A stretch of 64,000 nt of DNA, from positions 310,001-374,000 of the forward strand of contig NZ_JACKZY010000001.1 of the NCBI RefSeq assembly GCF_020833685.1, read 5' to 3'. The notes under the pieces were generated by a model that was not told the origin of the DNA, made no database searches, and saw nothing but the letters and a program-made list of their open reading frames with translations. Positions 1 to 64,000 of this stretch are shown one piece after another. The stretch's first letter is position 1. Each line of letters begins with the position of its first letter. The DNA is from Nitratireductor sp. B36. Its GTDB lineage: Bacteria > Pseudomonadota > Alphaproteobacteria > Rhizobiales > Rhizobiaceae. Both the position numbers and the translations under genes were made by a program.

Positions 1-559
1 CCACACCGGCATCCTTCAGGCGCTCCACGCGCTTGGCATGGGTCTTCCGGCTGCCCAGCGCCCCGATGTAAAAACACTCAGCGTCAAAAGCTGCCTTCAA
101 GGCAGGGTCATCGATCTTCGGATCATGGGTCAGGGCTGCCAGCGCCGTATAGGCATCGAGCGGCTGGCGCGCCAGCGCTTCATCCGGCCATTCGGCGTGA
201 AGCGCCACGTCGGGAAAGCGCTCCGGCGAGGCGAAGGCGGTGCGCGGGTCGATGATTGTCAGATCGAAGCCGGCGATCTTCGCCATCGGCGCCAGCGCCT
301 GGCTGATATGCACCGCCCCGATCACCACGAGACGCGGTGCGGGCAGATGCACGTTGAGGAAAAAATGCCGCCCGTCGACCTCCACCACACCGGATTTTCC
401 GGAGCGAAAGGCACGCGCCACAGCCTCCCCCAGAACTCCTGCCACCGTGTCGCCCTCGCCGATCACACGGTCGCGTCCGTCGCCCAGATCCGTCAGCAGG
501 ATCGCAGCCTTGCGGTCGCGCCGCAGCGCGTTCAGTTTTTTGAGCGAATGCGGATCCAC
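1..559 (-). CDS. XdhC family protein, Rossmann (C-terminal) half, partial
   Basis: XdhC/CoxI proteins help insert sulfurated molybdenum cofactor into xanthine-dehydrogenase/CO-dehydrogenase-type enzymes. The translation from GTG at 559 begins VDPHSLKKLNALRRDRKAA and carries the XdhC C-terminal NAD-binding-like domain: a beta-alpha start RLVVIGAVHISQALAPMAK, then DLTIIDPRTAFASPERFP, LTHDPKIDDPAL and YIGALGSRKTHAKR, all typical of the family. The gene runs off the left window edge, so its 3' end is missing. The GTG overlaps the stop of the upstream XdhC N-terminal gene in TAGTG, implying translational coupling. In many bacteria one protein carries both halves; here they are separate genes. Target enzyme genes are not in the window. 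Confidence 0.85.
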   Translation of the reverse strand, partial: MDPHSLKKLNALRRDRKAAILLTDLGDGRDRVIGEGDTVAGVLGEAVARAFRSGKSGVVEVDGRHFFLNVHLPAPRLVVIGAVHISQALAPMAKIAGFDLTIIDPRTAFASPERFPDVALHAEWPDEALARQPLDAYTALAALTHDPKIDDPALKAAFDAECFYIGALGSRKTHAKRVERLKDAGV

Positions 560-897
560 TAGCCAAGCCTCTCCACATAAACCCGGATGCGCCCGCCGCA
601 GGAGAGCCCCACCTCCCAGGCGGTCTCGTCGGCCACACCGAATTCCAGCATGCGCGGCTTGCCCTCAGCGAGCACGTCAGCGGCCTCGGCCACCACCGCG
701 CCCTCGACACAGCCACCCGACACGGATCCTTCGAAATTGCCGTCCATGTCGATCACCAGATGGCTTCCCACAGGCCGGGGTGCAGAGCCCCAGGTTTCGA
801 CCACGGTGGCAATCGCCACATCGCGGCCGGCATTCATCCATTCCTCCGCGATCATCAGCGGATCGCGCGCATGGTCCTTATGCACAAGATCAGACAT
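559..897 (-). CDS. XdhC/CoxI family protein, N-terminal half
   Basis: A 112-residue protein corresponding to the N-terminal XdhC_CoxI domain. It shows the family motifs GSAPRPVGSHLVI (about residues 37-49), SGGCVEGAVV with a conserved Cys63, and GLSCGGRIRVYVE with Cys100. The cysteines are candidates for handling sulfur or molybdenum cofactor. It starts with ATG at 897, overlapping the last codons of the CoxE-like gene by 8 bases, and its TAG stop overlaps the GTG of the C-terminal XdhC gene. Gene order moxR-VWA-xdhC(N)-xdhC(C) matches accessory clusters next to cox/xdh-type molybdenum hydroxylases. Function is a family assignment. Confidence 0.85.
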   Translation of the reverse strand: MSDLVHKDHARDPLMIAEEWMNAGRDVAIATVVETWGSAPRPVGSHLVIDMDGNFEGSVSGGCVEGAVVAEAADVLAEGKPRMLEFGVADETAWEVGLSCGGRIRVYVERLG

Positions 898-2152
898 TGG
901 CGTTTCTCCCGCCTTTCATATGGGCACGCTGGAAGTGCCGTGCCAAGTCCCCGCCGCTCGCCGGTGCCGTCAGCGCGGCCACCAGATCGCCAAGCGCATC
1001 GAGCGAGTGTACGGGGCGTAATTCATCCACATGCGGCAGCATGGCGCGCATGCCCCGTGCGCGCGGCTCGAACCCCTCGAAACCCAGCAGCGGGTTCAAC
1101 CAGATCAGTCGCCGGCATGATTTCGAAAGCCGCTCCATCTCGCGTGACAGAACCTCGATATGGTCGCGCTCCAGCCCGTCGGTGATCAAAAGCACGATGG
1201 CGCCCTGCCCCAGAACCCGGCGCGACCACAGCCGGTTGAAATCGCCCAGCACCGTGCCGATCCGCGTGCCGCCCGACCAGTCGCGCACGGTCCCCGAAGC
1301 CTCGTCCATCGCCTCATCGGGATCGCGACGGCTGAGCGCACGCGTGATGTTGGTCAGCCGCGTGCCGAAGGTGAAACTGTGAACGCGCCGGCGCTTCTCC
1401 GTCAGCGCGTGGAGAAAATGCAGGAAAATGCGCGAATACTGGCTCATCGAGCCCGAAATATCGACCAACGCCACCAGCGGCGGCGCGATTTCTCTTGGCG
1501 AACGGAATCTTGGCAGGATCAGGTCACCGCCCGTGCGCAGGCTCGACCGCAGCATGGCATGGGGATCGATCCGCACACCATGGGGATCCGGTCTGAAGCG
1601 GCGCGTCGCGATCTTGTCGAACGGCAATGTGAGATCACGCATGGCAAGGCGCGCCTCGGCCAGTTCAGCCGCCGACATCTGCGCAAAATCCTTGCCACGC
1701 AGCACCTCCATTGCCGTGAAGGAAAGGCGCGCATCGAGCTCGAATTCCGGGCGTTTCTTGATGATCGCGCGCCGTTCCTCATCGAGCGCATCTTCGGCAC
1801 GGCGGTCGCCGGCGCGCTTCTTCTCGCGCAGCACTTCCGCCTCCTCGCCATCCTCGCCGCCGTCCGCATCGTCGCGATCCTCGCGCCGCGCCCAGTAAAG
1901 TCGGAACACCGCGTCGAACACCGCATGGTCCTCGCGCCGCGAGATCATGGTCGAATGCAGGGTCCAGTAAAAATCCTGTCGGTTCTCGATTCCGACCGAA
2001 AGCACCGCGCGCACCGCATCCATCACCGCCGCAGGCCCGATCCTGAGGCCGGCGCGGCGCAGCATGCGGGCAAAGCCGACAATGCGGTTTGCCAGCCGCG
2101 CGCCCTCCTGCTCAACCGAAGCCGATTTCTGCATTACCGGGGCGGCGGCCAT
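890..2152 (-). CDS. VWA domain-containing CoxE-like protein
   Basis: A 420-residue CoxE-type protein. CoxE works with a MoxR/CoxD AAA+ ATPase as a chaperone pair that matures the active site of CO dehydrogenase-like molybdenum enzymes. The N-terminal half is helical and acidic around residues 90-130 (EDRDDADGGEDGEE). A von Willebrand A domain follows with an intact MIDAS metal site: DISGS at 231-235, the Thr in GGTRIG near 296, and LLITDG near 318. Its start ATG directly follows the TGA of the MoxR gene (TGAATG), so the two are translationally coupled. The 3' end overlaps the XdhC N-half gene by 8 bases. Confidence 0.88.
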   Translation of the reverse strand: MAAAPVMQKSASVEQEGARLANRIVGFARMLRRAGLRIGPAAVMDAVRAVLSVGIENRQDFYWTLHSTMISRREDHAVFDAVFRLYWARREDRDDADGGEDGEEAEVLREKKRAGDRRAEDALDEERRAIIKKRPEFELDARLSFTAMEVLRGKDFAQMSAAELAEARLAMRDLTLPFDKIATRRFRPDPHGVRIDPHAMLRSSLRTGGDLILPRFRSPREIAPPLVALVDISGSMSQYSRIFLHFLHALTEKRRRVHSFTFGTRLTNITRALSRRDPDEAMDEASGTVRDWSGGTRIGTVLGDFNRLWSRRVLGQGAIVLLITDGLERDHIEVLSREMERLSKSCRRLIWLNPLLGFEGFEPRARGMRAMLPHVDELRPVHSLDALGDLVAALTAPASGGDLARHFQRAHMKGGRNANV

Positions 2153-3067
2153 TCAGCCGACCCTCACCTCTTCCAGAACCTGCACGCCCTCGCCCTCTTC
2201 CATCCGCGCGATGTCGTCCTGGTATTTCAGGAGAACGCCCATCGTGTCAGACACGCTTTCGGCGTCCAGCGCCTCCTTGCCAAGTGCCGTCAGCGCCGTC
2301 GCCCAGTCGATGGTTTCGGCAACACCAGGCGCCTTGAAGAGATCGAGCTCCCGCAGTTTCTGCACGAACACCACGATTTGTTTTGCCAGCGTCGCATTGG
2401 CGTTCGGCACCTTCTTGGCCAAGATGTCGAGCTCGCGCTGCGCGTCGGGATAATCGACCCAGTGATAGAGGCAGCGCCGTTTCAGCGCGTCGTGAATCTC
2501 GCGTGTGCGGTTTGTGGTGATGACGACAATCGGCGGTTCGGCAGCCTTGATCGTGCCCAGTTCCGGCACGCTCACCTGAAAGTCGGACAACACTTCCAGC
2601 AGATAGGCCTCGAAGGCTTCGTCAGCCCGATCCAGCTCGTCGATCAGAAAGATCGGAGGCCCATCCACACCGCTTTCCAGCGCCTCCAGCACCGGGCGGC
2701 GGATAAGATACTTTTCGGAGAAAACACCGCTTTCCATTTCCGCGCGGTCATGAACGCCTGCCGCTTCGGCCATGCGGATCTCAATCATCTGGGCGGCGTA
2801 GTTCCACTCATAGACGGCAGAAGAGACATCGAGCCCTTCATAACATTGCAGCCGGATGAGTTTTCGCCCGAGCCGGTCAGCCAGCACCTTGGCGATCTCG
2901 GTCTTGCCCACACCCGCCTCGCCTTCCAGAAACAGCGGCCGCTGCATCGTCAGGCTGAGATAGAGCACCGTGGCAAGTGAGCGGTCAGCCACATAGCCAC
3001 CCTCGGTCAGCAGCTCCAGTGTTTCATCGATCGATTGCGGCAGGCCGCGTGTGCTCGGTTGGGCCAT
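2153..3067 (-). CDS. MoxR-family AAA+ ATPase (CoxD-like)
   Basis: A MoxR-type ATPase of about 304 residues that probably remodels a molybdenum enzyme with its VWA partner encoded just downstream. Visible motifs are Walker A GEAGVGKTE (about 49-57), Walker B PIFLIDELDRADEA (about 138-150), sensor VVITTNRTREIHDALKRRC and an arginine-finger region after it. The start is placed at ATG 3067 in an ATGATG doublet; a GGGGGA ribosome binding site lies directly upstream, so 3070 is the alternative. A TTG at 3097 would extend the protein by ten residues and lies upstream of that site, so it was not chosen. Confidence 0.88.
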   Translation of the reverse strand: MAQPSTRGLPQSIDETLELLTEGGYVADRSLATVLYLSLTMQRPLFLEGEAGVGKTEIAKVLADRLGRKLIRLQCYEGLDVSSAVYEWNYAAQMIEIRMAEAAGVHDRAEMESGVFSEKYLIRRPVLEALESGVDGPPIFLIDELDRADEAFEAYLLEVLSDFQVSVPELGTIKAAEPPIVVITTNRTREIHDALKRRCLYHWVDYPDAQRELDILAKKVPNANATLAKQIVVFVQKLRELDLFKAPGVAETIDWATALTALGKEALDAESVSDTMGVLLKYQDDIARMEEGEGVQVLEEVRVG

Positions 3068-3099
3068 CATTCCCCCAGTTTTCGCGAAAGCGTGCAAGG

Positions 3100-3594
3100 T
3101 TACAACACCCGATAACCCCGTTCATGGTAGAGGAGCGGGCTCGATTTGTCGCCGATACTGAGGCCTGCGACTTGGCCGAAATAAACCCGATGCGTGCCAA
3201 GCTCCACCGTCTTCACCACGTGGCAGTCGAACACCGCCAGAGCATCTGAAAGCGTGGGAGCGCCGGTGGCAATGGTTTCCCAACGGGCCAGCGCAAAACG
3301 CTCTTCGGGCGAAAGTCCGGTCAGCCCCGAGAATGCGTTCGAGAGCTCCTGATGATCCGCTGCCAGCGTGTTGAGCGCAAAAACGCCGTTCTTCACGAAA
3401 CTGTCATTGTTGGGGTTTTCGCGGTTGAGGCACACCAGCACCGTGGGTGGATTGTCCGAAACCGAACAGGCCGCGATGGCTGTGACGCCGCGCTTGCCTG
3501 CCGGCCCATCCGTGGTGACCACATGAACGGCACCGGCAAAACGGGCCATGGCATCGCGATAGTGGCGCGGTTCGATCTCGTTGGTCTTCAGCAC
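3100..3594 (-). CDS. flavin reductase family protein
   Basis: A protein of about 164 residues with the flavin-reductase-like FMN-binding fold. Typical segments are DAMARFAGAVHVVTTDGP near the N terminus, GVTAIAACSVSDNPPTVLVCLNR, NDSFVKNGVFALNTLA and the C-terminal PLLYHERGYR. Such proteins reduce FMN or FAD with NAD(P)H and supply a partner monooxygenase. GTG at 3594 is the preferred start because AAGAG lies six bases upstream; a TTG two codons earlier has no spacing to that site. It lies just upstream of the MoxR gene on the same strand, possibly in one transcript, though its role with the XdhC/CoxE set is unclear. The substrate partner is not visible. Confidence 0.8.
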   Translation of the reverse strand: MLKTNEIEPRHYRDAMARFAGAVHVVTTDGPAGKRGVTAIAACSVSDNPPTVLVCLNRENPNNDSFVKNGVFALNTLAADHQELSNAFSGLTGLSPEERFALARWETIATGAPTLSDALAVFDCHVVKTVELGTHRVYFGQVAGLSIGDKSSPLLYHERGYRVL

Positions 3595-3844
3595 AATCAA
3601 CTCTTTTCAACTCTTGGGCGCGATATAGGATATTCCCAAGCCTTACCAAGGCATACCGAAACCCGACAGTGCAAAATCAGAAAAAGCGGTACGCCAACCC
3701 AACACGCCAAGCAGACGCATATTGCCGCAAGTGCTTTATGGCACAGTTATTTACCAGTTCAGCAGCTTTGCGGTTAATGTCTGGTGCCGACGGGCTGATT
3801 CCCATGCTACTGCGTGACCGTTAAACGGGTAACTGAACCACGAT

Positions 3845-4903
3845 ATGCGTTGCTTGGTCTTTTTCATCTTTTGCAGCTTCGCTGCCATCAGCCAGCCTGC
3901 CGCTCATGCGCAGGAGCCGGTTGTCGGGCTGGCCGCACCTTTGACCGAGAACTTCGAGCTGCTTGGGCAGCAGCTGCGCGATGGAGCACGCGTGGCGGCT
4001 CAATCGATGGGTGCGCGGATTGTCGAGGCCGATACGCAGTGCAGCACCGAAGGTGGGGAGGCCGCCGCCCGCTCACTCATCGATCAGAACGTATCGGTGG
4101 TGGTGGGCTTTCTGTGCACAGACGCCATCGACGCAGCGCTCCCTCTCTTCGCGAAAGCGGAGATTCCAGTCATCACGCCCGGGGTGCGCACTGCAACCCT
4201 GACCGATCAGCGTGAACGTACCGGCTGGCCCGTTTTTCGTACTGCGCCGCGCGCTGATGCGGAGCGCGATGCGGTCGCCCGGCTTCTCCTGCCCCGCTGG
4301 CGCGATGCCTTTTTCGCCATCGTGGACGATGGAACCATCTACGGGCGCGAACTGGCGGAGAACCTCCGCGCGTCTGCCGAGCTGCAGGAACTCAAGCCCG
4401 TCTTCATCGACACGTTCCGCCCGCAACTCGACAATCAGATTGCACTGGCCGGGCGCCTGAAACGCTCGGGCGCAACCCACGTATTCGTGGGCGGCGATCG
4501 CAGTGACATTGCCATTCTCGCGCGCGACGCGGCAGGCATGGATTACCAGCTCGTTATCGCTGGTGGCGAAGCGTTGCGCGCAGAAGAAAGCACCATACCT
4601 CTTGCCGACGGAACACTGATGGTCGGCCTGCCGCGTTGGGCCGACATCGCCACTGAGAGCGCCAAAAGCGCGCTGGGTGACGCCGGCATTGTGCCCGACG
4701 GTTACGTTCTACCTGCCTTCGCAGCCACCGAACTTGCCATTTCCGCGTTGCGTGCGGGGTCCGGCGCCATCGCGACGACACTCCAATCCGGCACATTTCA
4801 AACAGCGCTCGGCCCATATTCCTTCGATGAGAAAGGTGATCTCGAACAGCCCTTGTACCAGCTGTTCCGCTTCGACGGGCAGGCCTTCAAGGCGGTTGAA
4901 TGA
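3845..4903 (+). CDS. periplasmic ligand-binding protein (branched-chain amino acid type)
   Basis: A 352-residue protein with a clear signal peptide (MRCLVFFIFCSFAA..., likely cleaved after AHA at about residue 22) and a type I periplasmic binding fold (Peripla_BP_6/LivK-like). Landmarks are VGLAAPLTENFELLGQQLRDG at the N terminus, VVVGFLCTDAIDAALPLF, IPVITPGVRTATLTD, FAIVDDGTIYGRELAENLR and THVFVGGDRSD. No permease or ATPase gene is adjacent, so it is an orphan binding protein or sensor component. Its TGA overlaps the ATG of the downstream P1 peptidase (ATGA), implying coupled translation and possibly a shared substrate. The ligand cannot be told from sequence. Confidence 0.8.
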   Translation: MRCLVFFIFCSFAAISQPAAHAQEPVVGLAAPLTENFELLGQQLRDGARVAAQSMGARIVEADTQCSTEGGEAAARSLIDQNVSVVVGFLCTDAIDAALPLFAKAEIPVITPGVRTATLTDQRERTGWPVFRTAPRADAERDAVARLLLPRWRDAFFAIVDDGTIYGRELAENLRASAELQELKPVFIDTFRPQLDNQIALAGRLKRSGATHVFVGGDRSDIAILARDAAGMDYQLVIAGGEALRAEESTIPLADGTLMVGLPRWADIATESAKSALGDAGIVPDGYVLPAFAATELAISALRAGSGAIATTLQSGTFQTALGPYSFDEKGDLEQPLYQLFRFDGQAFKAVE

Positions 4904-5916
4904 TGTGGCGCAAGGGACCGCGGAACCTGATTACGGATGTCGCAGGACTCACGGTCGGCAATCACACCGACCAGCGCGTGAGGTCAGGGGTCACAGCAAT
5001 TCTGTGCGAAACGCCGGCGACCGCCGGTGTGCAGGTTCTCGGCGGAGCGCCGGGCACCCGTGAAACCGACGCGCTGGAGCCACACAATCTGGTCGACGGG
5101 GTCGATGCCATCACGCTGTCAGGCGGCTCCGCTTTCGGCATTGATGCGGCAGCCGGCGTTCAGGCGGCGCTGCGTGAAATGGGCCGAGGTTTCGAAATTC
5201 TGGGCTTTCGCGTGCCCATAGTGCCCGGCGCCATCCTGTTCGATCTTCCCAATGGCGGCAACAAGGACTGGGGGCGCTTTTCCCCCTATCGGGATTTCGG
5301 CTTTTCCGCCGCCATGTCCGCATCGCAGGACTTCGAGATCGGCACGGCAGGTGCCGGCACAGGCGCCACCACGGCTACGCTGAAGGGCGGGCTCGGCTCG
5401 GCATCCACCGTGCTTGAATACGGCATCACCGTCGGTGCGCTCGTTGCGGTGAATGCGGTTGGTTCGGTCACTGTCGGCAACACACGGCATTTCTGGGCCG
5501 CCCCTTTTGAGATCGGCGACGAGTTTGGCGGCCTCGGTCTGCCTCACCCAATGCCGCCGAATGCTTCCAGCGTCACCACAAAAATGCGCACGGCCGCGCG
5601 CGGCAACACCACGATTGCCATCATTGCCACCGATGCAAAGCTCGACAAACCGGCTGCAAAGCGTCTTGCCATCGCCGCTCACAACGGTTTCGCGCGCGCC
5701 ATCTGGCCGGCGCACACGCCGGTCGATGGCGATCTGGTCTTCGCGTTGTCGACCGGCCGCAACGAAACGCCGCTTGATCTCGAAGCAGTGATCGATCTCA
5801 ACGCCGCCGCCGCCGCAACCATGGCCCGCGCCATTGCCCGGGGGGTGTTTGCCGCCAAACCGGCTGAAGGTGATATATTTCCCACTTGGGCGAACACATC
5901 TGTCATAGGGCAGTGA
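4900..5916 (+). CDS. P1 family peptidase (DmpA/S58-type aminopeptidase)
   Basis: A 338-residue member of the DmpA/BapA family: N-terminal-nucleophile aminopeptidases that self-cleave into two chains and release N-terminal residues, sometimes D- or beta-amino acids. The family opening ITDVAGLTVGNHTD, the SGGSAFGIDAAAGV block (about 74-87), GALVAVNAVGSV and the nucleophile region GNTTIAIIATDA (about 235-246, Thr237 or Thr238 as likely catalytic residue) are present. There is no signal peptide, so it should be cytoplasmic. ATG at 4900 overlaps the stop of the binding-protein gene; ATG at 4903 is equally possible. Substrate unknown. Confidence 0.85.
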   Translation: MMWRKGPRNLITDVAGLTVGNHTDQRVRSGVTAILCETPATAGVQVLGGAPGTRETDALEPHNLVDGVDAITLSGGSAFGIDAAAGVQAALREMGRGFEILGFRVPIVPGAILFDLPNGGNKDWGRFSPYRDFGFSAAMSASQDFEIGTAGAGTGATTATLKGGLGSASTVLEYGITVGALVAVNAVGSVTVGNTRHFWAAPFEIGDEFGGLGLPHPMPPNASSVTTKMRTAARGNTTIAIIATDAKLDKPAAKRLAIAAHNGFARAIWPAHTPVDGDLVFALSTGRNETPLDLEAVIDLNAAAAATMARAIARGVFAAKPAEGDIFPTWANTSVIGQ

Positions 5917-5946
5917 GACGAGCATTCAGCCGAAAGGAATGTCATC

Positions 5947-6672
5947 ATGAAACAGTTTCTCATGGCACTGTGCGCCGCCGCACTTCTCGCCGCTTCGCCC
6001 GCGGCTCATGCAGGAGACACGCCCTCGGTCGAGGTTCTCGGCTTTTCAGCCGACGGTTCCACATTCGCCTTTGAGGAATTCGGTGTGCAGGACGGGTCCG
6101 GCTTTGCTTACGCCAATCGCTATTACATCAATACCGCCAATGACAGTTTCCTGCCCGGCACGCCCATCCGTGTGACCCTTGAGCAGGACGGGGCCAGTAT
6201 TTCCGAGGCACGCGCTGAAGCCAGAACACAGTCTCAATCTGTCATTGCAGACAGCGAGCTTGCAGAAAATCTCGGTTTTACCGCCGGCTGGAACGCTGTG
6301 ACGGAACAGTCAGCTGATCCCTTCCGCATGGCTGTCAATCCCCGCCCGGTCTTTCCCGCGATCGACAGTCCCCTCGAATTCCGCCTGACTGAACTTCCCA
6401 TGCCGGACGGTGCGGAGTGCTATGGATTCGGCGAGCCAGCCGGCTTTCGCCTCACACGTATTGCCACACAGGCCGGGGCGGAAACCGTTCTTGTGCATGA
6501 AGACAGCGCGATTCCGCAGAGCCGCGGCTGCCCTCTCGGCTATAGGATCAGCGGCATCCAGACTTTCTATCCGCAGGGTGGCACACCGGTCTTCGCGGTG
6601 ATCATTGCCGTGCGCAAAGTGGGCTTTGAAGGGCCCGACCATCGATTCATCGCCGTTACCGGTCGGCTTTGA
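5947..6672 (+). CDS. DUF2259 secreted protein
   Basis: A 241-residue exported protein of unknown role. The signal peptide is MKQFLMALCAAALLAASPAAHA, cleaved at about residue 22. The mature part begins with SVEVLGFSADGSTFAFEEFGVQDGSG, characteristic of DUF2259, and contains FYPQGGTPVFAVIIAVRKVGFEGPDHRFIAVTGRL at the end in two shorter recognisable blocks. Two cysteines (in AECYGF and SRGCPL) could form a disulfide. AGCCGAAAGGAATGTC precedes the ATG with AAGGA as ribosome binding site. It sits 30 bases after the P1 peptidase gene and its stop overlaps a TTG start of the next membrane protein. Confidence 0.75.
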   Translation: MKQFLMALCAAALLAASPAAHAGDTPSVEVLGFSADGSTFAFEEFGVQDGSGFAYANRYYINTANDSFLPGTPIRVTLEQDGASISEARAEARTQSQSVIADSELAENLGFTAGWNAVTEQSADPFRMAVNPRPVFPAIDSPLEFRLTELPMPDGAECYGFGEPAGFRLTRIATQAGAETVLVHEDSAIPQSRGCPLGYRISGIQTFYPQGGTPVFAVIIAVRKVGFEGPDHRFIAVTGRL

Positions 6673-7208
6673 ACGTTGATGTCGGACGGCGGCAGAGACG
6701 TGGTTTTTTCGTGAGGCGTTGTTTTGCCAGCCTGCGGCAGGCGCTGCCATCGCTCACACAGGCGTTGACAGGCGCGCTCTTTTGGGGCGCGCTCATGGGC
6801 CTCAACATGCTCGTTTTTCTGTGGGCGCGCGGATGGCAGACACTGCCGCAAGTGCTGGTGCTGGCATCGATCTTTGCGCTGGGTGGGGCACTGGCCTTTC
6901 CCGTCGGGCACACACTTCAGGCGCTTGTTGCGCGCAGGTCCGGGCCCGAGACGCGCTTTGCTGCAGCCTTTGTTTGCTTCGCTCTCGCCACCATCGGCAT
7001 CACGGCCGCGCTCTATGCACTGCAGTATCGTGCATATTACGCTCAGTGGCACGGCGATCCCCTGTCAGTCCGGTGGATTCTGCATTTCATTTTCACCACG
7101 GCGGGTGCAGTCTATCAATTCGCCGTCATAGGGCTCCGGGCCTATTTTCCCTGGGGATTGGCCGCGCTTTTCGCCCTCTCCTGCATCTATGCCTCCAGGC
7201 CGCGTTGA
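6669..7208 (+). CDS. hypothetical membrane protein upstream of purB
   Basis: A protein of up to 179 residues with a basic N terminus (NVDVGRRQRRGFFVRRC) and about four hydrophobic segments: residues 33-51 (TGALFWGALMGLNMLVFLW), 58-80, 97-117 and 158-175. I do not recognise a named family. The start used is TTG at 6669, overlapping the TGA of the DUF2259 gene; GTG at 6711 within the basic stretch is an alternative. It ends 61 bases before purB and probably belongs to the same transcript. Function unknown. Confidence 0.6.
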   Translation: MNVDVGRRQRRGFFVRRCFASLRQALPSLTQALTGALFWGALMGLNMLVFLWARGWQTLPQVLVLASIFALGGALAFPVGHTLQALVARRSGPETRFAAAFVCFALATIGITAALYALQYRAYYAQWHGDPLSVRWILHFIFTTAGAVYQFAVIGLRAYFPWGLAALFALSCIYASRPR

Positions 7209-7269
7209 GGAAAACGTCAAGCTCTGCTAGTCAGGCGCCGACCCCACTTTCATGGAAGGCAAGGCACGC

Positions 7270-8577
7270 ATGATCCCGCGCTATTCGCGGCCGGAAATGG
7301 CTGCAATCTGGTCGCCCGAGACCAAGTTCCGCATCTGGTTCGAAATCGAGGCTCACGCCGCAGACGCGATGGCCGAGCTCGGCATCGTGCCGAAGGAAGC
7401 CGCTAAAACCATCTGGGACAAGGCCGGCAACGCCACGTTCGATATCGACCGCATCGACGAGATCGAGCGCGAAACGAAGCACGACGTCATCGCCTTCCTG
7501 ACGCACCTGGCAGAGATCGTCGGGCCCGAGGCCCGCTTCGTCCACCAGGGCATGACCTCCTCCGACGTGCTCGACACCTGCCTCAGCGTCCAGCTCGTGC
7601 GCGCCACCGACATCCTGCTCGACGATCTCGAGAAGCTTCTCGCGGCGTTGAAGAAACGTGCCTTCGAGCACAAGGACACGGTCACCATCGGTCGCAGCCA
7701 CGGCATCCATGCAGAGCCGACCACCTTCGGTGTCAAGCTGGCGCAGGCCTATGCCGAGTTCGAGCGCTGCCGTACCCGCCTCGTCTATGCGCGTGAGGAA
7801 ATCGCCACCTGCGCCATTTCCGGCGCCGTCGGCACTTTCGCCAACATCGACCCGAGCGTCGAAGCACACGTCGCGGAGAAGATGGGCCTGAAGCCGGAGC
7901 CGGTCTCCACACAGGTCATCCCGCGTGACCGCCACGCCATGTATTTTTCCACGCTCGCCGTGATCGCTTCCTCCATCGAGCGCCTCTCGGTGGAAGTGCG
8001 CCACCTGCAGCGTACCGAGGTTCTGGAAGCCGAAGAGTATTTCTCGCCGGGGCAGAAGGGCTCGTCGGCCATGCCGCACAAGCGCAACCCGGTTCTGTCG
8101 GAAAACCTCACCGGTCTTGCCCGCATGGTGCGCGCCTATGCCATGCCTGCCATGGAAAACGTGGCACTCTGGCACGAGCGCGACATCTCGCACTCCTCCG
8201 TCGAGCGCATGATCGGCCCGGATGCCACCGTCACGCTGGATTTCGCGCTCATGCGCTTGACCGGCATGATGGAAAAGCTGGTGGTCTATCCCGAGGCGAT
8301 GGACAAGAACCTCAACAAGTTCCGCGGCCTCGTCCATTCGCAGCGCGTGCTTCTGGCGCTCACCCAGGCAGGCGTGTCGCGCGAGGATGCCTACCGGCTG
8401 GTGCAGCGCAACGCCATGAAGGTCTGGGAACAGGGTGCCGATTTCCTTGAAGAGCTTCTGGGCGACAAGGATGTGCGTGCGGCTCTCTCGGAAGACGAGA
8501 TCCGCGAAAAATTCGATCTCGGCTACCACACCAAGCATGTGGACACGATCTTCGAGCGCGTGTTTGGCGAAAGCTGA
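7270..8577 (+). CDS. purB: adenylosuccinate lyase PurB
   Basis: PurB cleaves SAICAR to AICAR and adenylosuccinate to AMP, each with release of fumarate, in purine synthesis. The 435-residue protein from ATG 7270 begins MIPRYSRPEMAAIWS, the usual start in this group; an in-frame codon at 7252 was rejected. The fumarase/aspartase-superfamily signature GSSAMPHKRNP is at about 264-274, with the catalytic-serine loop. The general-acid histidine region TIGRSHGIHAEP is at about 139-150 and TSSDVLDT near 96. It ends the 3.8-8.6 kb plus-strand run and is followed by a strong terminator; the other purine genes lie 3-9 kb downstream. Confidence 0.97.
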   Translation: MIPRYSRPEMAAIWSPETKFRIWFEIEAHAADAMAELGIVPKEAAKTIWDKAGNATFDIDRIDEIERETKHDVIAFLTHLAEIVGPEARFVHQGMTSSDVLDTCLSVQLVRATDILLDDLEKLLAALKKRAFEHKDTVTIGRSHGIHAEPTTFGVKLAQAYAEFERCRTRLVYAREEIATCAISGAVGTFANIDPSVEAHVAEKMGLKPEPVSTQVIPRDRHAMYFSTLAVIASSIERLSVEVRHLQRTEVLEAEEYFSPGQKGSSAMPHKRNPVLSENLTGLARMVRAYAMPAMENVALWHERDISHSSVERMIGPDATVTLDFALMRLTGMMEKLVVYPEAMDKNLNKFRGLVHSQRVLLALTQAGVSREDAYRLVQRNAMKVWEQGADFLEELLGDKDVRAALSEDEIREKFDLGYHTKHVDTIFERVFGES

Positions 8578-8596
8578 TCTCTGCCCCTTAAATGCA

Positions 8597-8635
8597 AAAA
8601 CGCCGGCGCATCACCCGATGCGCCGGCGTTTTTTT
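8597..8635 (+). terminator. rho-independent terminator of purB
   Basis: A perfect 14-bp stem (AACGCCGGCGCATC at 8599-8612 and its complement at 8617-8630) with an ACCC loop, followed by a run of seven T. It lies 20 bases after the purB stop. Confidence 0.92.
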
Positions 8636-8685
8636 GTCTGGAGCAATTCCGGAAAACTGGGAACGCTTCATGCAGATGACGGCTT

Positions 8686-8830
8686 CCTTCTCCCCGCGAG
8701 CGGGGAGAAGGTCCCGGCAGGGGGATGAGGGGCCGACGCCGCGCATGAAAATTTTTCCGTATTGTGGGTTCGCAGAACTTCGCGCCCGCCCCTCATCCTC
8801 ACCTTCTCCCCGCAAGCGGGGAGAAGGGGC
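8686..8830. repeat. mirrored pair of palindromic intergenic repeats
   Basis: Two near-identical palindromes with arms CCTTCTCCCCGC and GCGGGGAGAAGG lie at 8686-8711 and 8802-8827. Their flanks are also inverted relative to each other: GGGGATGAGGGGC follows the first and GCCCCTCATCC precedes the second, so the whole block is one large imperfect inverted repeat around about 8733-8787. Palindromes of this kind are scattered between genes in many rhizobial genomes. It occupies most of the 286-base gap between the purB terminator and the VOC gene; no gene is seen there. Confidence 0.8.
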
Positions 8831-8921
8831 CTCGAAGTCGGCGTCTGCAACAACTCCAGGAAAAACAGGAACCGGTTCTCCGCGCTTCAGCGAAAGCTGA
8901 ATGCTCCGGAACCGTGCGGCG

Positions 8922-9731
8922 TCAGTTTGACGGTGCGACCCGCACGACGGTGCCCCACGGGTCGGCGAATTCCTTCTCCGCCGTCGCATTCCTGCTCTTC
9001 AGCTCCAGCCAGGAAAGTCCGGTGCGGTTTGGATTGCGCTGGCCCGCCCCGGCGCTGCGCCAGCTGTTGGCGCCGATATGGTGGTGATAACCGCCCGTCG
9101 CCAGAAACACCGCCTGCGATCCATAGCGCGCCATCGTGTCGAAGCCCTGCGCCTCGTGCCACCAGGTTTCCGCCGTATTCGGATCGCCCACCCGCAGATG
9201 CACATGGCCGATGACGGTGTTTTCCGGCGCGCCCTGCCAGCCTTCGTCGCCATCCGCCAGGGTGGACAACAGGCTTGAGAAATCAAGCCGCTCGGTCGCC
9301 ATCGCAATGCCGTCCTCGTTTCTCGCCCAGCTTTCAGGAGCACGGTCGGCATAGATCTCAATGCCATTGCCCTCCGGGTCCGAAAGATAAAGCGCTTCAC
9401 TCACCAGATGGTCCGAAGCACCTTCAAGCCGCATGTTCCTGTCGCGCGCAAACAGTGCCCAGCGCGCCAGATCAGCCCGCTCCGGCAAAAGGAATGCCGT
9501 GTGGAATAGCCCTGCCTCGCGCGGATTATCCGGTTCGGCAGAGCGATCCTCGACGATCTCCACAAGCGTGCGACCGCCGACGCCCAGAGCAATCGCGCCA
9601 TCGTCGCTTTTCATTTCCTCAAGGCCCAGGATATCCGCATAAAATGCGGCCAACATCCGCGCATCGCGTGCTTTCAGGCCCACGCGGCCGATGCTCACCG
9701 GGGTGGTTGCGGCGAAGGGAAACCCATTCAT
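8922..9731 (-). CDS. VOC family protein (CatE-like extradiol dioxygenase/glyoxalase fold)
   Basis: A 269-residue protein with two vicinal-oxygen-chelate modules. Module 1 covers about 14-130 (SIGRVGLKARDARMLAAFY ... EALYLSDPEGNGIEIYADR) and module 2 about 165-265 (IGHVHLRVGDPNTAETWWH ... ATGGYHHHIGANSW). This two-module layout with the HHHIG segment resembles CatE/YfiE-type ring-cleavage dioxygenases. Substrate is not predictable. ATG at 9731 is chosen because GGAG lies about nine bases upstream and the VOC fold begins right after; the open frame extends 89 codons further without coding character. It is divergent from the RBBP9-type hydrolase gene. Confidence 0.82.
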   Translation of the reverse strand: MNGFPFAATTPVSIGRVGLKARDARMLAAFYADILGLEEMKSDDGAIALGVGGRTLVEIVEDRSAEPDNPREAGLFHTAFLLPERADLARWALFARDRNMRLEGASDHLVSEALYLSDPEGNGIEIYADRAPESWARNEDGIAMATERLDFSSLLSTLADGDEGWQGAPENTVIGHVHLRVGDPNTAETWWHEAQGFDTMARYGSQAVFLATGGYHHHIGANSWRSAGAGQRNPNRTGLSWLELKSRNATAEKEFADPWGTVVRVAPSN

Positions 9732-9951
9732 GGCAAAATCTCCATTAAAGTGGCAGCCGGCCATTTCCGCGGGCCACCTCGCGTTTGCCTGAAACTGGCG
9801 TGTCATCCTCACACGCACAAGCATGTGTCGGGAGAACACTTCGTTCACAGTTTCAATGCCAATAAAAAGCAACCGTTCGATGCAGATCAAAATCGCGCTT
9901 CCAACCGGCGAACGCTTGCATGCAACCGATACGATGGCTACATGGCCGGCC

Positions 9952-10500
9952 ATGAAAGCTTCCGACGCAGACATCCTCATCATCCCCGGATACACCAATT
10001 CGGGACCCGATCATTGGCAGACGCGGTGGCAGTCTCGTCTCTCCACGGCGCGGCGTGTCGAACAGGAAGCCTGGTCGAAGCCGGTGCGCGAAGACTGGGT
10101 CGCCAATGTCGCAAAAGCCGTCAATGAAGCGGAGAAGCCGGTTGTTCTGGTCGCACATTCGCTGGGTGTGGCCACCGCGGTGCAGGCGATTCCGGAATTC
10201 AGAAAACCCGTCGCCGGCGCATTCTTTGTTGCCCCGCCGGACGTCGCCAACAGCAGGATCAGACCGAAACACCTGATGACCTTCGGTCCCTATCCGCGCG
10301 ACCCGCTGCCCTTCCCGTCAATCACCATCGCCAGCCGAAACGACCATTTCTGTGCGTTTGACGTCGCAGAAGATATTGCAGCCGCGTGGGGATCGCTGTT
10401 TCTGGATGCAGGCGAATCGGGCCATATCAACGCCGAATCGGGCTTCGGCCCGTGGCCTGAGGGCTCCATGACCTTTGCCAAGTTCCTCCAGCAGCTTTGA
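9952..10500 (+). CDS. RBBP9/YdeN family alpha/beta hydrolase
   Basis: A protein of about 182 residues of the RBBP9/YdeN serine-hydrolase family. From ATG 9952: the family opening ILIIPGYTNSGPDHWQTRW (about 9-26), nucleophile elbow AHSLG with Ser70, acidic residue in ASRNDHF (Asp131) and catalytic His158 in ESGHIN. The physiological substrate of this family is unknown. The start is uncertain: ATG at 9934 would add six residues, and neither has a good ribosome binding site. It is convergent with the aldolase gene, whose stop lies six bases away. Confidence 0.82.
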   Translation: MKASDADILIIPGYTNSGPDHWQTRWQSRLSTARRVEQEAWSKPVREDWVANVAKAVNEAEKPVVLVAHSLGVATAVQAIPEFRKPVAGAFFVAPPDVANSRIRPKHLMTFGPYPRDPLPFPSITIASRNDHFCAFDVAEDIAAAWGSLFLDAGESGHINAESGFGPWPEGSMTFAKFLQQL

Positions 10501-10506
10501 TCGCTC

Positions 10507-11289
10507 TCAATCCTGAATGGAATCCCGCGCGGCCTGGAGCATCGCCGGAGCGCCCTGAGCCATATATGTCGCTTCTGATCCCATGGCGAACAGCCTGAAT
10601 CCCATGGCGTAGAACCGCCCGACAAGGCGTGGATCGACCACATAGATGGCCGCGTGTTTGCCGAGAGCCCGCGCCTTTTGAGCGATAGACGCAATCGCAG
10701 GCATCATTTCTTCAAGAGCCGGATCCACGGTCTTGCCGTTCGACCACGCGATGGAAAAATCCGAGGGGCCAACCAGCACACCGTCGATGCCGTCCACAGC
10801 CAGAATGTCGTCGAGCGCGGCAAGTGCCTGCCGGGTCTCTATCATGGCAAAGGCGACCGTGCCGGTATTGGCTGTTTCCAGCCATGTCTGCCCGTCGAAA
10901 GCGCCTTCACGCGGCATGGCGAAACTTGGCCCCCAGGACCGCAGCCCGACGGGCGGGTATTTCGTCGCGGCCGCGAAGGCGCGGGCGTCCTCAAGTGAGT
11001 TCACCATCGGGGCGATCACAGCCTCTGCGCCCATATCGAGCGCGCGACTTGCCATGTCGAAACGCCCCACGGGGATCCGCACCAGAGAATGTTTGTGATG
11101 CGAGCGGATGGCACTGATTCCACGCAGCACGCTGTCTTCGTGATGCCCCCCATGCTGCATATCCAGTGTCACCGCGCCGAAGTCCAGTCCGGCGACGAGC
11201 TCGACGGTTAGCGAATCGGGGATGGACGACCAGGCGGAGAAAACGCTCTCTCCTGCCTGCAGCCGGGTGGCCAGGGAGGGAACCGGCAA
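10507..11289 (-). CDS. HpcH/HpaI family aldolase
   Basis: A 260-residue class II (metal-dependent) aldolase of the HpcH/HpaI family, which cleaves or forms 4-hydroxy-2-oxo acids such as 2-keto-3-deoxy sugar acids. Visible features are the metal and substrate motifs VTLDMQHGGH (about 40-49), SLVRIPVG, AEAVIAPMVNS, FAMIETRQAL with the metal-binding Glu, and GVLVGPSDFSIAWSNG with the metal-binding Asp. The start is TTG at 11289; AAGG lies just upstream and no ATG or GTG is suitably placed. It follows the ATPase zeta-subunit gene by five bases. The exact substrate is not deducible. Confidence 0.87.
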   Translation of the reverse strand: MPVPSLATRLQAGESVFSAWSSIPDSLTVELVAGLDFGAVTLDMQHGGHHEDSVLRGISAIRSHHKHSLVRIPVGRFDMASRALDMGAEAVIAPMVNSLEDARAFAAATKYPPVGLRSWGPSFAMPREGAFDGQTWLETANTGTVAFAMIETRQALAALDDILAVDGIDGVLVGPSDFSIAWSNGKTVDPALEEMMPAIASIAQKARALGKHAAIYVVDPRLVGRFYAMGFRLFAMGSEATYMAQGAPAMLQAARDSIQD

Positions 11290-11294
11290 GCGCC

Positions 11295-11618
11295 TTACTC
11301 GCCGCTCTTGATTTGCTCGAGCGCAGTGGCGAGCAATTCGTCCATTGTACGGCGAATCTGATGATCCGATTGCTGGACCCCTGCCGCATCGAAATCCTTG
11401 CGAACCTTCCGGAACACATCGTCGTCCCCGGCTTCTTCGAAATCCGAGTTCATGACCTCGCGCGCATAGGCATCTGCCTCATCACCGCTCTTGCCCAGCT
11501 TTTCAGCGGCCCACAGGCCGAGCAGCTTGTTGCGGCGTGCCATGGCTTTGAACTTCTGGGTCTCGTCGTGAACAAACTTGTTCTCGAACGCGTCTTCACG
11601 ATCTTTCATATTGGCCAT
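11295..11618 (-). CDS. F1-ATPase zeta subunit (DUF1476), ATP-hydrolysis inhibitor
   Basis: A 107-residue protein matching the alphaproteobacterial ATPase inhibitor subunit zeta, which plugs the F1 motor against ATP hydrolysis in Paracoccus and relatives. The family sequence is clear: [54 protein letters not shown] and a C-terminal helix ending [20 protein letters not shown] at 11618 has GGAGGA eight bases upstream. It is divergent from purC across 271 bases and lies five bases upstream of the aldolase gene. Confidence 0.93.
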
Positions 11619-11889
11619 CTCGCAATTCCTCCGGCTCGGGCATCGTGTGGCGATGCGGAAACATCTGGTTGAGAAGCAGAAACCAGATGCCCCGTCCCGG
11701 GTCAATACGCTCGTTTGGCTCATCCGTTCTTTGCCGGCGGGACACAAACTCGTTGGCTATGACGAATGGCAATTGTGGTATGAGTGGGTTTGCGCTAGAG
11801 ACCGCGTGAAACGATGCATCCATGAAACTGCCGCATTGCGGAACTTCCGCGCGAAGTTTCCCTGTCTAGGCAACGGACCAGGAAAAGCC

Positions 11890-12678
11890 ATGAACCGTCG
11901 TCGCCGCATTTATGAGGGCAAGGCCAAGATTCTTTATGAAGGCCCCGAGCCCGGCACCTTGATCCAGTTCTTCAAGGACGACGCCACCGCCTTTAACAAG
12001 AAGAAGCACGAGATTGTCGATGGCAAGGGTGTGCTCAACAACCGGATCTCGGAGTACATTTTCGAGCATCTGAACCGAATCGGCATCCCGACCCACTTCA
12101 TTCGCCGCCTCAACATGCGTGAGCAGCTGATCAAGGAAGTGGAGATCATTCCGCTCGAGATCGTGGTGCGCAATGTTGCAGCCGGCTCGCTCGCCAAGCG
12201 TCTGGGCATCGAGGAAGGCACGGTGCTGCCCCGTTCGATCATCGAGTTCTACTATAAGGCCGATGCGCTGGACGATCCCATGGTCTCCGAAGAGCACATC
12301 ACGGCCTTCGGTTGGGCCAGCCCCCAGGAGATCGACGACATGATGGCGCTCGCCATCCGCGTCAACGACTTCCTGACCGGCCTCTTCCTTGGCGTCGGCA
12401 TCCAGCTCGTCGACTTCAAGATGGAGTGCGGGCGTTTGTGGGAAAACGAGATGATGCGTGTGATCGTGGCGGATGAGATTTCGCCCGATTCCTGCCGCCT
12501 GTGGGACACCACCACGCAAGACAAGATGGACAAGGACCGTTTCCGCCGCGATATGGGCGGGCTGGTCGAGGCCTATCAGGAAGTCGCACGCCGTCTCGGC
12601 ATCATGAACGAGAACGAACCGCCGCGCGGCAATGGCCCGGTCCTCGTATCCTCCAAAGACAACAAGACGCGCCACTAG
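11890..12678 (+). CDS. purC: SAICAR synthetase PurC
   Basis: Phosphoribosylaminoimidazole-succinocarboxamide synthase joins CAIR and aspartate using ATP. The 262-residue product begins [22 protein letters not shown], the family N terminus with the ATP-binding EGKAK. It also has [39 protein letters not shown] and DFKMECGR followed by [14 protein letters not shown], the SAICAR-synthetase signatures. Longer upstream in-frame extension was rejected because homologous sequence starts at this ATG. First gene of the purC-purS-x-purQ run. Confidence 0.97.
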
Positions 12679-12708
12679 GCCGTTTCAGGACATGCAGGGA
12701 GCAGCAAA

Positions 12709-12951
12709 GTGATCAAGGCCCGCGTCACCGTGACGTTGAAGAACGGCGTTCTGGACCCGCAGGGAAAGGCCATCGAAGGCGCGCTCGACGCGCTCGGTTT
12801 TTCCGGTGTCGGTTCGGTGCGCCAGGGCAAGGTCTTCGATCTGGAGCTCGAGGGTTCCGACAAGGCCAAGGCCGAGAGCGACCTCAATGCCATGTGCGAA
12901 AAGCTTCTGGCGAACACAGTGATTGAGGACTACACTGTCTCTGTTACCTGA
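12709..12951 (+). CDS. purS: PurS subunit of FGAM synthase
   Basis: An 80-residue small subunit of formylglycinamidine ribonucleotide synthase, which bridges PurL and the PurQ glutaminase. Sequence IKARVTVTLKNGVLDPQGKAIEGALDALG and VRQGKVFDLELEG is diagnostic. The start is GTG at 12709 with AGGGAGC upstream. It lies 30 bases after purC. Its presence agrees with a small-type PurL (733 residues) that cannot work alone. Confidence 0.95.
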   Translation: MIKARVTVTLKNGVLDPQGKAIEGALDALGFSGVGSVRQGKVFDLELEGSDKAKAESDLNAMCEKLLANTVIEDYTVSVT

Positions 12952-12971
12952 GGTTGTGGAGAAAGACTGTC

Positions 12972-13247
12972 ATGGGCGACGTCACCAACGAGCTGCTTTA
13001 TGAAGTTCTCAAGAGCATGCAGGGTCGCCTGGACAAACTTGAAGCCGGTCAATCGGAGATCCGTCAGGAGCTAATCTCCATCCGGGGGCATATGATTGCG
13101 ATCCAGCAGGATACCCACAACATCTACGGTATGCTTGGTCGTCATGATGATCGCCTCGAACGCATAGAACGCCGCCTCGAGCTCCGCGAATTGGCCCAAG
13201 GCCCTCAGAAACCGTACGATCCCAGCCCAAGCGATCAGAACCCATGA
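12972..13247 (+). CDS. small coiled-coil protein inside the pur operon
   Basis: A protein of about 91 residues, [20 protein letters not shown]..., predicted to be an almost continuous amphipathic helix with a heptad pattern ([19 protein letters not shown], then [14 protein letters not shown]), ending in a Pro-rich tail. Such short helical proteins occur widely in proteobacteria, with no firm function. The ATG at 12972 is preferred over a codon at 12954 because the conserved-looking [13 protein letters not shown] begins here and GGAG lies upstream. Its TGA overlaps the purQ ATG in ATGA, so it is co-translated with FGAM synthase subunits. A role in that complex is possible but unproven. Confidence 0.7.
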
Positions 13248-13912
13248 AATCAGCCATCATCCAGCTTCCCGGCCTCAATCGCGACCGCGACATGATTGCC
13301 GCGCTTACCAGGATTTCCGGAAAAGCGCCGATCACCGTCTGGCAGACGGAGACCGAGCTTCCCGATGTCGACCTGGTGGTCATTCCCGGCGGCTTCTCCT
13401 ATGGCGACTATCTGCGCTGTGGCGCAATCGCCGCGCGCATGCCGGTCATGCAGGCCGTGGCCGAGAAGGCTCGCAAGGGCGTTCTCGTCATGGGCGTGTG
13501 CAACGGGTTTCAGGTTCTGCTTGAGATGGGCCTCCTGCCCGGCGCGCTCATGCGCAACGCCTCATTGAAATTCGTGTGCCGCGAGGTCAAGCTCGAAGTG
13601 ACCAACGCCAACACCGCCTTCACGCGCAGCTATGCGCAGGGCCAGATCATTCGCTGCCCCGTGGCCCATCATGATGGCAATTATTTCGCCGATGATGAAA
13701 TATTGAAACGGATCGAGGGTGAAGGCCAGGTTGCGTTCCGCTATGCCGAAGGCACCAATCCCAATGGCTCTGTGAACGACATTGCCGGCATTGTCAGCGA
13801 CAGCGGCAACGTGCTCGGCATGATGCCGCATCCCGAAAACCTCATCGAGGCCGCCCATGGTGGCGATGACGGGCGCGCGCTCTTTGCCGGTCTTCTTGGA
13901 AAGGCTGCCTGA
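13244..13912 (+). CDS. purQ: PurQ glutaminase subunit of FGAM synthase
   Basis: A 222-residue class I glutamine amidotransferase that supplies ammonia to PurL. The catalytic triad is visible: Cys86 in [11 protein letters not shown], and His196 and Glu198 in [11 protein letters not shown]. The N terminus [16 protein letters not shown] and [18 protein letters not shown] are PurQ-specific. It begins in ATGA overlap with the coiled-coil gene, and its TGA overlaps the ATG of a lipoprotein gene (TGATG), so three consecutive genes appear translationally coupled. Confidence 0.97.
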
Positions 13913-14352
13913 TGGGCTATGCCGGCCATTCCGGCTTAAACCTGCGACGCTTCGCTCGCTGTGCTACCGGCGCGGTGTCTATAACAGCGCTGCTTCTGTT
14001 GTCAGCATGCCAGACAGAACCTGTGGGTGGCGCTCTCAACCTTGAGGTCGATGCGTCGACCCCTGTGGCCGCTCTGCAGAAGATCAACAGCATTGGTGCA
14101 AAGTGCTGGATGCGGTCGGGCGATCGCCGCTTCCGTGATCTTCATATGATTCCGGAGCTCGATACGCGCGTCGGGCGGCCACGGCTCCTGATCATGCGCA
14201 GCAAAAATCCACAGGGGCTGCCTTTGCTTGTCATCGAAGCAACAGGTTCTCCGACAACGATTTCGACCTACGGCCCCCTGGCGTCGTCACAGACGGGTGC
14301 AAGGATCAACGCTGATATCATGCGCTGGTCTGGTGGAGCGTCCGACTGCTGA
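13912..14352 (+). CDS. hypothetical lipoprotein
   Basis: A 146-residue protein with a signal sequence and lipobox: hydrophobic stretch VSITALLLLSAC, with Cys33 as the lipidated residue. The mature part (QTEPVGGALNLEVDASTPVAALQKI, in two blocks) shows no family I recognise; it ends GGASDC, a second pair of cysteine-bearing features with AKCWMRSG. Its ATG overlaps the purQ stop, but the product is presumably outer-membrane or periplasmic and unrelated to purine synthesis. The gene is followed by 255 bases without a gene. Confidence 0.65.
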   Translation: MGYAGHSGLNLRRFARCATGAVSITALLLLSACQTEPVGGALNLEVDASTPVAALQKINSIGAKCWMRSGDRRFRDLHMIPELDTRVGRPRLLIMRSKNPQGLPLLVIEATGSPTTISTYGPLASSQTGARINADIMRWSGGASDC

Positions 14353-14607
14353 GCAGCAAAATCGCTTGAGCGAAATTGACGTACCCCACTCCCACATGCA
14401 TTCCCTTGGCGAACGCATTCCCTTGGCGATATGGAATTGTTGCGGGATATCGCGTCAGGACAATACGACCGGATTTGTTGCACAGCGTGGTCGCGCGTTG
14501 CCCTTTCGGGATCCAGCCCGTTCTCACGACAATTGCTTTAGGCCTAAACTTTAAATTTAGATTCTCGGACTAATGCAAGCCTCGCAACACGGCCCAGGGG
14601 AACCCGC

Positions 14608-15246
14608 ATGACGAAAATCCTGAACATCGCCGGCCTCGTGGTCGGCTTGCTTGCTCTTGTCGTGCAATTCACCTTGACCATACCGGCTTCCATGGAAGCG
14701 GGTCGCAGCCTCATTGGCTCCATCATCTACTACTTCTCGTATTTCACGATCCTGACCAACATTCTGGTGGTTTTCGTCCACATGGCTGCTTTGTCCAAAG
14801 CTCCTCGCTTCTTCACACAGGCCTGGGTGCGTGCCGGCGTCGCGGTGGCAATTTCGGTGGTCAGTCTGGTCTACTGGCTGCTTCTGTCGGCGATCTGGCA
14901 GCCACAAGGCCTGTTCCTTGTGTGCGACATCGCGCTACACTACTTTGCGCCGGCGCTCTATCTCGTCTGGTGGTTGGTGGCTGGTACGGATGGCAGCCTT
15001 TCCTGGCGCCACCTACCGCTTTGGCTCGCTTACCCGCTCCTCTATGTGATCTTTCTACTCGTGCGCGCGCCCATCGCGGGTGAGATCCCCTATTACTTTC
15101 TGGATGCACGGTTGAACGGATGGCCGAGCGTGCTCGTTTACTCTGCCGCCATTCTCGTCACATTTGCGTTTCTCGGACGCGTTGCCATGCTGGCAGATCG
15201 CCTTATAGCGAGCGGAAAACCCTCTCGCGCCAACGCCTCTGTCTAG
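14608..15246 (+). CDS. Pr6Pr family membrane protein
   Basis: A 212-residue polytopic membrane protein with about six hydrophobic helices. The pattern fits the Pr6Pr/FAR-17a-like family: IIYYFSYFTILTNILVVFVH near residues 40-59, then LVCDIALHYFAPALYLVWWL and the loop LPLWLAYPLLYVIFLLVR. The short FTILTN, LHY and YP motifs are those usually conserved. Function is unknown. The ATG has GGGGAACCCGC upstream. It stands alone between the lipoprotein gene and the convergent DUF1127 gene. Confidence 0.75.
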   Translation: MTKILNIAGLVVGLLALVVQFTLTIPASMEAGRSLIGSIIYYFSYFTILTNILVVFVHMAALSKAPRFFTQAWVRAGVAVAISVVSLVYWLLLSAIWQPQGLFLVCDIALHYFAPALYLVWWLVAGTDGSLSWRHLPLWLAYPLLYVIFLLVRAPIAGEIPYYFLDARLNGWPSVLVYSAAILVTFAFLGRVAMLADRLIASGKPSRANASV

Positions 15247-15363
15247 AGACAGACAGCACCAAAACCTTCATCAACCTCGCCCTCTTCTCGGCTATTGGAA
15301 AGGCGTTTCGATAGCTACCGGCGTGCTCACACTTCACTCTCGAGGGACGCGAAAGCAGTCTGC

Positions 15364-15591
15364 TCAACTCCAGAACGATCTCAGCCCTTCGCGACGGGCC
15401 TCTTCCCGCGAGATGCCTATATCCCGCAATTGATCATCTGTAAGGTCGTACAAGGCCAGCCTGCTGCGACGTTTGCTGAGCGCGGCATTGATCCATTCCA
15501 GCGCGGAACGAAGCCCAACCCCATACATCCTCTTCGCGGGCCCAGGCGTCGCCGGCTCGCATCTTTTGCCGATTGTCTTGATTGCGTCCAT
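15364..15591 (-). CDS. DUF1127 domain protein
   Basis: A 75-residue basic protein with a C-terminal DUF1127 (YjiS-like) domain: ALSKRRSRLALYDLTDDQL followed by RDIGISREEARREG (about 36-70). Short DUF1127 proteins in alphaproteobacteria have been linked to RNA metabolism and to phosphate or carbon physiology. The gene is divergent from a MocR regulator, with only about 80 bases between the start codons, so the regulator is a good candidate to control it. Start ATG at 15591 fits a GGAG-type site. Confidence 0.8.
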   Translation of the reverse strand: MDAIKTIGKRCEPATPGPAKRMYGVGLRSALEWINAALSKRRSRLALYDLTDDQLRDIGISREEARREGLRSFWS

Positions 15592-15672
15592 TGTATCACT
15601 CCTCGTTTCATATTGGAGCGATTGAACCTATGCATTGACTCAAATATCGGAGCAATATACATAATTGTCACC

Positions 15673-17085
15673 ATGACAAATTGGCTCCCTAACCTTCATC
15701 GCGGATCCGGCCCGCTTTATGTGCGACTGGCCGACCAGATCGAACGCGATATTGAGAATGGCACGCTCCCGCCCGGAACCAAGCTGCCGCCGCAGCGCAA
15801 TCTTGCTTACGATGTTGGCGTCACAATCGGCACGGTAAGTCGGGCTTATACGCTCGTCCGACAACGTGGACTCGTGTCGGGAGAGGTAGGGCGCGGCACC
15901 TATGTTCTAGAGCGTATACGCAGCGCCCGCTCGACGGATGCGCAAGCACAACCCTTCGGAGGCACACGGGCAACCGTGCCGGAACCCGGCAAGACCCGAA
16001 TGGATTCGACTGCTGCACCCAATGTTGGCCAAGCGCAAATTCTCACTCATATCGCGGAACGAATCGCTCGCGAACATCCTTCTGATGTCGCCAGTTACAC
16101 GCGCGCGCTCCCTACGCGGTGGCTTGAGGCAGGGAGCCAGTGGCTCGCGCGTGGCGATTGGCGCCCGCAGCCGGGCTCCATTGTCCCCACACTCGGCGGT
16201 CATGCCGGCATACTCGCGGTCATTGCTGCCATGACCGTGCCAGGTGACCGGATCGCTTTCGAGGAATGCACCTATTCGCATGTCGCCCGCAGCGCCACCG
16301 TGATCGGTCGCCGTCTGCTTTCGGTCGCCATCGATGACGAAGGCATGGTGCCGGAGGATTTTGAACGGGTTTGCGCCCAGCAACATCCCCGCATGGTGTT
16401 TCTGGTTCCCTCGCTCCACAATCCGACACTTGCGACGATGCCCGAAGCGCGCCGGCATGCCATTGTGGAGATTGCCAAGATTCACAATGTCTGGCTGATC
16501 GAGGATAATATCTACGGCGCGCTTCTTGAGGAGACGCCGCCCCTGTTTGCGTCACTGGCGCCTGAGCGCACATTCCACGTCGGCAGCCTGTCCAAATCGG
16601 TGGCGGCAGGTGTGCGCGGCGGTTGGGTGGCCAGCCCCCTACCCTATGTTTCGCGTGTGCTTACCGCGCACAAAATGATCACCGGCGGCATTCCTTTTCT
16701 GCTTGCCGAATTGGCCGCCCAGCTGGTGCTTTCCGAAGAAGCCGCAAGCATTCATGCCCGCGTGCGCGCGGAGATCGCAGCCCGGCAGGCGATTGCCGCA
16801 TCCGTCCTTGCCGGGAAAGATTTCGCCTCTCACCCCGATGCACCCTTTCTGTGGCTGAAACTGCCCGAACCATGGCTTTCCAGCACCTTCAAACAGGCCG
16901 CCATGGAGGAAGGTGTCCTGGTTGACGACGAGGACGAGTTCAAGGTCGGCCGGGGCGGCACCCCACTCCACCGTGCCCGCATCGCTTTCACCGTTCCGGA
17001 AAGCCGGGAGACAGTGACACGAGGACTGAAGAAGCTCAGAAGTCTTCTGGACAATCCGATCAGCGGGTTTGACAATTACGGTTGA
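15673..17085 (+). CDS. MocR-type GntR/aminotransferase-like transcriptional regulator
   Basis: A 470-residue MocR/PdxR-family regulator. An N-terminal GntR winged helix (about 14-80, YVRLADQIERDIENGTLPPG, QRNLAYDVGVTIGTVSRAY) is joined by a linker (about 80-120) to a fold-type I aminotransferase-like domain. The PLP-binding lysine is Lys308 in GSLSKSVAAGVRGG, and PSLHNPTLATMP and EDNIYGAL are the PLP-contact motifs. Such regulators sense PLP or amino compounds. The ATG at 15673 starts the HTH; longer in-frame sequence upstream would run through the promoter of the divergent DUF1127 gene and was rejected. It precedes purL by 98 bases. Confidence 0.87.
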   Translation: MTNWLPNLHRGSGPLYVRLADQIERDIENGTLPPGTKLPPQRNLAYDVGVTIGTVSRAYTLVRQRGLVSGEVGRGTYVLERIRSARSTDAQAQPFGGTRATVPEPGKTRMDSTAAPNVGQAQILTHIAERIAREHPSDVASYTRALPTRWLEAGSQWLARGDWRPQPGSIVPTLGGHAGILAVIAAMTVPGDRIAFEECTYSHVARSATVIGRRLLSVAIDDEGMVPEDFERVCAQQHPRMVFLVPSLHNPTLATMPEARRHAIVEIAKIHNVWLIEDNIYGALLEETPPLFASLAPERTFHVGSLSKSVAAGVRGGWVASPLPYVSRVLTAHKMITGGIPFLLAELAAQLVLSEEAASIHARVRAEIAARQAIAASVLAGKDFASHPDAPFLWLKLPEPWLSSTFKQAAMEEGVLVDDEDEFKVGRGGTPLHRARIAFTVPESRETVTRGLKKLRSLLDNPISGFDNYG

Positions 17086-17183
17086 TGAAAACCGGCAAAG
17101 GGAAGTGGATTATCCGCGCGCAATACTGTACCGCAGGCGCGAGATAGCCTAAGCAACCCCTTTGCAGGGACCATGCCGACCAC

Positions 17184-19385
<2,202 letters not shown>

Positions 19386-19450
19386 CAAGGGCCTGTCAGC
19401 GCGCCTTCGCTCCTGCTAGATTCAGGTAAAATTCGGCCGGAGGCGCGCCG

Positions 19451-20416
19451 ATGTATGACTGGAACGATCTGAAATATCTCCTGGCAGTGATACGAGCCGG
19501 GTCCACCGCTGCCGCCGCCCGATTGCTGGGTGTCAGCCAGACCACGGTCGCGCGCCGGCTTGATGCTTTGGAACATGCACTGTCCGCGCCCTTGTTCGAG
19601 CGCATGCCGGAGGGGTTTCGGCCCACACAGCTGGCGATGGAGCTCCTGCCCCTCGCAGAGCGGATCGAAGAGCGCGCCTCCAGACTTTCAGATCTGGCGC
19701 GCGCCCACGCTCGTCATTCGCGCCAGGTCTTGAGAATTTCAACCACCCCGCTGCTTGCCGCCTATCTCCTGCCGGACCTTCTCGCACACTACAGGCAGAA
19801 GGTGTCTGAGATCACGATCGAGATCGATACCAGCGACAGCCCCGCCGACCTCGTCCATGGAGAAGCCGACCTGGCCCTGCGTCTTGGCACATTGCCCCAG
19901 AACCCGGAGATCATCCGGTCACGCGTGGGCATCAGCCACTGGACACTTTATGCAAGCCGCGATTTCGTAAGCGTCCACGGTCTACCCACATCGCCGGAAG
20001 CACTCATCGCCTGCCCGCTGGCTGTCGGGGAAGGCGCGCTCGCTCGTATCCTGCCGCTGCAGCGTCTTTCCGAATTGCTTTCCACGCATGCACCTGCGTA
20101 TTGCTGCGACAATCTGGAAGCCCTGATCGCTCTGGTCAGGGCCGGGCTTGCAGCCGCGCCCCTGCCTGTGTGGCTGGCAAACAGGGACCAGACCCTCGTG
20201 CCTCTGCCCGTCACCACCTGCAATGTTGCAGCGCCAATCTGGATGCTGTCTCACGAGCGAAATCGGCACGTTCCCCACATTGTAGCTTTTCGCAAAGTGG
20301 CAACGCATCGTCTTCGCACGATGCGTTGCCAAAATGCCGATCCGGAGAATGCCTCTGATCAGGCTGCATCTTCCTTGGGCCTTACAGGCCCCGCCGCAAC
20401 CGGGAACCCCAGCTGA
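19451..20416 (+). CDS. LysR family transcriptional regulator
   Basis: A 321-residue LysR-type regulator. The N-terminal winged helix is WNDLKYLLAVIRAGSTAAAA followed by RLLGVSQTTVARRLDALE, with the effector-binding domain from about residue 90 (LRISTTPLLAAYLLPDLL, DLALRLGTL). The aspartate-rich DTSDSPADLVHGEADLALR segment fits the group that regulates single neighbouring genes. It starts 65 bases after purL; its last 58 bases overlap the 3' end of the convergent SnoaL-like gene, so the C-terminal tail (beyond about residue 300) may be a run-on extension. Target unknown. Confidence 0.85.
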   Translation: MYDWNDLKYLLAVIRAGSTAAAARLLGVSQTTVARRLDALEHALSAPLFERMPEGFRPTQLAMELLPLAERIEERASRLSDLARAHARHSRQVLRISTTPLLAAYLLPDLLAHYRQKVSEITIEIDTSDSPADLVHGEADLALRLGTLPQNPEIIRSRVGISHWTLYASRDFVSVHGLPTSPEALIACPLAVGEGALARILPLQRLSELLSTHAPAYCCDNLEALIALVRAGLAAAPLPVWLANRDQTLVPLPVTTCNVAAPIWMLSHERNRHVPHIVAFRKVATHRLRTMRCQNADPENASDQAASSLGLTGPAATGNPS

Positions 20417-20811
20417 CGCGCCTGCGCAGCCGCGTCGCGCACCCCCCAACGCTTCTGGACCTGATTGTTCTCGATCTCGAACCACTCCATGGCCACCAGC
20501 TCATAGCTGTTGCCCGTAGGGGCATCGAAATCGAGGAATGGCGCAGTCCAGCGTCCCGTTTCGCGAAAACGGACGGCAGCCCTGTTCTTCTCCACCACGC
20601 AGTCCTCAACCACCAGCCTCATGTTGAGGGAATCATGAAGCTGACGCCAGATGGAGGCGGCGAACGAGAAGGCACCCGTCCCCGTCACGCCCTGAATTTC
20701 GCAGTCAGGCGCGAAGATCTGCCTCAAACGCTCGATGTCGCCATGGTTCATCGCCTCGACATAGGCGTCGATGACATCCCTCACGCCCTGTTCCTTGCTC
20801 TCTACTGTCAT
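20359..20811 (-). CDS. SnoaL/NTF2-like protein
   Basis: A 150-residue protein of the SnoaL-like NTF2 superfamily: VRDVIDAYVEAMNHGDIERLR, QIFAPDCEIQG, and the beta-sheet part ending YELVAMEWFEIENNQVQKRWGVRD are typical. These folds bind small hydrophobic ligands or catalyse isomerisation/hydrolysis; no specific reaction can be assigned. ATG at 20811 has AAAGGA six bases upstream; an open frame to 20970 lacks a site. Its 3' end overlaps the convergent LysR gene by 58 bases. Confidence 0.78.
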   Translation of the reverse strand: MTVESKEQGVRDVIDAYVEAMNHGDIERLRQIFAPDCEIQGVTGTGAFSFAASIWRQLHDSLNMRLVVEDCVVEKNRAAVRFRETGRWTAPFLDFDAPTGNSYELVAMEWFEIENNQVQKRWGVRDAAAQARQLGFPVAAGPVRPKEDAA

Positions 20812-21006
20812 GTCTGTTCCTTTGGAAAACCGCCCGTTCGGCGGCGCATCCTCATGCGTCTGATCGGGTGCTCGCTTCAACGGAACTTGTTGCAGCCCCC
20901 TTCTGCAAATCTGTGGTCCAGATTGCGCAATTCTCCCCACTCGATTGACCTTGTCGGCGCCAGACGCCATATCTCGATTGAGAACACTTCAGGAGGCACC
21001 GCATCC

Positions 21007-21240
21007 ATGGCCATGAACGCCGCCGACATTGAACGCCTGATCAAGGAAGGCATCCCTGACGCCAAGGTCACGATCCGCGATTTGGCTGGAGACGGGGACC
21101 ATTACGCGGCGGAAGTGGTGGCAGAGAGCTTTAGAGGCAAATCCCGCGTGCAGCAGCATCAGATGGTCTACAATGCCCTGAAGGGCAATATGGGCGGAGC
21201 TCTTCATGCGCTCGCCCTCCAGACCAGCGCCCCCGATTGA
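21007..21240 (+). CDS. BolA family protein
   Basis: A 77-residue BolA/IbaG-like protein: ADIERLIKEGIPDAKVTIRD, then DHYAAEVVAESFRGKSRVQQHQMVYNAL with the conserved His of the RVxxHQ motif, ending in ALALQTSAPD. BolA proteins pair with monothiol glutaredoxins to bind a [2Fe-2S] cluster, and the grxD gene is next. AGGAGG lies about ten bases before ATG 21007; ATG 21013 is possible. The pairing with grxD after purL is common in Rhizobiales; here LysR and SnoaL genes lie between. Confidence 0.93.
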   Translation: MAMNAADIERLIKEGIPDAKVTIRDLAGDGDHYAAEVVAESFRGKSRVQQHQMVYNALKGNMGGALHALALQTSAPD

Positions 21241-21350
21241 GCGAGAAAAAAGTTTTTATCCGTCGGCGTTGCACCGCAATGGATGGTGCAATACATAACG
21301 GTTAACAAGTGAAACGCCGGGCCTTTACCCCGGTCAGATGAGGATTTGCG

Positions 21351-21686
21351 ATGACCGGCATCAACGAATTCATCGATAATGAAGTCAAAAGCAGCGACGT
21401 TGTGCTTTTCATGAAGGGCACACCCGGCTTTCCGCAGTGCGGCTTTTCCGGCCAGGTGGTTCAGATCCTCGACTATCTTGACGTCGACTATAAGGGTGTC
21501 AACGTTCTGACCTCCGACGAACTGCGCCAGGGTATCAAGGATTATTCCAACTGGCCCACCATTCCGCAGCTCTACGTGAAGGGTGAATTCGTGGGCGGTT
21601 GCGACATTATCCGGGAAATGTTCCAGGCAGGTGAGCTGCAGGCTTTCCTGAACGAGAAGGGCGTGGCTGCCAAAGGCGCCGCCTGA
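21351..21686 (+). CDS. grxD: monothiol glutaredoxin GrxD
   Basis: A 111-residue Grx4-type glutaredoxin with the diagnostic CGFS active site (Cys30 in [13 protein letters not shown]) and the glutathione-binding [19 protein letters not shown] block. It carries or transfers a [2Fe-2S] cluster, normally with BolA, whose gene is 110 bases upstream. GAGG lies before the ATG. Two hairpin terminators follow. Confidence 0.96.
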
Positions 21687-21701
21687 TTTCGATACCGGAT
21701 T

Positions 21702-21765
21702 AGCGCCCCTGTCGGGGCGCTTGCTTTCTTTTGTAGATGCGTTGGCGTTCGCCAGCGCATTTTTT
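21702..21765 (+). terminator. two tandem terminators after grxD
   Basis: The first hairpin has arms AGCGCCCC (21702-21709) and GGGGCGCT (21714-21721) with a T-rich tail. The second, at 21737-21760, pairs ATGCGTTGGCG with CGCCAGCGCAT (one G-T pair) and is followed by six T. The second is the stronger terminator. Confidence 0.82.
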
Positions 21766-21927
21766 CGCGTCGGTAACTGGTTTCCCGTTTCACTGCCGGC
21801 GTTTGTTGTGGCCCCGAGCGCGGTTTCTCGCCTCGGATGGGGTCGCAGCGCCTGCTTGCATTAGCGCGGCCGACTGTCGCCACGAGCAGGCTTGATTGCG
21901 TATACCTGATGATCGTTGGAGAGTCAT

Positions 21928-23172
21928 ATGAACAAGCCCGTTTCAAATGAAGCCTTGCAACCCCAGAGATCCCTGGGTCGGGCGGAATTCATTGCGCTTG
22001 CGGCTGCGCTCATGTCGCTGAATGCGCTTGCCATCGACATCATGCTTCCAGCTCTTCAGCAGATTGGCGCCGAGCTTGGCGTGGATGATGAAAACGCTCG
22101 CCAATACATCGTCACCGCCTATATCGCCGGCCTTGGCGGGGGCCAACTCGTTTTCGGTCCGGTTTCCGACCGCTTCGGTCGCCGCGCGCCATTGTTCTTT
22201 GGCCTCGTTCTCTATGTATCAGCGGCGCTGATCGCAGCGATCTCCCCCAGCTTCGCCTTCATCCTCGTTCTGCGCTTCCTTCAGGGCATCGGGGCAGCAA
22301 CGACGCGCGTCATCGCCGTCTCCGCAATTCGCGATGTTTTTGGCGGACGCCAGATGGCCGAAGTCCTTTCCATGGTCATGATGGTGTTCATGGTGATACC
22401 GGTCATCGCGCCGAGCATTGGCCAGATCATCATGATTTTTGGCGACTGGTCCGAGATCTTTCTCGCCATGGCGGTCCTGGCGGTGGTCTTTGGCACATGG
22501 GCCGCGCTTCGGCTTCCAGAGACACTTTCACCTGAGAACCGGCGTGAGCTAACGGTCTCATCGGTCACCAAGGGCTTCGCCTACGTCCTGACCAACCGGA
22601 TCGCTCTTTGCTACACGCTCGCGACGACCAGCATCTTCGGTGCGCTTTTCGGGTTCATCAGTTCAGCGCAGCAGATCTATACCGATACGTTCGACCTGGC
22701 GGACTGGTTTCCGATCCTGTTTGCCATCGGAGCCGGCCTCATGGCTGTCTCGTCCTTCACCAATTCGCGGCTGGTGGGGCGAATCGGCATGCGCCGCCTC
22801 TCCCATACGGCGCTTGTCGGGTTCACGCTCGTCAGCTTCCTGTGGCTGGTGCTTGCCATGGTGGGCTATATGCCGTTTGCACTCTTCTTCGTGTTGTTCT
22901 CTGTCGCCATGTTTCAGTTTGGCTGGGTCGGTGCGAACTTCAATTCGATCGCCATGGAACCTCTGGGCCATGTGGCCGGCACCGCGGCAGCAACGCAAGG
23001 GTTTCTGACCACGCTTGGCGGAGGTTTGATCGGCGCTCTGGTCGGCCAATCCTTCGATGGATCCACCGTGCCGCTGGCCGCCGGTTATTTTCTCACCGGT
23101 GCCGTGGCCATCGTTCTTGTTCTGATCGGCGAACGCGGTCGCATGTTCCACGCGGTCAATCCGCCCGTGTGA
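21928..23172 (+). CDS. Bcr/CflA-type multidrug efflux MFS transporter
   Basis: A 414-residue major facilitator protein with 12 hydrophobic segments. The opening ([20 protein letters not shown], then [14 protein letters not shown]) and [13 protein letters not shown], the MFS loop 2-3 motif, place it in the drug:H+ antiporter DHA1 group near Bcr/Cfl[22 protein letters not shown] is the motif B region. ATG at 21928 has GGAGAG five bases upstream. It is convergent with ttcA, and the last 17 bases overlap. Substrate unknown. Confidence 0.88.
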
Positions 23173-24034
23173 GCCCCGCAAAGTCGAACAGGTTCCGGTC
23201 AAGCAGGTGAGACGGGCGCGCATTGGTCAGCGCCCGGATCATCGTGTCCTTGCGTCCTGGCATGCGACTTTCGATATCCGTCAGCATCGCCTTCATGGCG
23301 TTGCGCTGAAGGCCGTCCTGACTGCCGCAAAGGTCGCAGGGAATGATGGGGAACTTCATGGCCTCGGCGAATTTGGCCAGATCTGCCTCCGCACAATAGC
23401 TCAGCGGACGCAGCACCATGACATCGCCCTCATCGTTCAACAGCTTGGGCGGCATCGCCGCAAGCCGCCCACCATGAAACAGGTTCATGAAAAAGGTTTC
23501 GAGAATGTCCTCTCGGTGATGGCCAAGCACGAGTGAGGAGCAACCCTCCTCCCGCGCAATCCGGTAGAGATGCCCGCGCCGAAGACGTGAACACAGCGAG
23601 CAATAAGTGCTTGATTCGGGAAGTTTCTCCGTCACCACCGAATAGGTGTCCTGGTATTCGATCCGGTGCGCGACACCGATACTGTCGAGATACTCCGGCA
23701 GAATGTGTTTTGGAAAATTCGGCTGTCCCTGATCCAGATTGCAGGCGAGAAGTTCAACTGGCAAAAGCCCGCGCCACTGCAGATCCATCAGCACGGCCAG
23801 AAGTCCGTAGGAATCCTTTCCTCCCGAAAGTGCTACCAGCCAGCGCTCACCGGGTTTCACCATGGCGAAATCCTCGATCGCCTGACGCGTCTGGCGCAAC
23901 AGACGCTTGCGCAGCTTGTTGAATTCCACCGAAGACGGCATGCCGTGCATGAACGGTGGAGTGTCTTGCGCCGCATCCGCCTCTGCGTCCGTCATATCGA
24001 TCGGTTCTTTCGATTGCGCCAAAGTGGTATGCAT
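23156..24034 (-). CDS. ttcA: tRNA 2-thiocytidine(32) synthetase TtcA
   Basis: TtcA uses ATP and a [4Fe-4S] cluster to thiolate cytidine 32 in tRNA. The 292-residue protein shows the PP-loop SGGKDS (70-75) and the two cysteine pairs of the cluster region, C145/C148 in [12 protein letters not shown] and C233/C236 in [10 protein letters not shown], plus [18 protein letters not shown]. The length fits the family. ATG at 24034 is preferred over a GTG two codons earlier. Convergent with, and overlapping by 17 bases, the MFS gene. Confidence 0.93.
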
Positions 24035-24145
24035 GGACACGCCTCTGTCGGTACATATGATTTCGCGTCTTCCTATCAGAAGCCTTGCGGCAAGGCGACT
24101 TAACGAATAGGCATTTTCAACTTTCTATTGGCAGAACATCGTTTG

Positions 24146-25159
24146 ATGGAGATTGCGCGCGTGGCCCAGCGGCTCGACATTCTGGTTCCTTTCCTCAACG
24201 AACGGGAGAGCGTTGCCGGGTTCAGCGCCCTGGCAAGCGAGCTTGCTGCACAGGTCAAGCAGCGCTTTGACCTCGACACGCATTTCATCTTCATCGATGA
24301 CGGAAGCACGGATGAAGGCGGCGCACTATATGGCGAGCACATGACCGGCCATTGGTCCCTCATCACGCTTGCGCGCAATTTCGGCAAGGAAACGGCGATC
24401 CTTGCCGGCCTCGATCATTCGGAGGGAGATTATGTCCTGCTCATGGATGCCGATCTCCAGCATACGGTGGATGTCGCCCTCGACATGATCGACCGCATCA
24501 CTCACGATCCCGATCTCGACATGGTCTATGCAGTTCGCGCAGACCGTGCCGAGAGCCGCACGCTGGGGCGGTACCTTGCCAACGGTTTCTACTGGCTGAT
24601 CAATATGGGTCAGCGGTACGAGATCCCGGCCAATGCCGGCGATTTCCGTGTCATGACGAGCCGCTTTGCCGCGGCACTGCGCCAGTTGCGTGATCAGCGC
24701 CGCTTCAACAAGGGGCTTTACGCCTGGACCGGCTTCAAGCAGGAACGCATCCTCTACAAACCGGCCGAACGGCAAGGTGGCGAAAGCAAGTGGTCGCGGC
24801 GTCGTTTGATCGCCTTTTCTCTGGAAGGGTTCACCTCGTTCTCCGTTGTGCCCTTGCGCATGGTCTCGCTGTTCGGCACCGGTGTTGCGGTGCTCGGCTT
24901 TCTCTACGGCATCAAGATCCTTCTGGAGGTTCTGTTCACCGGTGTCTCCGTTCCCGGCTATCCCAGTCTGATCGTGGCGGTACTGGTTCTGGGCGGTCTC
25001 AACCTGGCTCTGACGGGCCTTGTGGGCGAGTATGTCTGGTCCGCGTTGAGTGAGGCGAAGAACAGGCCGAATTACATCGTGAAGTCCATCACGGGCTCTG
25101 GGGCCTCTGCACCTTCGGCCACGAAAGAGCGCAAGCCGCGCAAGGCAACCCATGGCTGA
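24146..25159 (+). CDS. polyprenyl-phosphate glycosyltransferase (GT2, DPM synthase-like)
   Basis: A 337-residue GT-A glycosyltransferase of the GtrB/DPM1/FlmF type, which transfers a sugar from a nucleotide donor to undecaprenyl phosphate at the inner membrane. Landmarks are LDILVPFLNERESV, FIDDGSTDEG, LARNFGKETAILAGLDHS, the catalytic LLMDADLQH, and TLGRYLANGFYWLINM. Two C-terminal membrane helices follow (VSLFGTGVAVLGFLYGIKIL and LIVAVLVLGGLNLALTGLVG) that anchor it. The ATG of the deacetylase gene overlaps its 3' end by 8 bases. With that gene, gtrA and the GT39 gene it forms a lipid-linked sugar cassette. Start ATG 24146 chosen; no strong ribosome site. Confidence 0.88.
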   Translation: MEIARVAQRLDILVPFLNERESVAGFSALASELAAQVKQRFDLDTHFIFIDDGSTDEGGALYGEHMTGHWSLITLARNFGKETAILAGLDHSEGDYVLLMDADLQHTVDVALDMIDRITHDPDLDMVYAVRADRAESRTLGRYLANGFYWLINMGQRYEIPANAGDFRVMTSRFAAALRQLRDQRRFNKGLYAWTGFKQERILYKPAERQGGESKWSRRRLIAFSLEGFTSFSVVPLRMVSLFGTGVAVLGFLYGIKILLEVLFTGVSVPGYPSLIVAVLVLGGLNLALTGLVGEYVWSALSEAKNRPNYIVKSITGSGASAPSATKERKPRKATHG

Positions 25160-25961
25160 GCCCGGCGCCCGCTCGATCTGGCTGATCGCGGATGACTATG
25201 GATTTTCGCCCGGTGTCAGCGAGACCATCCGCGCGCTGCTGGAAGCCGGACGCCTGAGCGGCACGGGCTGCATGACCCTCTTCGATGACTGGTCGAACGA
25301 GGCCGGCGCCCTTTCCACGATCGGCGGTCCATTCGCGGTCGGCATGCATCTCACCCTCACAGACTTCCCTGCCCTATCCACGGGCCGGACCATGCCGGAT
25401 CTGAAACGCCTTCTTGGCAACGCAGAAGCGGACGCCATCATGTCCGAGGCCGATGCCCAGCTGGCGCGCTTTCGCGAGGCGTTCGGGCGAGATCCCGATT
25501 TCATTGACGGCCATCAGCATGTCCATTTCCTACCACCCGTGCGACAGTGGCTGATCCAACGGTTTGCAGATGTTCCGAGCGACAAGCGCCCATGGTTGCG
25601 TGGTGCTCCGACCCTGCGCGCAGCGCCTGCTCTTGTGAAAGCCAAGATCGTTGTCGCACGTTTGCTCGCGCGCAACTTCGACGCGGAAATGCGGCGGCAT
25701 GGTTTTAACGTCGAGGGACCGCTCTGCGGCTTCTATGACTGGCGCCGCCCGGGTGCGTTCGCCCGCGCGCTCGATCTCTTCATAGACAAGGCTCCCAATG
25801 GCGCCGTTGTCATGTGTCATCCCGGCACGGTGGATGCGGTTCTTCGCAGCCGGGACGTGTTCACCGATGCCCGCAACGAAGAACGCGATGCGCTCGCTTC
25901 GGAGGCTTTCCCCTTGCGCCTGCAGAGTGCCGGCCTCGTTCTGAAGCGGGCGGCGTCATGA
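25152..25961 (+). CDS. ChbG/HpnK (YdjC) family carbohydrate deacetylase
   Basis: A 269-residue metal-dependent deacetylase of the YdjC/ChbG/HpnK family. The metal and catalytic residues are present: Asp14-Asp15 in IADDYGF, His66 in VGMHLTLTD, His121/His123/His125 in DGHQHVHFLP, and the late MCHPG. Relatives include NaxD of Francisella and LgmC of Bordetella, which deacetylate an undecaprenyl-phosphate-linked N-acetyl sugar. Position between a DPM-like glycosyltransferase and GtrA gene, with 4-8-base overlaps on both sides, supports a lipid-linked substrate. That substrate is inferred. Confidence 0.87.
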   Translation: MAEPGARSIWLIADDYGFSPGVSETIRALLEAGRLSGTGCMTLFDDWSNEAGALSTIGGPFAVGMHLTLTDFPALSTGRTMPDLKRLLGNAEADAIMSEADAQLARFREAFGRDPDFIDGHQHVHFLPPVRQWLIQRFADVPSDKRPWLRGAPTLRAAPALVKAKIVVARLLARNFDAEMRRHGFNVEGPLCGFYDWRRPGAFARALDLFIDKAPNGAVVMCHPGTVDAVLRSRDVFTDARNEERDALASEAFPLRLQSAGLVLKRAAS

Positions 25962-26359
25962 ACCATCAGGCCAATCGCCCATTTGCAAGCAAGCTTGGTC
26001 GGTTTGCAATTGTCGGGCTTTTGAACACGGTGATAGACCTTGCCACCTTCAGCGCACTTGTCGCGCTGTCGGTTCCAGCACTGCTTGCCAATTTTCTCGG
26101 CTGGACTGTTGCCGTGATATTTTCCTTCGTGGCCAACTCACGCTGGACATTCGAGCGTACAAAGCGCTTCAACCTTCACCGGGCTTTTGCGAAATTTGCG
26201 GTCAGCGGGAGCATCATCTCACTCGGATCATCGACACTCGCCGTTTATCTCCTGCCACCGTTCACGGGCTTGTTCGCGGCCAAACTCATCGGCATTGTCG
26301 TCGGTGCGATCCTCAATTTTTTTGCCGCCCGCTGGTCGATCGAAAATCGGGTAATTTAA
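25958..26359 (+). CDS. GtrA family membrane protein (probable lipid-linked sugar flippase)
   Basis: A 133-residue GtrA-like protein with four membrane helices: FAIVGLLNTVIDLATFSALV (about 16-35), LANFLGWTVAVIFSFVANSRWTF split around 43-65, a third near 80-98 and AAKLIGIVVGAILNFFAARW near 107-126. The NSRWTF motif after helix 2 is characteristic. GtrA proteins are thought to move undecaprenyl-phosphate sugars across the inner membrane. ATG overlaps the stop of the deacetylase gene (ATGA). It converges on the GT39 gene with a 71-base gap. Confidence 0.88.
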   Translation: MNHQANRPFASKLGRFAIVGLLNTVIDLATFSALVALSVPALLANFLGWTVAVIFSFVANSRWTFERTKRFNLHRAFAKFAVSGSIISLGSSTLAVYLLPPFTGLFAAKLIGIVVGAILNFFAARWSIENRVI

Positions 26360-26430
26360 CGAGCTTTCGGACGAAACGGACCGGTTTTAGCTCGAATTCC
26401 GGCAAACCGAGCCATTTTCGGAAAAATGCT

Positions 26431-27921
26431 TCAAAGCCCGCTGCCGGCGGGTGGAACAAAGAAAATCCGCACCGTCCAGTTTCTGTCTCCGCCAAAGCCG
26501 GGAACCGTCAGGTCCTGCGTATCGCGCCCGCCGCTCGATAACTCTATCGCCTTGTTCAAACAGCCTTTCTGGCCTTCGAAGCAGGCAATCAGCATCCCTT
26601 TCTGAGCGACATCCTCGGGACTGATCCAGGGCGTTAGCGCATAGGAGTTCGCCTGCATGGAATAGGGGCGAGAAGCCGTGTAGAACGTCATTCCGCTGGC
26701 CAAAATCTTGTCACCGGCCACATAGGTGAGTGGCGTGTCATACCGCGCATACCACGCGCTCTCAATCTGAACCGCGAGTGTCCGAACGGGCACGTTGTTG
26801 TAGTGCGAGGTGTTTTTCGCTTCCTCGGCATAGATGATTGGTGTCAGAGCGAGAAGGCAGGCGCCGTAAAGGACAACGATCGCAGGAATGGCAGGCTTCT
26901 GCACCTCCAGACGTCCAGCCTTGACGAACAGCATAAGAATGGCCGGCGCCGAGAAATAGAGTGGCAGCGCCCACACCGAACTGAACTGCACGGTGAACGC
27001 GATACCAAGCAGAAGCGTCAGCGCTAGGGACCCGAAGCCGGTCCACAAGAGCGCGCGCCCAGTCAGAGTGCTGCGCAGACCAAGAAAAGGTCCTGCGTCA
27101 AACCATGGGCCGCGCCCGTTGCGACGGATGGCGACCAACAAGACAAGAACGGCTGGAAGCAGATAGGCCAAAAGGGCCGCGAGGAACCGCGGGGCGGAGG
27201 TAAGCCCGATCCAAGGGGAGCCGTCTCCCTGTTCGGAGACATAGGTCAACGGCAGAAAATCGTTCGCAAACAGCCAGAGCAGATGCGGAATCATCAGAGC
27301 CAGAAACACAAGGCCTGCGACCCAGACGCCAGGCTTCAAAAGCAGCGTACGCGCCTCGCGATCAAACAGAACATGAAGACAGATCGCACCCAGAAGTGCA
27401 GCCGAAAAATACTTGATCAGCACGGACGCAGCCGCCAGCGCACCCAGGATTACCGCATCGATAAAGCGTTCTCTTTCCAGAAAGCGCAGATAGAACCATA
27501 CCGTCGCGGCCCAGAAAGGAAGCATGGCCGAATTTGCATTGTATTTGATCGCGAGAAATGTGACCGGCGGCAGAAAGAAGAAAAGCGCCGTTGCCAGAAA
27601 CGCGCGCCATGGATCGAGGAACCTGACGGCGATCCGCCAGCTCGCAAACATGAGCGCTGCGCCATTGACCGCCGACAGGAGATAATAGGCCCAGTCGACA
27701 TTGGGAAACACTGCAAACCATGCCGCCGTGATCCAGGCAAACAGCGGCGGGTGCTTGTAGTATCCCTGCTCCCAGGCAATGCCCCAGGAGTAGTTTTCCA
27801 GCATGTCGCCAAAGCCATCGAGATTGAGCTGGGTCAGGCTGGCATAAACCGTCCACAACGCAACGAAAAAGGCCAGCAACAAGCCCATTCGCACGCCGGA
27901 CGCAGCGGCCAGTCCTTTCAT
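26431..27921 (-). CDS. GT39 (ArnT/PMT-like) glycosyltransferase
   Basis: A membrane glycosyltransferase of 496 residues with about 11 helices and a periplasmic C-terminal domain. The N-terminal loop has the acidic catalytic pair region TQLNLDGFGDMLENYSWGIA and then QGYYKHPPLFAW, typical of GT39/ArnT. These enzymes take sugars from a polyprenyl phosphate and place them on lipid A or another periplasmic acceptor. The convergent GT2/deacetylase/gtrA genes would supply the donor. ATG at 27921 has GGGG upstream; a TTG at 27951 would lie inside the rpsD terminator region and is rejected. Confidence 0.87.
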   Translation of the reverse strand: MKGLAAASGVRMGLLLAFFVALWTVYASLTQLNLDGFGDMLENYSWGIAWEQGYYKHPPLFAWITAAWFAVFPNVDWAYYLLSAVNGAALMFASWRIAVRFLDPWRAFLATALFFFLPPVTFLAIKYNANSAMLPFWAATVWFYLRFLERERFIDAVILGALAAASVLIKYFSAALLGAICLHVLFDREARTLLLKPGVWVAGLVFLALMIPHLLWLFANDFLPLTYVSEQGDGSPWIGLTSAPRFLAALLAYLLPAVLVLLVAIRRNGRGPWFDAGPFLGLRSTLTGRALLWTGFGSLALTLLLGIAFTVQFSSVWALPLYFSAPAILMLFVKAGRLEVQKPAIPAIVVLYGACLLALTPIIYAEEAKNTSHYNNVPVRTLAVQIESAWYARYDTPLTYVAGDKILASGMTFYTASRPYSMQANSYALTPWISPEDVAQKGMLIACFEGQKGCLNKAIELSSGGRDTQDLTVPGFGGDRNWTVRIFFVPPAGSGL

Positions 27922-27949
27922 CGCATTACCCCGATAAATCTCTGAAGAC

Positions 27950-27995
27950 AAAAAAGAAGGCGCCCGGCCAATGGCAGGACGCCCCCTTCCGAATT
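27950..27995 (-). terminator. probable terminator of rpsD
   Basis: Reading the minus strand after the rpsD stop, GAAGGGGGCGTCC pairs imperfectly with GGCCGGGCGCCTTC and is followed by six T. It lies about 20 bases downstream of rpsD. Confidence 0.65.
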
Positions 27996-28010
27996 ACCTG
28001 CCGAAACGTA

Positions 28011-28628
28011 TCAGCGCGAGTAGTACTCGACAACCAGGTTCGGCTCCATATGCACGGCGTAGGGCACATCGGAGATCGAAGGCATGCGCAGGTAGGTGGC
28101 GACCATCTTGTTGTGGTCGACCTCGACATAATCCGGAACATCGCGCTCGGCGAGCTGCGTGGCTTCCAGAACGATGGCGAGCTGCTTGGACTTTTCCTTG
28201 ACCTCGATCACGTCACCCGCCTTGCAGCGGTAGGACGGGATGTTGACGCGGCGACCATTGACCAGAATGTGGCCGTGGTTCACGAACTGGCGCGCAGCAA
28301 AGATCGTGGGAACGAATTTGGCGCGGTAGACGATGGCGTCGAGGCGGGACTCCAGGAGACCGATCAGGTTCTCGTTGGTGTCGCCCTTGCGGCGGTTGGC
28401 CTCGTCATAGGTCTTGCGGAACTGCTTTTCCGAAATGTCGCCGTAGTGACCTTTCAGCTTCTGCTTGGCGCGCAGCTGCAGACCGAAGTCCGAAAGCTTG
28501 CCCTTGCGGCGCTGACCGTGCTGGCCGGGGCCAAATTCACGACGGTTGACCGGAGACTTCGGACGGCCCCAGATATTCTCGCCAAGACGGCGATCGAGTT
28601 TGTATTTTGCTGAATGGCGCTTGCTCAT
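28011..28628 (-). CDS. rpsD: 30S ribosomal protein S4
   Basis: A 205-residue S4 protein, the usual bacterial length. It starts [20 protein letters not shown], carries [18 protein letters not shown] and [16 protein letters not shown], and has the S4 RNA-binding domain from about residue 94 ([30 protein letters not shown]). S4 nucleates 30S assembly on the 5' domain of 16S rRNA. ATG at 28628 with GGGAATGCG upstream fits; longer open sequence upstream is not homologous. It stands as a single-gene unit. Confidence 0.98.
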
Positions 28629-28859
28629 CGCATTCCCTTTCACATCAAAAATCCCGGAGCAAAGAACTCCGGACGAAGGAAACGCGCCCTCCTCTGGCTT
28701 CCGTTTTCGAAACCTGACAGGACATGCCACGCACGCTGATGCGGCTTGTCCACGGGACACGTTAAAAAGCGCGGCAGCCGGAAAGCCATCGCGCTTGTGC
28801 GGGTGATTATTGAAGACCGGAGCAAATGTCAACCGAAACGCGACGACTGCTCAGGAGGT

Positions 28860-29651
28860 TCAGTCTAATCTGAAACCGAAACCCGAGACCAACCGGCGAT
28901 AGCCCTCGACCGGCGCGCCGGAGGTGAAATGGGCAATGTCCTGTCCAGGCGCACCTGCAGAGGCAAGAGGCAGATCCGCTGCCAGCGTGAGGGCACGCCT
29001 TGCAATCGCTTCGGATGTATCGATCCAGTCCACGGGCCAAGGCGCGGTCTTGCGCATGCGGTTCACCAGAAACGGATAATGCGTGCAGGCCAGCACCACG
29101 ATGTCGGTGCGCTTTCCCTCCTGCTCGACAAAACAGGGGGCGATTTCCTGCGCCACGGCCGCCTCATCCACATAGCCTTCGCGCATATACTGCTCGGCAA
29201 GAGCTGCCAGGTTTTCGCTGCCAACCAGGCGGACATGGCACTTGGCCGCATAGTCGCGGATCAGATCGCGCGTGTATTGCCGTTTCACGGTGCCGGGCGT
29301 GGCCAGAACGGACACCAGCCCTGATCTCGTGCGCTCGGCGGCCGGTTTGATCGCGGGAACCGTGCCCACAAAGGTTTCACCAGGAAACACCTCGCGCAAT
29401 CGGTGAATGGCAAGCGTCGAAGCGGTGTTGCAGGCGATCACCGACATGGCTGGCCGATACGTCTCCAGGAGTTCCTCAAAAAGCGTGACCATACGCTCGA
29501 GGAGCGCGCCCTCCTCCCATGCGCCGTAGGGAAAGGCTGCATCATCGGCCACATAGACATAGGGCCGGCCCGGCAGAAGAATGCGCGCTTCCTTGACCAC
29601 CGAAAGGCCGCCAATGCCGGAATCGAAGAAAAGGATCGGCCGGGTCTCCAT
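28860..29651 (-). CDS. murI: glutamate racemase MurI
   Basis: MurI interconverts L- and D-glutamate for peptidoglycan. The 263-residue protein has both catalytic cysteines: Cys74 in VIACNTAST and Cys189 in VLACTHYPF, plus the N-terminal [11 protein letters not shown] and [12 protein letters not shown] at 29651 is chosen (AAGGG five bases upstream); a GTG at 29657 overlaps the stop of trmJ. Both genes are in one transcription direction, with almost no gap. Confidence 0.95.
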
Positions 29652-29653
29652 GG

Positions 29654-30442
29654 TCACCCTTCGTCAGGCGCGCCTGCGCCGCGCGGGTTTTTCGGCGAAA
29701 ATTTCTCCAGCGAACGCAACACACCGCGCAACACCGCCAGCTCTTCCACCGTGAAGCCAGGACGTGTGAACAATGCCCGCAAATTGTCCATCATCTTCGG
29801 CTTCTTGTCCTCGGTTCTGAAGTAGCCACGCTCATCCAGCACCTTGTCGAGATAGTGCATGAGGCTTTCAATATGCAGTTTCTCGGCGGGAGCGAGCGCA
29901 ATGTCGGGTGGCCGGACGGCCTGATTGCCCGTCTTGATCCACTCATAGGACATGAGCAGCACCGCCTGCGCGATGTTGAGCGAGGCAAACGCCGGATTGA
30001 CCGGAAAGGTGACGATCTCATCGGCCAGCGCCACTTCCTCATTGGTAAGCCCCCAGCGCTCCCGCCCGAAAAGGATGCCGGTCTTCTGGCCACCGGCAAA
30101 GCGGTTTCGCAGATCTGCGGCGGCTTCGACCGGACCGCGCACGGGCTTGAAATTGTCGCGTGGGCGCGCGGTGGTTGCCAGGACGAAGTTGAGATCCGCC
30201 ACCGCTTCCGCCGGGGTTGCAAAGACCGTGGCCGCGTCGATCACATGGTCGGCGCGACTTGCCGCCGCACGAGCCTTCTCGTTCGGCCAACCATCGCGCG
30301 GGCTGACGAGCCGAAGCTCCGCCAGACCGAAATTGGCCATGGCGCGCGCGACCATGCCGATGTTCTCACCCAGCTGCGGCTCCACCAGAATGATTGCGGG
30401 GCCTTCAGCGAGCATGTCTTGCTGTTTGTCTGTTCCTGCCAT
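29654..30442 (-). CDS. trmJ: TrmJ-type tRNA 2'-O-methyltransferase (SPOUT)
   Basis: A 262-residue SPOUT methyltransferase; TrmJ methylates the 2'-OH of nucleotide 32 in tRNA. Motif 1 is [24 protein letters not shown] (given here in two overlapping parts: [14 protein letters not shown] and [10 protein letters not shown]). Motif 2 is [20 protein letters not shown], and motif 3 is [19 protein letters not shown] with the SAM-binding knot. It has the C-terminal extension (about 165-262) seen in TrmJ. Position 32 is also the target of TtcA, encoded 6 kb away. It is followed directly by murI. Confidence 0.87.
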
Positions 30443-30491
30443 GATGGGCTGCTGTTACCCGCTTCATGCGCCGCGGTAAAGCATACAATGA

Positions 30492-32618
30492 TCAGTTTGC
30501 GAACATGGCGCTGCGGACAAGTTCGGGAATGATAGCGACCGCCTTGAGGGCGTCCTTCAATGTCTTCTGCCGAGACGCTGTGAGCCGGTCGACAGCGATT
30601 CGGTTGGAGAGCGGTATGCCGGCAGCGATATCCTCCACCTGCTGCTCCAGCACGCGCGCGAGGAGGAAGCGGTGGGCATCGCGCAGCGCGAGAAGATCGC
30701 TGCGGGGCATTGCGGGCAGATCCGCGAGAGCTTCCAGACGGGCGCGCGTGGAGGCATGCGGCAGATGATGACGAATTGCGAGCGCGCGGGCGAGTGCCGA
30801 GATCGGAAACAGGCCATGGAGTTTCAGATCCAAGCGCCCATTGTCCAGCCGAAACCCGCCAAAAATCGTGAAGGGATTGGCGATATTGCGAACGCTTTCA
30901 CCCAGGAGCTTGGCGAATTCAACGCGTTCCGCCCCCTTCTTCCATGCATGGGCTGCAAGCTCGGTCACCAGCCCTTCTTCGCCGTAAACCGCCCGAAGAT
31001 CGTAGAAAATATCGACATTGAGGAGATCCTGCGGCCGCGCCTTTGACACCCAGCCGTCGACACGTTGGCGCCAGGTTTCCGCTGATCCGCGCCAGGGGGG
31101 ATTGCGCGCCATCACACCACCCTTGCAAAGGGGAATTGCTGCCGTGTGGAGATGGTCGGTGAACCTTTCTGCGAAAACCGCAAACCAGCTGTCTTCGGGA
31201 CCGTCGGGTGCACCCGTCGAGAAGATGATGGCATTGTCCTGGTCTGCGGCCAGGAGACTTTCGCCGCGCCCGCCCGATCCCAAAACCATCACGGCGAACG
31301 GCACCGGCGGCGCGCCCTGCCCCTCGGCTTCCATTTCACACAACGCCATACGGCAGGCGCTCGCGGTGATGGAACACAGAATTCCGGAAATGATTTCAGC
31401 GATAATGCGCGTGTCGGTCTCCTCGTCGAGAAGCGCTGACGCTATGACCGCGACGCGCGACCATGCGCCAGCGAGATCGGCGGGCGTTCGCGCATTTTCG
31501 ATCCGCGCCTGGAGGTCGACAGCGGCTCCTGCCCGGAATTTGAGAAAATCACGGGACGAGAGCACGCCAGCCAGGTTTCCGCCGTCATCCGAGACCGCCA
31601 GATGCCGAATTCTCTTTCGGCTCATGAGGCCTAGCGCCTGGTAGAAGAATGCATCGGCCGCCACCGCGATCACCGGCTTTGACGCAATGACCGACACGGG
31701 TTCGGCCAGTGTATCACTGCCTCTGGCAGCGATGGACCGCAGGATATCCCGCTCGGTAACAATGGAATAGGCGGAGACAGGGCTGCCCGCTTCGCCATCC
31801 GCTGCAAGGAGAAGCGAACTGATGCGGCGCTCTGCCATGAGGCGTGCGGCGTCCAACACCACAATGTCGTCACGCACCACGACCGGCTCGGGCGTTGCGG
31901 CTTCCCGCACACGATGGCGGAAAGCATATGGATCGATGGCTTCAAGCGCATGGCGGGCGGCGCCGCTTCGGCGCAGAAAGGGTTCGCTCCACCCGGCTTC
32001 CGCCTGCTGACGCAGGGCTTGAGAGCGCAGGCTTGAGGCGCGCTCGGCCTCGGCGACCGTGCGGATGCCGCGTTCTGCCAGATGCGGTGCCAGCGCGATG
32101 AAGATTTCTCCCGCAATGCGCGCATCTGCGGTTGCCCGGTGGCGCCCGGACGTATCCACCTCCAACCAGGCCGCGATTGCCTCCAGGGAGGCATCGGGCA
32201 GGTGTGAATTGACAAGACCGGCAAGCATGCGCACGCAGAGCGTTCTCGGAGCCTGCCAAAGCAGTCCGGCCCTGTGCGCTTCACGCTCGAGAACGGCCAG
32301 ATCGAAACCCAGTGCGTAACCGACCAGGAGACGGCCGCCGCAATATGCCTCAAAGCGCGGCCAAGCCTCAGCAAAGCCGGGCGCCGTGCGCAGCATCTGT
32401 CCGGTAATGCCGTGAATGGCGGTGGAACGTGGCGGGATGGGAATACCTGGGTCGACCAGTGTCTCGAAAACATCGCCCGGCTGCAGCGCTCCGTCCACCA
32501 GCGCCATACCGCCAAGCTGCAGGATACGTGCTTCCTTCACATCAAGACCGGTGGTCTCGGTGTCGAAAGCCACCGCGTTGGCAGCAATCAGGGGCGTGGC
32601 GTCGGTGACCGGTCTCAC
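30492..32618 (-). CDS. DEDDh exonuclease - CBS pair - DUF294 nucleotidyltransferase fusion
   Basis: A 708-residue multidomain protein. Residues about 15-190 form a DnaQ-like DEDDh 3'-5' exonuclease with intact acidic motifs: AFDTETTGLD (ExoI), GYALGFDLAVLE (ExoII) and HRATADARIAGE (ExoIII with His and Asp). About 235-365 hold two CBS motifs (VVLDAARLMAERRISSLLLA; ALGLMSRKRIRHLAV). About 400-540 hold a DUF294 GlnD-like nucleotidyltransferase (MVLGSGGRGESLLAADQDNA) and a C-terminal DUF294_C helical domain. The likely role is nucleotide signalling with an attached nuclease. GTG at 32618 is taken as the start because it begins the recognisable protein; TTG codons at 32630-32654 fall in a tandem repeat. 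Confidence 0.83.
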   Translation of the reverse strand: MRPVTDATPLIAANAVAFDTETTGLDVKEARILQLGGMALVDGALQPGDVFETLVDPGIPIPPRSTAIHGITGQMLRTAPGFAEAWPRFEAYCGGRLLVGYALGFDLAVLEREAHRAGLLWQAPRTLCVRMLAGLVNSHLPDASLEAIAAWLEVDTSGRHRATADARIAGEIFIALAPHLAERGIRTVAEAERASSLRSQALRQQAEAGWSEPFLRRSGAARHALEAIDPYAFRHRVREAATPEPVVVRDDIVVLDAARLMAERRISSLLLAADGEAGSPVSAYSIVTERDILRSIAARGSDTLAEPVSVIASKPVIAVAADAFFYQALGLMSRKRIRHLAVSDDGGNLAGVLSSRDFLKFRAGAAVDLQARIENARTPADLAGAWSRVAVIASALLDEETDTRIIAEIISGILCSITASACRMALCEMEAEGQGAPPVPFAVMVLGSGGRGESLLAADQDNAIIFSTGAPDGPEDSWFAVFAERFTDHLHTAAIPLCKGGVMARNPPWRGSAETWRQRVDGWVSKARPQDLLNVDIFYDLRAVYGEEGLVTELAAHAWKKGAERVEFAKLLGESVRNIANPFTIFGGFRLDNGRLDLKLHGLFPISALARALAIRHHLPHASTRARLEALADLPAMPRSDLLALRDAHRFLLARVLEQQVEDIAAGIPLSNRIAVDRLTASRQKTLKDALKAVAIIPELVRSAMFAN

Positions 32619-32626
32619 AACACAAT

Positions 32627-32694
32627 CCAAACAACGAGCCAAACAGCGGGCCAATCAAGAGGCCAAACAGCGGGCCAATCAAGAGGCCAAACAG
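32627..32694. repeat. 24-bp tandem repeat built from related 12-mers
   Basis: Two perfect 24-base copies lie at 32639-32662 and 32663-32686, each made of the related 12-mers CCAAACAGCGGG and CCAATCAAGAGG. A degenerate half copy (CCAAACAACGAG) precedes them at 32627 and an 8-base partial copy follows to 32694. The array lies at the 5' end of the exonuclease-CBS-DUF294 gene, covering its likely leader, and overlaps the upstream in-frame TTG codons. Confidence 0.9.
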
Positions 32695-32904
32695 GTGGTT
32701 CTGATTAAATCTGCACCAGAACCGACGCAATTTCATCCGCAGATACCGCCTCTGGGACCAAAGTCTGACCTTTCCTCACAGGGCCGGACCGGCAAATCAC
32801 AGCTCCCCGCTTTGCGCTTTCTGCAAGGGATGCTATAGGGCAGCCGACCTTTGCGCGGCCCCTCTTTGCCGCGTCGTTTTTTACCACAATTGCGGAGCTT
32901 TTTC

Positions 32905-34116
32905 ATGGGTAAGATCAAGGTGGACAATCCGGTCGTCGAGCTCGACGGCGATGAGATGACGCGGATCATCTGGCAGTTCATCAAGGAAAAGCTGATCCAT
33001 CCCTATCTCGACATTGATCTGAAATATTACGATCTCGGCATCGAGGCCCGTGACGAGACCGACGACCAGATCACCGTGGACGCTGCCGAAGCCATCAAGA
33101 AATACGGCGTAGGTGTCAAATGCGCCACCATCACGCCGGATGAGGCGCGCGTCGAGGAATTCGGCCTGAAGCGCATGTATCGTTCGCCCAATGGCACGAT
33201 CCGCAACATTCTGGGCGGTGTGATCTTCCGCGAGCCGATCATCATGAAGAACGTTCCGCGGCTGGTTCCCGGTTGGACGCAGCCGATCATCGTTGGCCGT
33301 CACGCCTTTGGCGACCAGTACCGCGCCACCGATTTCAAGTTCCCCGGCAAGGGCAAGCTGACGATCAAGTTCGTTGGCGAGGATGGCCAGACCATCGAGC
33401 ACGAGGTGTTCGACGCCCCCTCCTCCGGCGTGGCCATGGCCATGTACAATCTTGACGATTCCATCCGCGACTTCGCCCGCGCATCCATGAACTACGCGCT
33501 GATGCGCAAGGTGCCGTGCTACCTCTCCACCAAGAACACGATCATGAAGGCCTATGACGGGCGCTTCAAGGACATCTTCCAGGAGATCTACGAGACCGAA
33601 TTCGAGGACAAGTTCAAGGAAGCCAAGATCACCTATGAGCACCGCCTCATCGACGACATGGTCGCCTCGGCGCTCAAATGGTCGGGTGGCTATGTATGGG
33701 CCTGTAAGAACTATGATGGCGACGTGCAGTCCGACACGGTGGCACAGGGTTTTGGCTCGCTCGGCCTGATGACCTCGGTGCTGATGACGCCGGACGGCAA
33801 GACGGTGGAAGCCGAAGCCGCGCACGGCACGGTGACGCGCCACTACCGCCAGCACCAGAAGGGCGAGGAAACCTCGACCAACTCCATCGCCTCCATCTTC
33901 GCGTGGACGCGTGGCCTTGCCCACCGCGCCAAGCTGGACGACAACAAGGAATTGGCAAACTTTGCCCAGACGCTGGAAAAGGTCTGCATCGATACGGTGG
34001 AATCCGGTCACATGACCAAGGATCTGGCCCTGCTCATCGGCCCCGATCAGCCCTGGCTCTCCACCACCGGCTTTTTGGACAAGATCGACGAGAACCTGCA
34101 GAAGGCCATGGGCTGA
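32905..34116 (+). CDS. icd: NADP-dependent isocitrate dehydrogenase
   Basis: A 403-residue homodimeric, eukaryote-like NADP-IDH of the TCA cycle. Start [20 protein letters not shown], substrate-binding segment [20 protein letters not shown] (about 93-112), and [18 protein letters not shown] are characteristic. The isocitrate-binding residues Ser and Asn in SPNGTIRN are present. ATG at 32905 has GGAGC upstream; an earlier in-frame ATG at 32851 was rejected because the family begins here. A strong terminator follows. Confidence 0.97.
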
Positions 34117-34141
34117 GCCCGGCTTTACAGCGAGCAATCAG

Positions 34142-34169
34142 GGCCGCGGAGCAATCCGCGGCCTTTTTT
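34142..34169 (+). terminator. rho-independent terminator of icd
   Basis: Arms GGCCGCGGA (34142-34150) and TCCGCGGCC (34155-34163) with a GCAA tetraloop, followed by six T, 25 bases after the icd stop. Confidence 0.93.
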
Positions 34170-34232
34170 CTGCCCGCAATCGCCGTCCATGAAGGACCAA
34201 CCTGATTCAGTGTGGCTCTTCCGGAACCTGCG

Positions 34233-35210
34233 ATGCGCAAGCGGATAATCCTCCCTCTGGTGGCTCTCGCCGGCCTATACCTCTGGAATGCTTCGTGGCT
34301 TGCCGATGCCCCGGACACGCCACGCCTCTCACTGATTGCCCATCGCGGGGTGCATCAGACCTTCGATCGCACGGGGTTGACCAGCGAAACCTGCACGGCC
34401 GAACGCATCTTCCCACCAGAACACGAGTTCATCGAGAACACGCTGCCCTCCATGGAAGCGGCTTTTGCCGCGGGTGCGGATGTGGTCGAGCTCGACATTC
34501 ACCCGACCACCGATGGCAAATTTGCCGTCATGCATGACTGGACGCTTGATTGCCGCACCGATGGCAGCGGCGTGACGCGCAAGCATGACATGGCGACGCT
34601 GAAAACACTCGATGTCGGCTTTGGCTATACAGCCGATAATGGCAAGACCTTTCCCCTGCGCGGAAAGGGCGTGGGCATGATGCCCTCGCTTGAAGAGGTT
34701 ATGGACCATTTTCCGGAAGGACGTTTTCTGGTCAATTTCAAAAGCCGCGACGAAAATGAGGGCCGACAGATTGCCGAGATGCTTGACGCCAACCCGCGCT
34801 GGCGGGACCGGATCATGGCCGTCTATGGCGGTGACGAGCCTGTAGAGGAAGCCAAGCGGCGTATTTCCGGTCTTCAAGGCTATGGTAAAAAGAGCGCCCT
34901 GAAATGCCTTGGCTTTTACGCTGTGCTTGGCTGGAGTGGCTACGTACCGGCAGAGTGCCGCGACACACTGGTTCCGGTACCCGCCAATTTCGCCCCGTGG
35001 CTGTGGGGCTGGCCAAACCGGTTTCAGGCCCGCATGCACGAAGCCGGCAGCAGTATTATTCTGCTCGGTCCGGCAAGCTTTGATGATCCCGGTTCAACCG
35101 GGATCGATACTCTTGATCAGCTTGAGCTGATCCCACCGAACTTTTCGGGCTATCTTTGGACCAACCATATCGAAGTGATCGGTCCGGCGATGGCAACTGG
35201 CCGGCGGTAG
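34233..35210 (+). CDS. glycerophosphodiester phosphodiesterase family protein
   Basis: A 325-residue GDPD-family enzyme with an N-terminal hydrophobic segment (IILPLVALAGLYLWNASWL), which would export or anchor it. Catalytic signatures are LIAHRGVHQTFD, ENTLPSMEAAFAAGADVVEL joined to DIHPTTDGKFAVMHD, and VNFKSRDENEG. GDPD enzymes hydrolyse glycerophosphodiesters to glycerol-3-phosphate and an alcohol. The long loop with Cys-containing LTSETCTAERIFPPEHEF is an insert beyond the basic fold. ATG at 34233 chosen; a GTG at 34212 is possible. Convergent with alaS, three bases apart. Confidence 0.85.
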   Translation: MRKRIILPLVALAGLYLWNASWLADAPDTPRLSLIAHRGVHQTFDRTGLTSETCTAERIFPPEHEFIENTLPSMEAAFAAGADVVELDIHPTTDGKFAVMHDWTLDCRTDGSGVTRKHDMATLKTLDVGFGYTADNGKTFPLRGKGVGMMPSLEEVMDHFPEGRFLVNFKSRDENEGRQIAEMLDANPRWRDRIMAVYGGDEPVEEAKRRISGLQGYGKKSALKCLGFYAVLGWSGYVPAECRDTLVPVPANFAPWLWGWPNRFQARMHEAGSSIILLGPASFDDPGSTGIDTLDQLELIPPNFSGYLWTNHIEVIGPAMATGRR

Positions 35211-35213
35211 CAC

Positions 35214-37877
35214 TCAGCCTTCCATGGCAGCCTTCACGGCGGCGATGGCGTCGGCAGCCTTCGAGCCATCGGGTCCGCCGGCCTGCGCCATGTCCGGCCG
35301 CCCACCGCCGCCTTTGCCGCCGATGGCAGCGGAGGCAACACGGACGAGATCGACCGCGCTGAAGCGCTCAGTCAGATCCTTGGTTACGCCGACCACGACG
35401 CTCGCCTTGCCCTCTTCCGAAGTTCCCACGAACACGGTGACGCCAGAGCCGAGCGAGGCTTTGCCATCATCGGCCAGCGGCTTCAAATCTTTTGGCGAAA
35501 TGCCCTCGACCACCCGGCCCATGAAGCCGACACCGGCGACGGTTTCCCGACCGCCATCCGCTCCCCCGGCACCGCCGCCGCCAAGAGCCAGCTTGCGCTT
35601 GGCTTCGGAAAGCTCGCGCTCCAGCCTGCGGCGCTCTTCAAGGATAGTCTCCAAGCGTGCGGTGACATCGGCGGGAGCGACCTTCAATGCGCCTGCAGCG
35701 AGCTTCAACTGCTGCTCCTGATGGCCGAGATAGTGGCGAGCCGCATCGGCAGTCAGCGCCTCGATGCGGCGCACACCCGAGGCAACGGCGCTTTCAGAGA
35801 CGATGCGGATCAAGCCGATATCGCCGGTCGCCTTCACATGCGTGCCGCCGCAAAGCTCCAGCGAGTAGGTCTTGCCGGCCTTATCGCCTTCGCGCGCGGT
35901 GCCCATGGAGACAACGCGCACCTCGTCTCCGTATTTTTCACCAAACAGGGCCATGGCCCCCGCCTCAATAGCATCGTCGACTGCCATGAGATGGGTCTCG
36001 ACCGGTGCGTTCTGCAGAACGATGGAATTGGCAATGTCCTCGATGCGGGCCAGTTCCTCGTCCGAAATGGGTTTCGGATGCGAAAAGTCGAAGCGCAGGC
36101 GCTCGGGCGCCACGAGCGACCCCTTCTGCGCCACATGGGTGCCAAGCACCTCGCGCAGCGCCTCATGGAGAAGGTGCGTGGCAGAGTGATTGGCACGAAT
36201 GCGCGTGCGACGCCCATGATCCACCTTCAGCGCGACCACATCACCGGTCCTGACCCTGCCGCTCTCGACACGGCCGAAATGAACCAGAAGCCCATCACCC
36301 TTTTTCTGGGTGTCGGCGATGGCAACGGAAAAGCCTTCGCCCGAAATCAAACCGGTATCGCCCACCTGACCGCCGGATTCGCCGTAGAACGGGGTCTGGT
36401 TGGTTACGATGGCCACCTCGTCGCCTTCTGCCGCGTGATCGACCATCGCGCCATCGCGCACCAGCGCGGAAACAACGCCTTCGGCTTCCTCAGTCTCATA
36501 GCCCAGAAAATCGCTGCCGCCGGTCTTGTCCTTGACGGCGAACCAGACGGCCTCGGTGGCCGCTTCGCCGGAACCGGCCCAGTTTGCGCGGGCCTCGGCC
36601 TTCTGCCGTTCCATCGCGTCATTGAAGCCGCCGAGATCCACATGGATGCCGCGCTGGCGCAGCGCATCCTGTGTCAGATCGAGCGGGAAGCCGTAGGTGT
36701 CGTAAAGCTTGAAGGCGGTTTCGCCGTCGAGCAGGTCGCCCTCGCCCATCTCGCTGGTTGCGTCGGACAGCAGCGTCAGGCCGCGCGCCAGCGTCTTGCG
36801 GAAACGGGTTTCCTCGAGCTTCAGCGTCTCGGTGATGAGCGCCTCACCGCGCACCAGTTCCGGATAGGCCCGACCCATCTCGCGCACCAGCGCCGGCACG
36901 AGGCGCCACATCAGCGGGTCCTTCGACCCGAGAAGCTGGGCGTGGCGCATGGCACGCCGCATGATGCGGCGCAGCACATAGCCGCGCCCCTCATTGGAGG
37001 GCAGAACGCCATCGGCAATCAGAAAGCTGGACGCGCGCAGGTGATCGGCAATGACCTTGTGGCTTGCATGCTGCGCGCCCTCGGCACGCACGCCGGTCGC
37101 CTCCTCGGACGCGTGGATGAGCGCGCGGAAAAGATCGATGTCGTAATTGTCATGCACGCCCTGCAGGACAGCCGCCACGCGTTCGAGCCCCATGCCCGTG
37201 TCGATGGAGGGCCGAGGCAGGTCTACCCGCTCGTCCGGCGTCACCTGCTCGAACTGCATGAAGACGAGGTTCCAGATCTCGATGAAGCGGTCGCCGTCCT
37301 CATCCGGGCTTCCGGGCGGGCCACCGGGAATGTGGTCGCCGTGATCGTAGAAGATTTCCGAGCACGGGCCGCACGGGCCGGTATCTCCCATGGCCCAGAA
37401 ATTGTCGCTCGTTGCGATGCGGATAATACGGTCGTCGGGCAGACCGGCGATCTTCTTCCAGAAGCCGGCCGCCTCGTCGTCCGTGTGGTAGACCGTGACC
37501 AGAAGCCGATTGGGATCGAGGCCGAACTCCTTCGTCACAAGGTTCCACGCAAGCTCGATGGCGCGGTCCTTGAAGTAATCGCCGAAGGAGAAATTGCCCA
37601 TCATCTCGAAGAAGGTGTGATGGCGGGCTGTATAGCCGACATTGTCCAGATCGTTGTGCTTGCCCCCGGCGCGCACGCATTTCTGCGCGGTGACCGCACG
37701 GTCATAGGGGCGCGTCTCCAGGCCGGTAAACACGTTCTTGAACGGCACCATGCCCGCATTGGTGAACATCAGGGTCGGGTCGTTGCGGGGCACAAGCGGG
37801 CCAGAAGCCACGATCTCGTGTCCGTTCTTCTTGAAATAGTCGAGAAAGGTCGACCGGATGTCGTTGACGCCACTCAT
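35214..37877 (-). CDS. alaS: alanyl-tRNA synthetase
   Basis: An 887-residue class II synthetase of normal length. The catalytic domain opens [20 protein letters not shown] with [16 protein letters not shown]. The editing domain has the zinc-binding [11 protein letters not shown] and CGGTH motifs. The C-Ala domain includes a glycine-rich stretch [11 protein letters not shown] and ends [19 protein letters not shown]. Single gene, 217 bases downstream of recA on the same strand. The ATG at 37877 is followed by the conserved [10 protein letters not shown]. Confidence 0.98.
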
Positions 37878-38000
37878 GATTCAGCCTTTGCGAGAAGCCC
37901 GCCCAGACAAGCGGGGAACAGAAGCCCGCCTTTTAACGTCAGCGCTCAAGCCTGTCCAGAAATCCCGTCAGGACGCAATCACGCAAGCAACCGAGGCCGA

Positions 38001-38032
38001 CAAAAAAACACCGCCAACAGGTGGCGGTGTCC
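38001..38032 (-). terminator. rho-independent terminator of recA
   Basis: On the minus strand ACACCGCC (38023-38030) pairs with GGCGGTGT (38008-38015) around a 7-base loop, followed by seven T. It lies 63 bases after the recA stop, separating recA from alaS. Confidence 0.9.
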
Positions 38033-38094
38033 TGACTTCATCGGATTAAAGCACGCCGGCCCTGCAGATTGTCAGGGCCAGCGAGAATGCAGAG

Positions 38095-39180
38095 CTACTC
38101 CTCGGCGTCGCCGCCGTCCTGGTCGCCTGGTCCGGTATCATCAAGGAACTTCTCGGCAATCAGGCCTGCATTCTGCCGCAGAGCCAATTCGATCTCCTGC
38201 GCCGCCTCTGGATTGTCACGCAGGAACTGCTTGGCGTTCTCACGCCCCTGCCCCAGACGCTGCGAATTGTAGGAGAACCAGGCGCCTGACTTCTCGACAA
38301 TGCCAGCCTTCACGCCGAGATCGATCAACTCGCCGGTCTTGGATACACCTTCACCATACATGATGTCGAACTCGACCTGCTTGAAGGGCGGGGCCATCTT
38401 GTTCTTCACGACCTTGATACGGGTCTGATTGCCCACCGTCTCATCACGATCCTTGACCGAACCGATACGGCGAATGTCGAGACGCACCGAAGAATAGAAT
38501 TTTAGCGCATTGCCGCCCGTGGTCGTCTCCGGCGAACCGAACATGACACCGATCTTCATGCGGATCTGGTTGATGAAGATCACCATGGTCTTCGACCGGG
38601 AGATGGAGGCCGTGAGCTTGCGCAGCGCCTGGCTCATGAGTCGGGCCTGCATGCCCGGCAGGGAATCACCCATTTCACCTTCGATTTCGGCGCGCGGCGT
38701 CAAGGCCGCAACCGAGTCCACGACAATCACATCCAGCGCTCCGGAACGCACGAGTGTGTCGCAGATCTCGAGCGCCTGCTCTCCCGTGTCGGGCTGCGAG
38801 ATCAGAAGGTTTTCCAGATCCACACCCAGCTTGCGGGCATAGACGGGATCAAGCGCATGCTCGGCATCGATGAAGCCGCAAATGCCGCCCTTCTTCTGCG
38901 CTTCAGCGACCGTATGGAGCGCCAGCGTCGTCTTACCGGAGCTTTCCGGACCGTAAATCTCGATAATGCGGCCACGTGGCAGTCCGCCGACGCCCAGTGC
39001 AATATCGAGGCCCAGCGACCCGGTGGAGATGGTCTCGATCTCGACCACCTGATCATTGGCGCCGAGCCGCATGATCGATCCCTTGCCGAAGGCACGTTCG
39101 ATCTGCGATAGCGCCGCATCCAGAGCCTTGGTTTTGTCCACCGAATTATCCTCTACAAGCCGCAATGAATTCTGAGCCAT
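38095..39180 (-). CDS. recA: recombinase RecA
   Basis: A 361-residue RecA. It starts [20 protein letters not shown]; Walker [10 protein letters not shown] is at 77-85; the signature [20 protein letters not shown] (about 215-235) and loop L2 region [19 protein letters not shown] follow. An acidic C-terminal tail is present ([15 protein letters not shown]). RecA filaments on ssDNA drive recombination and LexA cleavage. ATG at 39180 is the family start; a ribosome-site-free extension to 39237 was rejected. A near-perfect LexA box lies upstream at 39306-39320. Confidence 0.98.
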
Positions 39181-39305
39181 GATACAACACCCCTTCGAGG
39201 TCAATGGAGGCGGTTCCGCCAAATCCGCGATAGCCATCTGTACCCTTTTTGTTCTCTTTTTGCAATAGGCATTAGAGCATTGATAAAGCTACATAAATAC
39301 AATTT

Positions 39306-39320
39306 GTTCTATTTTTGTGC
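39306..39320 (-). promoter_or_regulatory. LexA/SOS box of recA (near consensus)
   Basis: GTTC-TATTTTT-GTGC matches the alphaproteobacterial GTTC-N7-GTTC box at seven of eight fixed bases. It is identical at 14 of 15 positions to the perfect box at 61255-61269. It lies 125 bases upstream of the recA ATG; a second, degenerate copy (GTTC-N7-GCAA) lies at 39251-39265. Confidence 0.75.
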
Positions 39321-39416
39321 GCACAAGATCGCAATCACTACCCTGATGCACGCACATGGCGCCTGGCTTGAGAGCAGAGGAGCATTCCCGCATCAGGCGA
39401 TTCGGAAAGCGCCCCT

Positions 39417-40367
39417 ATGAGCGCTACCAATCGACCGCGTCTGCTTGCCGTCGGCGGTGCCCACATGGACCGTCGCGGACGCCTTGACGCACCGCATATC
39501 CCCGCCACCTCCAACCCCGGATGGATGCGCGAAGACGTCGGCGGGGGCATATTTAATGCCGCGCGCACGGCAGTCCGGCGCGGTATGGCCGTGTCGCTCC
39601 TTTCCCTGCGTGGCGGGGATGCGGCGGGCGAGACGGTGGCACGCGCCATTGAGGACGCCGGGTTCGAAGACCTCTCGGCGACCTTTCTCGACCGCGTGAC
39701 ACCGAGCTACACGGCGATCCTCGATCATGATGGAGAGCTTATCACCGGCCTTGCGGACATGACCCTCTATGATACGGCGTTCGCCAAGCAGTTGCGGCGT
39801 TCGAAGATACGGCAGGCCGCGGCTGCGTCCGATGCCATACTCTGCGATGCCAATCTCCCCACGGAAGCGCTGGCGCAGCTGGTCTCCATCCGTGGAGCAG
39901 CACCCGTTTATGCAATTGCAGTCTCGCCGGCAAAGGCCGGACGGTTGAGCTCCCATTTTTCCGAACTCTCTGCACTATTCATGAATGCGCGGGAGGCGCG
40001 CGGGCTGGCTGGGCTTCCATCCGCAGCCCCCATCCTTCAGGCCGCAAAAACACTTCAGATTTCAGGCTTGCGCGCCGGCGTCATCACCGAGGGTGGCGGT
40101 GCCGTGACGGTCTTCACGTCCGCAAACCAGTGGCAGATCGACCCGCCACGGGTAGAGAATGTGGTGGATGTGACCGGCGCCGGCGATGCCCTGGCTGGTG
40201 CAAGTGTTGCGGCGCTGGTCCGTGGACTGCCCCTGCAGGAGGCCGCGCGCGAGGGCGTGGCCGCGTCCGGGCTTGCAGTTGCCTCTGCCTCGGCAGCGCC
40301 TGAATTCGATCATACCGCCTTCAAAGCGGCGCTTGCGCGGGTGCCAGCCCCGCGTCTTGTTTCATAA
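39417..40367 (+). CDS. psuK: PfkB family pseudouridine kinase
   Basis: A 316-residue ribokinase-fold kinase. N-terminal LLAVGGAHMDRRGRLDAP (about 9-26), VGGGIFNAARTAVRRG with the substrate-binding Gly-Gly, and DVTGAGDALAGAS with catalytic Asp258 are clear. Immediately downstream lies psuG with a 12-base gap, which identifies this as pseudouridine kinase (phosphorylates pseudouridine at 5'), rather than a generic PfkB. It is divergent from recA across 236 bases. No signal or transporter gene adjacent. Confidence 0.88.
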   Translation: MSATNRPRLLAVGGAHMDRRGRLDAPHIPATSNPGWMREDVGGGIFNAARTAVRRGMAVSLLSLRGGDAAGETVARAIEDAGFEDLSATFLDRVTPSYTAILDHDGELITGLADMTLYDTAFAKQLRRSKIRQAAAASDAILCDANLPTEALAQLVSIRGAAPVYAIAVSPAKAGRLSSHFSELSALFMNAREARGLAGLPSAAPILQAAKTLQISGLRAGVITEGGGAVTVFTSANQWQIDPPRVENVVDVTGAGDALAGASVAALVRGLPLQEAAREGVAASGLAVASASAAPEFDHTAFKAALARVPAPRLVS

Positions 40368-40379
40368 AGGAGTTCCCCC

Positions 40380-41297
40380 TTGCGTTCCAACAACATTATC
40401 GATGTCCATGCGCCGGTCGCCGAAGCCATTTCCCAAGGAAGGCCGGTGGTGGCGCTGGAAAGCACCATCATCACCCATGGCATGCCCTGGCCACGCAACA
40501 ATGAAATGGCCAGAGACGTGGAAGCGCTGATCCGCCAGGAAGGCGCGATACCGGCCACGATTGCGGTGGTGGACGGGCGCCTGAAAATCGGCCTTTCGGA
40601 GCAGGAACGCGAGGCCCTGGCGCAGGCGACAGATCCAATGAAGCTCTCTCGCGCCGATCTCGCCTTTGCCATCGCCGAGGGCAAAAGTGGGGGCACAACC
40701 GTGGCTGCAACGATGATCGCCGCGCAGATGGCCGGCATTCACGTTTTCGCCACAGGCGGCATCGGTGGGGTTCACAAGGGTGCAGAGACGAGTTTCGACA
40801 TCTCGGCCGATCTTGACGAACTGGCGCGGACGCCCGTCATCGTCGTTTCCGCGGGGCCGAAGGCGATCCTCGATACCGAGAAGACGCTGGAGGTGCTGGA
40901 AACCCGTGGCGTTCCCGTGGTCACCTATGGCACTGACACAGTGCCAGCCTTCTGGTCGCGCCATTCACCCTACCCCGCTCCATTGCGTCTTGACAGTGCA
41001 GAGGCAATCGCGCGCTTTCAGGCGACCCGCACGGCGCTTGGCATCAACGGCGGCATGTTGATTGCCAATCCGGTCCCGGCAGAGGACGAAATCCCCGCAG
41101 ATGTGATGGCTGGATACATTCTTACGGCTCAACGCGAAGCCGATGAAAAAGGCATTTCAGGCAAGGATGTGACACCGTTCCTTCTGGCCCGTATTCTGGA
41201 ACTGACAAACGGGGCAAGCCTCGTGACCAATATCGCGTTGGTGAAGAACAATGCGCGGCTGGCGGCAGGCATCGCCAAAGCGATGGCCGCCGGATAG
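40380..41297 (+). CDS. psuG: pseudouridine-5'-phosphate glycosidase
   Basis: A 305-residue PsuG, which splits pseudouridine 5'-phosphate into uracil and ribose 5-phosphate. Diagnostic blocks are VVALESTIITHGMPWPRN, GKSGGTTVAATMIAAQMAGI, HVFATGGIGGVHKGAETSFD and IANPVPAEDEIP. The start is TTG at 40380 with a strong AAAGGAG seven bases upstream; no ATG fits. A terminator follows. With psuK it forms a two-gene operon for salvaging pseudouridine from RNA turnover. Confidence 0.95.
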   Translation: MRSNNIIDVHAPVAEAISQGRPVVALESTIITHGMPWPRNNEMARDVEALIRQEGAIPATIAVVDGRLKIGLSEQEREALAQATDPMKLSRADLAFAIAEGKSGGTTVAATMIAAQMAGIHVFATGGIGGVHKGAETSFDISADLDELARTPVIVVSAGPKAILDTEKTLEVLETRGVPVVTYGTDTVPAFWSRHSPYPAPLRLDSAEAIARFQATRTALGINGGMLIANPVPAEDEIPADVMAGYILTAQREADEKGISGKDVTPFLLARILELTNGASLVTNIALVKNNARLAAGIAKAMAAG

Positions 41298-41311
41298 CAT
41301 GGCCCGCAATG

Positions 41312-41346
41312 AAAAAGCCGCCAGCGAACGCCGGCGGCTTTTTTTT
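41312..41346 (+). terminator. rho-independent terminator of psuG
   Basis: Arms AAGCCGCC (41315-41322) and GGCGGCTT (41333-41340), with an inner weaker pairing, followed by a run of T to 41346. The A-run before it may also serve the convergent OmpA-like gene. Confidence 0.88.
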
Positions 41347-41363
41347 GCAGTGTGCGGGAGTGA

Positions 41364-42023
41364 TCAGGCGCCGGTAAGCGGCGACAGTTTGATCTCCACG
41401 CGCCGGTTTTCTGCGCGACCTTCCGGCGTGGCGTTGGAGGCGATCGGCTGGGATTCGCCCTGACCGATGATCGCGAAACGCTGGCTGCTGTTGCCCTGGC
41501 CGATAAGGTAATTCGCGACAGCTCCCGCGCGGCGCTGCGAAAGCTCCAGATTGTAATTCGCATCGCCCGTGGAATCGGTATGACCAAAAACGTCCACCAG
41601 CGTGCGATTGTACTTCTGGAGAACCAAAGCGACGGAATTCAGCGTGGAGTAGAAGGCCGGCTGGATGTTGGCCGAATCGGTAGCAAAGGTGATGTTGGAA
41701 GGCATATTGAGGATGATGTAGTCGCCCTGGCGGGTGACACTCACGCCCGTGCCCTGCAGCTGACCACGCAACTGCGCTTCCTGCTGATCCATGTAAGAGC
41801 CGACCGCGCCACCGGCTAGCGCGCCGATGCCTGCGCCAATCAGCGCATTGCGACGATCATCGCCACCGGCCAGAAGTCCAACGCCTGCACCAGCCAGCGC
41901 ACCGAGCGCAGCCCCGCCGGCCGTGTTGGAGATCTTCTGCTGACCGGTATAGGGATCCGTGCTGGTCACGCAGCCGGCAGAGAAGCCTGCCACGAGCGCA
42001 ACTGCGATGGATTTCTTCAACAT
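41364..42023 (-). CDS. OmpA family lipoprotein with glycine-zipper domain
   Basis: A 219-residue outer-membrane lipoprotein. Signal LKKSIAVALVAGFSAGC with lipid-carrying Cys18; glycine-zipper helices (GGAALGALAGAGVGLLAGG and LIGAGIGALAGGAVGSYMD) at about 35-78; and a C-terminal OmpA-like peptidoglycan-binding domain (ITFATDSANIQP, VFGHTDSTGDANYNLELSQR, EGRAENRRVEI). It resembles YiaD-type proteins tethering the outer membrane to peptidoglycan. ATG at 42023 chosen; GAGGA lies about ten bases upstream. Confidence 0.9.
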   Translation of the reverse strand: MLKKSIAVALVAGFSAGCVTSTDPYTGQQKISNTAGGAALGALAGAGVGLLAGGDDRRNALIGAGIGALAGGAVGSYMDQQEAQLRGQLQGTGVSVTRQGDYIILNMPSNITFATDSANIQPAFYSTLNSVALVLQKYNRTLVDVFGHTDSTGDANYNLELSQRRAGAVANYLIGQGNSSQRFAIIGQGESQPIASNATPEGRAENRRVEIKLSPLTGA

Positions 42024-42177
42024 AGTCCGTGTCCTCACTTGTCAATATCTGCGACGTGAATCGCGCGCAAATCGCCCCTCAAGCCCCGGTGTATCACAAA
42101 TCGGGCAGAATTCGGCGCAGTTCTCGTCAAACTATATGCGAAGTCGAGAAAAATGCATCCCGGCGCGGGCACGTCTA

Positions 42178-43254
42178 TCAATCGTTTCTGTAGAGCAGCC
42201 AATTCTTCATGAATTTGCCCTTGGGAATGCTGGAAAACAGGGTAACGCGGTTTCGCCCATCCACCTTGGAGGCGTAGAGCGCCTGATCCGTCTTGGCGTA
42301 GAGTTCGTCGGCATTGGCGGCATCGCTTGCCATACAAACCCCGAGGGAAATACGAATGGGCCCGCATTTGCGGGCACCGGAGCCGATAACGAACTCGGCC
42401 TTTTCAACGGCGAGCCGCATTGTTTCGGCAAGTTTGACGGTCGCCTCCTCGGTAAGTCCGTCCACGATGATGGCGAATTCCTCTCCACCCGTTCTTGCGA
42501 CGAAACACTCGTCAACGCATTGGGTTTTGAGGATCTGCGCGACGCCCTGCAAAATCTTGTCGCCGACCGGATGACCATATTGGTCGTTGATGGCCTTAAA
42601 GCCGTCGATGTCCGCGAGAATCAGCGCATGAAACATGATCGAACGCTGTTCATCGAAGATGCCGGCCATGCGCTTGTCGAAGGCACGGCGATTCCAAATT
42701 CTTGTTAAGGGGTCGGTGTCGGCAAGCCTCTTGTACCTTTGAAGCTGCGAGCGCATGGCTTCAAGCTCGCTGGATTTTTCTTCCATCGCCTGCGTTATCT
42801 GACGCCCCTGAGCGATGGTCGTCTCTGTAGCCGCGGCCATGATGCCGACGATCTTGCGCATGAGATCATGCGAGATGGCGCTGCGACCGCTAAGCCCATT
42901 GGAGGTTTGATCGAGGATGACACCAAATTTCTCCAGGGAACTGCGTTCACGGCCGAGCAGCGACAGAATTTCCTGGGCACGCGTGGCGATCTGTTCCTGC
43001 GCGTCCTCAACAACGGCCTGCCGGTTGTTCTGCGTGAAATATTTCAGCGCCAGCTTGTCCAGCGCGTCCTGGGTGGGCCGACCGTTCAGCGCTTCGAAAT
43101 CGCGCACGAGATCGCGGTTGGAACCGGTGAAAACCTCGTAAAATATTTCGTAATTGCGCGGCAGACCGGTCACCCCCATGCGCCGCATGGAGCCTGCAAT
43201 CATGCCGGCAATGTCGGTGGGCCCCTTCTCCGGGGCGCCTGAAGTCTGCAACAT
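42178..43254 (-). CDS. GGDEF domain diguanylate cyclase
   Basis: A 358-residue cytoplasmic protein. Residues about 1-150 form an N-terminal helical region (DIAGMIAGSMRRMGVTGLPR, YEIFYEVFTGSNRDLV), a coiled coil spans about 150-178, and a GGDEF domain runs 178-345: DTDPLTRIWNRRAFDKR, LILADIDGFKAINDQYGHPVGD and the active-site ARTGGEEFA (GGEEF 256-260). The site is intact, so c-di-GMP synthesis is likely; the RxxD inhibitory site before GGEEF is absent. ATG at 43254 has AAGGTGGA upstream; ATG 43281 is an alternative. No membrane helix, so it probably senses a cytoplasmic signal. Confidence 0.87.
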   Translation of the reverse strand: MLQTSGAPEKGPTDIAGMIAGSMRRMGVTGLPRNYEIFYEVFTGSNRDLVRDFEALNGRPTQDALDKLALKYFTQNNRQAVVEDAQEQIATRAQEILSLLGRERSSLEKFGVILDQTSNGLSGRSAISHDLMRKIVGIMAAATETTIAQGRQITQAMEEKSSELEAMRSQLQRYKRLADTDPLTRIWNRRAFDKRMAGIFDEQRSIMFHALILADIDGFKAINDQYGHPVGDKILQGVAQILKTQCVDECFVARTGGEEFAIIVDGLTEEATVKLAETMRLAVEKAEFVIGSGARKCGPIRISLGVCMASDAANADELYAKTDQALYASKVDGRNRVTLFSSIPKGKFMKNWLLYRND

Positions 43255-43379
43255 GCGCCGTCCACCTTCCCCCAAAGGCATGACTGTCAGACACCACACA
43301 GGAGTGGAGCCGATGACAACCGTGAGTACCCTATTTTAGATCAGCTAACGCAGGGTTAACCTACTGTCTTCCCGGAGGT

Positions 43380-44210
43380 TCAGACCGGGTCCCATACGGG
43401 CGAAAAATCGTAATCGCAGATTCGGCTGCCCCGCTGCCGCAAGGCGGAAATGGACCGCATTTCCTCCTCGCTGAGCGAGAAATCGAAGATGTCCGCATTC
43501 TCGGCAAGGCGCTCTGCATTGCTGGTCCGTGGAATGGCGATCACGCCTTCCTGCTGCACATGCCAGCGTAACACGATCTGCGCCGGCGTCTTGCCATAGT
43601 GCTCTGCGGGCCCCGCCACTTCCGGTTGTGAGAACAGATCACCGCCCCGTGCCAACGGGCAATAGGACACCATCGCCATGCCCGCATCGCGGCACGCGGC
43701 ATACACCCGGTCCTGATTCAAAAATGGATGATACTCGACCTGGTTTGCAACGAGGGGGGCTTCGGACAGGCGGACAGCCTCTGCCAGAAGAGCCGTCGGG
43801 AAATTGGACACGCCTATGTGCCGCGCGGCTCGGCTTGCTCTTACGCGGTTCAGAGCTTTCACGCTTTCAGCGAGGTCGATAGCGGGGTTCGGCCAATGGA
43901 TCAAAAGTAGGTCGACCTGATCAACGCCCAACCGGTTCAGGCTTGCTTCCGCCGAGCGCTCAAGGTCACCGCCTGCAATATCGGTCCACCAGACCTTGGT
44001 GGTCAGAAAAATATCGTCCCGCTTCACCCCCGAGGCCCGGATGCCTTCGCCCACGGCTTCCTCATTGTCATAGGCAGCAGCCGTATCGATGTGGCGGTAT
44101 CCAACCTTCAATGCATGCGAGACGAGTTCCGTGCAGGCCTGCCCCTTCAAAGTCCAGGTTCCCATACCCAAGACCGGGATGGATGCTCCGTTCGCCTCAA
44201 CTGTCTGCAT
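43380..44210 (-). CDS. aldo/keto reductase
   Basis: A 276-residue NADPH-dependent aldo/keto reductase. The catalytic tetrad is in place: Asp in HIDTAAAYDNE, Tyr in the same block, Lys in LTTKVWW and His in LLLIHWPNP. IPVLGMGTWTLKG begins the barrel; AIPRTSNAERLAENADIFDF is the cofactor-phosphate region. It is of the 2,5-diketo-gluconate reductase/DkgB type, but substrate is not predictable. ATG at 44210 is chosen over an extension to 44273 that lacks homology. Divergent from the DUF1624 gene. Confidence 0.92.
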   Translation of the reverse strand: MQTVEANGASIPVLGMGTWTLKGQACTELVSHALKVGYRHIDTAAAYDNEEAVGEGIRASGVKRDDIFLTTKVWWTDIAGGDLERSAEASLNRLGVDQVDLLLIHWPNPAIDLAESVKALNRVRASRAARHIGVSNFPTALLAEAVRLSEAPLVANQVEYHPFLNQDRVYAACRDAGMAMVSYCPLARGGDLFSQPEVAGPAEHYGKTPAQIVLRWHVQQEGVIAIPRTSNAERLAENADIFDFSLSEEEMRSISALRQRGSRICDYDFSPVWDPV

Positions 44211-44297
44211 TGAATACCTCTCCGTCTTTCGGCCACTTTTAGCGCCGACTAATATAATCACAACATAAAACAATAATTATACCGGGGCGTTCACACG

Positions 44298-45296
44298 ATG
44301 CGGCACCAAGCGGCCGGCAGATCACGCATCGAAATTATCGATGTTGCGCGCGGCGGCGCACTCGTCGCGATGGCAGTCTATCATTTCGGCTGGGACCTTG
44401 AGTTCTTTGGCTATATGGATGCAGGCACCACAGTGACCGGCGGATGGCGCCTCTTTGCTCGCGCGATCGCAACCTCCTTTCTGTTTCTGGTTGGCGTCAG
44501 TCTGTTTCTAGCTCATGAGAAACACATCCGCTGGACAGGATTCTTGAAACGCCTGGCCATGGTTACGGTGGCTGCGGGCGCAATCTCGGCGGCGACATGG
44601 TTCGCATTCCCGCAGGGCTTTATCTTTTTCGGGATTCTGCATCATATTGCGGTGGCAAGCCTGCTCGGCCTTGCCTTTCTGCGCTTTCCGGCCTGGCTTC
44701 TTTTGGGGCTCGCCGCCGGGCTGGTGGCCGCGCCTCATATATTTAGTGCGCCATTTTTCGACACGCCGGCTCTGTGGTGGATCGGCCTTTCCACCTTTCG
44801 TCCGCCGTCAAATGATTATGTCCCGCTGCTTCCCTGGTTTGGTGCCGTCATCGCGGGCATCGCGACCGCCCGCATTGCAAGAGATACAGGCGCTCTACAC
44901 TCGATCGCCCTTCTGAAGCCGGCGAATTGGCAGAAGCCCCTCGCCTTTGCCGGCCGCCACAGCCTCGCTTTCTATCTTCTCCACCAGCCAGTTCTTATTG
45001 CTTGTGTCTGGGTTCTGGCGCAGCTCTCGCCGCCGGCAGACGTGCCTGCCGATGTGCGCTTTACCCAAGCATGCATGAGCCAGTGCGCGGAAACGCGCGG
45101 TGGCGACTTTTGCGCGACCTACTGCACCTGTTTCACCGACACGCTGGAGGCCGAGGATCGCCTTGATCTGGTCATGTCAGGCAAACCGGAAGAAGAGATG
45201 CAAAGCCGCTTGAGCCAAATCGCAACCGAATGCACTATGCGCGCGGAAGTGGGGAGCGATTTCACGCAGGGGGATAGGACCAATGAGCGGCCCTGA
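44298..45296 (+). CDS. DUF1624/HGSNAT-type acyltransferase-like membrane protein with Cys-rich tail
   Basis: A 332-residue protein. Residues about 8-250 form a multi-helix membrane domain of the heparan-alpha-glucosaminide N-acetyltransferase-like family: RIEIIDVARGGALVAMAVYH, FLFLVGVSLFLAHEKH, ILHHIAVASLLGLAFL and PLAFAGRHSLAFYLLHQPVL. The last about 80 residues are soluble and hold six cysteines (ACMSQC, DFCATYCTC, ATEC), a tail not usual for the family. It overlaps the downstream methyltransferase-like gene by 14 bases. Possible roles are acylation of an envelope sugar; the acceptor is unknown. Confidence 0.8.
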   Translation: MRHQAAGRSRIEIIDVARGGALVAMAVYHFGWDLEFFGYMDAGTTVTGGWRLFARAIATSFLFLVGVSLFLAHEKHIRWTGFLKRLAMVTVAAGAISAATWFAFPQGFIFFGILHHIAVASLLGLAFLRFPAWLLLGLAAGLVAAPHIFSAPFFDTPALWWIGLSTFRPPSNDYVPLLPWFGAVIAGIATARIARDTGALHSIALLKPANWQKPLAFAGRHSLAFYLLHQPVLIACVWVLAQLSPPADVPADVRFTQACMSQCAETRGGDFCATYCTCFTDTLEAEDRLDLVMSGKPEEEMQSRLSQIATECTMRAEVGSDFTQGDRTNERP

Positions 45297-45759
45297 ACAG
45301 CAACCGGCCCGTTTTCCCTGGCCACCGGTCATCTATCTGTCAGCTATCGCCATTGCGGCAACGCTGGGTGTTTTCTATCCGTTGACATGGTTCGGCCCGC
45401 CACTGGCCGACATACTTTTTGCGATAGGCTGCCTGCTCATCGTCGGATTTGTGATACTCGACGTGCAGGCCATGCGGACACTCCACAGGGCGGGAACGGC
45501 GATCCTGCCTACACGCAGCGCGGATGCACTGGTCACAAGCGGGCCATTCGCCATCAGCCGAAACCCTATCTATCTCGGTAATTCGATGCTTCTTGCAGGC
45601 ATCGCCCTGGTAACAGGCAATCCCTGGTTTCTTCTCTTGCTCGCCTTTGCCTGCTTCCTGACACAGAAGCTTGCGATCGAGCCTGAGGAACGCCATCTCG
45701 CAATGCGGTTTGGGAAAAAATATCGCGATTATCAGAAACGGGTACGTCGCTGGTTCTGA
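45283..45759 (+). CDS. isoprenylcysteine/PEMT-type methyltransferase family membrane protein
   Basis: A 158-residue membrane protein of the ICMT/PEMT-like methyltransferase superfamily. Helices are YLSAIAIAATLGVFYPL, LADILFAIGCLLIVGFVI and LLAGIALVTGNPWFLLLLAF. The SAM-binding signature is GPFAISRNPIYLGNSMLL, followed by EPEERHLAMRFGKKYRDY. The natural substrate of bacterial members is mostly unknown. It overlaps the end of the DUF1624 gene by 14 bases, pointing to a common transcript. Confidence 0.82.
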   Translation: MSGPEQQPARFPWPPVIYLSAIAIAATLGVFYPLTWFGPPLADILFAIGCLLIVGFVILDVQAMRTLHRAGTAILPTRSADALVTSGPFAISRNPIYLGNSMLLAGIALVTGNPWFLLLLAFACFLTQKLAIEPEERHLAMRFGKKYRDYQKRVRRWF

Positions 45760-45774
45760 TTGGCCGTACCACGA

Positions 45775-46161
45775 TCAGGTGGTCACACCGAGCTCAGCCA
45801 GACGCTCGACACAGGCTTCCTCCGCGCGGGCCAATTCTTCAAGCGTGTCTTCAAGGTCCCGGCGCTTCTGGCGCAAATCCTGCTGCTTTTCAGAAATACG
45901 TGCCAGCATGAGCTTGAGCTGGCCGATCTCTCCGGGCGGCGCCTTGTAAACCTCTATGATCTCGCGAATCTCGGCGATTGAGAAACCGATACTGCGTCCG
46001 CGCAAAATCTGCCGCACCAGGTGCCGGTCAGACGGCCGGTAAAGCCGCGTTCGACCGCGCCGCACGGGTTTGATCAACCCTTCATCCTCGTAGAATCGCA
46101 GCGTCCGTGTGGAAATCCCGAACTCACGCGTCAGCTCGGTGATGGAGTAGTAATCGCGCAT
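45775..46161 (-). CDS. MerR family transcriptional regulator
   Basis: A 128-residue MerR-type regulator. HTH: YYSITELTREFGISTRTLRF then YEDEGLIKPVRRGRTRLY, and the dimerisation helix (LMLARISEKQQDLRQKRRDL). It has no cysteines in the effector region, unlike metal sensors, and resembles the group that regulates acyl-CoA or branched-chain degradation in proteobacteria. AGGGCAGGG upstream supports ATG at 46161. A TTACGTAA palindrome lies 180 bases upstream. Target genes not evident; the nearest is the MFS gene. Confidence 0.87.
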   Translation of the reverse strand: MRDYYSITELTREFGISTRTLRFYEDEGLIKPVRRGRTRLYRPSDRHLVRQILRGRSIGFSIAEIREIIEVYKAPPGEIGQLKLMLARISEKQQDLRQKRRDLEDTLEELARAEEACVERLAELGVTT

Positions 46162-46700
46162 CGCGCCCTGCCCTTTGATGACGGCTCCCCTTTCGCCCGT
46201 GCCGGACGATGCCCCAATGGTGAGTGCCGCATTTTCTTCTACCGGGTAATGCGGTAGATCATGATCTGCCGATGCCCGCCCCGCTGCGTCTCCGATCAGG
46301 AGCATTTGTTTAGCGAGGAAAAACAAAGTCGCACGGTTCTTACGTAAAAGTCAATTTCTTGAACCGCTAGAGCGAAGAGTTGGGGAAAGACCGTTTTTGA
46401 CATGCGGAGGCGCTTCCGGGTGCCGCCTGCTAACGTGAACAACTGTGCTGGCGAAACCGACCACCCAATTGTGGGCGCGCCCGGAACAACCAGCTTCCGC
46501 GACCACCGCCGGAAATCGGCAACACCCCACCCAACGTTCGCATGGACAGGCACCGAAGCGGGCGTGGCCCTACGGGACGATGTATCGCTGAGCTATGACA
46601 GCGACGAGTTCGCGCAGATTGAATGCGGCGCGGACAAGACGCTTTCGAACAGGGAACGAGCAGCTTGCAACAGGGCCCCGCCTATAGCGCCAGCGATGCC
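46162..46700. other. 539-base gap between merR and an MFS gene
   Basis: No convincing gene. A short plus-strand open frame near 46402-46704 lacks any recognisable domain or coding style. The one clear element is the TTACGTAA palindrome near 46340. The divergent promoters of merR and the MFS gene are expected here. Confidence 0.5.
46339..46354 (-). promoter_or_regulatory. candidate MerR operator with TTACGTAA palindrome
   Basis: On the minus strand TTGACTTTTACGTAAG contains a TTGAC -35-like element and an 8-base perfect palindrome TTACGTAA. It lies 180 bases upstream of merR. The pattern resembles operators described for MerR-type regulators of branched-chain degradation (LiuR); linkage to this MerR is inference. 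Confidence 0.35.
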
Positions 46701-47912
46701 ATGATCGACGGTTCCTATGCCTGGTTCCGTATGACAATCGCGTTGCTTCTGGGCACGTTCGGCACGGTGGGGCTTTGGGCCTTCGTGGTCGTTCTGCCGC
46801 CCATCCAGGCGGAATTTGGCGTCGATCGGGCGGCGGCATCCCTGCCCTATACGAGTACCATGATTGGCTTTGCGCTCGGCAACGTGCTCATCGGGCGGTT
46901 TGCGGACAGAATTGGTGTGGCACTGCCCGTGGCCATTGCGGGGGCCCTGCTTGGTGCAGGCTTTGTCGTCTCCAGCTTCACGACTGCTCTCTGGCAGTTC
47001 GTCATCCTGCAGGGGCTTATCGGGCTAGGCGGCTCAGCCTGTTTCGGTCCGCTTCTGGCAGACATATCCCACTGGTTCGAGAAGCGGCGGGGCATCGCGG
47101 TGGCGGCGGTCGCCTGCGGCAATTATCTGTCCGGTGTCCTTTGGCCAACCGTCATCAAATTCGCGCTGGAACATACGAGCTGGCGGGTCACGTTTCTCGG
47201 CATCGGCATTTTCTGCATCGTCAGCATCGTTCCGCTGGCCATGCTCATGCGGGCCAGACCTGATGTGAATCAGGCTGACGACATCGCAGCCATCCATTTA
47301 CGGCGCCCCGGCGGACGAAAACCCATCGACCTGTCGCCTCGCATGCTGCAGGGGCTTCTGGTGCTCGCCGGATTGGGATGCTGTGTCGCCATGTCGATGC
47401 CGCAGGTGCACATCGTCGCCTACTGCATCGACCTGGGCTTCGATATCGCGCGTGGCGCCGAGATGCTCTCTCTCATGCTGGGCGCAGGGATTGCCAGCCG
47501 ACTGATTTCGGGTCTGCTCGCCGACCGCATCGGTGGTGTGCCGACACTTCTGATCGGTTCGGTGCTACAATGCCTTTCATTGTTCCTCTACATTCCCTTT
47601 AACGGCCTCGCCTCGCTCTACATGGTGTCGTTCATCTTCGGGCTTTCGCAGGGCGGCATCGTGCCCAGCTACGCGATCATCGTGCGCGAATATCTGCCGG
47701 CGCGCGAAGCGGGTCAGCGCATGGGTGTGGTCATCATGGCGACCATTATCGGCATGGCGCTGGGTGGATGGATGTCGGGCTGGATTTATGACCTGACTGG
47801 CTCTTATCAGGCCGCTTTCATAAACGGGATTGCCTGGAACCTCGGCAATATGGGCATCGCATTCTTCATTCTCTATCGCGCGCGCCGCTCGACTACCCCC
47901 CTGCCCGCTTGA
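46701..47912 (+). CDS. major facilitator superfamily transporter
   Basis: A 403-residue MFS protein with 12 helices, of the monocarboxylate/oxalate-formate-type branch: GTVGLWAFVVVLPPIQAEFG near the start, RFADRIGVALPVAIAGALLG after helix 2, and FGLSQGGIVPSYAIIVREYL near helix 10. The second half contains the repeated GLLADRIGGVPTLLIGSVLQ loop. ATG at 46701 begins the first helix leader; extensions with TTG or ATG upstream to 46623 are possible. Substrate unknown. It ends 1 base before the convergent mgtE stop. Confidence 0.83.
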   Translation: MIDGSYAWFRMTIALLLGTFGTVGLWAFVVVLPPIQAEFGVDRAAASLPYTSTMIGFALGNVLIGRFADRIGVALPVAIAGALLGAGFVVSSFTTALWQFVILQGLIGLGGSACFGPLLADISHWFEKRRGIAVAAVACGNYLSGVLWPTVIKFALEHTSWRVTFLGIGIFCIVSIVPLAMLMRARPDVNQADDIAAIHLRRPGGRKPIDLSPRMLQGLLVLAGLGCCVAMSMPQVHIVAYCIDLGFDIARGAEMLSLMLGAGIASRLISGLLADRIGGVPTLLIGSVLQCLSLFLYIPFNGLASLYMVSFIFGLSQGGIVPSYAIIVREYLPAREAGQRMGVVIMATIIGMALGGWMSGWIYDLTGSYQAAFINGIAWNLGNMGIAFFILYRARRSTTPLPA

Positions 47913-47913
47913 A

Positions 47914-49329
47914 CTAGACTCCAAACCACCAGGTGGCGAGGCCGAGGAAAGCGAGGAAGCCGACCACATCTGTGACTGCGGTGACGAAAACCGCCGATGC
48001 CACCGCCGGGTCGGCGCCAACGCGATCAAGCAGCAGCGGAATGAGGATGCCGCCAAGAGCGGCGACAAACATGTTGATGATCATCGCCGCCGCAATGATG
48101 CCGCCCAGATTGTAATCCTGAAACCAAGCGGCCGCGACCACGCCAATCAGCGTGGCGAAAACGACGCCGTTCAGAATGCCGACACCCATTTCTCGACGGA
48201 TGATGCGGCCGGCATTGTAAATATCGATGTCCCGGGTGGCGAGCGCACGCACCGTGACGGTCATGGTCTGCGACCCTGCGTTGCCCCCCATTCCTGCAAC
48301 AATGGGCATCAGAATGGCGAGCGCGACGACCTTTTCGATCGTGTCATCGAAGAGGCCGATGACGGAAGCGGCAAGGAATGCTGTGATGAGGTTCACCATT
48401 AACCAGGGAACCCGCGAGCGCGCGGCGGTCCAGACACGGTCGGAGAGTTCTTCGTCACCGACGCCGCCAAGGCGCAGAAGATCTTCCTCCGCCTCCTGCT
48501 GGATGACGTCGACCACATCGTCAATGGTGAGCACACCGACCAGGCGCTCATTCTCGTCGACCACGGCGGCCGACAGAAGGTCGTATTTTTCAAAAATCTG
48601 CGCGGCTTCTTCCTGATCCATCGTGGCCGGGATGGCGTGGCGCGTCTCGCGCATCACATCCTCGATCTTCACTCCACGCTTGGTGCGCAGGATCCGATCG
48701 AGATCGACAGCGCCCACCAGCCGAAATGTCGGATCGATGACGAATATCTGCGCGAAGCTTTCGGGAAGGTTTTGCTCCTCCCGCATGTAGTCGATCGTCT
48801 GGCCGACGGTCCAGAAGGGCGGCACAGCGACAAATTCCGTCTGCATGCGCCGGCCGGCGGTTTCATCCGGATAGCCGAGCGAACGACGCAGACGCACACG
48901 CTCGGTGAAGGGCAGCTCGGCGAGGATCTCGTCCTGGTCCTGCTGATCGAGATCTTCCAGAATGTAGACCGCATCATCCGAATCCAGCTGTTCGACGGCA
49001 CGCGCCACCTGTTGATTGGGCAGGTTTTCCAGGATTTCGAGACGGATCGCCTCGTCCACCTCGGTCAGCGCGGTGTAATCGAAATCATCGCCCAGGAGCA
49101 CGACAAGCGCGAGGCGCTGGTCAGGGAGAAGGGCCTCGAGCAGGTCACCGACCTCGGACTGATGGAGCGCGCCGATTTCCTGACGTAGGGTGATGGTGTC
49201 CCGGTCGGCAATCGCTGCGCCGATATGCGCCAGAAACGGTGCCGCCACCACACCATCTGCATCATAGATGCCCATTGCCTCAGCGCCTTCGGCTTCGACG
49301 TCTTTGTTCAGTCCTTCGGATTCGCTCAA
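47914..49329 (-). CDS. mgtE: magnesium transporter MgtE
   Basis: A 471-residue Mg2+ channel. Order: N-terminal superhelical domain (LRQEIGALHQSEVGDLLEAL, about 40-140), two CBS domains (about 150-270: AGRRMQTEFVAVPPFWTV, LLSAAVVDENERLVGVLTID), then five membrane helices with the signature MPIVAGMGGNAGSQTMTV. The pore-lining Asp in AVTDVVGFLAFLG is present. The cytoplasmic domains gate the channel with Mg2+. TTG at 49329 is taken as the start since GGAGG lies five bases upstream. Convergent with the MFS gene. Confidence 0.93.
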   Translation of the reverse strand: MSESEGLNKDVEAEGAEAMGIYDADGVVAAPFLAHIGAAIADRDTITLRQEIGALHQSEVGDLLEALLPDQRLALVVLLGDDFDYTALTEVDEAIRLEILENLPNQQVARAVEQLDSDDAVYILEDLDQQDQDEILAELPFTERVRLRRSLGYPDETAGRRMQTEFVAVPPFWTVGQTIDYMREEQNLPESFAQIFVIDPTFRLVGAVDLDRILRTKRGVKIEDVMRETRHAIPATMDQEEAAQIFEKYDLLSAAVVDENERLVGVLTIDDVVDVIQQEAEEDLLRLGGVGDEELSDRVWTAARSRVPWLMVNLITAFLAASVIGLFDDTIEKVVALAILMPIVAGMGGNAGSQTMTVTVRALATRDIDIYNAGRIIRREMGVGILNGVVFATLIGVVAAAWFQDYNLGGIIAAAMIINMFVAALGGILIPLLLDRVGADPAVASAVFVTAVTDVVGFLAFLGLATWWFGV

Positions 49330-49519
49330 ATGGACCTCCCTGGCTGGGATGTTGGGCTCTGCGAATGGGCGCAGCGTTCTTTCGGCAATACAGACGCGTG
49401 TGCCGCACCGCAACCGGGGCGCCACGCTTTCCGCTCGAGATTTTTGGTTGTGTGCCCAACCTTTCGGCGCGGCAGGAACACAAGCCCCCTAGGAACGTTA
49501 ATGCACTATGGCATTGGCT

Positions 49520-49556
49520 GGTTCCAACCTGAGCAGGTTTTGCCGATCCGAACCAC
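49520..49556 (+). other. two-part hairpin in the tspO leader
   Basis: GGTTC at 49520-49524 can pair with GAACC at 49550-49554, enclosing AACCT-GAGC-AGGTT (49526-49539), a tetraloop hairpin. It ends about 15 bases before the tspO ATG. No known riboswitch class is recognised; possible only as an mRNA structure. Confidence 0.35.
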
Positions 49557-49569
49557 GAAACAGGACAAC

Positions 49570-50025
49570 ATGATGCCTCTTCTTCGCACTCTCCCCTTTT
49601 TCCTAATTCTCGTGGTCGGTGGCGGTCTTGCCATTGGTTACCTGACAGCACCCGGCTCCTGGTATGCAGGGTTGGAAAAACCGGTTTTCAATCCACCCAA
49701 CTGGGTATTCGGCCCAGTGTGGGGAATGCTTTATGTCCTGATTGCTTTGGCCGGCACGCGCGTATGGCTGCGCGAACGCCAGAGCAATGCCATGCGTCTG
49801 TGGTGGTTGCAGCTTGTTCTCAATTTCGCCTGGTCGCCGACCTTCTTTTCGCTCCACATGGTCGGGGCCGCACTCGTGATTCTCGTGCTTCTTGTGGCTG
49901 CGGTTATCGCCTTTATCATCGCGCGCTGGCGCGTGGACCGACTGTCGGCCCTGATGTTCCTGCCCTATGCGGCCTGGGTCCTGTTCGCCGGTTTCTTGAA
50001 CGGAGCCATTCTCATTTTGAACTAG
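49570..50025 (+). CDS. tspO: TspO/MBR family protein
   Basis: A 151-residue TspO (translocator protein) with five membrane helices: FFLILVVGGGLAIGYL (helix 1), the loop SWYAGLEKPVFNPPNWVFGPV, WGMLYVLIALAGTRVWL (helix 2), LWWLQLVLNFAWSPTFF (helix 3), ALVILVLLVAAVIAFIIA (helix 4) and MFLPYAAWVLFAGFLNG (helix 5). The WxPPxWVFGPVW loop and WSPxFF are family signatures. TspO binds porphyrins and is linked to tetrapyrrole and oxidative-stress control. ATG 49570 or 49573. Confidence 0.93.
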   Translation: MMPLLRTLPFFLILVVGGGLAIGYLTAPGSWYAGLEKPVFNPPNWVFGPVWGMLYVLIALAGTRVWLRERQSNAMRLWWLQLVLNFAWSPTFFSLHMVGAALVILVLLVAAVIAFIIARWRVDRLSALMFLPYAAWVLFAGFLNGAILILN

Positions 50026-50066
50026 GAAGCGTTGCTCCCCTGTTTAAACGCTTACGGGAGTCCTAA

Positions 50067-50345
50067 ATGAGAGCCATGAAAATTCGTTTCAATCACATGG
50101 TCGTGGCCGCCATTGGAGCGGTTATGCTGGCGGGCACTTCGGGATATGCGGAGGACAGATCCAAGAGCGAAGCGGAACAGGCGCGGGAAGCGCGCATCGA
50201 CCGTGAACTGGAACGCAGCCGCGACATGCTGGAAGACCGGCATCAGGAATGGATGCGCAGTCAACGGAACATCCCGCGTCTGACGGCGCCCGGCCCGCGG
50301 GATCTCGATGTACCGATCTACACCTCACCACCCCGGCTACAATAA
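50067..50345 (+). CDS. small exported hypothetical protein
   Basis: A 92-residue protein with a signal peptide (about 1-28, KIRFNHMVVAAIGAVMLAG, cleaved near SGYA) and a mature part of about 64 residues, highly charged and helical (DRSKSEAEQAREARIDRELE) with a Pro-rich C terminus. No known family. GGGAG precedes ATG 50067; ATG 50076 is possible. 41 bases after tspO and perhaps in the same transcript. Confidence 0.65.
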   Translation: MRAMKIRFNHMVVAAIGAVMLAGTSGYAEDRSKSEAEQAREARIDRELERSRDMLEDRHQEWMRSQRNIPRLTAPGPRDLDVPIYTSPPRLQ

Positions 50346-50377
50346 ACACTGTTGGCGGCACAGCTCGTCGTGACATG

Positions 50378-50412
50378 AAAAGACCGCACGCCGGACAAGG
50401 CGCGCGGTCCAA
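50378..50412 (-). terminator. terminator after proX (bidirectional hairpin)
   Basis: A stem with one mismatch (50382-50392 against 50399-50409, loop GGACAA). On the minus strand it is followed by TTTTC, serving proX; on the plus strand a short T-run after CCAAA may serve the preceding gene. Confidence 0.7.
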
Positions 50413-50457
50413 ATTTTTCAAGGGCCTCAAACATCAAGCCCCTGACGGCAAGCAGAT

Positions 50458-51468
50458 TTATTCGCCGGCCTTGCGGGCAGCTTCAAGCCAACCGTCAACA
50501 GTATCGCGATTGTCGGAGATCCAGTCGGAAGCCTGCTTTTTGATATCTTCCGGCTTGTCGGCGCCGTCGTTCATGGCCGCGTTCTGGGCAAAAATGTCCT
50601 CGAGCGGGATCGAAGCCGACTTTAGAAGCGTTGCAACAGCCGGATTTTCCTCAAGGAACTCGGAATTGGCGACCGGCACGATGTCGTTCGCCTCAAAGCC
50701 CATGACGCAAGGATCAGCAACACAGCCATCGATCCCGGCTGCAGCGTTATCATCCGTGGCCTCTTCAGGCACCTGAATCCAGACAACATCCTCGCCGATC
50801 TTCAGCTCGTTGACGGTCCAGTTGGGGGTCCAGGTATAGAAGAGAATGGGCTCACCGCTTTCATAAGCCGCCACAGCATCGGCCATGGAGGCAGAGTAGC
50901 TCGCCTTGATCTCGTTGATGTGATCCTTGAGCTCGTATTTTGTGAGATGATCCTCGATCGCCACCTCGCAGCCCCAGCCGGGAGGGCATGCGACCAGATC
51001 AGCCTTGCCATCGCCATCGCGGTCGAAAGCTTCCTTCACCTCATCCCGCTTGAAATCGTCAAGCGACTTGATCTCGAATTTCTCTGCCGATGCCTTGTCG
51101 ACGAGATAGCCCTGAAGCGCACCGCCCGCCGCGACCGCACCGACGATCTCCGCCGTTGCCTCGAAAGCCGGGCGATAGGTGTCGTGGATCGGGAACCAGC
51201 CGTTCACCCAAAGGTCCACATCGCCATACCCGACCGCCTGATAGAAAGGCGGATTGTCGAGCGTGGTCGGGCCTTCGACCGTGTAGCCAAGCTCTTCGAA
51301 CATCTGCTTGTAGATTTCAGCGTGAAACCAGCCCGTGTCCCAGGTGGCCTGTGCCATCTTGATCGTTTTGCCGGCGCCGGGGCCGTCCTGCGCCATCGCC
51401 GGCATGGCCACGGAGCCGAGCAGCGCGAGGGCTGCGATTGCGGGAATGCTTTTCTTAAGACCAGTCAT
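50458..51468 (-). CDS. proX: glycine betaine/proline ABC transporter, substrate-binding protein
   Basis: A 336-residue periplasmic binding protein. Signal peptide LKKSIPAIAALALLGSVAMP (cleaved after about 26, PAMA/QD), then the OpuAC/ProX fold with aromatic residues for quaternary amines: ATWDTGWFHAEIY, NPPFYQAVGYGDVDLWVNGW and FYTWTPNWTVNELKIG. A disulfide-like C-P-P-G-W-G-C and CVADPC are present. ProX delivers betaine to ProW/ProV. It is third in proV-proW-proX, 102 bases after proW. ATG at 51468 after a strong-looking leader. Confidence 0.93.
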   Translation of the reverse strand: MTGLKKSIPAIAALALLGSVAMPAMAQDGPGAGKTIKMAQATWDTGWFHAEIYKQMFEELGYTVEGPTTLDNPPFYQAVGYGDVDLWVNGWFPIHDTYRPAFEATAEIVGAVAAGGALQGYLVDKASAEKFEIKSLDDFKRDEVKEAFDRDGDGKADLVACPPGWGCEVAIEDHLTKYELKDHINEIKASYSASMADAVAAYESGEPILFYTWTPNWTVNELKIGEDVVWIQVPEEATDDNAAAGIDGCVADPCVMGFEANDIVPVANSEFLEENPAVATLLKSASIPLEDIFAQNAAMNDGADKPEDIKKQASDWISDNRDTVDGWLEAARKAGE

Positions 51469-51570
51469 ATCGAGCAGTCTCCATAAATACGTGTTCGACA
51501 ATTGTGGCAGGGCGTAGCCGCTGCCGTGAATGCGGAACGCCAGGTCGCGCTCCGCGAGACGGACGAAGCC

Positions 51571-52503
51571 TTATGCGGCTTTGCCCGCTTTTTCTTCGTC
51601 ACCCGGCTTGCCGAGCGCAAACATCGAGCGCAGCGTCTGCCAGAGCGAAGGCGTGTGCACGGCTTTCTTTTCGCCGAGCGATTGGGTGATGCGGTCAAGG
51701 ATGATCGCCAGAAGCACGATGCCGATGCCACCGGCGGTTGCCGCCCCCACATTGAGGCGACCGAGTCCGGTGTAGACGGTAAGGCCGAGCCCGCCCGCGC
51801 CGATCAGTGCTGCAATGACCACCATCGACAGAGCCAGCATCAGGGTCTGATTGAGACCCGCCATGATGGTGCGCAAGGCCAGTGGAAACTGAACCTCCCA
51901 CAACATCTGCCAGCGTGTGGAGCCGAAGGCTTCCGCAGCTTCGATCAGGTCACCGCGCACATTGCGGATGCCCAGATTGGTGAGGCGGATAATGGGTGGA
52001 AGCGCAAAGATGATCGTGGCGATGATGCCAGGCACCATTCCCACACCGAACAGCATGACAATCGGCACCAGATAAACGAAGGACGGGATCGTCTGCATGA
52101 TGTCCAGAATCGGTCGCACGATGAAGAGAACGCGGTCGCTGCGTGCACTCCAGATGCCGAGCGGAATGCCGATTATAGCGCAGAACAGCACCGAGGTGAT
52201 GATCATCGACAGGGTGGTCATGGTCTCCGACCAGAGCCCGATCATGTCTATGAACGCGAGGGCGATCAGCGTGAAAACAGCAACCCCGCGGCCCGCCGTA
52301 CGCCAGGCAATCAGCGTAAGGCCTGCGGTAAACACCAGCATGGGCAACCAATGGAAGAACGCATCGAGCCAGCCGAGAACGGCCGTGACCGGTGTCTGCA
52401 TGGCGCGGAAGAAGGGACGGAAATTGGGAACCAGAAAGTCGCGAACAAAACTGTTCACCCAGTCGTCGAGCGGGATCTGAACGAGATCGGCAGGGCTGAT
52501 CAT
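51571..52503 (-). CDS. proW: glycine betaine/proline ABC transporter, permease
   Basis: A 310-residue permease with about six to seven helices. The EAA loop, GDLIEAAEAFGSTRWQMLWE, identifies it as the ProW/OpuAB channel subunit. N-terminal [20 protein letters not shown] precedes a periplasmic stretch and TM helices (FTAGLTLIAWRTAGRG, ALSMVVIAALIGAGGLGL). It starts in ATGA overlap with the proV stop. A charged cytoplasmic tail (GKPGDEEKAGKAA) ends the protein. Confidence 0.94.
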   Translation of the reverse strand: MISPADLVQIPLDDWVNSFVRDFLVPNFRPFFRAMQTPVTAVLGWLDAFFHWLPMLVFTAGLTLIAWRTAGRGVAVFTLIALAFIDMIGLWSETMTTLSMIITSVLFCAIIGIPLGIWSARSDRVLFIVRPILDIMQTIPSFVYLVPIVMLFGVGMVPGIIATIIFALPPIIRLTNLGIRNVRGDLIEAAEAFGSTRWQMLWEVQFPLALRTIMAGLNQTLMLALSMVVIAALIGAGGLGLTVYTGLGRLNVGAATAGGIGIVLLAIILDRITQSLGEKKAVHTPSLWQTLRSMFALGKPGDEEKAGKAA

Positions 52504-53750
52504 TGGCGTTCTCCTTTCTGTGCGGAGCTGGCCTCGGTTTCATCCGTTGTCGGCTGTGCCTCTTCGTTCTCCTCTCCTGAAAGCTGGGAGAATACCGCCT
52601 GCGGTTCGATCACCCCGGCAAGACGGCCGCGCTTGTCGGCCACCGCGATCGGATAACCAGCACTTGCAGCACCATAAAGCTCGTTGAGCGGCGTATCGCG
52701 CGAGACCGTGGGGACCTCCGTCACCAGGACCTCCGAAAGGTCCGTGCGGCCCTCCTCGCGGGCGGCCACCGCCAGCTCCTGGTAGGTGACGAGACCGGCA
52801 ATCCGATCCTCCTCCACCACGTAGAGGGCATTGCGATTGTGCTCCTCCATCAGGTCGAGCGCCTTTTCGGCTGCATTCCTTTCGCCGAGCTCAACGGTGA
52901 TCGGGCGCTCGGCGACGTGCGCGGCGTCGAAAACACGGCCCCGGTCAATGTCACCGACAAAGGCGGCGACATAATCATCGGCCGGATTGTCGACGATCTC
53001 CTGCGCGGTGCCGACCTGAACAAAGCGACCATCCTTCATGATGGCGATCTTGTCGCCCAGAAGCAGCGCCTCGTTGAGATCATGGGTGATGAAGATGATG
53101 GTCTTCTTGAGCTTCTTCTGAAGATGAAGGAGCTCTTCCTGCATCTCACGGCGAATGAGCGGATCGAGCGCGCCGAAAGGCTCATCCATCAGGAGAATTT
53201 GCGGATCGGTTGCAAGCCCACGCGCAAGCCCCACGCGCTGTTGCATCCCGCCCGACAGTTCGTCGGGGTAGCTGTCGGCATAGGCCGCAAGACCAACCTG
53301 CTCCAGAGCTGCGAGCGCCTTTGCGCGACGCGAAGCGGCGCCTTCACCCTTGATCTTCAGTCCATAGGCGGCGTTCTCGGCGACGGTCTTGTGCGGAAAG
53401 AGAGCGAAATGCTGGAAAACCATGGTGATCTTCTCACGCCGCACCTTGCGCAGGCGCTCGGCCGAGCAGTTCGCCACATCGTCTTCGTCAATGAGGATTT
53501 TCCCATAGGTCGGCGGAATCAGGCCATTCAAGGTTCTGACCAATGTGGACTTTCCGGAGCCAGAAAGCCCCATGACCACAAAAATCTCGCCTTCATGGAC
53601 ATCAAAACTGACATCCTGAACGCCGACGGTCTGCCCTGTTTCCTCAAAAATCTCGATCTTGGTCTTGTTCTGCTTCAGACCGTCGAGCGCCTGTTCTGGA
53701 TGTTCTCCAAATATCTTGTAAACATTCTCGACCCGTAGCTTGGGTTTCAT
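52500..53750 (-). CDS. proV: glycine betaine/proline ABC transporter, ATP-binding subunit
   Basis: A 416-residue ATPase. Walker [17 protein letters not shown] (about 62-77), signature [18 protein letters not shown], Walker [14 protein letters not shown] and H-loop [15 protein letters not shown] are all present; two CBS domains follow from about residue 270 ([20 protein letters not shown]). The CBS pair senses ionic strength or nucleotides, typical of osmotically gated ProV. A 20-residue C-terminal acidic tail follows. First gene of the operon, with a 340-base upstream region that carries palindromes. Confidence 0.95.
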
Positions 53751-53786
53751 GATTCCTCTTGGCTGATTATTTTATGGAAAATGAAA

Positions 53787-53805
53787 TACAGGTCGAACAC
53801 CTGTA
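53787..53805. promoter_or_regulatory. inverted repeat, candidate operator of proVWX
   Basis: TACAGGT and ACCTGTA are 7-base arms separated by CGAAC, 37 bases before the proV start codon. The size and spacing fit a dimeric repressor site; the regulator is unknown. Confidence 0.45.
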
Positions 53806-53898
53806 AAATATTTCACATACGCTTGCATTCAGCATTCGCCTTGCGAGACTTCATTATGCCTCACACGTCATGTGAAAATACCATACATGGGTCCTGAC

Positions 53899-53912
53899 AT
53901 AACGCGCGTTAT
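53899..53912. promoter_or_regulatory. perfect palindrome ATAACGCGCGTTAT
   Basis: A 14-base self-complementary sequence about 150 bases from the proV start, a candidate binding site for an unknown dimeric regulator. Confidence 0.35.
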
Positions 53913-54090
53913 TTCAAATCGCAACAGTCAGTGAAAATTAATTCAGCAATCAATGCGATTGACCCATCCGCCCCAACGCTTGCTGGGTAGCCCCCGCAAG
54001 AAGCGTTTCTTTCGACGGGATGACCTGCTAGTGGTAATCCTGCGGGAGGGCGTCCATGACGCCATAAAGTGCATTTTGAAGGGACGAAGA

Positions 54091-54339
54091 ATGAACGACC
54101 GCTACGACGCCTATGCTGCTGCAACCATCGTAACGTTCGGAGCCATCGTGATCGGCGGACTTATGGCTGCTGCGCTTTCCTTTGGAGAGCGGGATGCATT
54201 TTTCTTCGCGCTCGGAGCGGGCACCTCGGCATGGGGCGCGGGATACGCCATGTTTCTCGACAAGGCACGCGTGTTTGTCGGCCTGACAGCTTTAGCGGTG
54301 GCCATGTCGATCGCAGCGGCCATTCTGCTGGGCTTTTAG
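54091..54339 (+). CDS. small hypothetical membrane protein
   Basis: An 82-residue protein with three hydrophobic segments (ATIVTFGAIVIGGLMAAALS, FFFALGAGTSAWGAGYAMF, VGLTALAVAMSIAAAILLGF). I recognise no family. ATG at 54091 with AGGGACGAAG upstream. It is divergent from proV and convergent with the AGCS symporter gene; no link of function can be shown. Confidence 0.6.
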   Translation: MNDRYDAYAAATIVTFGAIVIGGLMAAALSFGERDAFFFALGAGTSAWGAGYAMFLDKARVFVGLTALAVAMSIAAAILLGF

Positions 54340-54353
54340 AGCTAGGAAGAATC

Positions 54354-54376
54354 AAAAAGGGCAGGTTTCCCTGCCC
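54354..54376 (-). terminator. rho-independent terminator of the AGCS gene
   Basis: On the minus strand GGGCAGG (54370-54376) and CCTGCCC (54359-54365) form a stem with a GAAA tetraloop, followed by five T. It lies about 38 bases after the symporter stop. Confidence 0.9.
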
Positions 54377-54413
54377 CTCCCTGCCCCTTGTTCAAACACG
54401 CGTTACATGGCGT

Positions 54414-55859
54414 TCAAGCGCCCGCAGCTTCGTCACGCACCCTGCCTGTCCAGGCAGTGCGGTCGATATCCAGATCAGGAAATTTGTCCGGATCGAGCAC
54501 CGGCCGATCGACACCGGCTTTCAGCTGCTCGCGGAAATCTTTCAGTATCCTCAGACATGTGGGCAGAAGCATCATGATGGCGATAAGATTGACCAGCGCC
54601 AGAATGCCCATCATTGGATCAGAGAAGAAGAAGACCGCGGTCGCCCCGGGTGCCACCGCGCCAAGAAAGACAATCCCCATCACAACCAAGCGCAGTGCGT
54701 TGATGGCCAGCGGGTGTTCGCTGATCACTGTCAGCGCGTTCTCGCCCAGATAGTAATTGTAGATGATCGAGCTGAAGGCAAAAAGAAGTAGAATGAAGGT
54801 CAGGAAATACTGGGTCCATTCGCCCAGGTGAGAAACCAGCGACTGCTGAGTGAGAACAACGCCGTCGATGGCTTCGGCGCCCGGCGTATATACATCGCCC
54901 AATAAGATAACGAAGGCGGTGCAGCTGCAGATCACAATCGTGTCGATAAAGACCGAGAATGACTGAGTGATGCCCTGGCTGATGGGATGGCGCACATCGG
55001 CCGTGGCGGCGACGTTGGGTGCAGAACCAAGTCCTGCCTCATTGGAAAAAAGGCCACGCCGCAAGCCCTGTGCAAGCGCTGCCCCCATGCCCCCACCAAC
55101 GGCCTGCTCCAGACCGAATGCGTTCATGACGATGGAATAGAGAACGCCGGGAAGCTCGGTGATGTTCAACAGGATAATGACGACCGCCATCAGCAGATAG
55201 GCAATCGCCATGACGGGAACCACAACATCGGCTGCCTTGGCGATGCGGCGGATGCCGCCAAAGACAATAAAGCCGGCAATCACGGTCAGAAGGAGACCCG
55301 ACCACATGCGGTCAATCCCCAGGCTCTCCTGCGCCGCTCCGGCAACCGTGTTGCCCTGAAATGCGTTGAAGCCAATGGCGAACGCCGCGATGAGGCAGAT
55401 CGCATAGAGCACGGCGAGCCACTTATACTCCTCACCGAGACCATGAATGATGGACCGGGCGGGGCCGCCACGAAACGTTCCGTCCGCTTCGCGGCGTTTG
55501 TAAAGCTGCGCCAGCGAACATTCAACGAGACTGGTCGCCATGCCAACCAGGGCGATAGCCCACATCCAGAACACTGCACCTGGACCACCAAGCGTGATGG
55601 CCACGGCCACGCCGGCGATATTGCCGCCGCCGACCCGTCCCCCAACGGAGACAAGAAGTGCTGCACGCGCGGAGATCGCATTGGGGTCTCCGCTCTGATT
55701 TTTGGAAGAGAGGACGCGGAACATGCGTCTGAAGAACTGAAGTTGAACAAACCCGGTCAACGCGGTGATGAAAATGCCTAAAACGACAAGAATTGGGATG
55801 AGGGACCACCCCCAGGTTAAGTCTCCGATAACGCCAAATAAGCTCTCGATGAATGTCAC
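54414..55859 (-). CDS. AGCS family alanine/glycine:cation symporter
   Basis: A 481-residue sodium- or proton-coupled amino acid carrier of the AGCS (AlsT/DagA) family with about ten helices. Signature blocks are VGGRVGGGNIAGVAVAITLG (about 84-103), GPGAVFWMWAIALVGMATS, RGLFSNEAGLGSAPNVAATA and VHTP-like ISQGITQSFSVFIDTIVIC. The start is GTG at 55859 with GAGGG seven bases upstream; the longer in-frame ATG at 56069 runs through leader DNA. It starts with VTFIESLFGVIGDLTW. Confidence 0.92.
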   Translation of the reverse strand: MTFIESLFGVIGDLTWGWSLIPILVVLGIFITALTGFVQLQFFRRMFRVLSSKNQSGDPNAISARAALLVSVGGRVGGGNIAGVAVAITLGGPGAVFWMWAIALVGMATSLVECSLAQLYKRREADGTFRGGPARSIIHGLGEEYKWLAVLYAICLIAAFAIGFNAFQGNTVAGAAQESLGIDRMWSGLLLTVIAGFIVFGGIRRIAKAADVVVPVMAIAYLLMAVVIILLNITELPGVLYSIVMNAFGLEQAVGGGMGAALAQGLRRGLFSNEAGLGSAPNVAATADVRHPISQGITQSFSVFIDTIVICSCTAFVILLGDVYTPGAEAIDGVVLTQQSLVSHLGEWTQYFLTFILLLFAFSSIIYNYYLGENALTVISEHPLAINALRLVVMGIVFLGAVAPGATAVFFFSDPMMGILALVNLIAIMMLLPTCLRILKDFREQLKAGVDRPVLDPDKFPDLDIDRTAWTGRVRDEAAGA

Positions 55860-56181
55860 TGTCGCACCCTCGCTTTTCGCTAATGCACTTTCCGGCCTCT
55901 CGGCCCATGCGGCAGAATAGCCCACAATCAAAAGCGGCACACCATAAGAAACACACGCCCACAAGGGGACTGGTGCTCGAGAGCCCAAACCATCCACACC
56001 TTCCCAACCCCTTCGGTTGTGCGGCAATCGCGATGGGTTTAACTCTTTCGTAACGCTCGCCGGCGGCAACTGGGACTACCTCGATCAGCGTACTCGTCCA
56101 GAGAGCCGGGTTGTGGTATCCCACCAGCACAATCAATTTGCCTATCAATCTGAACTTAACGACGGTTCCCGGGGGGAAAGC
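55860..56181. other. 322-base gap between the AGCS gene and a small plus-strand gene
   Basis: Contains the divergent promoters of the symporter and of the 81-residue gene. A weak hairpin is visible near 56005-56020 (AACC-CCTTC-GGTT). No glycine riboswitch could be recognised on the minus strand. No gene seen. Confidence 0.5.
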
Positions 56182-56427
56182 ATGTCGCTCGCATTTGAGA
56201 CCTGCGCACCGGTCGACTTTGTCGTCGAGGCGCAGACCTGCCGAGACGCGATAGAGCCGGCACTGAGGCGCATTGTGACAACCGCACGGGAGCGCGGCTG
56301 GAGCCATCAGCAGATCCATCTCGCGCTGTTCGAAATCGCGATCGCATCCATCAAGACCGAAAAGCTCGATATCGCGACGCTTGTTCGCCTGCGCCGCGCT
56401 GCGTGGTGTGCGACGCCAATGGACTGA
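56182..56427 (+). CDS. small hypothetical protein
   Basis: An 81-residue, mostly helical protein: LAFETCAPVDFVVEAQTC, DAIEPALRRIVTTARERGWS and ALFEIAIASIKTEKLDIATL. No known family and no signal peptide. A strong GGGGGAAA lies just before ATG 56182. It is divergent from the AGCS gene, with the EutA-like gene downstream in the same direction. Confidence 0.6.
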   Translation: MSLAFETCAPVDFVVEAQTCRDAIEPALRRIVTTARERGWSHQQIHLALFEIAIASIKTEKLDIATLVRLRRAAWCATPMD

Positions 56428-56649
56428 TCCACTTCCCTTCCAGCCGGTTTTGGGGCGCCCGCCTGCGTGCTCGCCGCCACTGGAGATTTGGGAAGACGCG
56501 ACAATCGGTGTATGCCTGTACCATCACTGCGGATCCGGGGAGCGGTGTTGCCTCAAAAGCGACGCGTCTGCGTCGGTTGCCAGGCAGCACGACAAGCGTG
56601 AATGACGCGATCCTCGAACCTTGATGAGAACGCGGGACAACAGGGCCAC

Positions 56650-57441
56650 ATGCTCCACAATCCAGAAAACTCGCCGCTGCAGCACCGCAAACGGCAGGTG
56701 AACACCCCCATACGGTTCGATTCCGGTCGCAATGAACGCGCAAAGATCGGCTTTGTTCTTCTGCCCAACGATCAACTGGTGGAAGAGGATATGGTGCGCA
56801 TGGCTCCGCCGGGTGTCGGCGTCTACTTCTCAAGAGCGCGCATGCCTCATGAAATTTCCACCGGCACGCTTGCGCAGCTAACCGAAAGCCTTGCCGAAAC
56901 AGCCGGGCGCATCCTGCCGGATGACATTCTTGATGTGGTTTGCCTGGCCTGCACCTCAGGCACGGTGGCAGTGGGCGAAGCACGCGTTTGTTCAGAGCTC
57001 AACAAGGGCGCTCCCAACGCCCACGCCACTTCTCTCATGGGTAGCGTGACAAAGGCCCTCGAGGCCCTGCAGGTGCGCCGCATCGCGGTGGGCACGCCTT
57101 ATGCGCATGAATTGACGGACACTGTCGTTGGATATCTGCAAAATGAAGCCGGTTTCGAGATCACCGCTTATGCGGGTCTTGGTCTGGATTATGACCGCGA
57201 TATGGTTCGGGTCACGCCTGACTACCTTCTCGAGTTCGGGGCCAGTCTCGACACACCGGAAGCAGACGCGCTTTTGATAAGCTGTAGCGCGTTGCGGTCG
57301 CTCGAGATCGTGGAGGCGCTGGAAAAGGAAATCCGGAAACCGGTGATCGTGAGCAATCAAGCCATGATGTGGAACTGCCTGCGACTTGCAGGCGTCCAAG
57401 ATCGCCTTTCCGGTTTTGGTGAATTGCTGCGCCAATTCTAA
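56650..57441 (+). CDS. maleate isomerase/Asp-Glu racemase superfamily protein (EutA-like)
   Basis: A protein of about 263 residues in the arylmalonate decarboxylase/maleate cis-trans isomerase group. The two catalytic cysteines are visible: Cys101 in VCLACTSGTVAVGEA and Cys212 in LLISCSALRSLEI. IGFVLLPNDQLVEEDMVRM starts the fold and VSNQAMMWNCLRLAG ends it. Such enzymes isomerise or racemise dicarboxylates; some members (EutA/DoeX type) act in ectoine breakdown. No ectoine genes are visible. ATG at 56650 is chosen (AGGG upstream); ATG 56602 would add 16 residues. Confidence 0.8.
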   Translation: MLHNPENSPLQHRKRQVNTPIRFDSGRNERAKIGFVLLPNDQLVEEDMVRMAPPGVGVYFSRARMPHEISTGTLAQLTESLAETAGRILPDDILDVVCLACTSGTVAVGEARVCSELNKGAPNAHATSLMGSVTKALEALQVRRIAVGTPYAHELTDTVVGYLQNEAGFEITAYAGLGLDYDRDMVRVTPDYLLEFGASLDTPEADALLISCSALRSLEIVEALEKEIRKPVIVSNQAMMWNCLRLAGVQDRLSGFGELLRQF

Positions 57442-57556
57442 CAAAACGTGGAAGATGCCACATCGGCAATTCTTAAGACCGCAAAGAAATCGTGATGCAG
57501 CGTATTTCGTCCCGACGAGTTATCCTGTTGGCGAAACACAGCATGAAACGGTTGTT

Positions 57557-57706
57557 ATGTTTCTGGATTTTCTAAACACGCTGGCTTTGTTGATTTCCTT
57601 TGTGGTGCTCTCCACCGCTGCAGTGGAGTTTCTCTCCCGGATGATCAGCCGCATCTACCTTGGCGGATATCCCGGCCCTCTTGCACACGATCATCCCACC
57701 ATCTGA
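57557..57706 (+). CDS. short hypothetical membrane protein
   Basis: A 49-residue open frame from ATG 57557: one hydrophobic helix (LDFLNTLALLISFVVLSTAA) then SRMISRIYLGGYPGPLAHDH. A short single-helix protein of this type may be real, but no ribosome site is clear and no family is recognised. Low confidence. Confidence 0.4.
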   Translation: MFLDFLNTLALLISFVVLSTAAVEFLSRMISRIYLGGYPGPLAHDHPTI

Positions 57707-57757
57707 ACGTAGGAGTTGCCAGATGGTTCGGCGATGACCGGAATTTGGTTGCTCCAA

Positions 57758-57795
57758 CAAAAAATCTTCCTCGACGCAAATCGAAGAAGATTCCT
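57758..57795 (-). terminator. terminator-like hairpin without an obvious upstream gene
   Basis: On the minus strand AATCTTCTTCGA pairs with TCGAGGAAGATT (one G-T pair) around TTTGCG, and a run of six T follows. Upstream on this strand is only the 300-base gap and then tRNA-Leu. Confidence 0.6.
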
Positions 57796-58027
57796 TGTTC
57801 GCTCAATCGATGATCGAGAGCGAAGCGCCCCACCCATCGCCCCCAACGGTCGGGACGCCCCTCGTTAGCACGCATACAAACCACGTGAATTAACACAGGT
57901 TAAGTTTGGGGAGGTTTGCTGGGGATGGTAAATTGACGACGCGGTTGCGGACCTTCCGGTCCATAAGCCAAGCCAGCCGCTCGTCAACTCGGCGACTGGT
58001 TGAACCGATGCGTTACGCGTATGGTTT

Positions 58028-58067
58028 TGACCTGGGGCAAGCTCAAATGACCTGAGGAAAACTCAAA
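58028..58067. repeat. two tandem 20-base repeats beside tRNA-Leu
   Basis: TGACCTGGGGCAAGCTCAAA at 58028-58047 and a 17/20 identical copy at 58048-58067. Each begins TGACCT and ends CTCAAA. The arrangement resembles the multiple terminal repeats of IS21-type elements, but no transposase is nearby. Confidence 0.7.
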
Positions 58068-58105
58068 CCCAAGTCATCACAGAATATACTCTTTGGAAGA
58101 GAGCT

Positions 58106-58190
58106 TGGTGCGGTCGAGAAGACTCGAACTTCCACGGGTTGCCCCACAGCGACCTCAACGCTGCGCGTCTACCAATTCCGCCACGACCGC
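58106..58190 (-). tRNA. tRNA-Leu (anticodon GAG)
   Basis: A minus-strand tRNA of 85 bases with CCA encoded. Acceptor GCGGTCG pairs with CGACCGC, D-arm GGAATTGGTAGAC, anticodon stem AGCG/CGCT with loop TTGAGGT (anticodon GAG), a long type II variable arm, and T-arm with GTTCGAGTC. The variable arm and anticodon agree on leucine (CUC/CUU codons). Confidence 0.97.
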
Positions 58191-58374
58191 ACGCAGCTGG
58201 AGGCCGGTTCACACCGGCACCGGGCATGTAGCAAATCGGATTTCGGGAAACAAGCGCCCTTCTTCAAAAAGACGAAAAAAATCACCGGAACCCGCAGGGA
58301 CGCGGTGCACTGGACCTGCAACCAGTTTGTCTCCATATGTGTCGGGCAGTTTCAGTACCTGACGGGATGATGCG

Positions 58375-59091
58375 ATGAGCGAACGCGGCCAGATCGATAC
58401 GGAATTCCTGCCGCGCGTGGCGGGTGCGCCCGTGGAATGGCGAATCGAACCGGGTTTGACCGATTACGAACAGGCCGTCGCCTTCATGGAAGAGCGAGCC
58501 GGCCTGATTCGCGAAGGGAAAGCGCCTGAGCTCGTATGGCTGGTGGAGCACCCGCCACTCTACACAGCAGGCACAAGCGCCAACAGTGCAGACCTGCTCG
58601 AAGCAGGCCGCTTTCCCGTCTACAAGACGGGGCGTGGTGGCGAATACACCTATCATGGGCCGGGCCAGCGGGTCGCCTATGTGATGCTCGACCTCAAGAC
58701 CCGTCGCGAAGACGTGCGCGCCTTCATCGCAGCGCTGGAGGCGTGGATCATCGCCACACTCGAACGTTTCAACGTGAAGGGCGAACGCCGAGAGGATCGC
58801 GTCGGTGTCTGGGTTGCGCGGCCGGACAAGCCGCCCTTGCCCGGAGGCCTGCCTGCCGAAGACAAGATTGCTGCCATCGGCATCCGCCTCCGACGCTGGG
58901 TGAGTTTTCACGGCATCTCAATCAACGTCGAGCCGGATCTGGCTCATTTCGGCGGTATCGTTCCCTGCGGTATAAGCGGCTACGGTGTCACCAGCCTGGT
59001 CGATCTCGGTCTGCCGGTGACGATGGAGGATCTCGACCTCGCGCTGAAGGCCGCTTTTGCCGAAGTATTCGGCCCCGCGGAAAGCCTTTGA
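58375..59091 (+). CDS. lipB: octanoyltransferase LipB
   Basis: LipB moves octanoyl from acyl-carrier protein to lipoyl domains as the first step of lipoate assembly. The 238-residue protein has [17 protein letters not shown], the [20 protein letters not shown] block, and the catalytic dyad Lys164 ([10 protein letters not shown]) and Cys198 (GGIVPCGI). The length and motifs are complete. An insertion [17 protein letters not shown] precedes the lysine and is seen in rhizobial forms. ATG at 58375; it stands 180 bases from the divergent tRNA. Confidence 0.96.
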
Positions 59092-59230
59092 CGACTGGGC
59101 GAGGTCCGGCATGAATATGAACAGGCAGGGTGCGAACGGCAAGTCGCTTGCAGTTGCGCCACACTAGGCTTGAGAGCGTATCGGCGATCCGTATCAGGAT
59201 CTACGGCGCTCTGACGAAGGAGCGCCAAAA

Positions 59231-60991
59231 ATGCGATTATCACAGGCTTTTGGGGCCTTTGCCCTCATTTCCCTCTCCATGGCCACGCCTGGAGCGTTTG
59301 CCCAACAGGCAACAGACGCCCACGCCCCGGAAAGGGCCAGCGGGGTTACAAACAAAACGACAGTCCACGCAAAAGAGCAGATGGTGGCTGCTGCCAATCC
59401 GCTTGCAGCGGAGGCCGGTCTCGATATCCTGCGCAAGGGCGGGAGTGCGGCCGATGCACTGGTGGCTGTTCAGACGGTTCTTGGCCTGGTGGAGCCGCAA
59501 TCTTCCGGCATTGGCGGCGGTGCGTTCCTTGTCTGGTATGATGCTGAAACCGGCAAGGTGACGACCTTCGATGGGCGGGAAACCGCGCCTGCTGCGGCAA
59601 CGCCAGAGCTCTTCCTCAATCAACAGGGTGAGCCGCTTGCCTTCTTCGACGCCGTGGTTGGCGGACGCTCGGTGGGCACCCCAGGCGTGGTGCGTTTGAT
59701 GGAAACCATCCACAAGCGGGCCGGGAAGCTTGAGTGGCAAACGCTTCTTGAACCGGCGATCCGGCTGGCGGAAGAAGGCTTCACCGTTTCGCCGCGGCTT
59801 CACGCGCTGATAGAGGAAGACAAGGGCCGGCTGGACACGCAACCTGCCGCCCGTGCTTATTTTTATGACAAGGATGGCGATGCGGTCGCGGTCGGATCGA
59901 TCCTGAAAAATCCGGACTATGCCGCAACACTGAAACGAATTGCCGAGTATGGAGCCGATGGGTTCTATAGGGGGCCGGTCGCCGAACAGATTGTGGCCGC
60001 GGTGAAAGCACATGACGGCAATCCGGGGCTTTTGACGCTTGATGACCTTGCCGGGTACGCCGTGAAGGAGCGTGAAGCGGTGTGTGCTCCCTATCGCGAC
60101 CTTGAGGTCTGCGGAATGGGGCCACCCTCCTCCGGCGCCCTGACCGTCGGGCAAATTCTAGGCATGGTTGGCACATTCGACCTGGGTAGTCTTGGACCTG
60201 AAGATCCCGAAAGCTGGCGCATCATTGGCGATGCAACGCGTCTCGCCTTTGCCGACCGGGGCCGCTACATGGCCGACAGCGATTTCGTCAAAATGCCGAA
60301 GGGGCTTCTCGACCAGGAATATCTGAAAGCGCGTGCGGCACTGATCCGCCGTCCCACCGCCCTTGGTGCGGATGACGTAAAGGCTGGAGATCCGCCATGG
60401 GATAAAGCCGAATTCCGCATCGACGGCATGAGCCTTGAACAGCCCTCGACATCGCATTTCGTTATTGTCGACAAGGCGGGCAACATCGCCTCGATGACGA
60501 CATCGGTGGAAAGCGCTTTCGGCTCACGCAAGATGGCCGCCGGTTTCATCCTCAACAATCAGCTCACGGATTTCTCGTTTGCGCCTGAAGCCGATGGTGA
60601 GGCCGTGGCCAACAGGGTGGAACCAGGCAAACGTCCACGCTCCTCCATGTCGCCGACCATCGTTCTCAAGGACGGCAAGCCGCTCCACGCGCTTGGCTCG
60701 CCCGGCGGTAGCAACATCATACCCTATGTCGCGAACACGATCATCGCGCTGACAGACTGGGGCATGAACATGCAACAGGCCATCGACCTGCCGCATCTGA
60801 CAAATCGTTTCGGCACCTACACGCTGGAAGCCGGCACCGAAGCCGAGGAGATGCAGAACGATCTCGATGCACTCGGCTTCAAGACATCCATCGGCGACCT
60901 CAATTCCGGCCTGCACGGCATCACTCTCACTCCCGACGGCCTGGAAGGGGCTGCCGACCCGCGCCGCGAGGGCGTGGCTATCGGCGACTAG
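59231..60991 (+). CDS. ggt: gamma-glutamyltransferase
   Basis: A 586-residue exported Ntn-hydrolase that cleaves or transfers the gamma-glutamyl group of glutathione and similar peptides in the periplasm. Signal peptide FGAFALISLSMATPGAFAQQ (cleaved after FA at about 24). Large subunit motifs MVAAANPLAAEAGLDIL and SGIGGGAFLVWYD; the self-cleavage and nucleophile site is in EQPSTSHFVIVD with Thr407. RPRSSMSPTIVLKDGKPLHA and GSPGGSNIIPYV follow in the small subunit. AAGGAGC lies before ATG 59231. A terminator follows at 61068. Confidence 0.95.
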   Translation: MRLSQAFGAFALISLSMATPGAFAQQATDAHAPERASGVTNKTTVHAKEQMVAAANPLAAEAGLDILRKGGSAADALVAVQTVLGLVEPQSSGIGGGAFLVWYDAETGKVTTFDGRETAPAAATPELFLNQQGEPLAFFDAVVGGRSVGTPGVVRLMETIHKRAGKLEWQTLLEPAIRLAEEGFTVSPRLHALIEEDKGRLDTQPAARAYFYDKDGDAVAVGSILKNPDYAATLKRIAEYGADGFYRGPVAEQIVAAVKAHDGNPGLLTLDDLAGYAVKEREAVCAPYRDLEVCGMGPPSSGALTVGQILGMVGTFDLGSLGPEDPESWRIIGDATRLAFADRGRYMADSDFVKMPKGLLDQEYLKARAALIRRPTALGADDVKAGDPPWDKAEFRIDGMSLEQPSTSHFVIVDKAGNIASMTTSVESAFGSRKMAAGFILNNQLTDFSFAPEADGEAVANRVEPGKRPRSSMSPTIVLKDGKPLHALGSPGGSNIIPYVANTIIALTDWGMNMQQAIDLPHLTNRFGTYTLEAGTEAEEMQNDLDALGFKTSIGDLNSGLHGITLTPDGLEGAADPRREGVAIGD

Positions 60992-61066
60992 CCAACAGCG
61001 TGGTTGTGATAGAACAGGGCCGGTCTGAACGGCAAAACTTCATGGGAAGTAAAGCAACCCAGATCG

Positions 61067-61091
61067 AGAGGCGGGCCTTCCCGCCTCTTTT
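61067..61091 (+). terminator. rho-independent terminator of ggt
   Basis: Arms GAGGCGGG (61068-61075) and CCCGCCTC (61080-61087) with a CCTT loop and TTTTG tail, 76 bases after the ggt stop. Confidence 0.85.
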
Positions 61092-61134
61092 GCATTCGGG
61101 CGGTGCCTGACATGACGCATGGCACCGGCAAGCA

Positions 61135-61221
61135 TCAAATGGCGCCGATCACCACAGCCGCCATCATGATAAAGGAACTGACGGCAACGAGCGAGACGAC
61201 ATCCTGGACAAGATCGGTCAT
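61135..61221 (-). CDS. 28-residue SOS-controlled membrane peptide (SidA-like candidate)
   Basis: A complete small gene: ATG at 61221, TGA at 61135, encoding 28 residues. The peptide starts MTDLVQDVVSLVAVSS and continues as FIMMAAVVIGAI, a single hydrophobic helix preceded by a short acidic N terminus. AGGAGGG lies four bases upstream of the ATG, one of the best ribosome sites in the window. The promoter upstream carries a perfect LexA box (61255-61269) between -35 and -10. The design parallels SidA of Caulobacter, a 29-residue SOS-induced membrane inhibitor of division that contacts FtsW/FtsN. Sequence similarity to SidA could not be tested here. It lies between ggt and lolD. Confidence 0.8.
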   Translation of the reverse strand: MTDLVQDVVSLVAVSSFIMMAAVVIGAI

Positions 61222-61249
61222 TTATCCCTCCTGATCACTTTATAATCCC

Positions 61250-61278
61250 TTTATGTTCTATTTTTGTTCTATCGTCAA
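61250..61278 (-). promoter_or_regulatory. SOS promoter with perfect LexA box in the spacer
   Basis: On the minus strand: -35 TTGACG (61273-61278), 17-base spacer, -10 CATAAA (61250-61255). The LexA box, GTTC-TATTTTT-GTTC on the plus strand at 61255-61269, sits within the spacer and touches -10, so bound LexA would block RNA polymerase. About 30 bases separate -10 from the ribosome site. Confidence 0.82.
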
Positions 61279-61404
61279 GCGCGATAGAAGGCGCCTCTTC
61301 CGGGCCTGGCAATCAGGGTTTACGTGGGGTTAATTCGCAAACAGACGTTCAGAAGCCCCTCGGTCGTCCGGAGGCTATCGACACGCGGGGACGCTGCTGA
61401 TGCG

Positions 61405-62091
61405 TTACCCGGTCCAGGCGACGACCTTGCCGCCGCTCAGCGTGACGACGCGGTCCATCCGCGCGGCCAGTTCATGATTGTGGGTAGCAATCAGGGCTGC
61501 GAGGCCTGACTGACGCACAAGCGCCTCAAGCGCGTCGAACACATAGCCTGCCGTCTTGGGGTCGAGATTGCCGGTCGGCTCATCCGCGAGAAGAATACGC
61601 GGAGCGTTGGCGACAGCGCGGGCAATGGCCACTCTTTGCTGCTCGCCACCCGACAGTTCTGCTGGTCGGTGGCTCGCCCGGTGACCGACCCGCAAGTAAT
61701 CGAGAAGCTGTCCCGCACGCGCCTTCGCCTCGGCCGGCGCCATGCCGGTGATCATCTGCGGGATCATGATGTTCTCTTCTGCAGAGAACTCCGGCAGCAG
61801 ATGATGGAACTGGTAGACGAAGCCGATTTCGTTGCGACGGATCGCGGTGCGCGCATCATCCGACAGCTGGCCACACGCCTGACCTCCGACGATCACCTCT
61901 CCAGAATCCGGTGCCTCAAGCAGCCCTGCCAGATGCAGCAATGTCGATTTTCCGGCCCCTGAGGGAGCGACCAGTGCCACCATCTCGCCCGGGTTCAGGG
62001 AAAACGCAGCATCCTTGAGAATGGTGAGCCGGCCCTCGCCTTCGCGGTAGCTGCGCTCAATGCCCTTCAATTCGAGAATGGGTGCCGCCAT
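61405..62091 (-). CDS. lolD: lipoprotein-releasing ABC transporter ATPase LolD
   Basis: A 228-residue ATPase that powers release of lipoproteins from the inner membrane to LolA. Walker [10 protein letters not shown] (42-50), Q-loop region [17 protein letters not shown], signature [17 protein letters not shown] and Walker [13 protein letters not shown] with H-loop IATHN. ATG at 62091 overlaps the stop of lolC (TGATG). The proS-lolC/E-lolD order is that of many alphaproteobacteria. Confidence 0.95.
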
Positions 62092-63404
62092 CAATCATAC
62101 CTCAGAGCATCGACCGGATCGAGCCGGGAGGCCCGCCAGGCAGGAAAGAGCGTTGCCACGAAGGACAGGACCAGCGCCATGATGATAACGGCCACCGTCT
62201 CGCCCGCTTCCATCTTGGCCGGCAACTGGCTCAGGAAATAGAGTTCGGGATCGAAGATCGTCGTGCCAGATAGCCAGGAGAAGAACTGGCGGATCGATTC
62301 CACATTCCAGCAGATAACGACACCGAGGATCACGCCGGCAAGGGTGCCGGCAACGCCGATCGCAGCACCGGTCATCAAGAAGATGCGCATGATGGCGCCG
62401 CTTGTCGCGCCCATGGTGCGAAGGATCGCAATATCGTGACCCTTGTCCTTCACCAGCATCACAAGGCCGGAAATGATGTTGAGCGCAGCAACAAGCACGA
62501 TCATCGTCAGAATCATGAACATGACGTTGCGCTCCACTTCGAGCGCAGAAAAGAAGGTGCTGTTGCGCTGGCGCCAGTCGGAGAGAAGGATGGGGCGCTG
62601 AGCGGCCTCCTCGACCTTCGGCCGCAGCGTGTCCACGGCATCGGGATTGTCGACGAAGAGTTCGATCGACTGCACGAGCCCCTCCGCATTGAAATAGAGC
62701 TGCGCCTCCTGGAGCGGCATGTAGATGATGGAGGAATCGTATTCCGACATGCCGATCTCGAAGGTCGCAGAGATCGGATAGGTTTTCACGCGCGGCGTGG
62801 TGCCGAAGGGGGTGATGTCGCCCTCGGGGGCGACCAGCGTCACGGAATCGCCGACCGTCAGGCCGAGATTCTGCGCCATGCGCGAGCCGACCGCCAGCCC
62901 TTCGCCGGCCGCGAAGCCGACCAGCGAGCCGTCCTTGATGTTGTCGGAAACCAGCTCGAGACGGGACAGGTCGTCAGCACGCACACCGCGGACCACAGCG
63001 CCGGTTCCCGCTCCGCTGCGGCCGGAAACGAGAACCTGCCCCTGCACCATCGGCATGGCAAGACGCACGCCCTCAACGCCCTCAATTCGGCTGGCGACAG
63101 CCTCATAATCATCCATCGGCATGTCGATCGGCTGCACGATGAGATGGCCGTTGACGCCCAGAATGCGGGTCAGCAGCTCGGCACGGAAACCGTTCATCAC
63201 CGCCATCACCACGATCAGCGTTGCCACACCCAGCATGATGCCGATGAAGGAGATCGAGGCGATCACCGAGATCACCGTCTCTTTCCGGCGAGAGCGAAGG
63301 TAGCGCCAAGCGATCAGCCGCTCGAAACGGGAGAACGGTCCGGCACCCAAGGGTTTCCCGGGCGCGCTCTGCGCGGCTTCTCCGCTGGTGGCGGCTTCAC
63401 TCAT
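62091..63404 (-). CDS. lolC: lipoprotein-releasing ABC transporter permease (LolC/LolE)
   Basis: A 437-residue permease with four helices: an N-terminal one ([20 protein letters not shown] joined to VMAVMNGF, about 47-75), a large periplasmic MacB-like domain (about 75-290), and three C-terminal FtsX-type helices ([58 protein letters not shown]). The N-terminal [17 protein letters not shown] is the LolC/E signature. Only one permease gene is present, so it likely forms a homodimer (LolF-like). It follows proS with a 47-base gap. Confidence 0.93.
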
Positions 63405-63451
63405 GGCTTGACCTCAAAGGCTGTTGCTCAGACGAATATCGCAGCACCGCC

Positions 63452-64000
63452 TCATGCGGGGCCCGGAGCGAGACGGTTGAGCGCATCCGCGACCGACAGG
63501 GAGAGACGCTCTCCGGAAGCTCGGTTCTTGAGCTCCACCTCGCCATTGGCGACACCGCGCGGGCCGACCACCAATTGCCAGGGAAGACCGATCAGATCTG
63601 CAGTGGCGAACTTGCCACCGGCGCGCTGGTCCGTATCGTCGTAGAGCACATCCTTGCCCGCGGCCTGCAGCTTTCCATAAAGCTCTTCGCAGATGCGGTC
63701 GCAGGCCTCGTCGCCCACCTTCATGTTGATCAGACCCACATCGAACGGGGCGACGCTCTCCGGCCAGATGATGCCGTTCTCGTCATGGCTCGCCTCGATG
63801 ATGGCCGCCAGAAGGCGGCTCGGACCAATACCGTAGGATCCCATGGACACATGATGCTCCTTGCCGTCCGGACCGGTGACGGTTGCGTTCATGGGCTTGG
63901 AATACTTGGTCCCGAAGTGGAAAATATGGCCGACTTCGATGCCGCGCGCAGAAACCTTCTCATCTTCGGGAATGGCGTCCCAGGCGGCTTCGTCGTGCAT
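63452..64000 (-). CDS. proS: prolyl-tRNA synthetase, 3' part
   Basis: The C-terminal 182 residues of a bacterial prolyl-tRNA synthetase without an insertion editing domain (alphaproteobacterial type). Catalytic motif 3 region: [20 protein letters not shown] and [20 protein letters not shown]; the anticodon-binding domain follows ([60 protein letters not shown]). The gene enters from the right edge, so its start is outside the window. Confidence 0.96.

Follow-up and report, generated by a model that had tools for sequence, protein, structure and literature searches.

The window analyzed here, a stretch of 64,000 nt of Nitratireductor sp. B36, carries on its minus strand a short gene which was overlooked by gene finders. 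The frame runs from an ATG at 61221 to a TGA ending at 61135 and encodes a peptide of 28 aa, MTDLVQDVVSLVAVSSFIMMAAVVIGAI. Its immediate upstream neighbor on the same strand is lolD, which marks a conserved slot, and the next gene downstream is the convergent gamma-glutamyltransferase gene (ggt). The features of this locus and the recA features of the same window are as follows.

61135..61221, minus strand: gene of the candidate SidA-type 28-aa single-helix membrane peptide MTDLVQDVVSLVAVSSFIMMAAVVIGAI (supported by conservation of the frame, purifying selection and a profile link to SidA)
61226..61232, minus strand: Shine-Dalgarno sequence AGGAGGG, 4 nt 5′ of the ATG
61250..61255, minus strand: candidate −10 element CATAAA, a weak consensus match separated from TTGACG by a 17-nt spacer
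61255..61269, minus strand: LexA box GAACAAAAATAGAAC (minus-strand reading), GTTC-N7-GTTC type (GAAC-N7-GAAC)
61273..61278, minus strand: −35 element TTGACG, with conserved spacing to the box
61405..62094, minus strand: lolD; the best NCBIfam match is LolD with 250 bits, under the cut-off of 307.75
62091..63404, minus strand: lolC/E permease gene upstream of lolD, TIGR02212 above cut-off
38095..39237: recA (TIGR02012)
39306..39320, minus strand: LexA-type box GTTCTATTTTTGTGC in front of recA, differing in one base of 15 from the box at 61255-61269

An earlier note on this DNA had claimed a short SOS frame with AGGAGGG and with start and stop in frame, a LexA box between a TTGACG −35 and a CATAAA −10, and a recA box differing from it in one base of 15. 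All of these elements are present as described. The peptide forms a single hydrophobic helix with a best 17-residue Kyte-Doolittle mean of 2.55, has two acidic residues near the N-terminus and contains no basic residues. A size of about 29 aa and one hydrophobic helix, which together with a LexA-type operator characterize SidA in the wide sense, are thus found in the window peptide, and the operator is found in its promoter. Direct assignment of the peptide with Pfam, NCBIfam and PHROGs gave no match, and an Rfam scan of the locus returned no family.

The LexA-type promoter

On the minus strand from 61278 to 61135 the box occupies the spacer between −35 and −10 and extends just past it. A strict sigma-70 scan reported no promoter at the locus, the −10 being a poor match. 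The exact pattern GTTC-N7-GTTC occurs three times in the window (1.76 expected) and 122 times in the genome (88 for the reversed pattern); the two other exact boxes of the window (4349-4363 and 55734-55748) fall within long ORFs. As these counts are near chance in window and genome, we rejected the box by itself as proof.

What raises the box at this locus above chance is its conservation across the upstream regions of the family. From 36 distinct coding sequences, taken from the 37 best-scoring family loci, 35 have upstream regions of at least 60 nt. The exact box is present in 33 of these 35, and all of them have a box if one mismatch is tolerated. In 33 a TTGAC or TTGAA directly precedes a box, at a distance of 4 nt in 32. 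Lower-scoring members of the family are less uniform in this respect than the best-scoring 36: among 20 further loci, picked for paralogues or weak scores, ten carry a box at one mismatch and nine others are extra box-less copies, and one locus (L347) lies in the lolD slot without a box even at one mismatch. The LexA-like gene of the genome of strain B36 has an exact box of the same kind starting 64 nt before its start. The peptide gene is therefore, judged by its conserved upstream sequence, almost certainly LexA controlled; LexA would bind at its promoter and the SOS response would induce it.

Other arrangements of such boxes were also seen. Six loci (L015, L016, L020, L328, L331 and L342) carry two to three LexA-type boxes upstream, in register at 11-nt steps and with shared half sites, some with one mismatch. 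Unlike these, the two boxes of Caulobacter are separate and spaced by about 18 nt. At L342 (genome G101) the SidA-like frame, whose LexA boxes have one mismatch, is not located beside lolD, and a frame upstream of it (MAGSVNKVILVGNLGAD) looks like the start of ssb. Elsewhere in the genome of strain B36, two AT-rich GTTC-N7-GTTC boxes 600 bp apart (C1:149190-149204 and 149796-149810) are candidates for other SOS promoters.

Coding character of the frame

When the single peptide was used as query, 70 of 151 genomes of the family gave a match at E<=1. The profile A1, a 28-row profile of the window family built from part of this 151-genome sample, matched 78 of the 151 at E<=0.01; the 73 genomes without a match indicate that the gene is dispensable or has diverged. 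Not a single internal stop was found in any match row of the two family searches, which read through stops.

The 36 distinct coding sequences vary as expected of translated sequence, with 0.211, 0.066 and 0.349 at the three codon positions, i.e., lowest at the second and highest at the third. Between the window gene and that of a relative of the same genus, 9.5 of 20.0 synonymous sites (pS 0.47) and 2.5 of 61.0 non-synonymous sites (pN 0.04) differ, and all pairs of the 36 sequences together give a pN/pS of 0.37, the synonymous sites being almost saturated. Stops in alternative frames are present in 32 of the 36 sequences for the +1 frame, in only 6 of 36 for the +2 frame and in 5 of 36 for one antisense frame.

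These data bear directly on the possibility that nothing but the LexA box is genuine, with the frame being a chance ORF in a small-RNA transcript. The shortness of the frame and the very strong conservation of the box would fit such a transcript. The codon-position pattern, pN much below pS, match rows free of internal stops, the +1 stops in 32 of 36 (though +2 in only 6 of 36) and the lack of an Rfam match contradict it, and we regard it as hardly credible. The earlier note had named conservation of the promoter alone and frequent stops at homologous positions as outcomes that would count against the gene; the family matches in 70 and 78 genomes, the low pN and the stop-free homologous rows show the opposite. 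The peptide frame is a real coding gene under protein-level selection.

The slot behind lolD and the relation to SidA

Within the family, lolD was found at 24 of 30 loci, and box and lolD occur together at 23 of these 24. Order-wide, A1 matched 109 of 297 genomes at E<=1, the matches outside the family being individually weak. At the outside-family loci the frame has an exact box and lolD beside it in 9 of 13 examined (22 were fetched; the nine left out mostly lie within long open frames). Class-wide, 106 of 385 genomes matched at E<=1, and box or lolD was seen at none of the eight loci examined out of 29 fetched. Since A1 does not reach beyond the order, we sought the wider family via the slot behind lolC-lolD.

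For this purpose 131 stretches downstream of lolD, of at most 1.7 kb each, were scanned for an exact box that has a hydrophobic frame of 24-45 aa 15-110 nt behind it. The stretches, one per genome, were chosen by LolC score, family spread or name and are not a random sample. The combination was found in 33 stretches in sense and in none in antisense, and 0 of 655 shuffles contained it; if the box may have one mismatch, the numbers are 45 in sense, 5 in antisense and 9 in shuffles. Related slot peptides were thus seen in other Hyphomicrobiales, in Caulobacterales and in further families. Among the named carriers are Aurantimonas, Fulvimarina, Oryzicola, Tardiphaga, Afipia, Rhodopseudomonas, Microvirga, Alsobacter, Methylobacterium bullatum, Devosia, Cucumibacter, Robiginitomaculum, Phenylobacterium, Asticcacaulis, Brevundimonas and Caulobacter. 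Other named genomes, among them Hoeflea sp. M_23, Pleomorphomonas, two Hyphomicrobium, Methylobacterium sp. Leaf112 and Brevundimonas bacteroides, had no slot candidate in the stretch read, and such absences are upper bounds because the stretches are short. Candidates were present at 12 of 29 top-LolC loci and at 5 of 57 one-per-family loci, two of which (L128 and L136) look like chance; the same is true of some other frames of this census (e.g., L285). The search across Hyphomicrobiales for short frames with the same box beside lolD, which the earlier note had proposed, turned up comparable boxed peptides in the same slot.

In the named set the start of dnaE follows in 19 of 24 loci with a candidate, which suggests an ancestral order lolD-peptide-dnaE. 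In the window family no dnaE start was detected within 1.5 kb at 49 of 52 loci (40 of 42 distinct genomes); dnaE is adjacent to the peptide gene in some same-family relatives and in Caulobacter and is not adjacent in the window. At one locus of the window's genus (L006, G136) lolD lies on the opposite strand and downstream of the peptide, presumably through a local rearrangement or an assembly effect, so that the neighborhood is not fixed even within the genus.

The frequent order lolD-peptide-dnaE raises the question whether the frame is a leader peptide or uORF regulating dnaE or another downstream gene. A Ribo-seq study of Sinorhizobium meliloti describes a translated small ORF, sORF25, within the 5′-UTR of dnaE1, and names it where a regulatory role is suggested generally for 5′-UTR sORFs; the words SOS, LexA and SidA are absent from its main text (PMC10117765). 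sORF25, known here by its position, may be the same gene as that of the window peptide. Regulation of dnaE is nevertheless very improbable, as frame and box persist at the 49 of 52 loci without a nearby dnaE and in the window, where the convergent ggt follows, and as the gene in the Caulobacter slot is a proven division inhibitor (PMC4211646).

This slot gene is found in Caulobacter hibisci and three other Caulobacter immediately ahead of dnaE, as a frame of 29 aa that has two LexA boxes with one mismatch each. In C. hibisci the frame ends about 20 bp before the likely dnaE start (TIGR00594), and another gene lies between frame and lolD. For the 29-aa peptide common to C. hibisci and sp. D5, a score of 72.4 bits was obtained with NCBI's curated model NF033228 div_inhib_SidA (cut-off 35), which also matches in the control genome of Caulobacter vibrioides. 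The published locus numbers are in line with this: sidA is CCNA_02004 (PMC11034885) and dnaE is CC1926 (PMC1839093, table), and by the double numbering of recN (CC1983/CCNA_02062) dnaE lies within about two numbers of sidA, which fits the slot assignment.

The reach of NF033228 is short. Among the other slot peptides it gives 66.1 bits for Phenylobacterium, 20.5 for Brevundimonas and no match for Asticcacaulis; of 385 genomes of the class, one exceeds its cut-off and five match at E<=0.01. As it fails already inside Caulobacterales, the reach of the model and not biology may set the border. Against the window peptide there was no match at E<=1 and in its genome none at all, so the cut-off of the SidA equivalog is not reached.

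We therefore compared alignments by hhalign, namely A1 for the window family, A2 for Caulobacterales and A3 for 23 hand-picked intermediates. The probabilities were 96.9% for A1 with A3, 95.4% for A3 with A2 and 94.9% for A1+A3 with A2, while the direct comparison of A1 with A2 gave 52.2% and a score of 18.8, close to the best shuffle (17.3). For each of the four comparisons 200 column shuffles were made, and all of them scored below the real alignment; single helices converge easily, and such shuffles keep the composition. Less-alike slot candidates such as L097, L099, L115, L117, L157, L161, L280 and L309 had been left out of A3. Because of this selection by hand, a second comparison used every one of the 39 distinct candidates that belong neither to the family nor to Caulobacterales, and this unselected set gave lower values than A3, 94.8% with A1 and 84.9% with A2, with 0 of 100 shuffles reaching the real score in each case.

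In the hand-picked set of 60 sequences an acidic residue at column 7 is shared by 57, Phe at 17 by 53 and Trp at 24 by 44; the window peptide has Val in place of this Trp. The motif [DE]-N9-F is present in 28 of 28 A1 members, in 7 of 9 A2 members and in only 21 of the 39 unselected slot peptides, for which reason a part of the more distant frames in the slot may have no relation to the family or may have diverged strongly.

With SidA the window peptide shares LexA-type boxes, a length of 28-29 aa, a single hydrophobic helix, the acidic residue at 7, Phe at 17, lolD upstream and profile similarity. It differs in that identity is about 30% over 20 columns, that no dnaE follows in the window and that its N-terminus is acidic (D3/D7), whereas that of Caulobacter is basic (R3/R6/E7). 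Homology to SidA is on these alignments very probable, a confidence which we lowered slightly in view of the unselected set of 39. The description as a SidA-like candidate in the earlier note is supported by the slot and by the profile link via intermediates, with a score of the window peptide below the curated NF033228 cut-off; the profile comparison proposed there connects the slot peptides with SidA through these intermediates. The window peptide would accordingly be a remote SidA homologue in the position of SidA and not a catalogued SidA.

Proposed function, phage copies and meaning

SidA of Caulobacter is described as an SOS-induced inner-membrane protein of 29 aa that interacts with FtsW and FtsN, and as mutations in ftsW and ftsI suppress SidA, it was proposed to hold FtsW/I/N inactive (PMC4211646). 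Filamentation of a lexA mutant is reported to be abolished by deletion of sidA (PMC12700426). By analogy, LexA would sit on the box between −35 and −10 in undamaged cells and block transcription of the peptide gene. After DNA damage the cleavage of LexA triggered by RecA would free the promoter, and the 28-residue single-helix peptide would be made and inserted into the inner membrane. There it would most likely keep the septal wall-synthesis complex FtsW/FtsI/FtsN inactive, so that septal synthesis stalls and the cell does not divide before repair. That the peptide is a division inhibitor is, on this analogy, probable, with membrane insertion, the divisome as target and division arrest as the predicted steps. 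We assign a probability of roughly three in four to the complete reading, i.e., that the peptide is an SOS checkpoint micropeptide and remote SidA orthologue, most likely acting on FtsW/FtsI/FtsN.

Other SOS-induced peptides of this size act differently. TisB is an SOS-induced membrane peptide of the same kind as DinQ of E. coli. For DinQ this induction and membrane location have been described (PMC3567139). A peptide of the TisB/DinQ type would slow growth by disturbing the membrane potential and not by binding the divisome, and would be controlled by an antisense RNA. In size class, single helix and LexA control the window peptide is compatible with it. Such a function is improbable in view of the profile link to SidA via intermediates and the shared slot, the lack of basic residues, the absence of matches in an Rfam scan of the locus, and the acidic residue 7 and Phe 17, whose conservation within the A1 family suggests a specific partner. 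The checkpoint function modeled on SidA thus remains the preferred reading.

SulA of Escherichia coli has the same physiological role as that proposed here, an SOS division inhibitor; it inhibits FtsZ and is unrelated to the window peptide. A search with PF03846 found no SulA at E<=0.1 in the whole genome, with the E. coli control matching, in accordance for this genome with the absence of sulA that the earlier note had given for the group. YneA of Bacillus and SosA of Staphylococcus are larger proteins of other lineages. They are likewise described as SOS-induced division inhibitors, and YneA, like SidA, is reported to act on FtsW (PMC13396833, PMC6851548). DidA of Caulobacter also acts on FtsW/I/N; by its description it is set apart, being SOS-independent, activated by DriD and not under LexA (PMC4211646).

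Some genomes carry extra relatives of the peptide without a LexA box. Six of these (L329, L332, L334, L337, L339 and L341), SidA-like peptides of 28-44 aa, seem by eye to lie in early regions of phages or prophages; for three further box-less paralogues (L330, L333 and L340; e.g., MIDLIHGALSVVSIGLFIATIAVWIGV...) the neighborhood is not clearly that of a phage. One genome contig with a phage-type copy has the same size, 42,186 bp, as an IMG/VR record encoding an identical peptide. A search with the phage-type alignment A4 found seven IMG/VR loci (L348-L354) with versions of 32-33 aa, 60-100% identical to the query and likewise without a LexA box; the frame is at 5001 in L348-L352 and L354 and at 1110 in L353. 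Compared with A1, A4 gave 98.8%, its members having been found using A1. The next long genes include in L348 and L354 a RecE-like exonuclease (PF12684, phrog_412) and in L354 additionally RecT (PF03837, phrog_561). L349 and L351 have genes with similar N-termini, and the proteins scanned from L350, L352 and L353 gave other families or none. Searching IMG/VR with A1 gave 30 pattern matches with none confirmed, a consensus-like peptide had no match at E<=10 in the plasmid and INPHARED phage collections, and a degenerate DNA pattern returned four stretches, none of them SidA-like. The phage copies are possible division inhibitors, arrest of host division being the obvious guess.

Among the matches listed from the open-licence literature none names an SOS division inhibitor of the rhizobial Alphaproteobacteria, and no listed match reports SidA outside Caulobacter in its title or the start of its abstract. 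We consider it somewhat better than an even chance that SidA is the sole characterized representative of an ancient SOS micropeptide family which has escaped annotation, with an ancestral order lolD-sidA-dnaE across much of Alphaproteobacteria, and that phages of Hyphomicrobiales have captured it as the box-less copies of 28-44 aa near RecE/RecT-type genes, which would stop host division on the schedule of the phage.

Many genera now have a concrete candidate for a division inhibitor in the conserved gene of about 28-35 codons which lies beside lolD or dnaE behind a LexA promoter, and the slot peptides supply natural variation for mapping the contact between SidA and FtsW. The findings suggest that a checkpoint of one helix has persisted over several alphaproteobacterial orders, and if division is indeed what the phage copies act on, they would give phages a new means of holding the host cell cycle.
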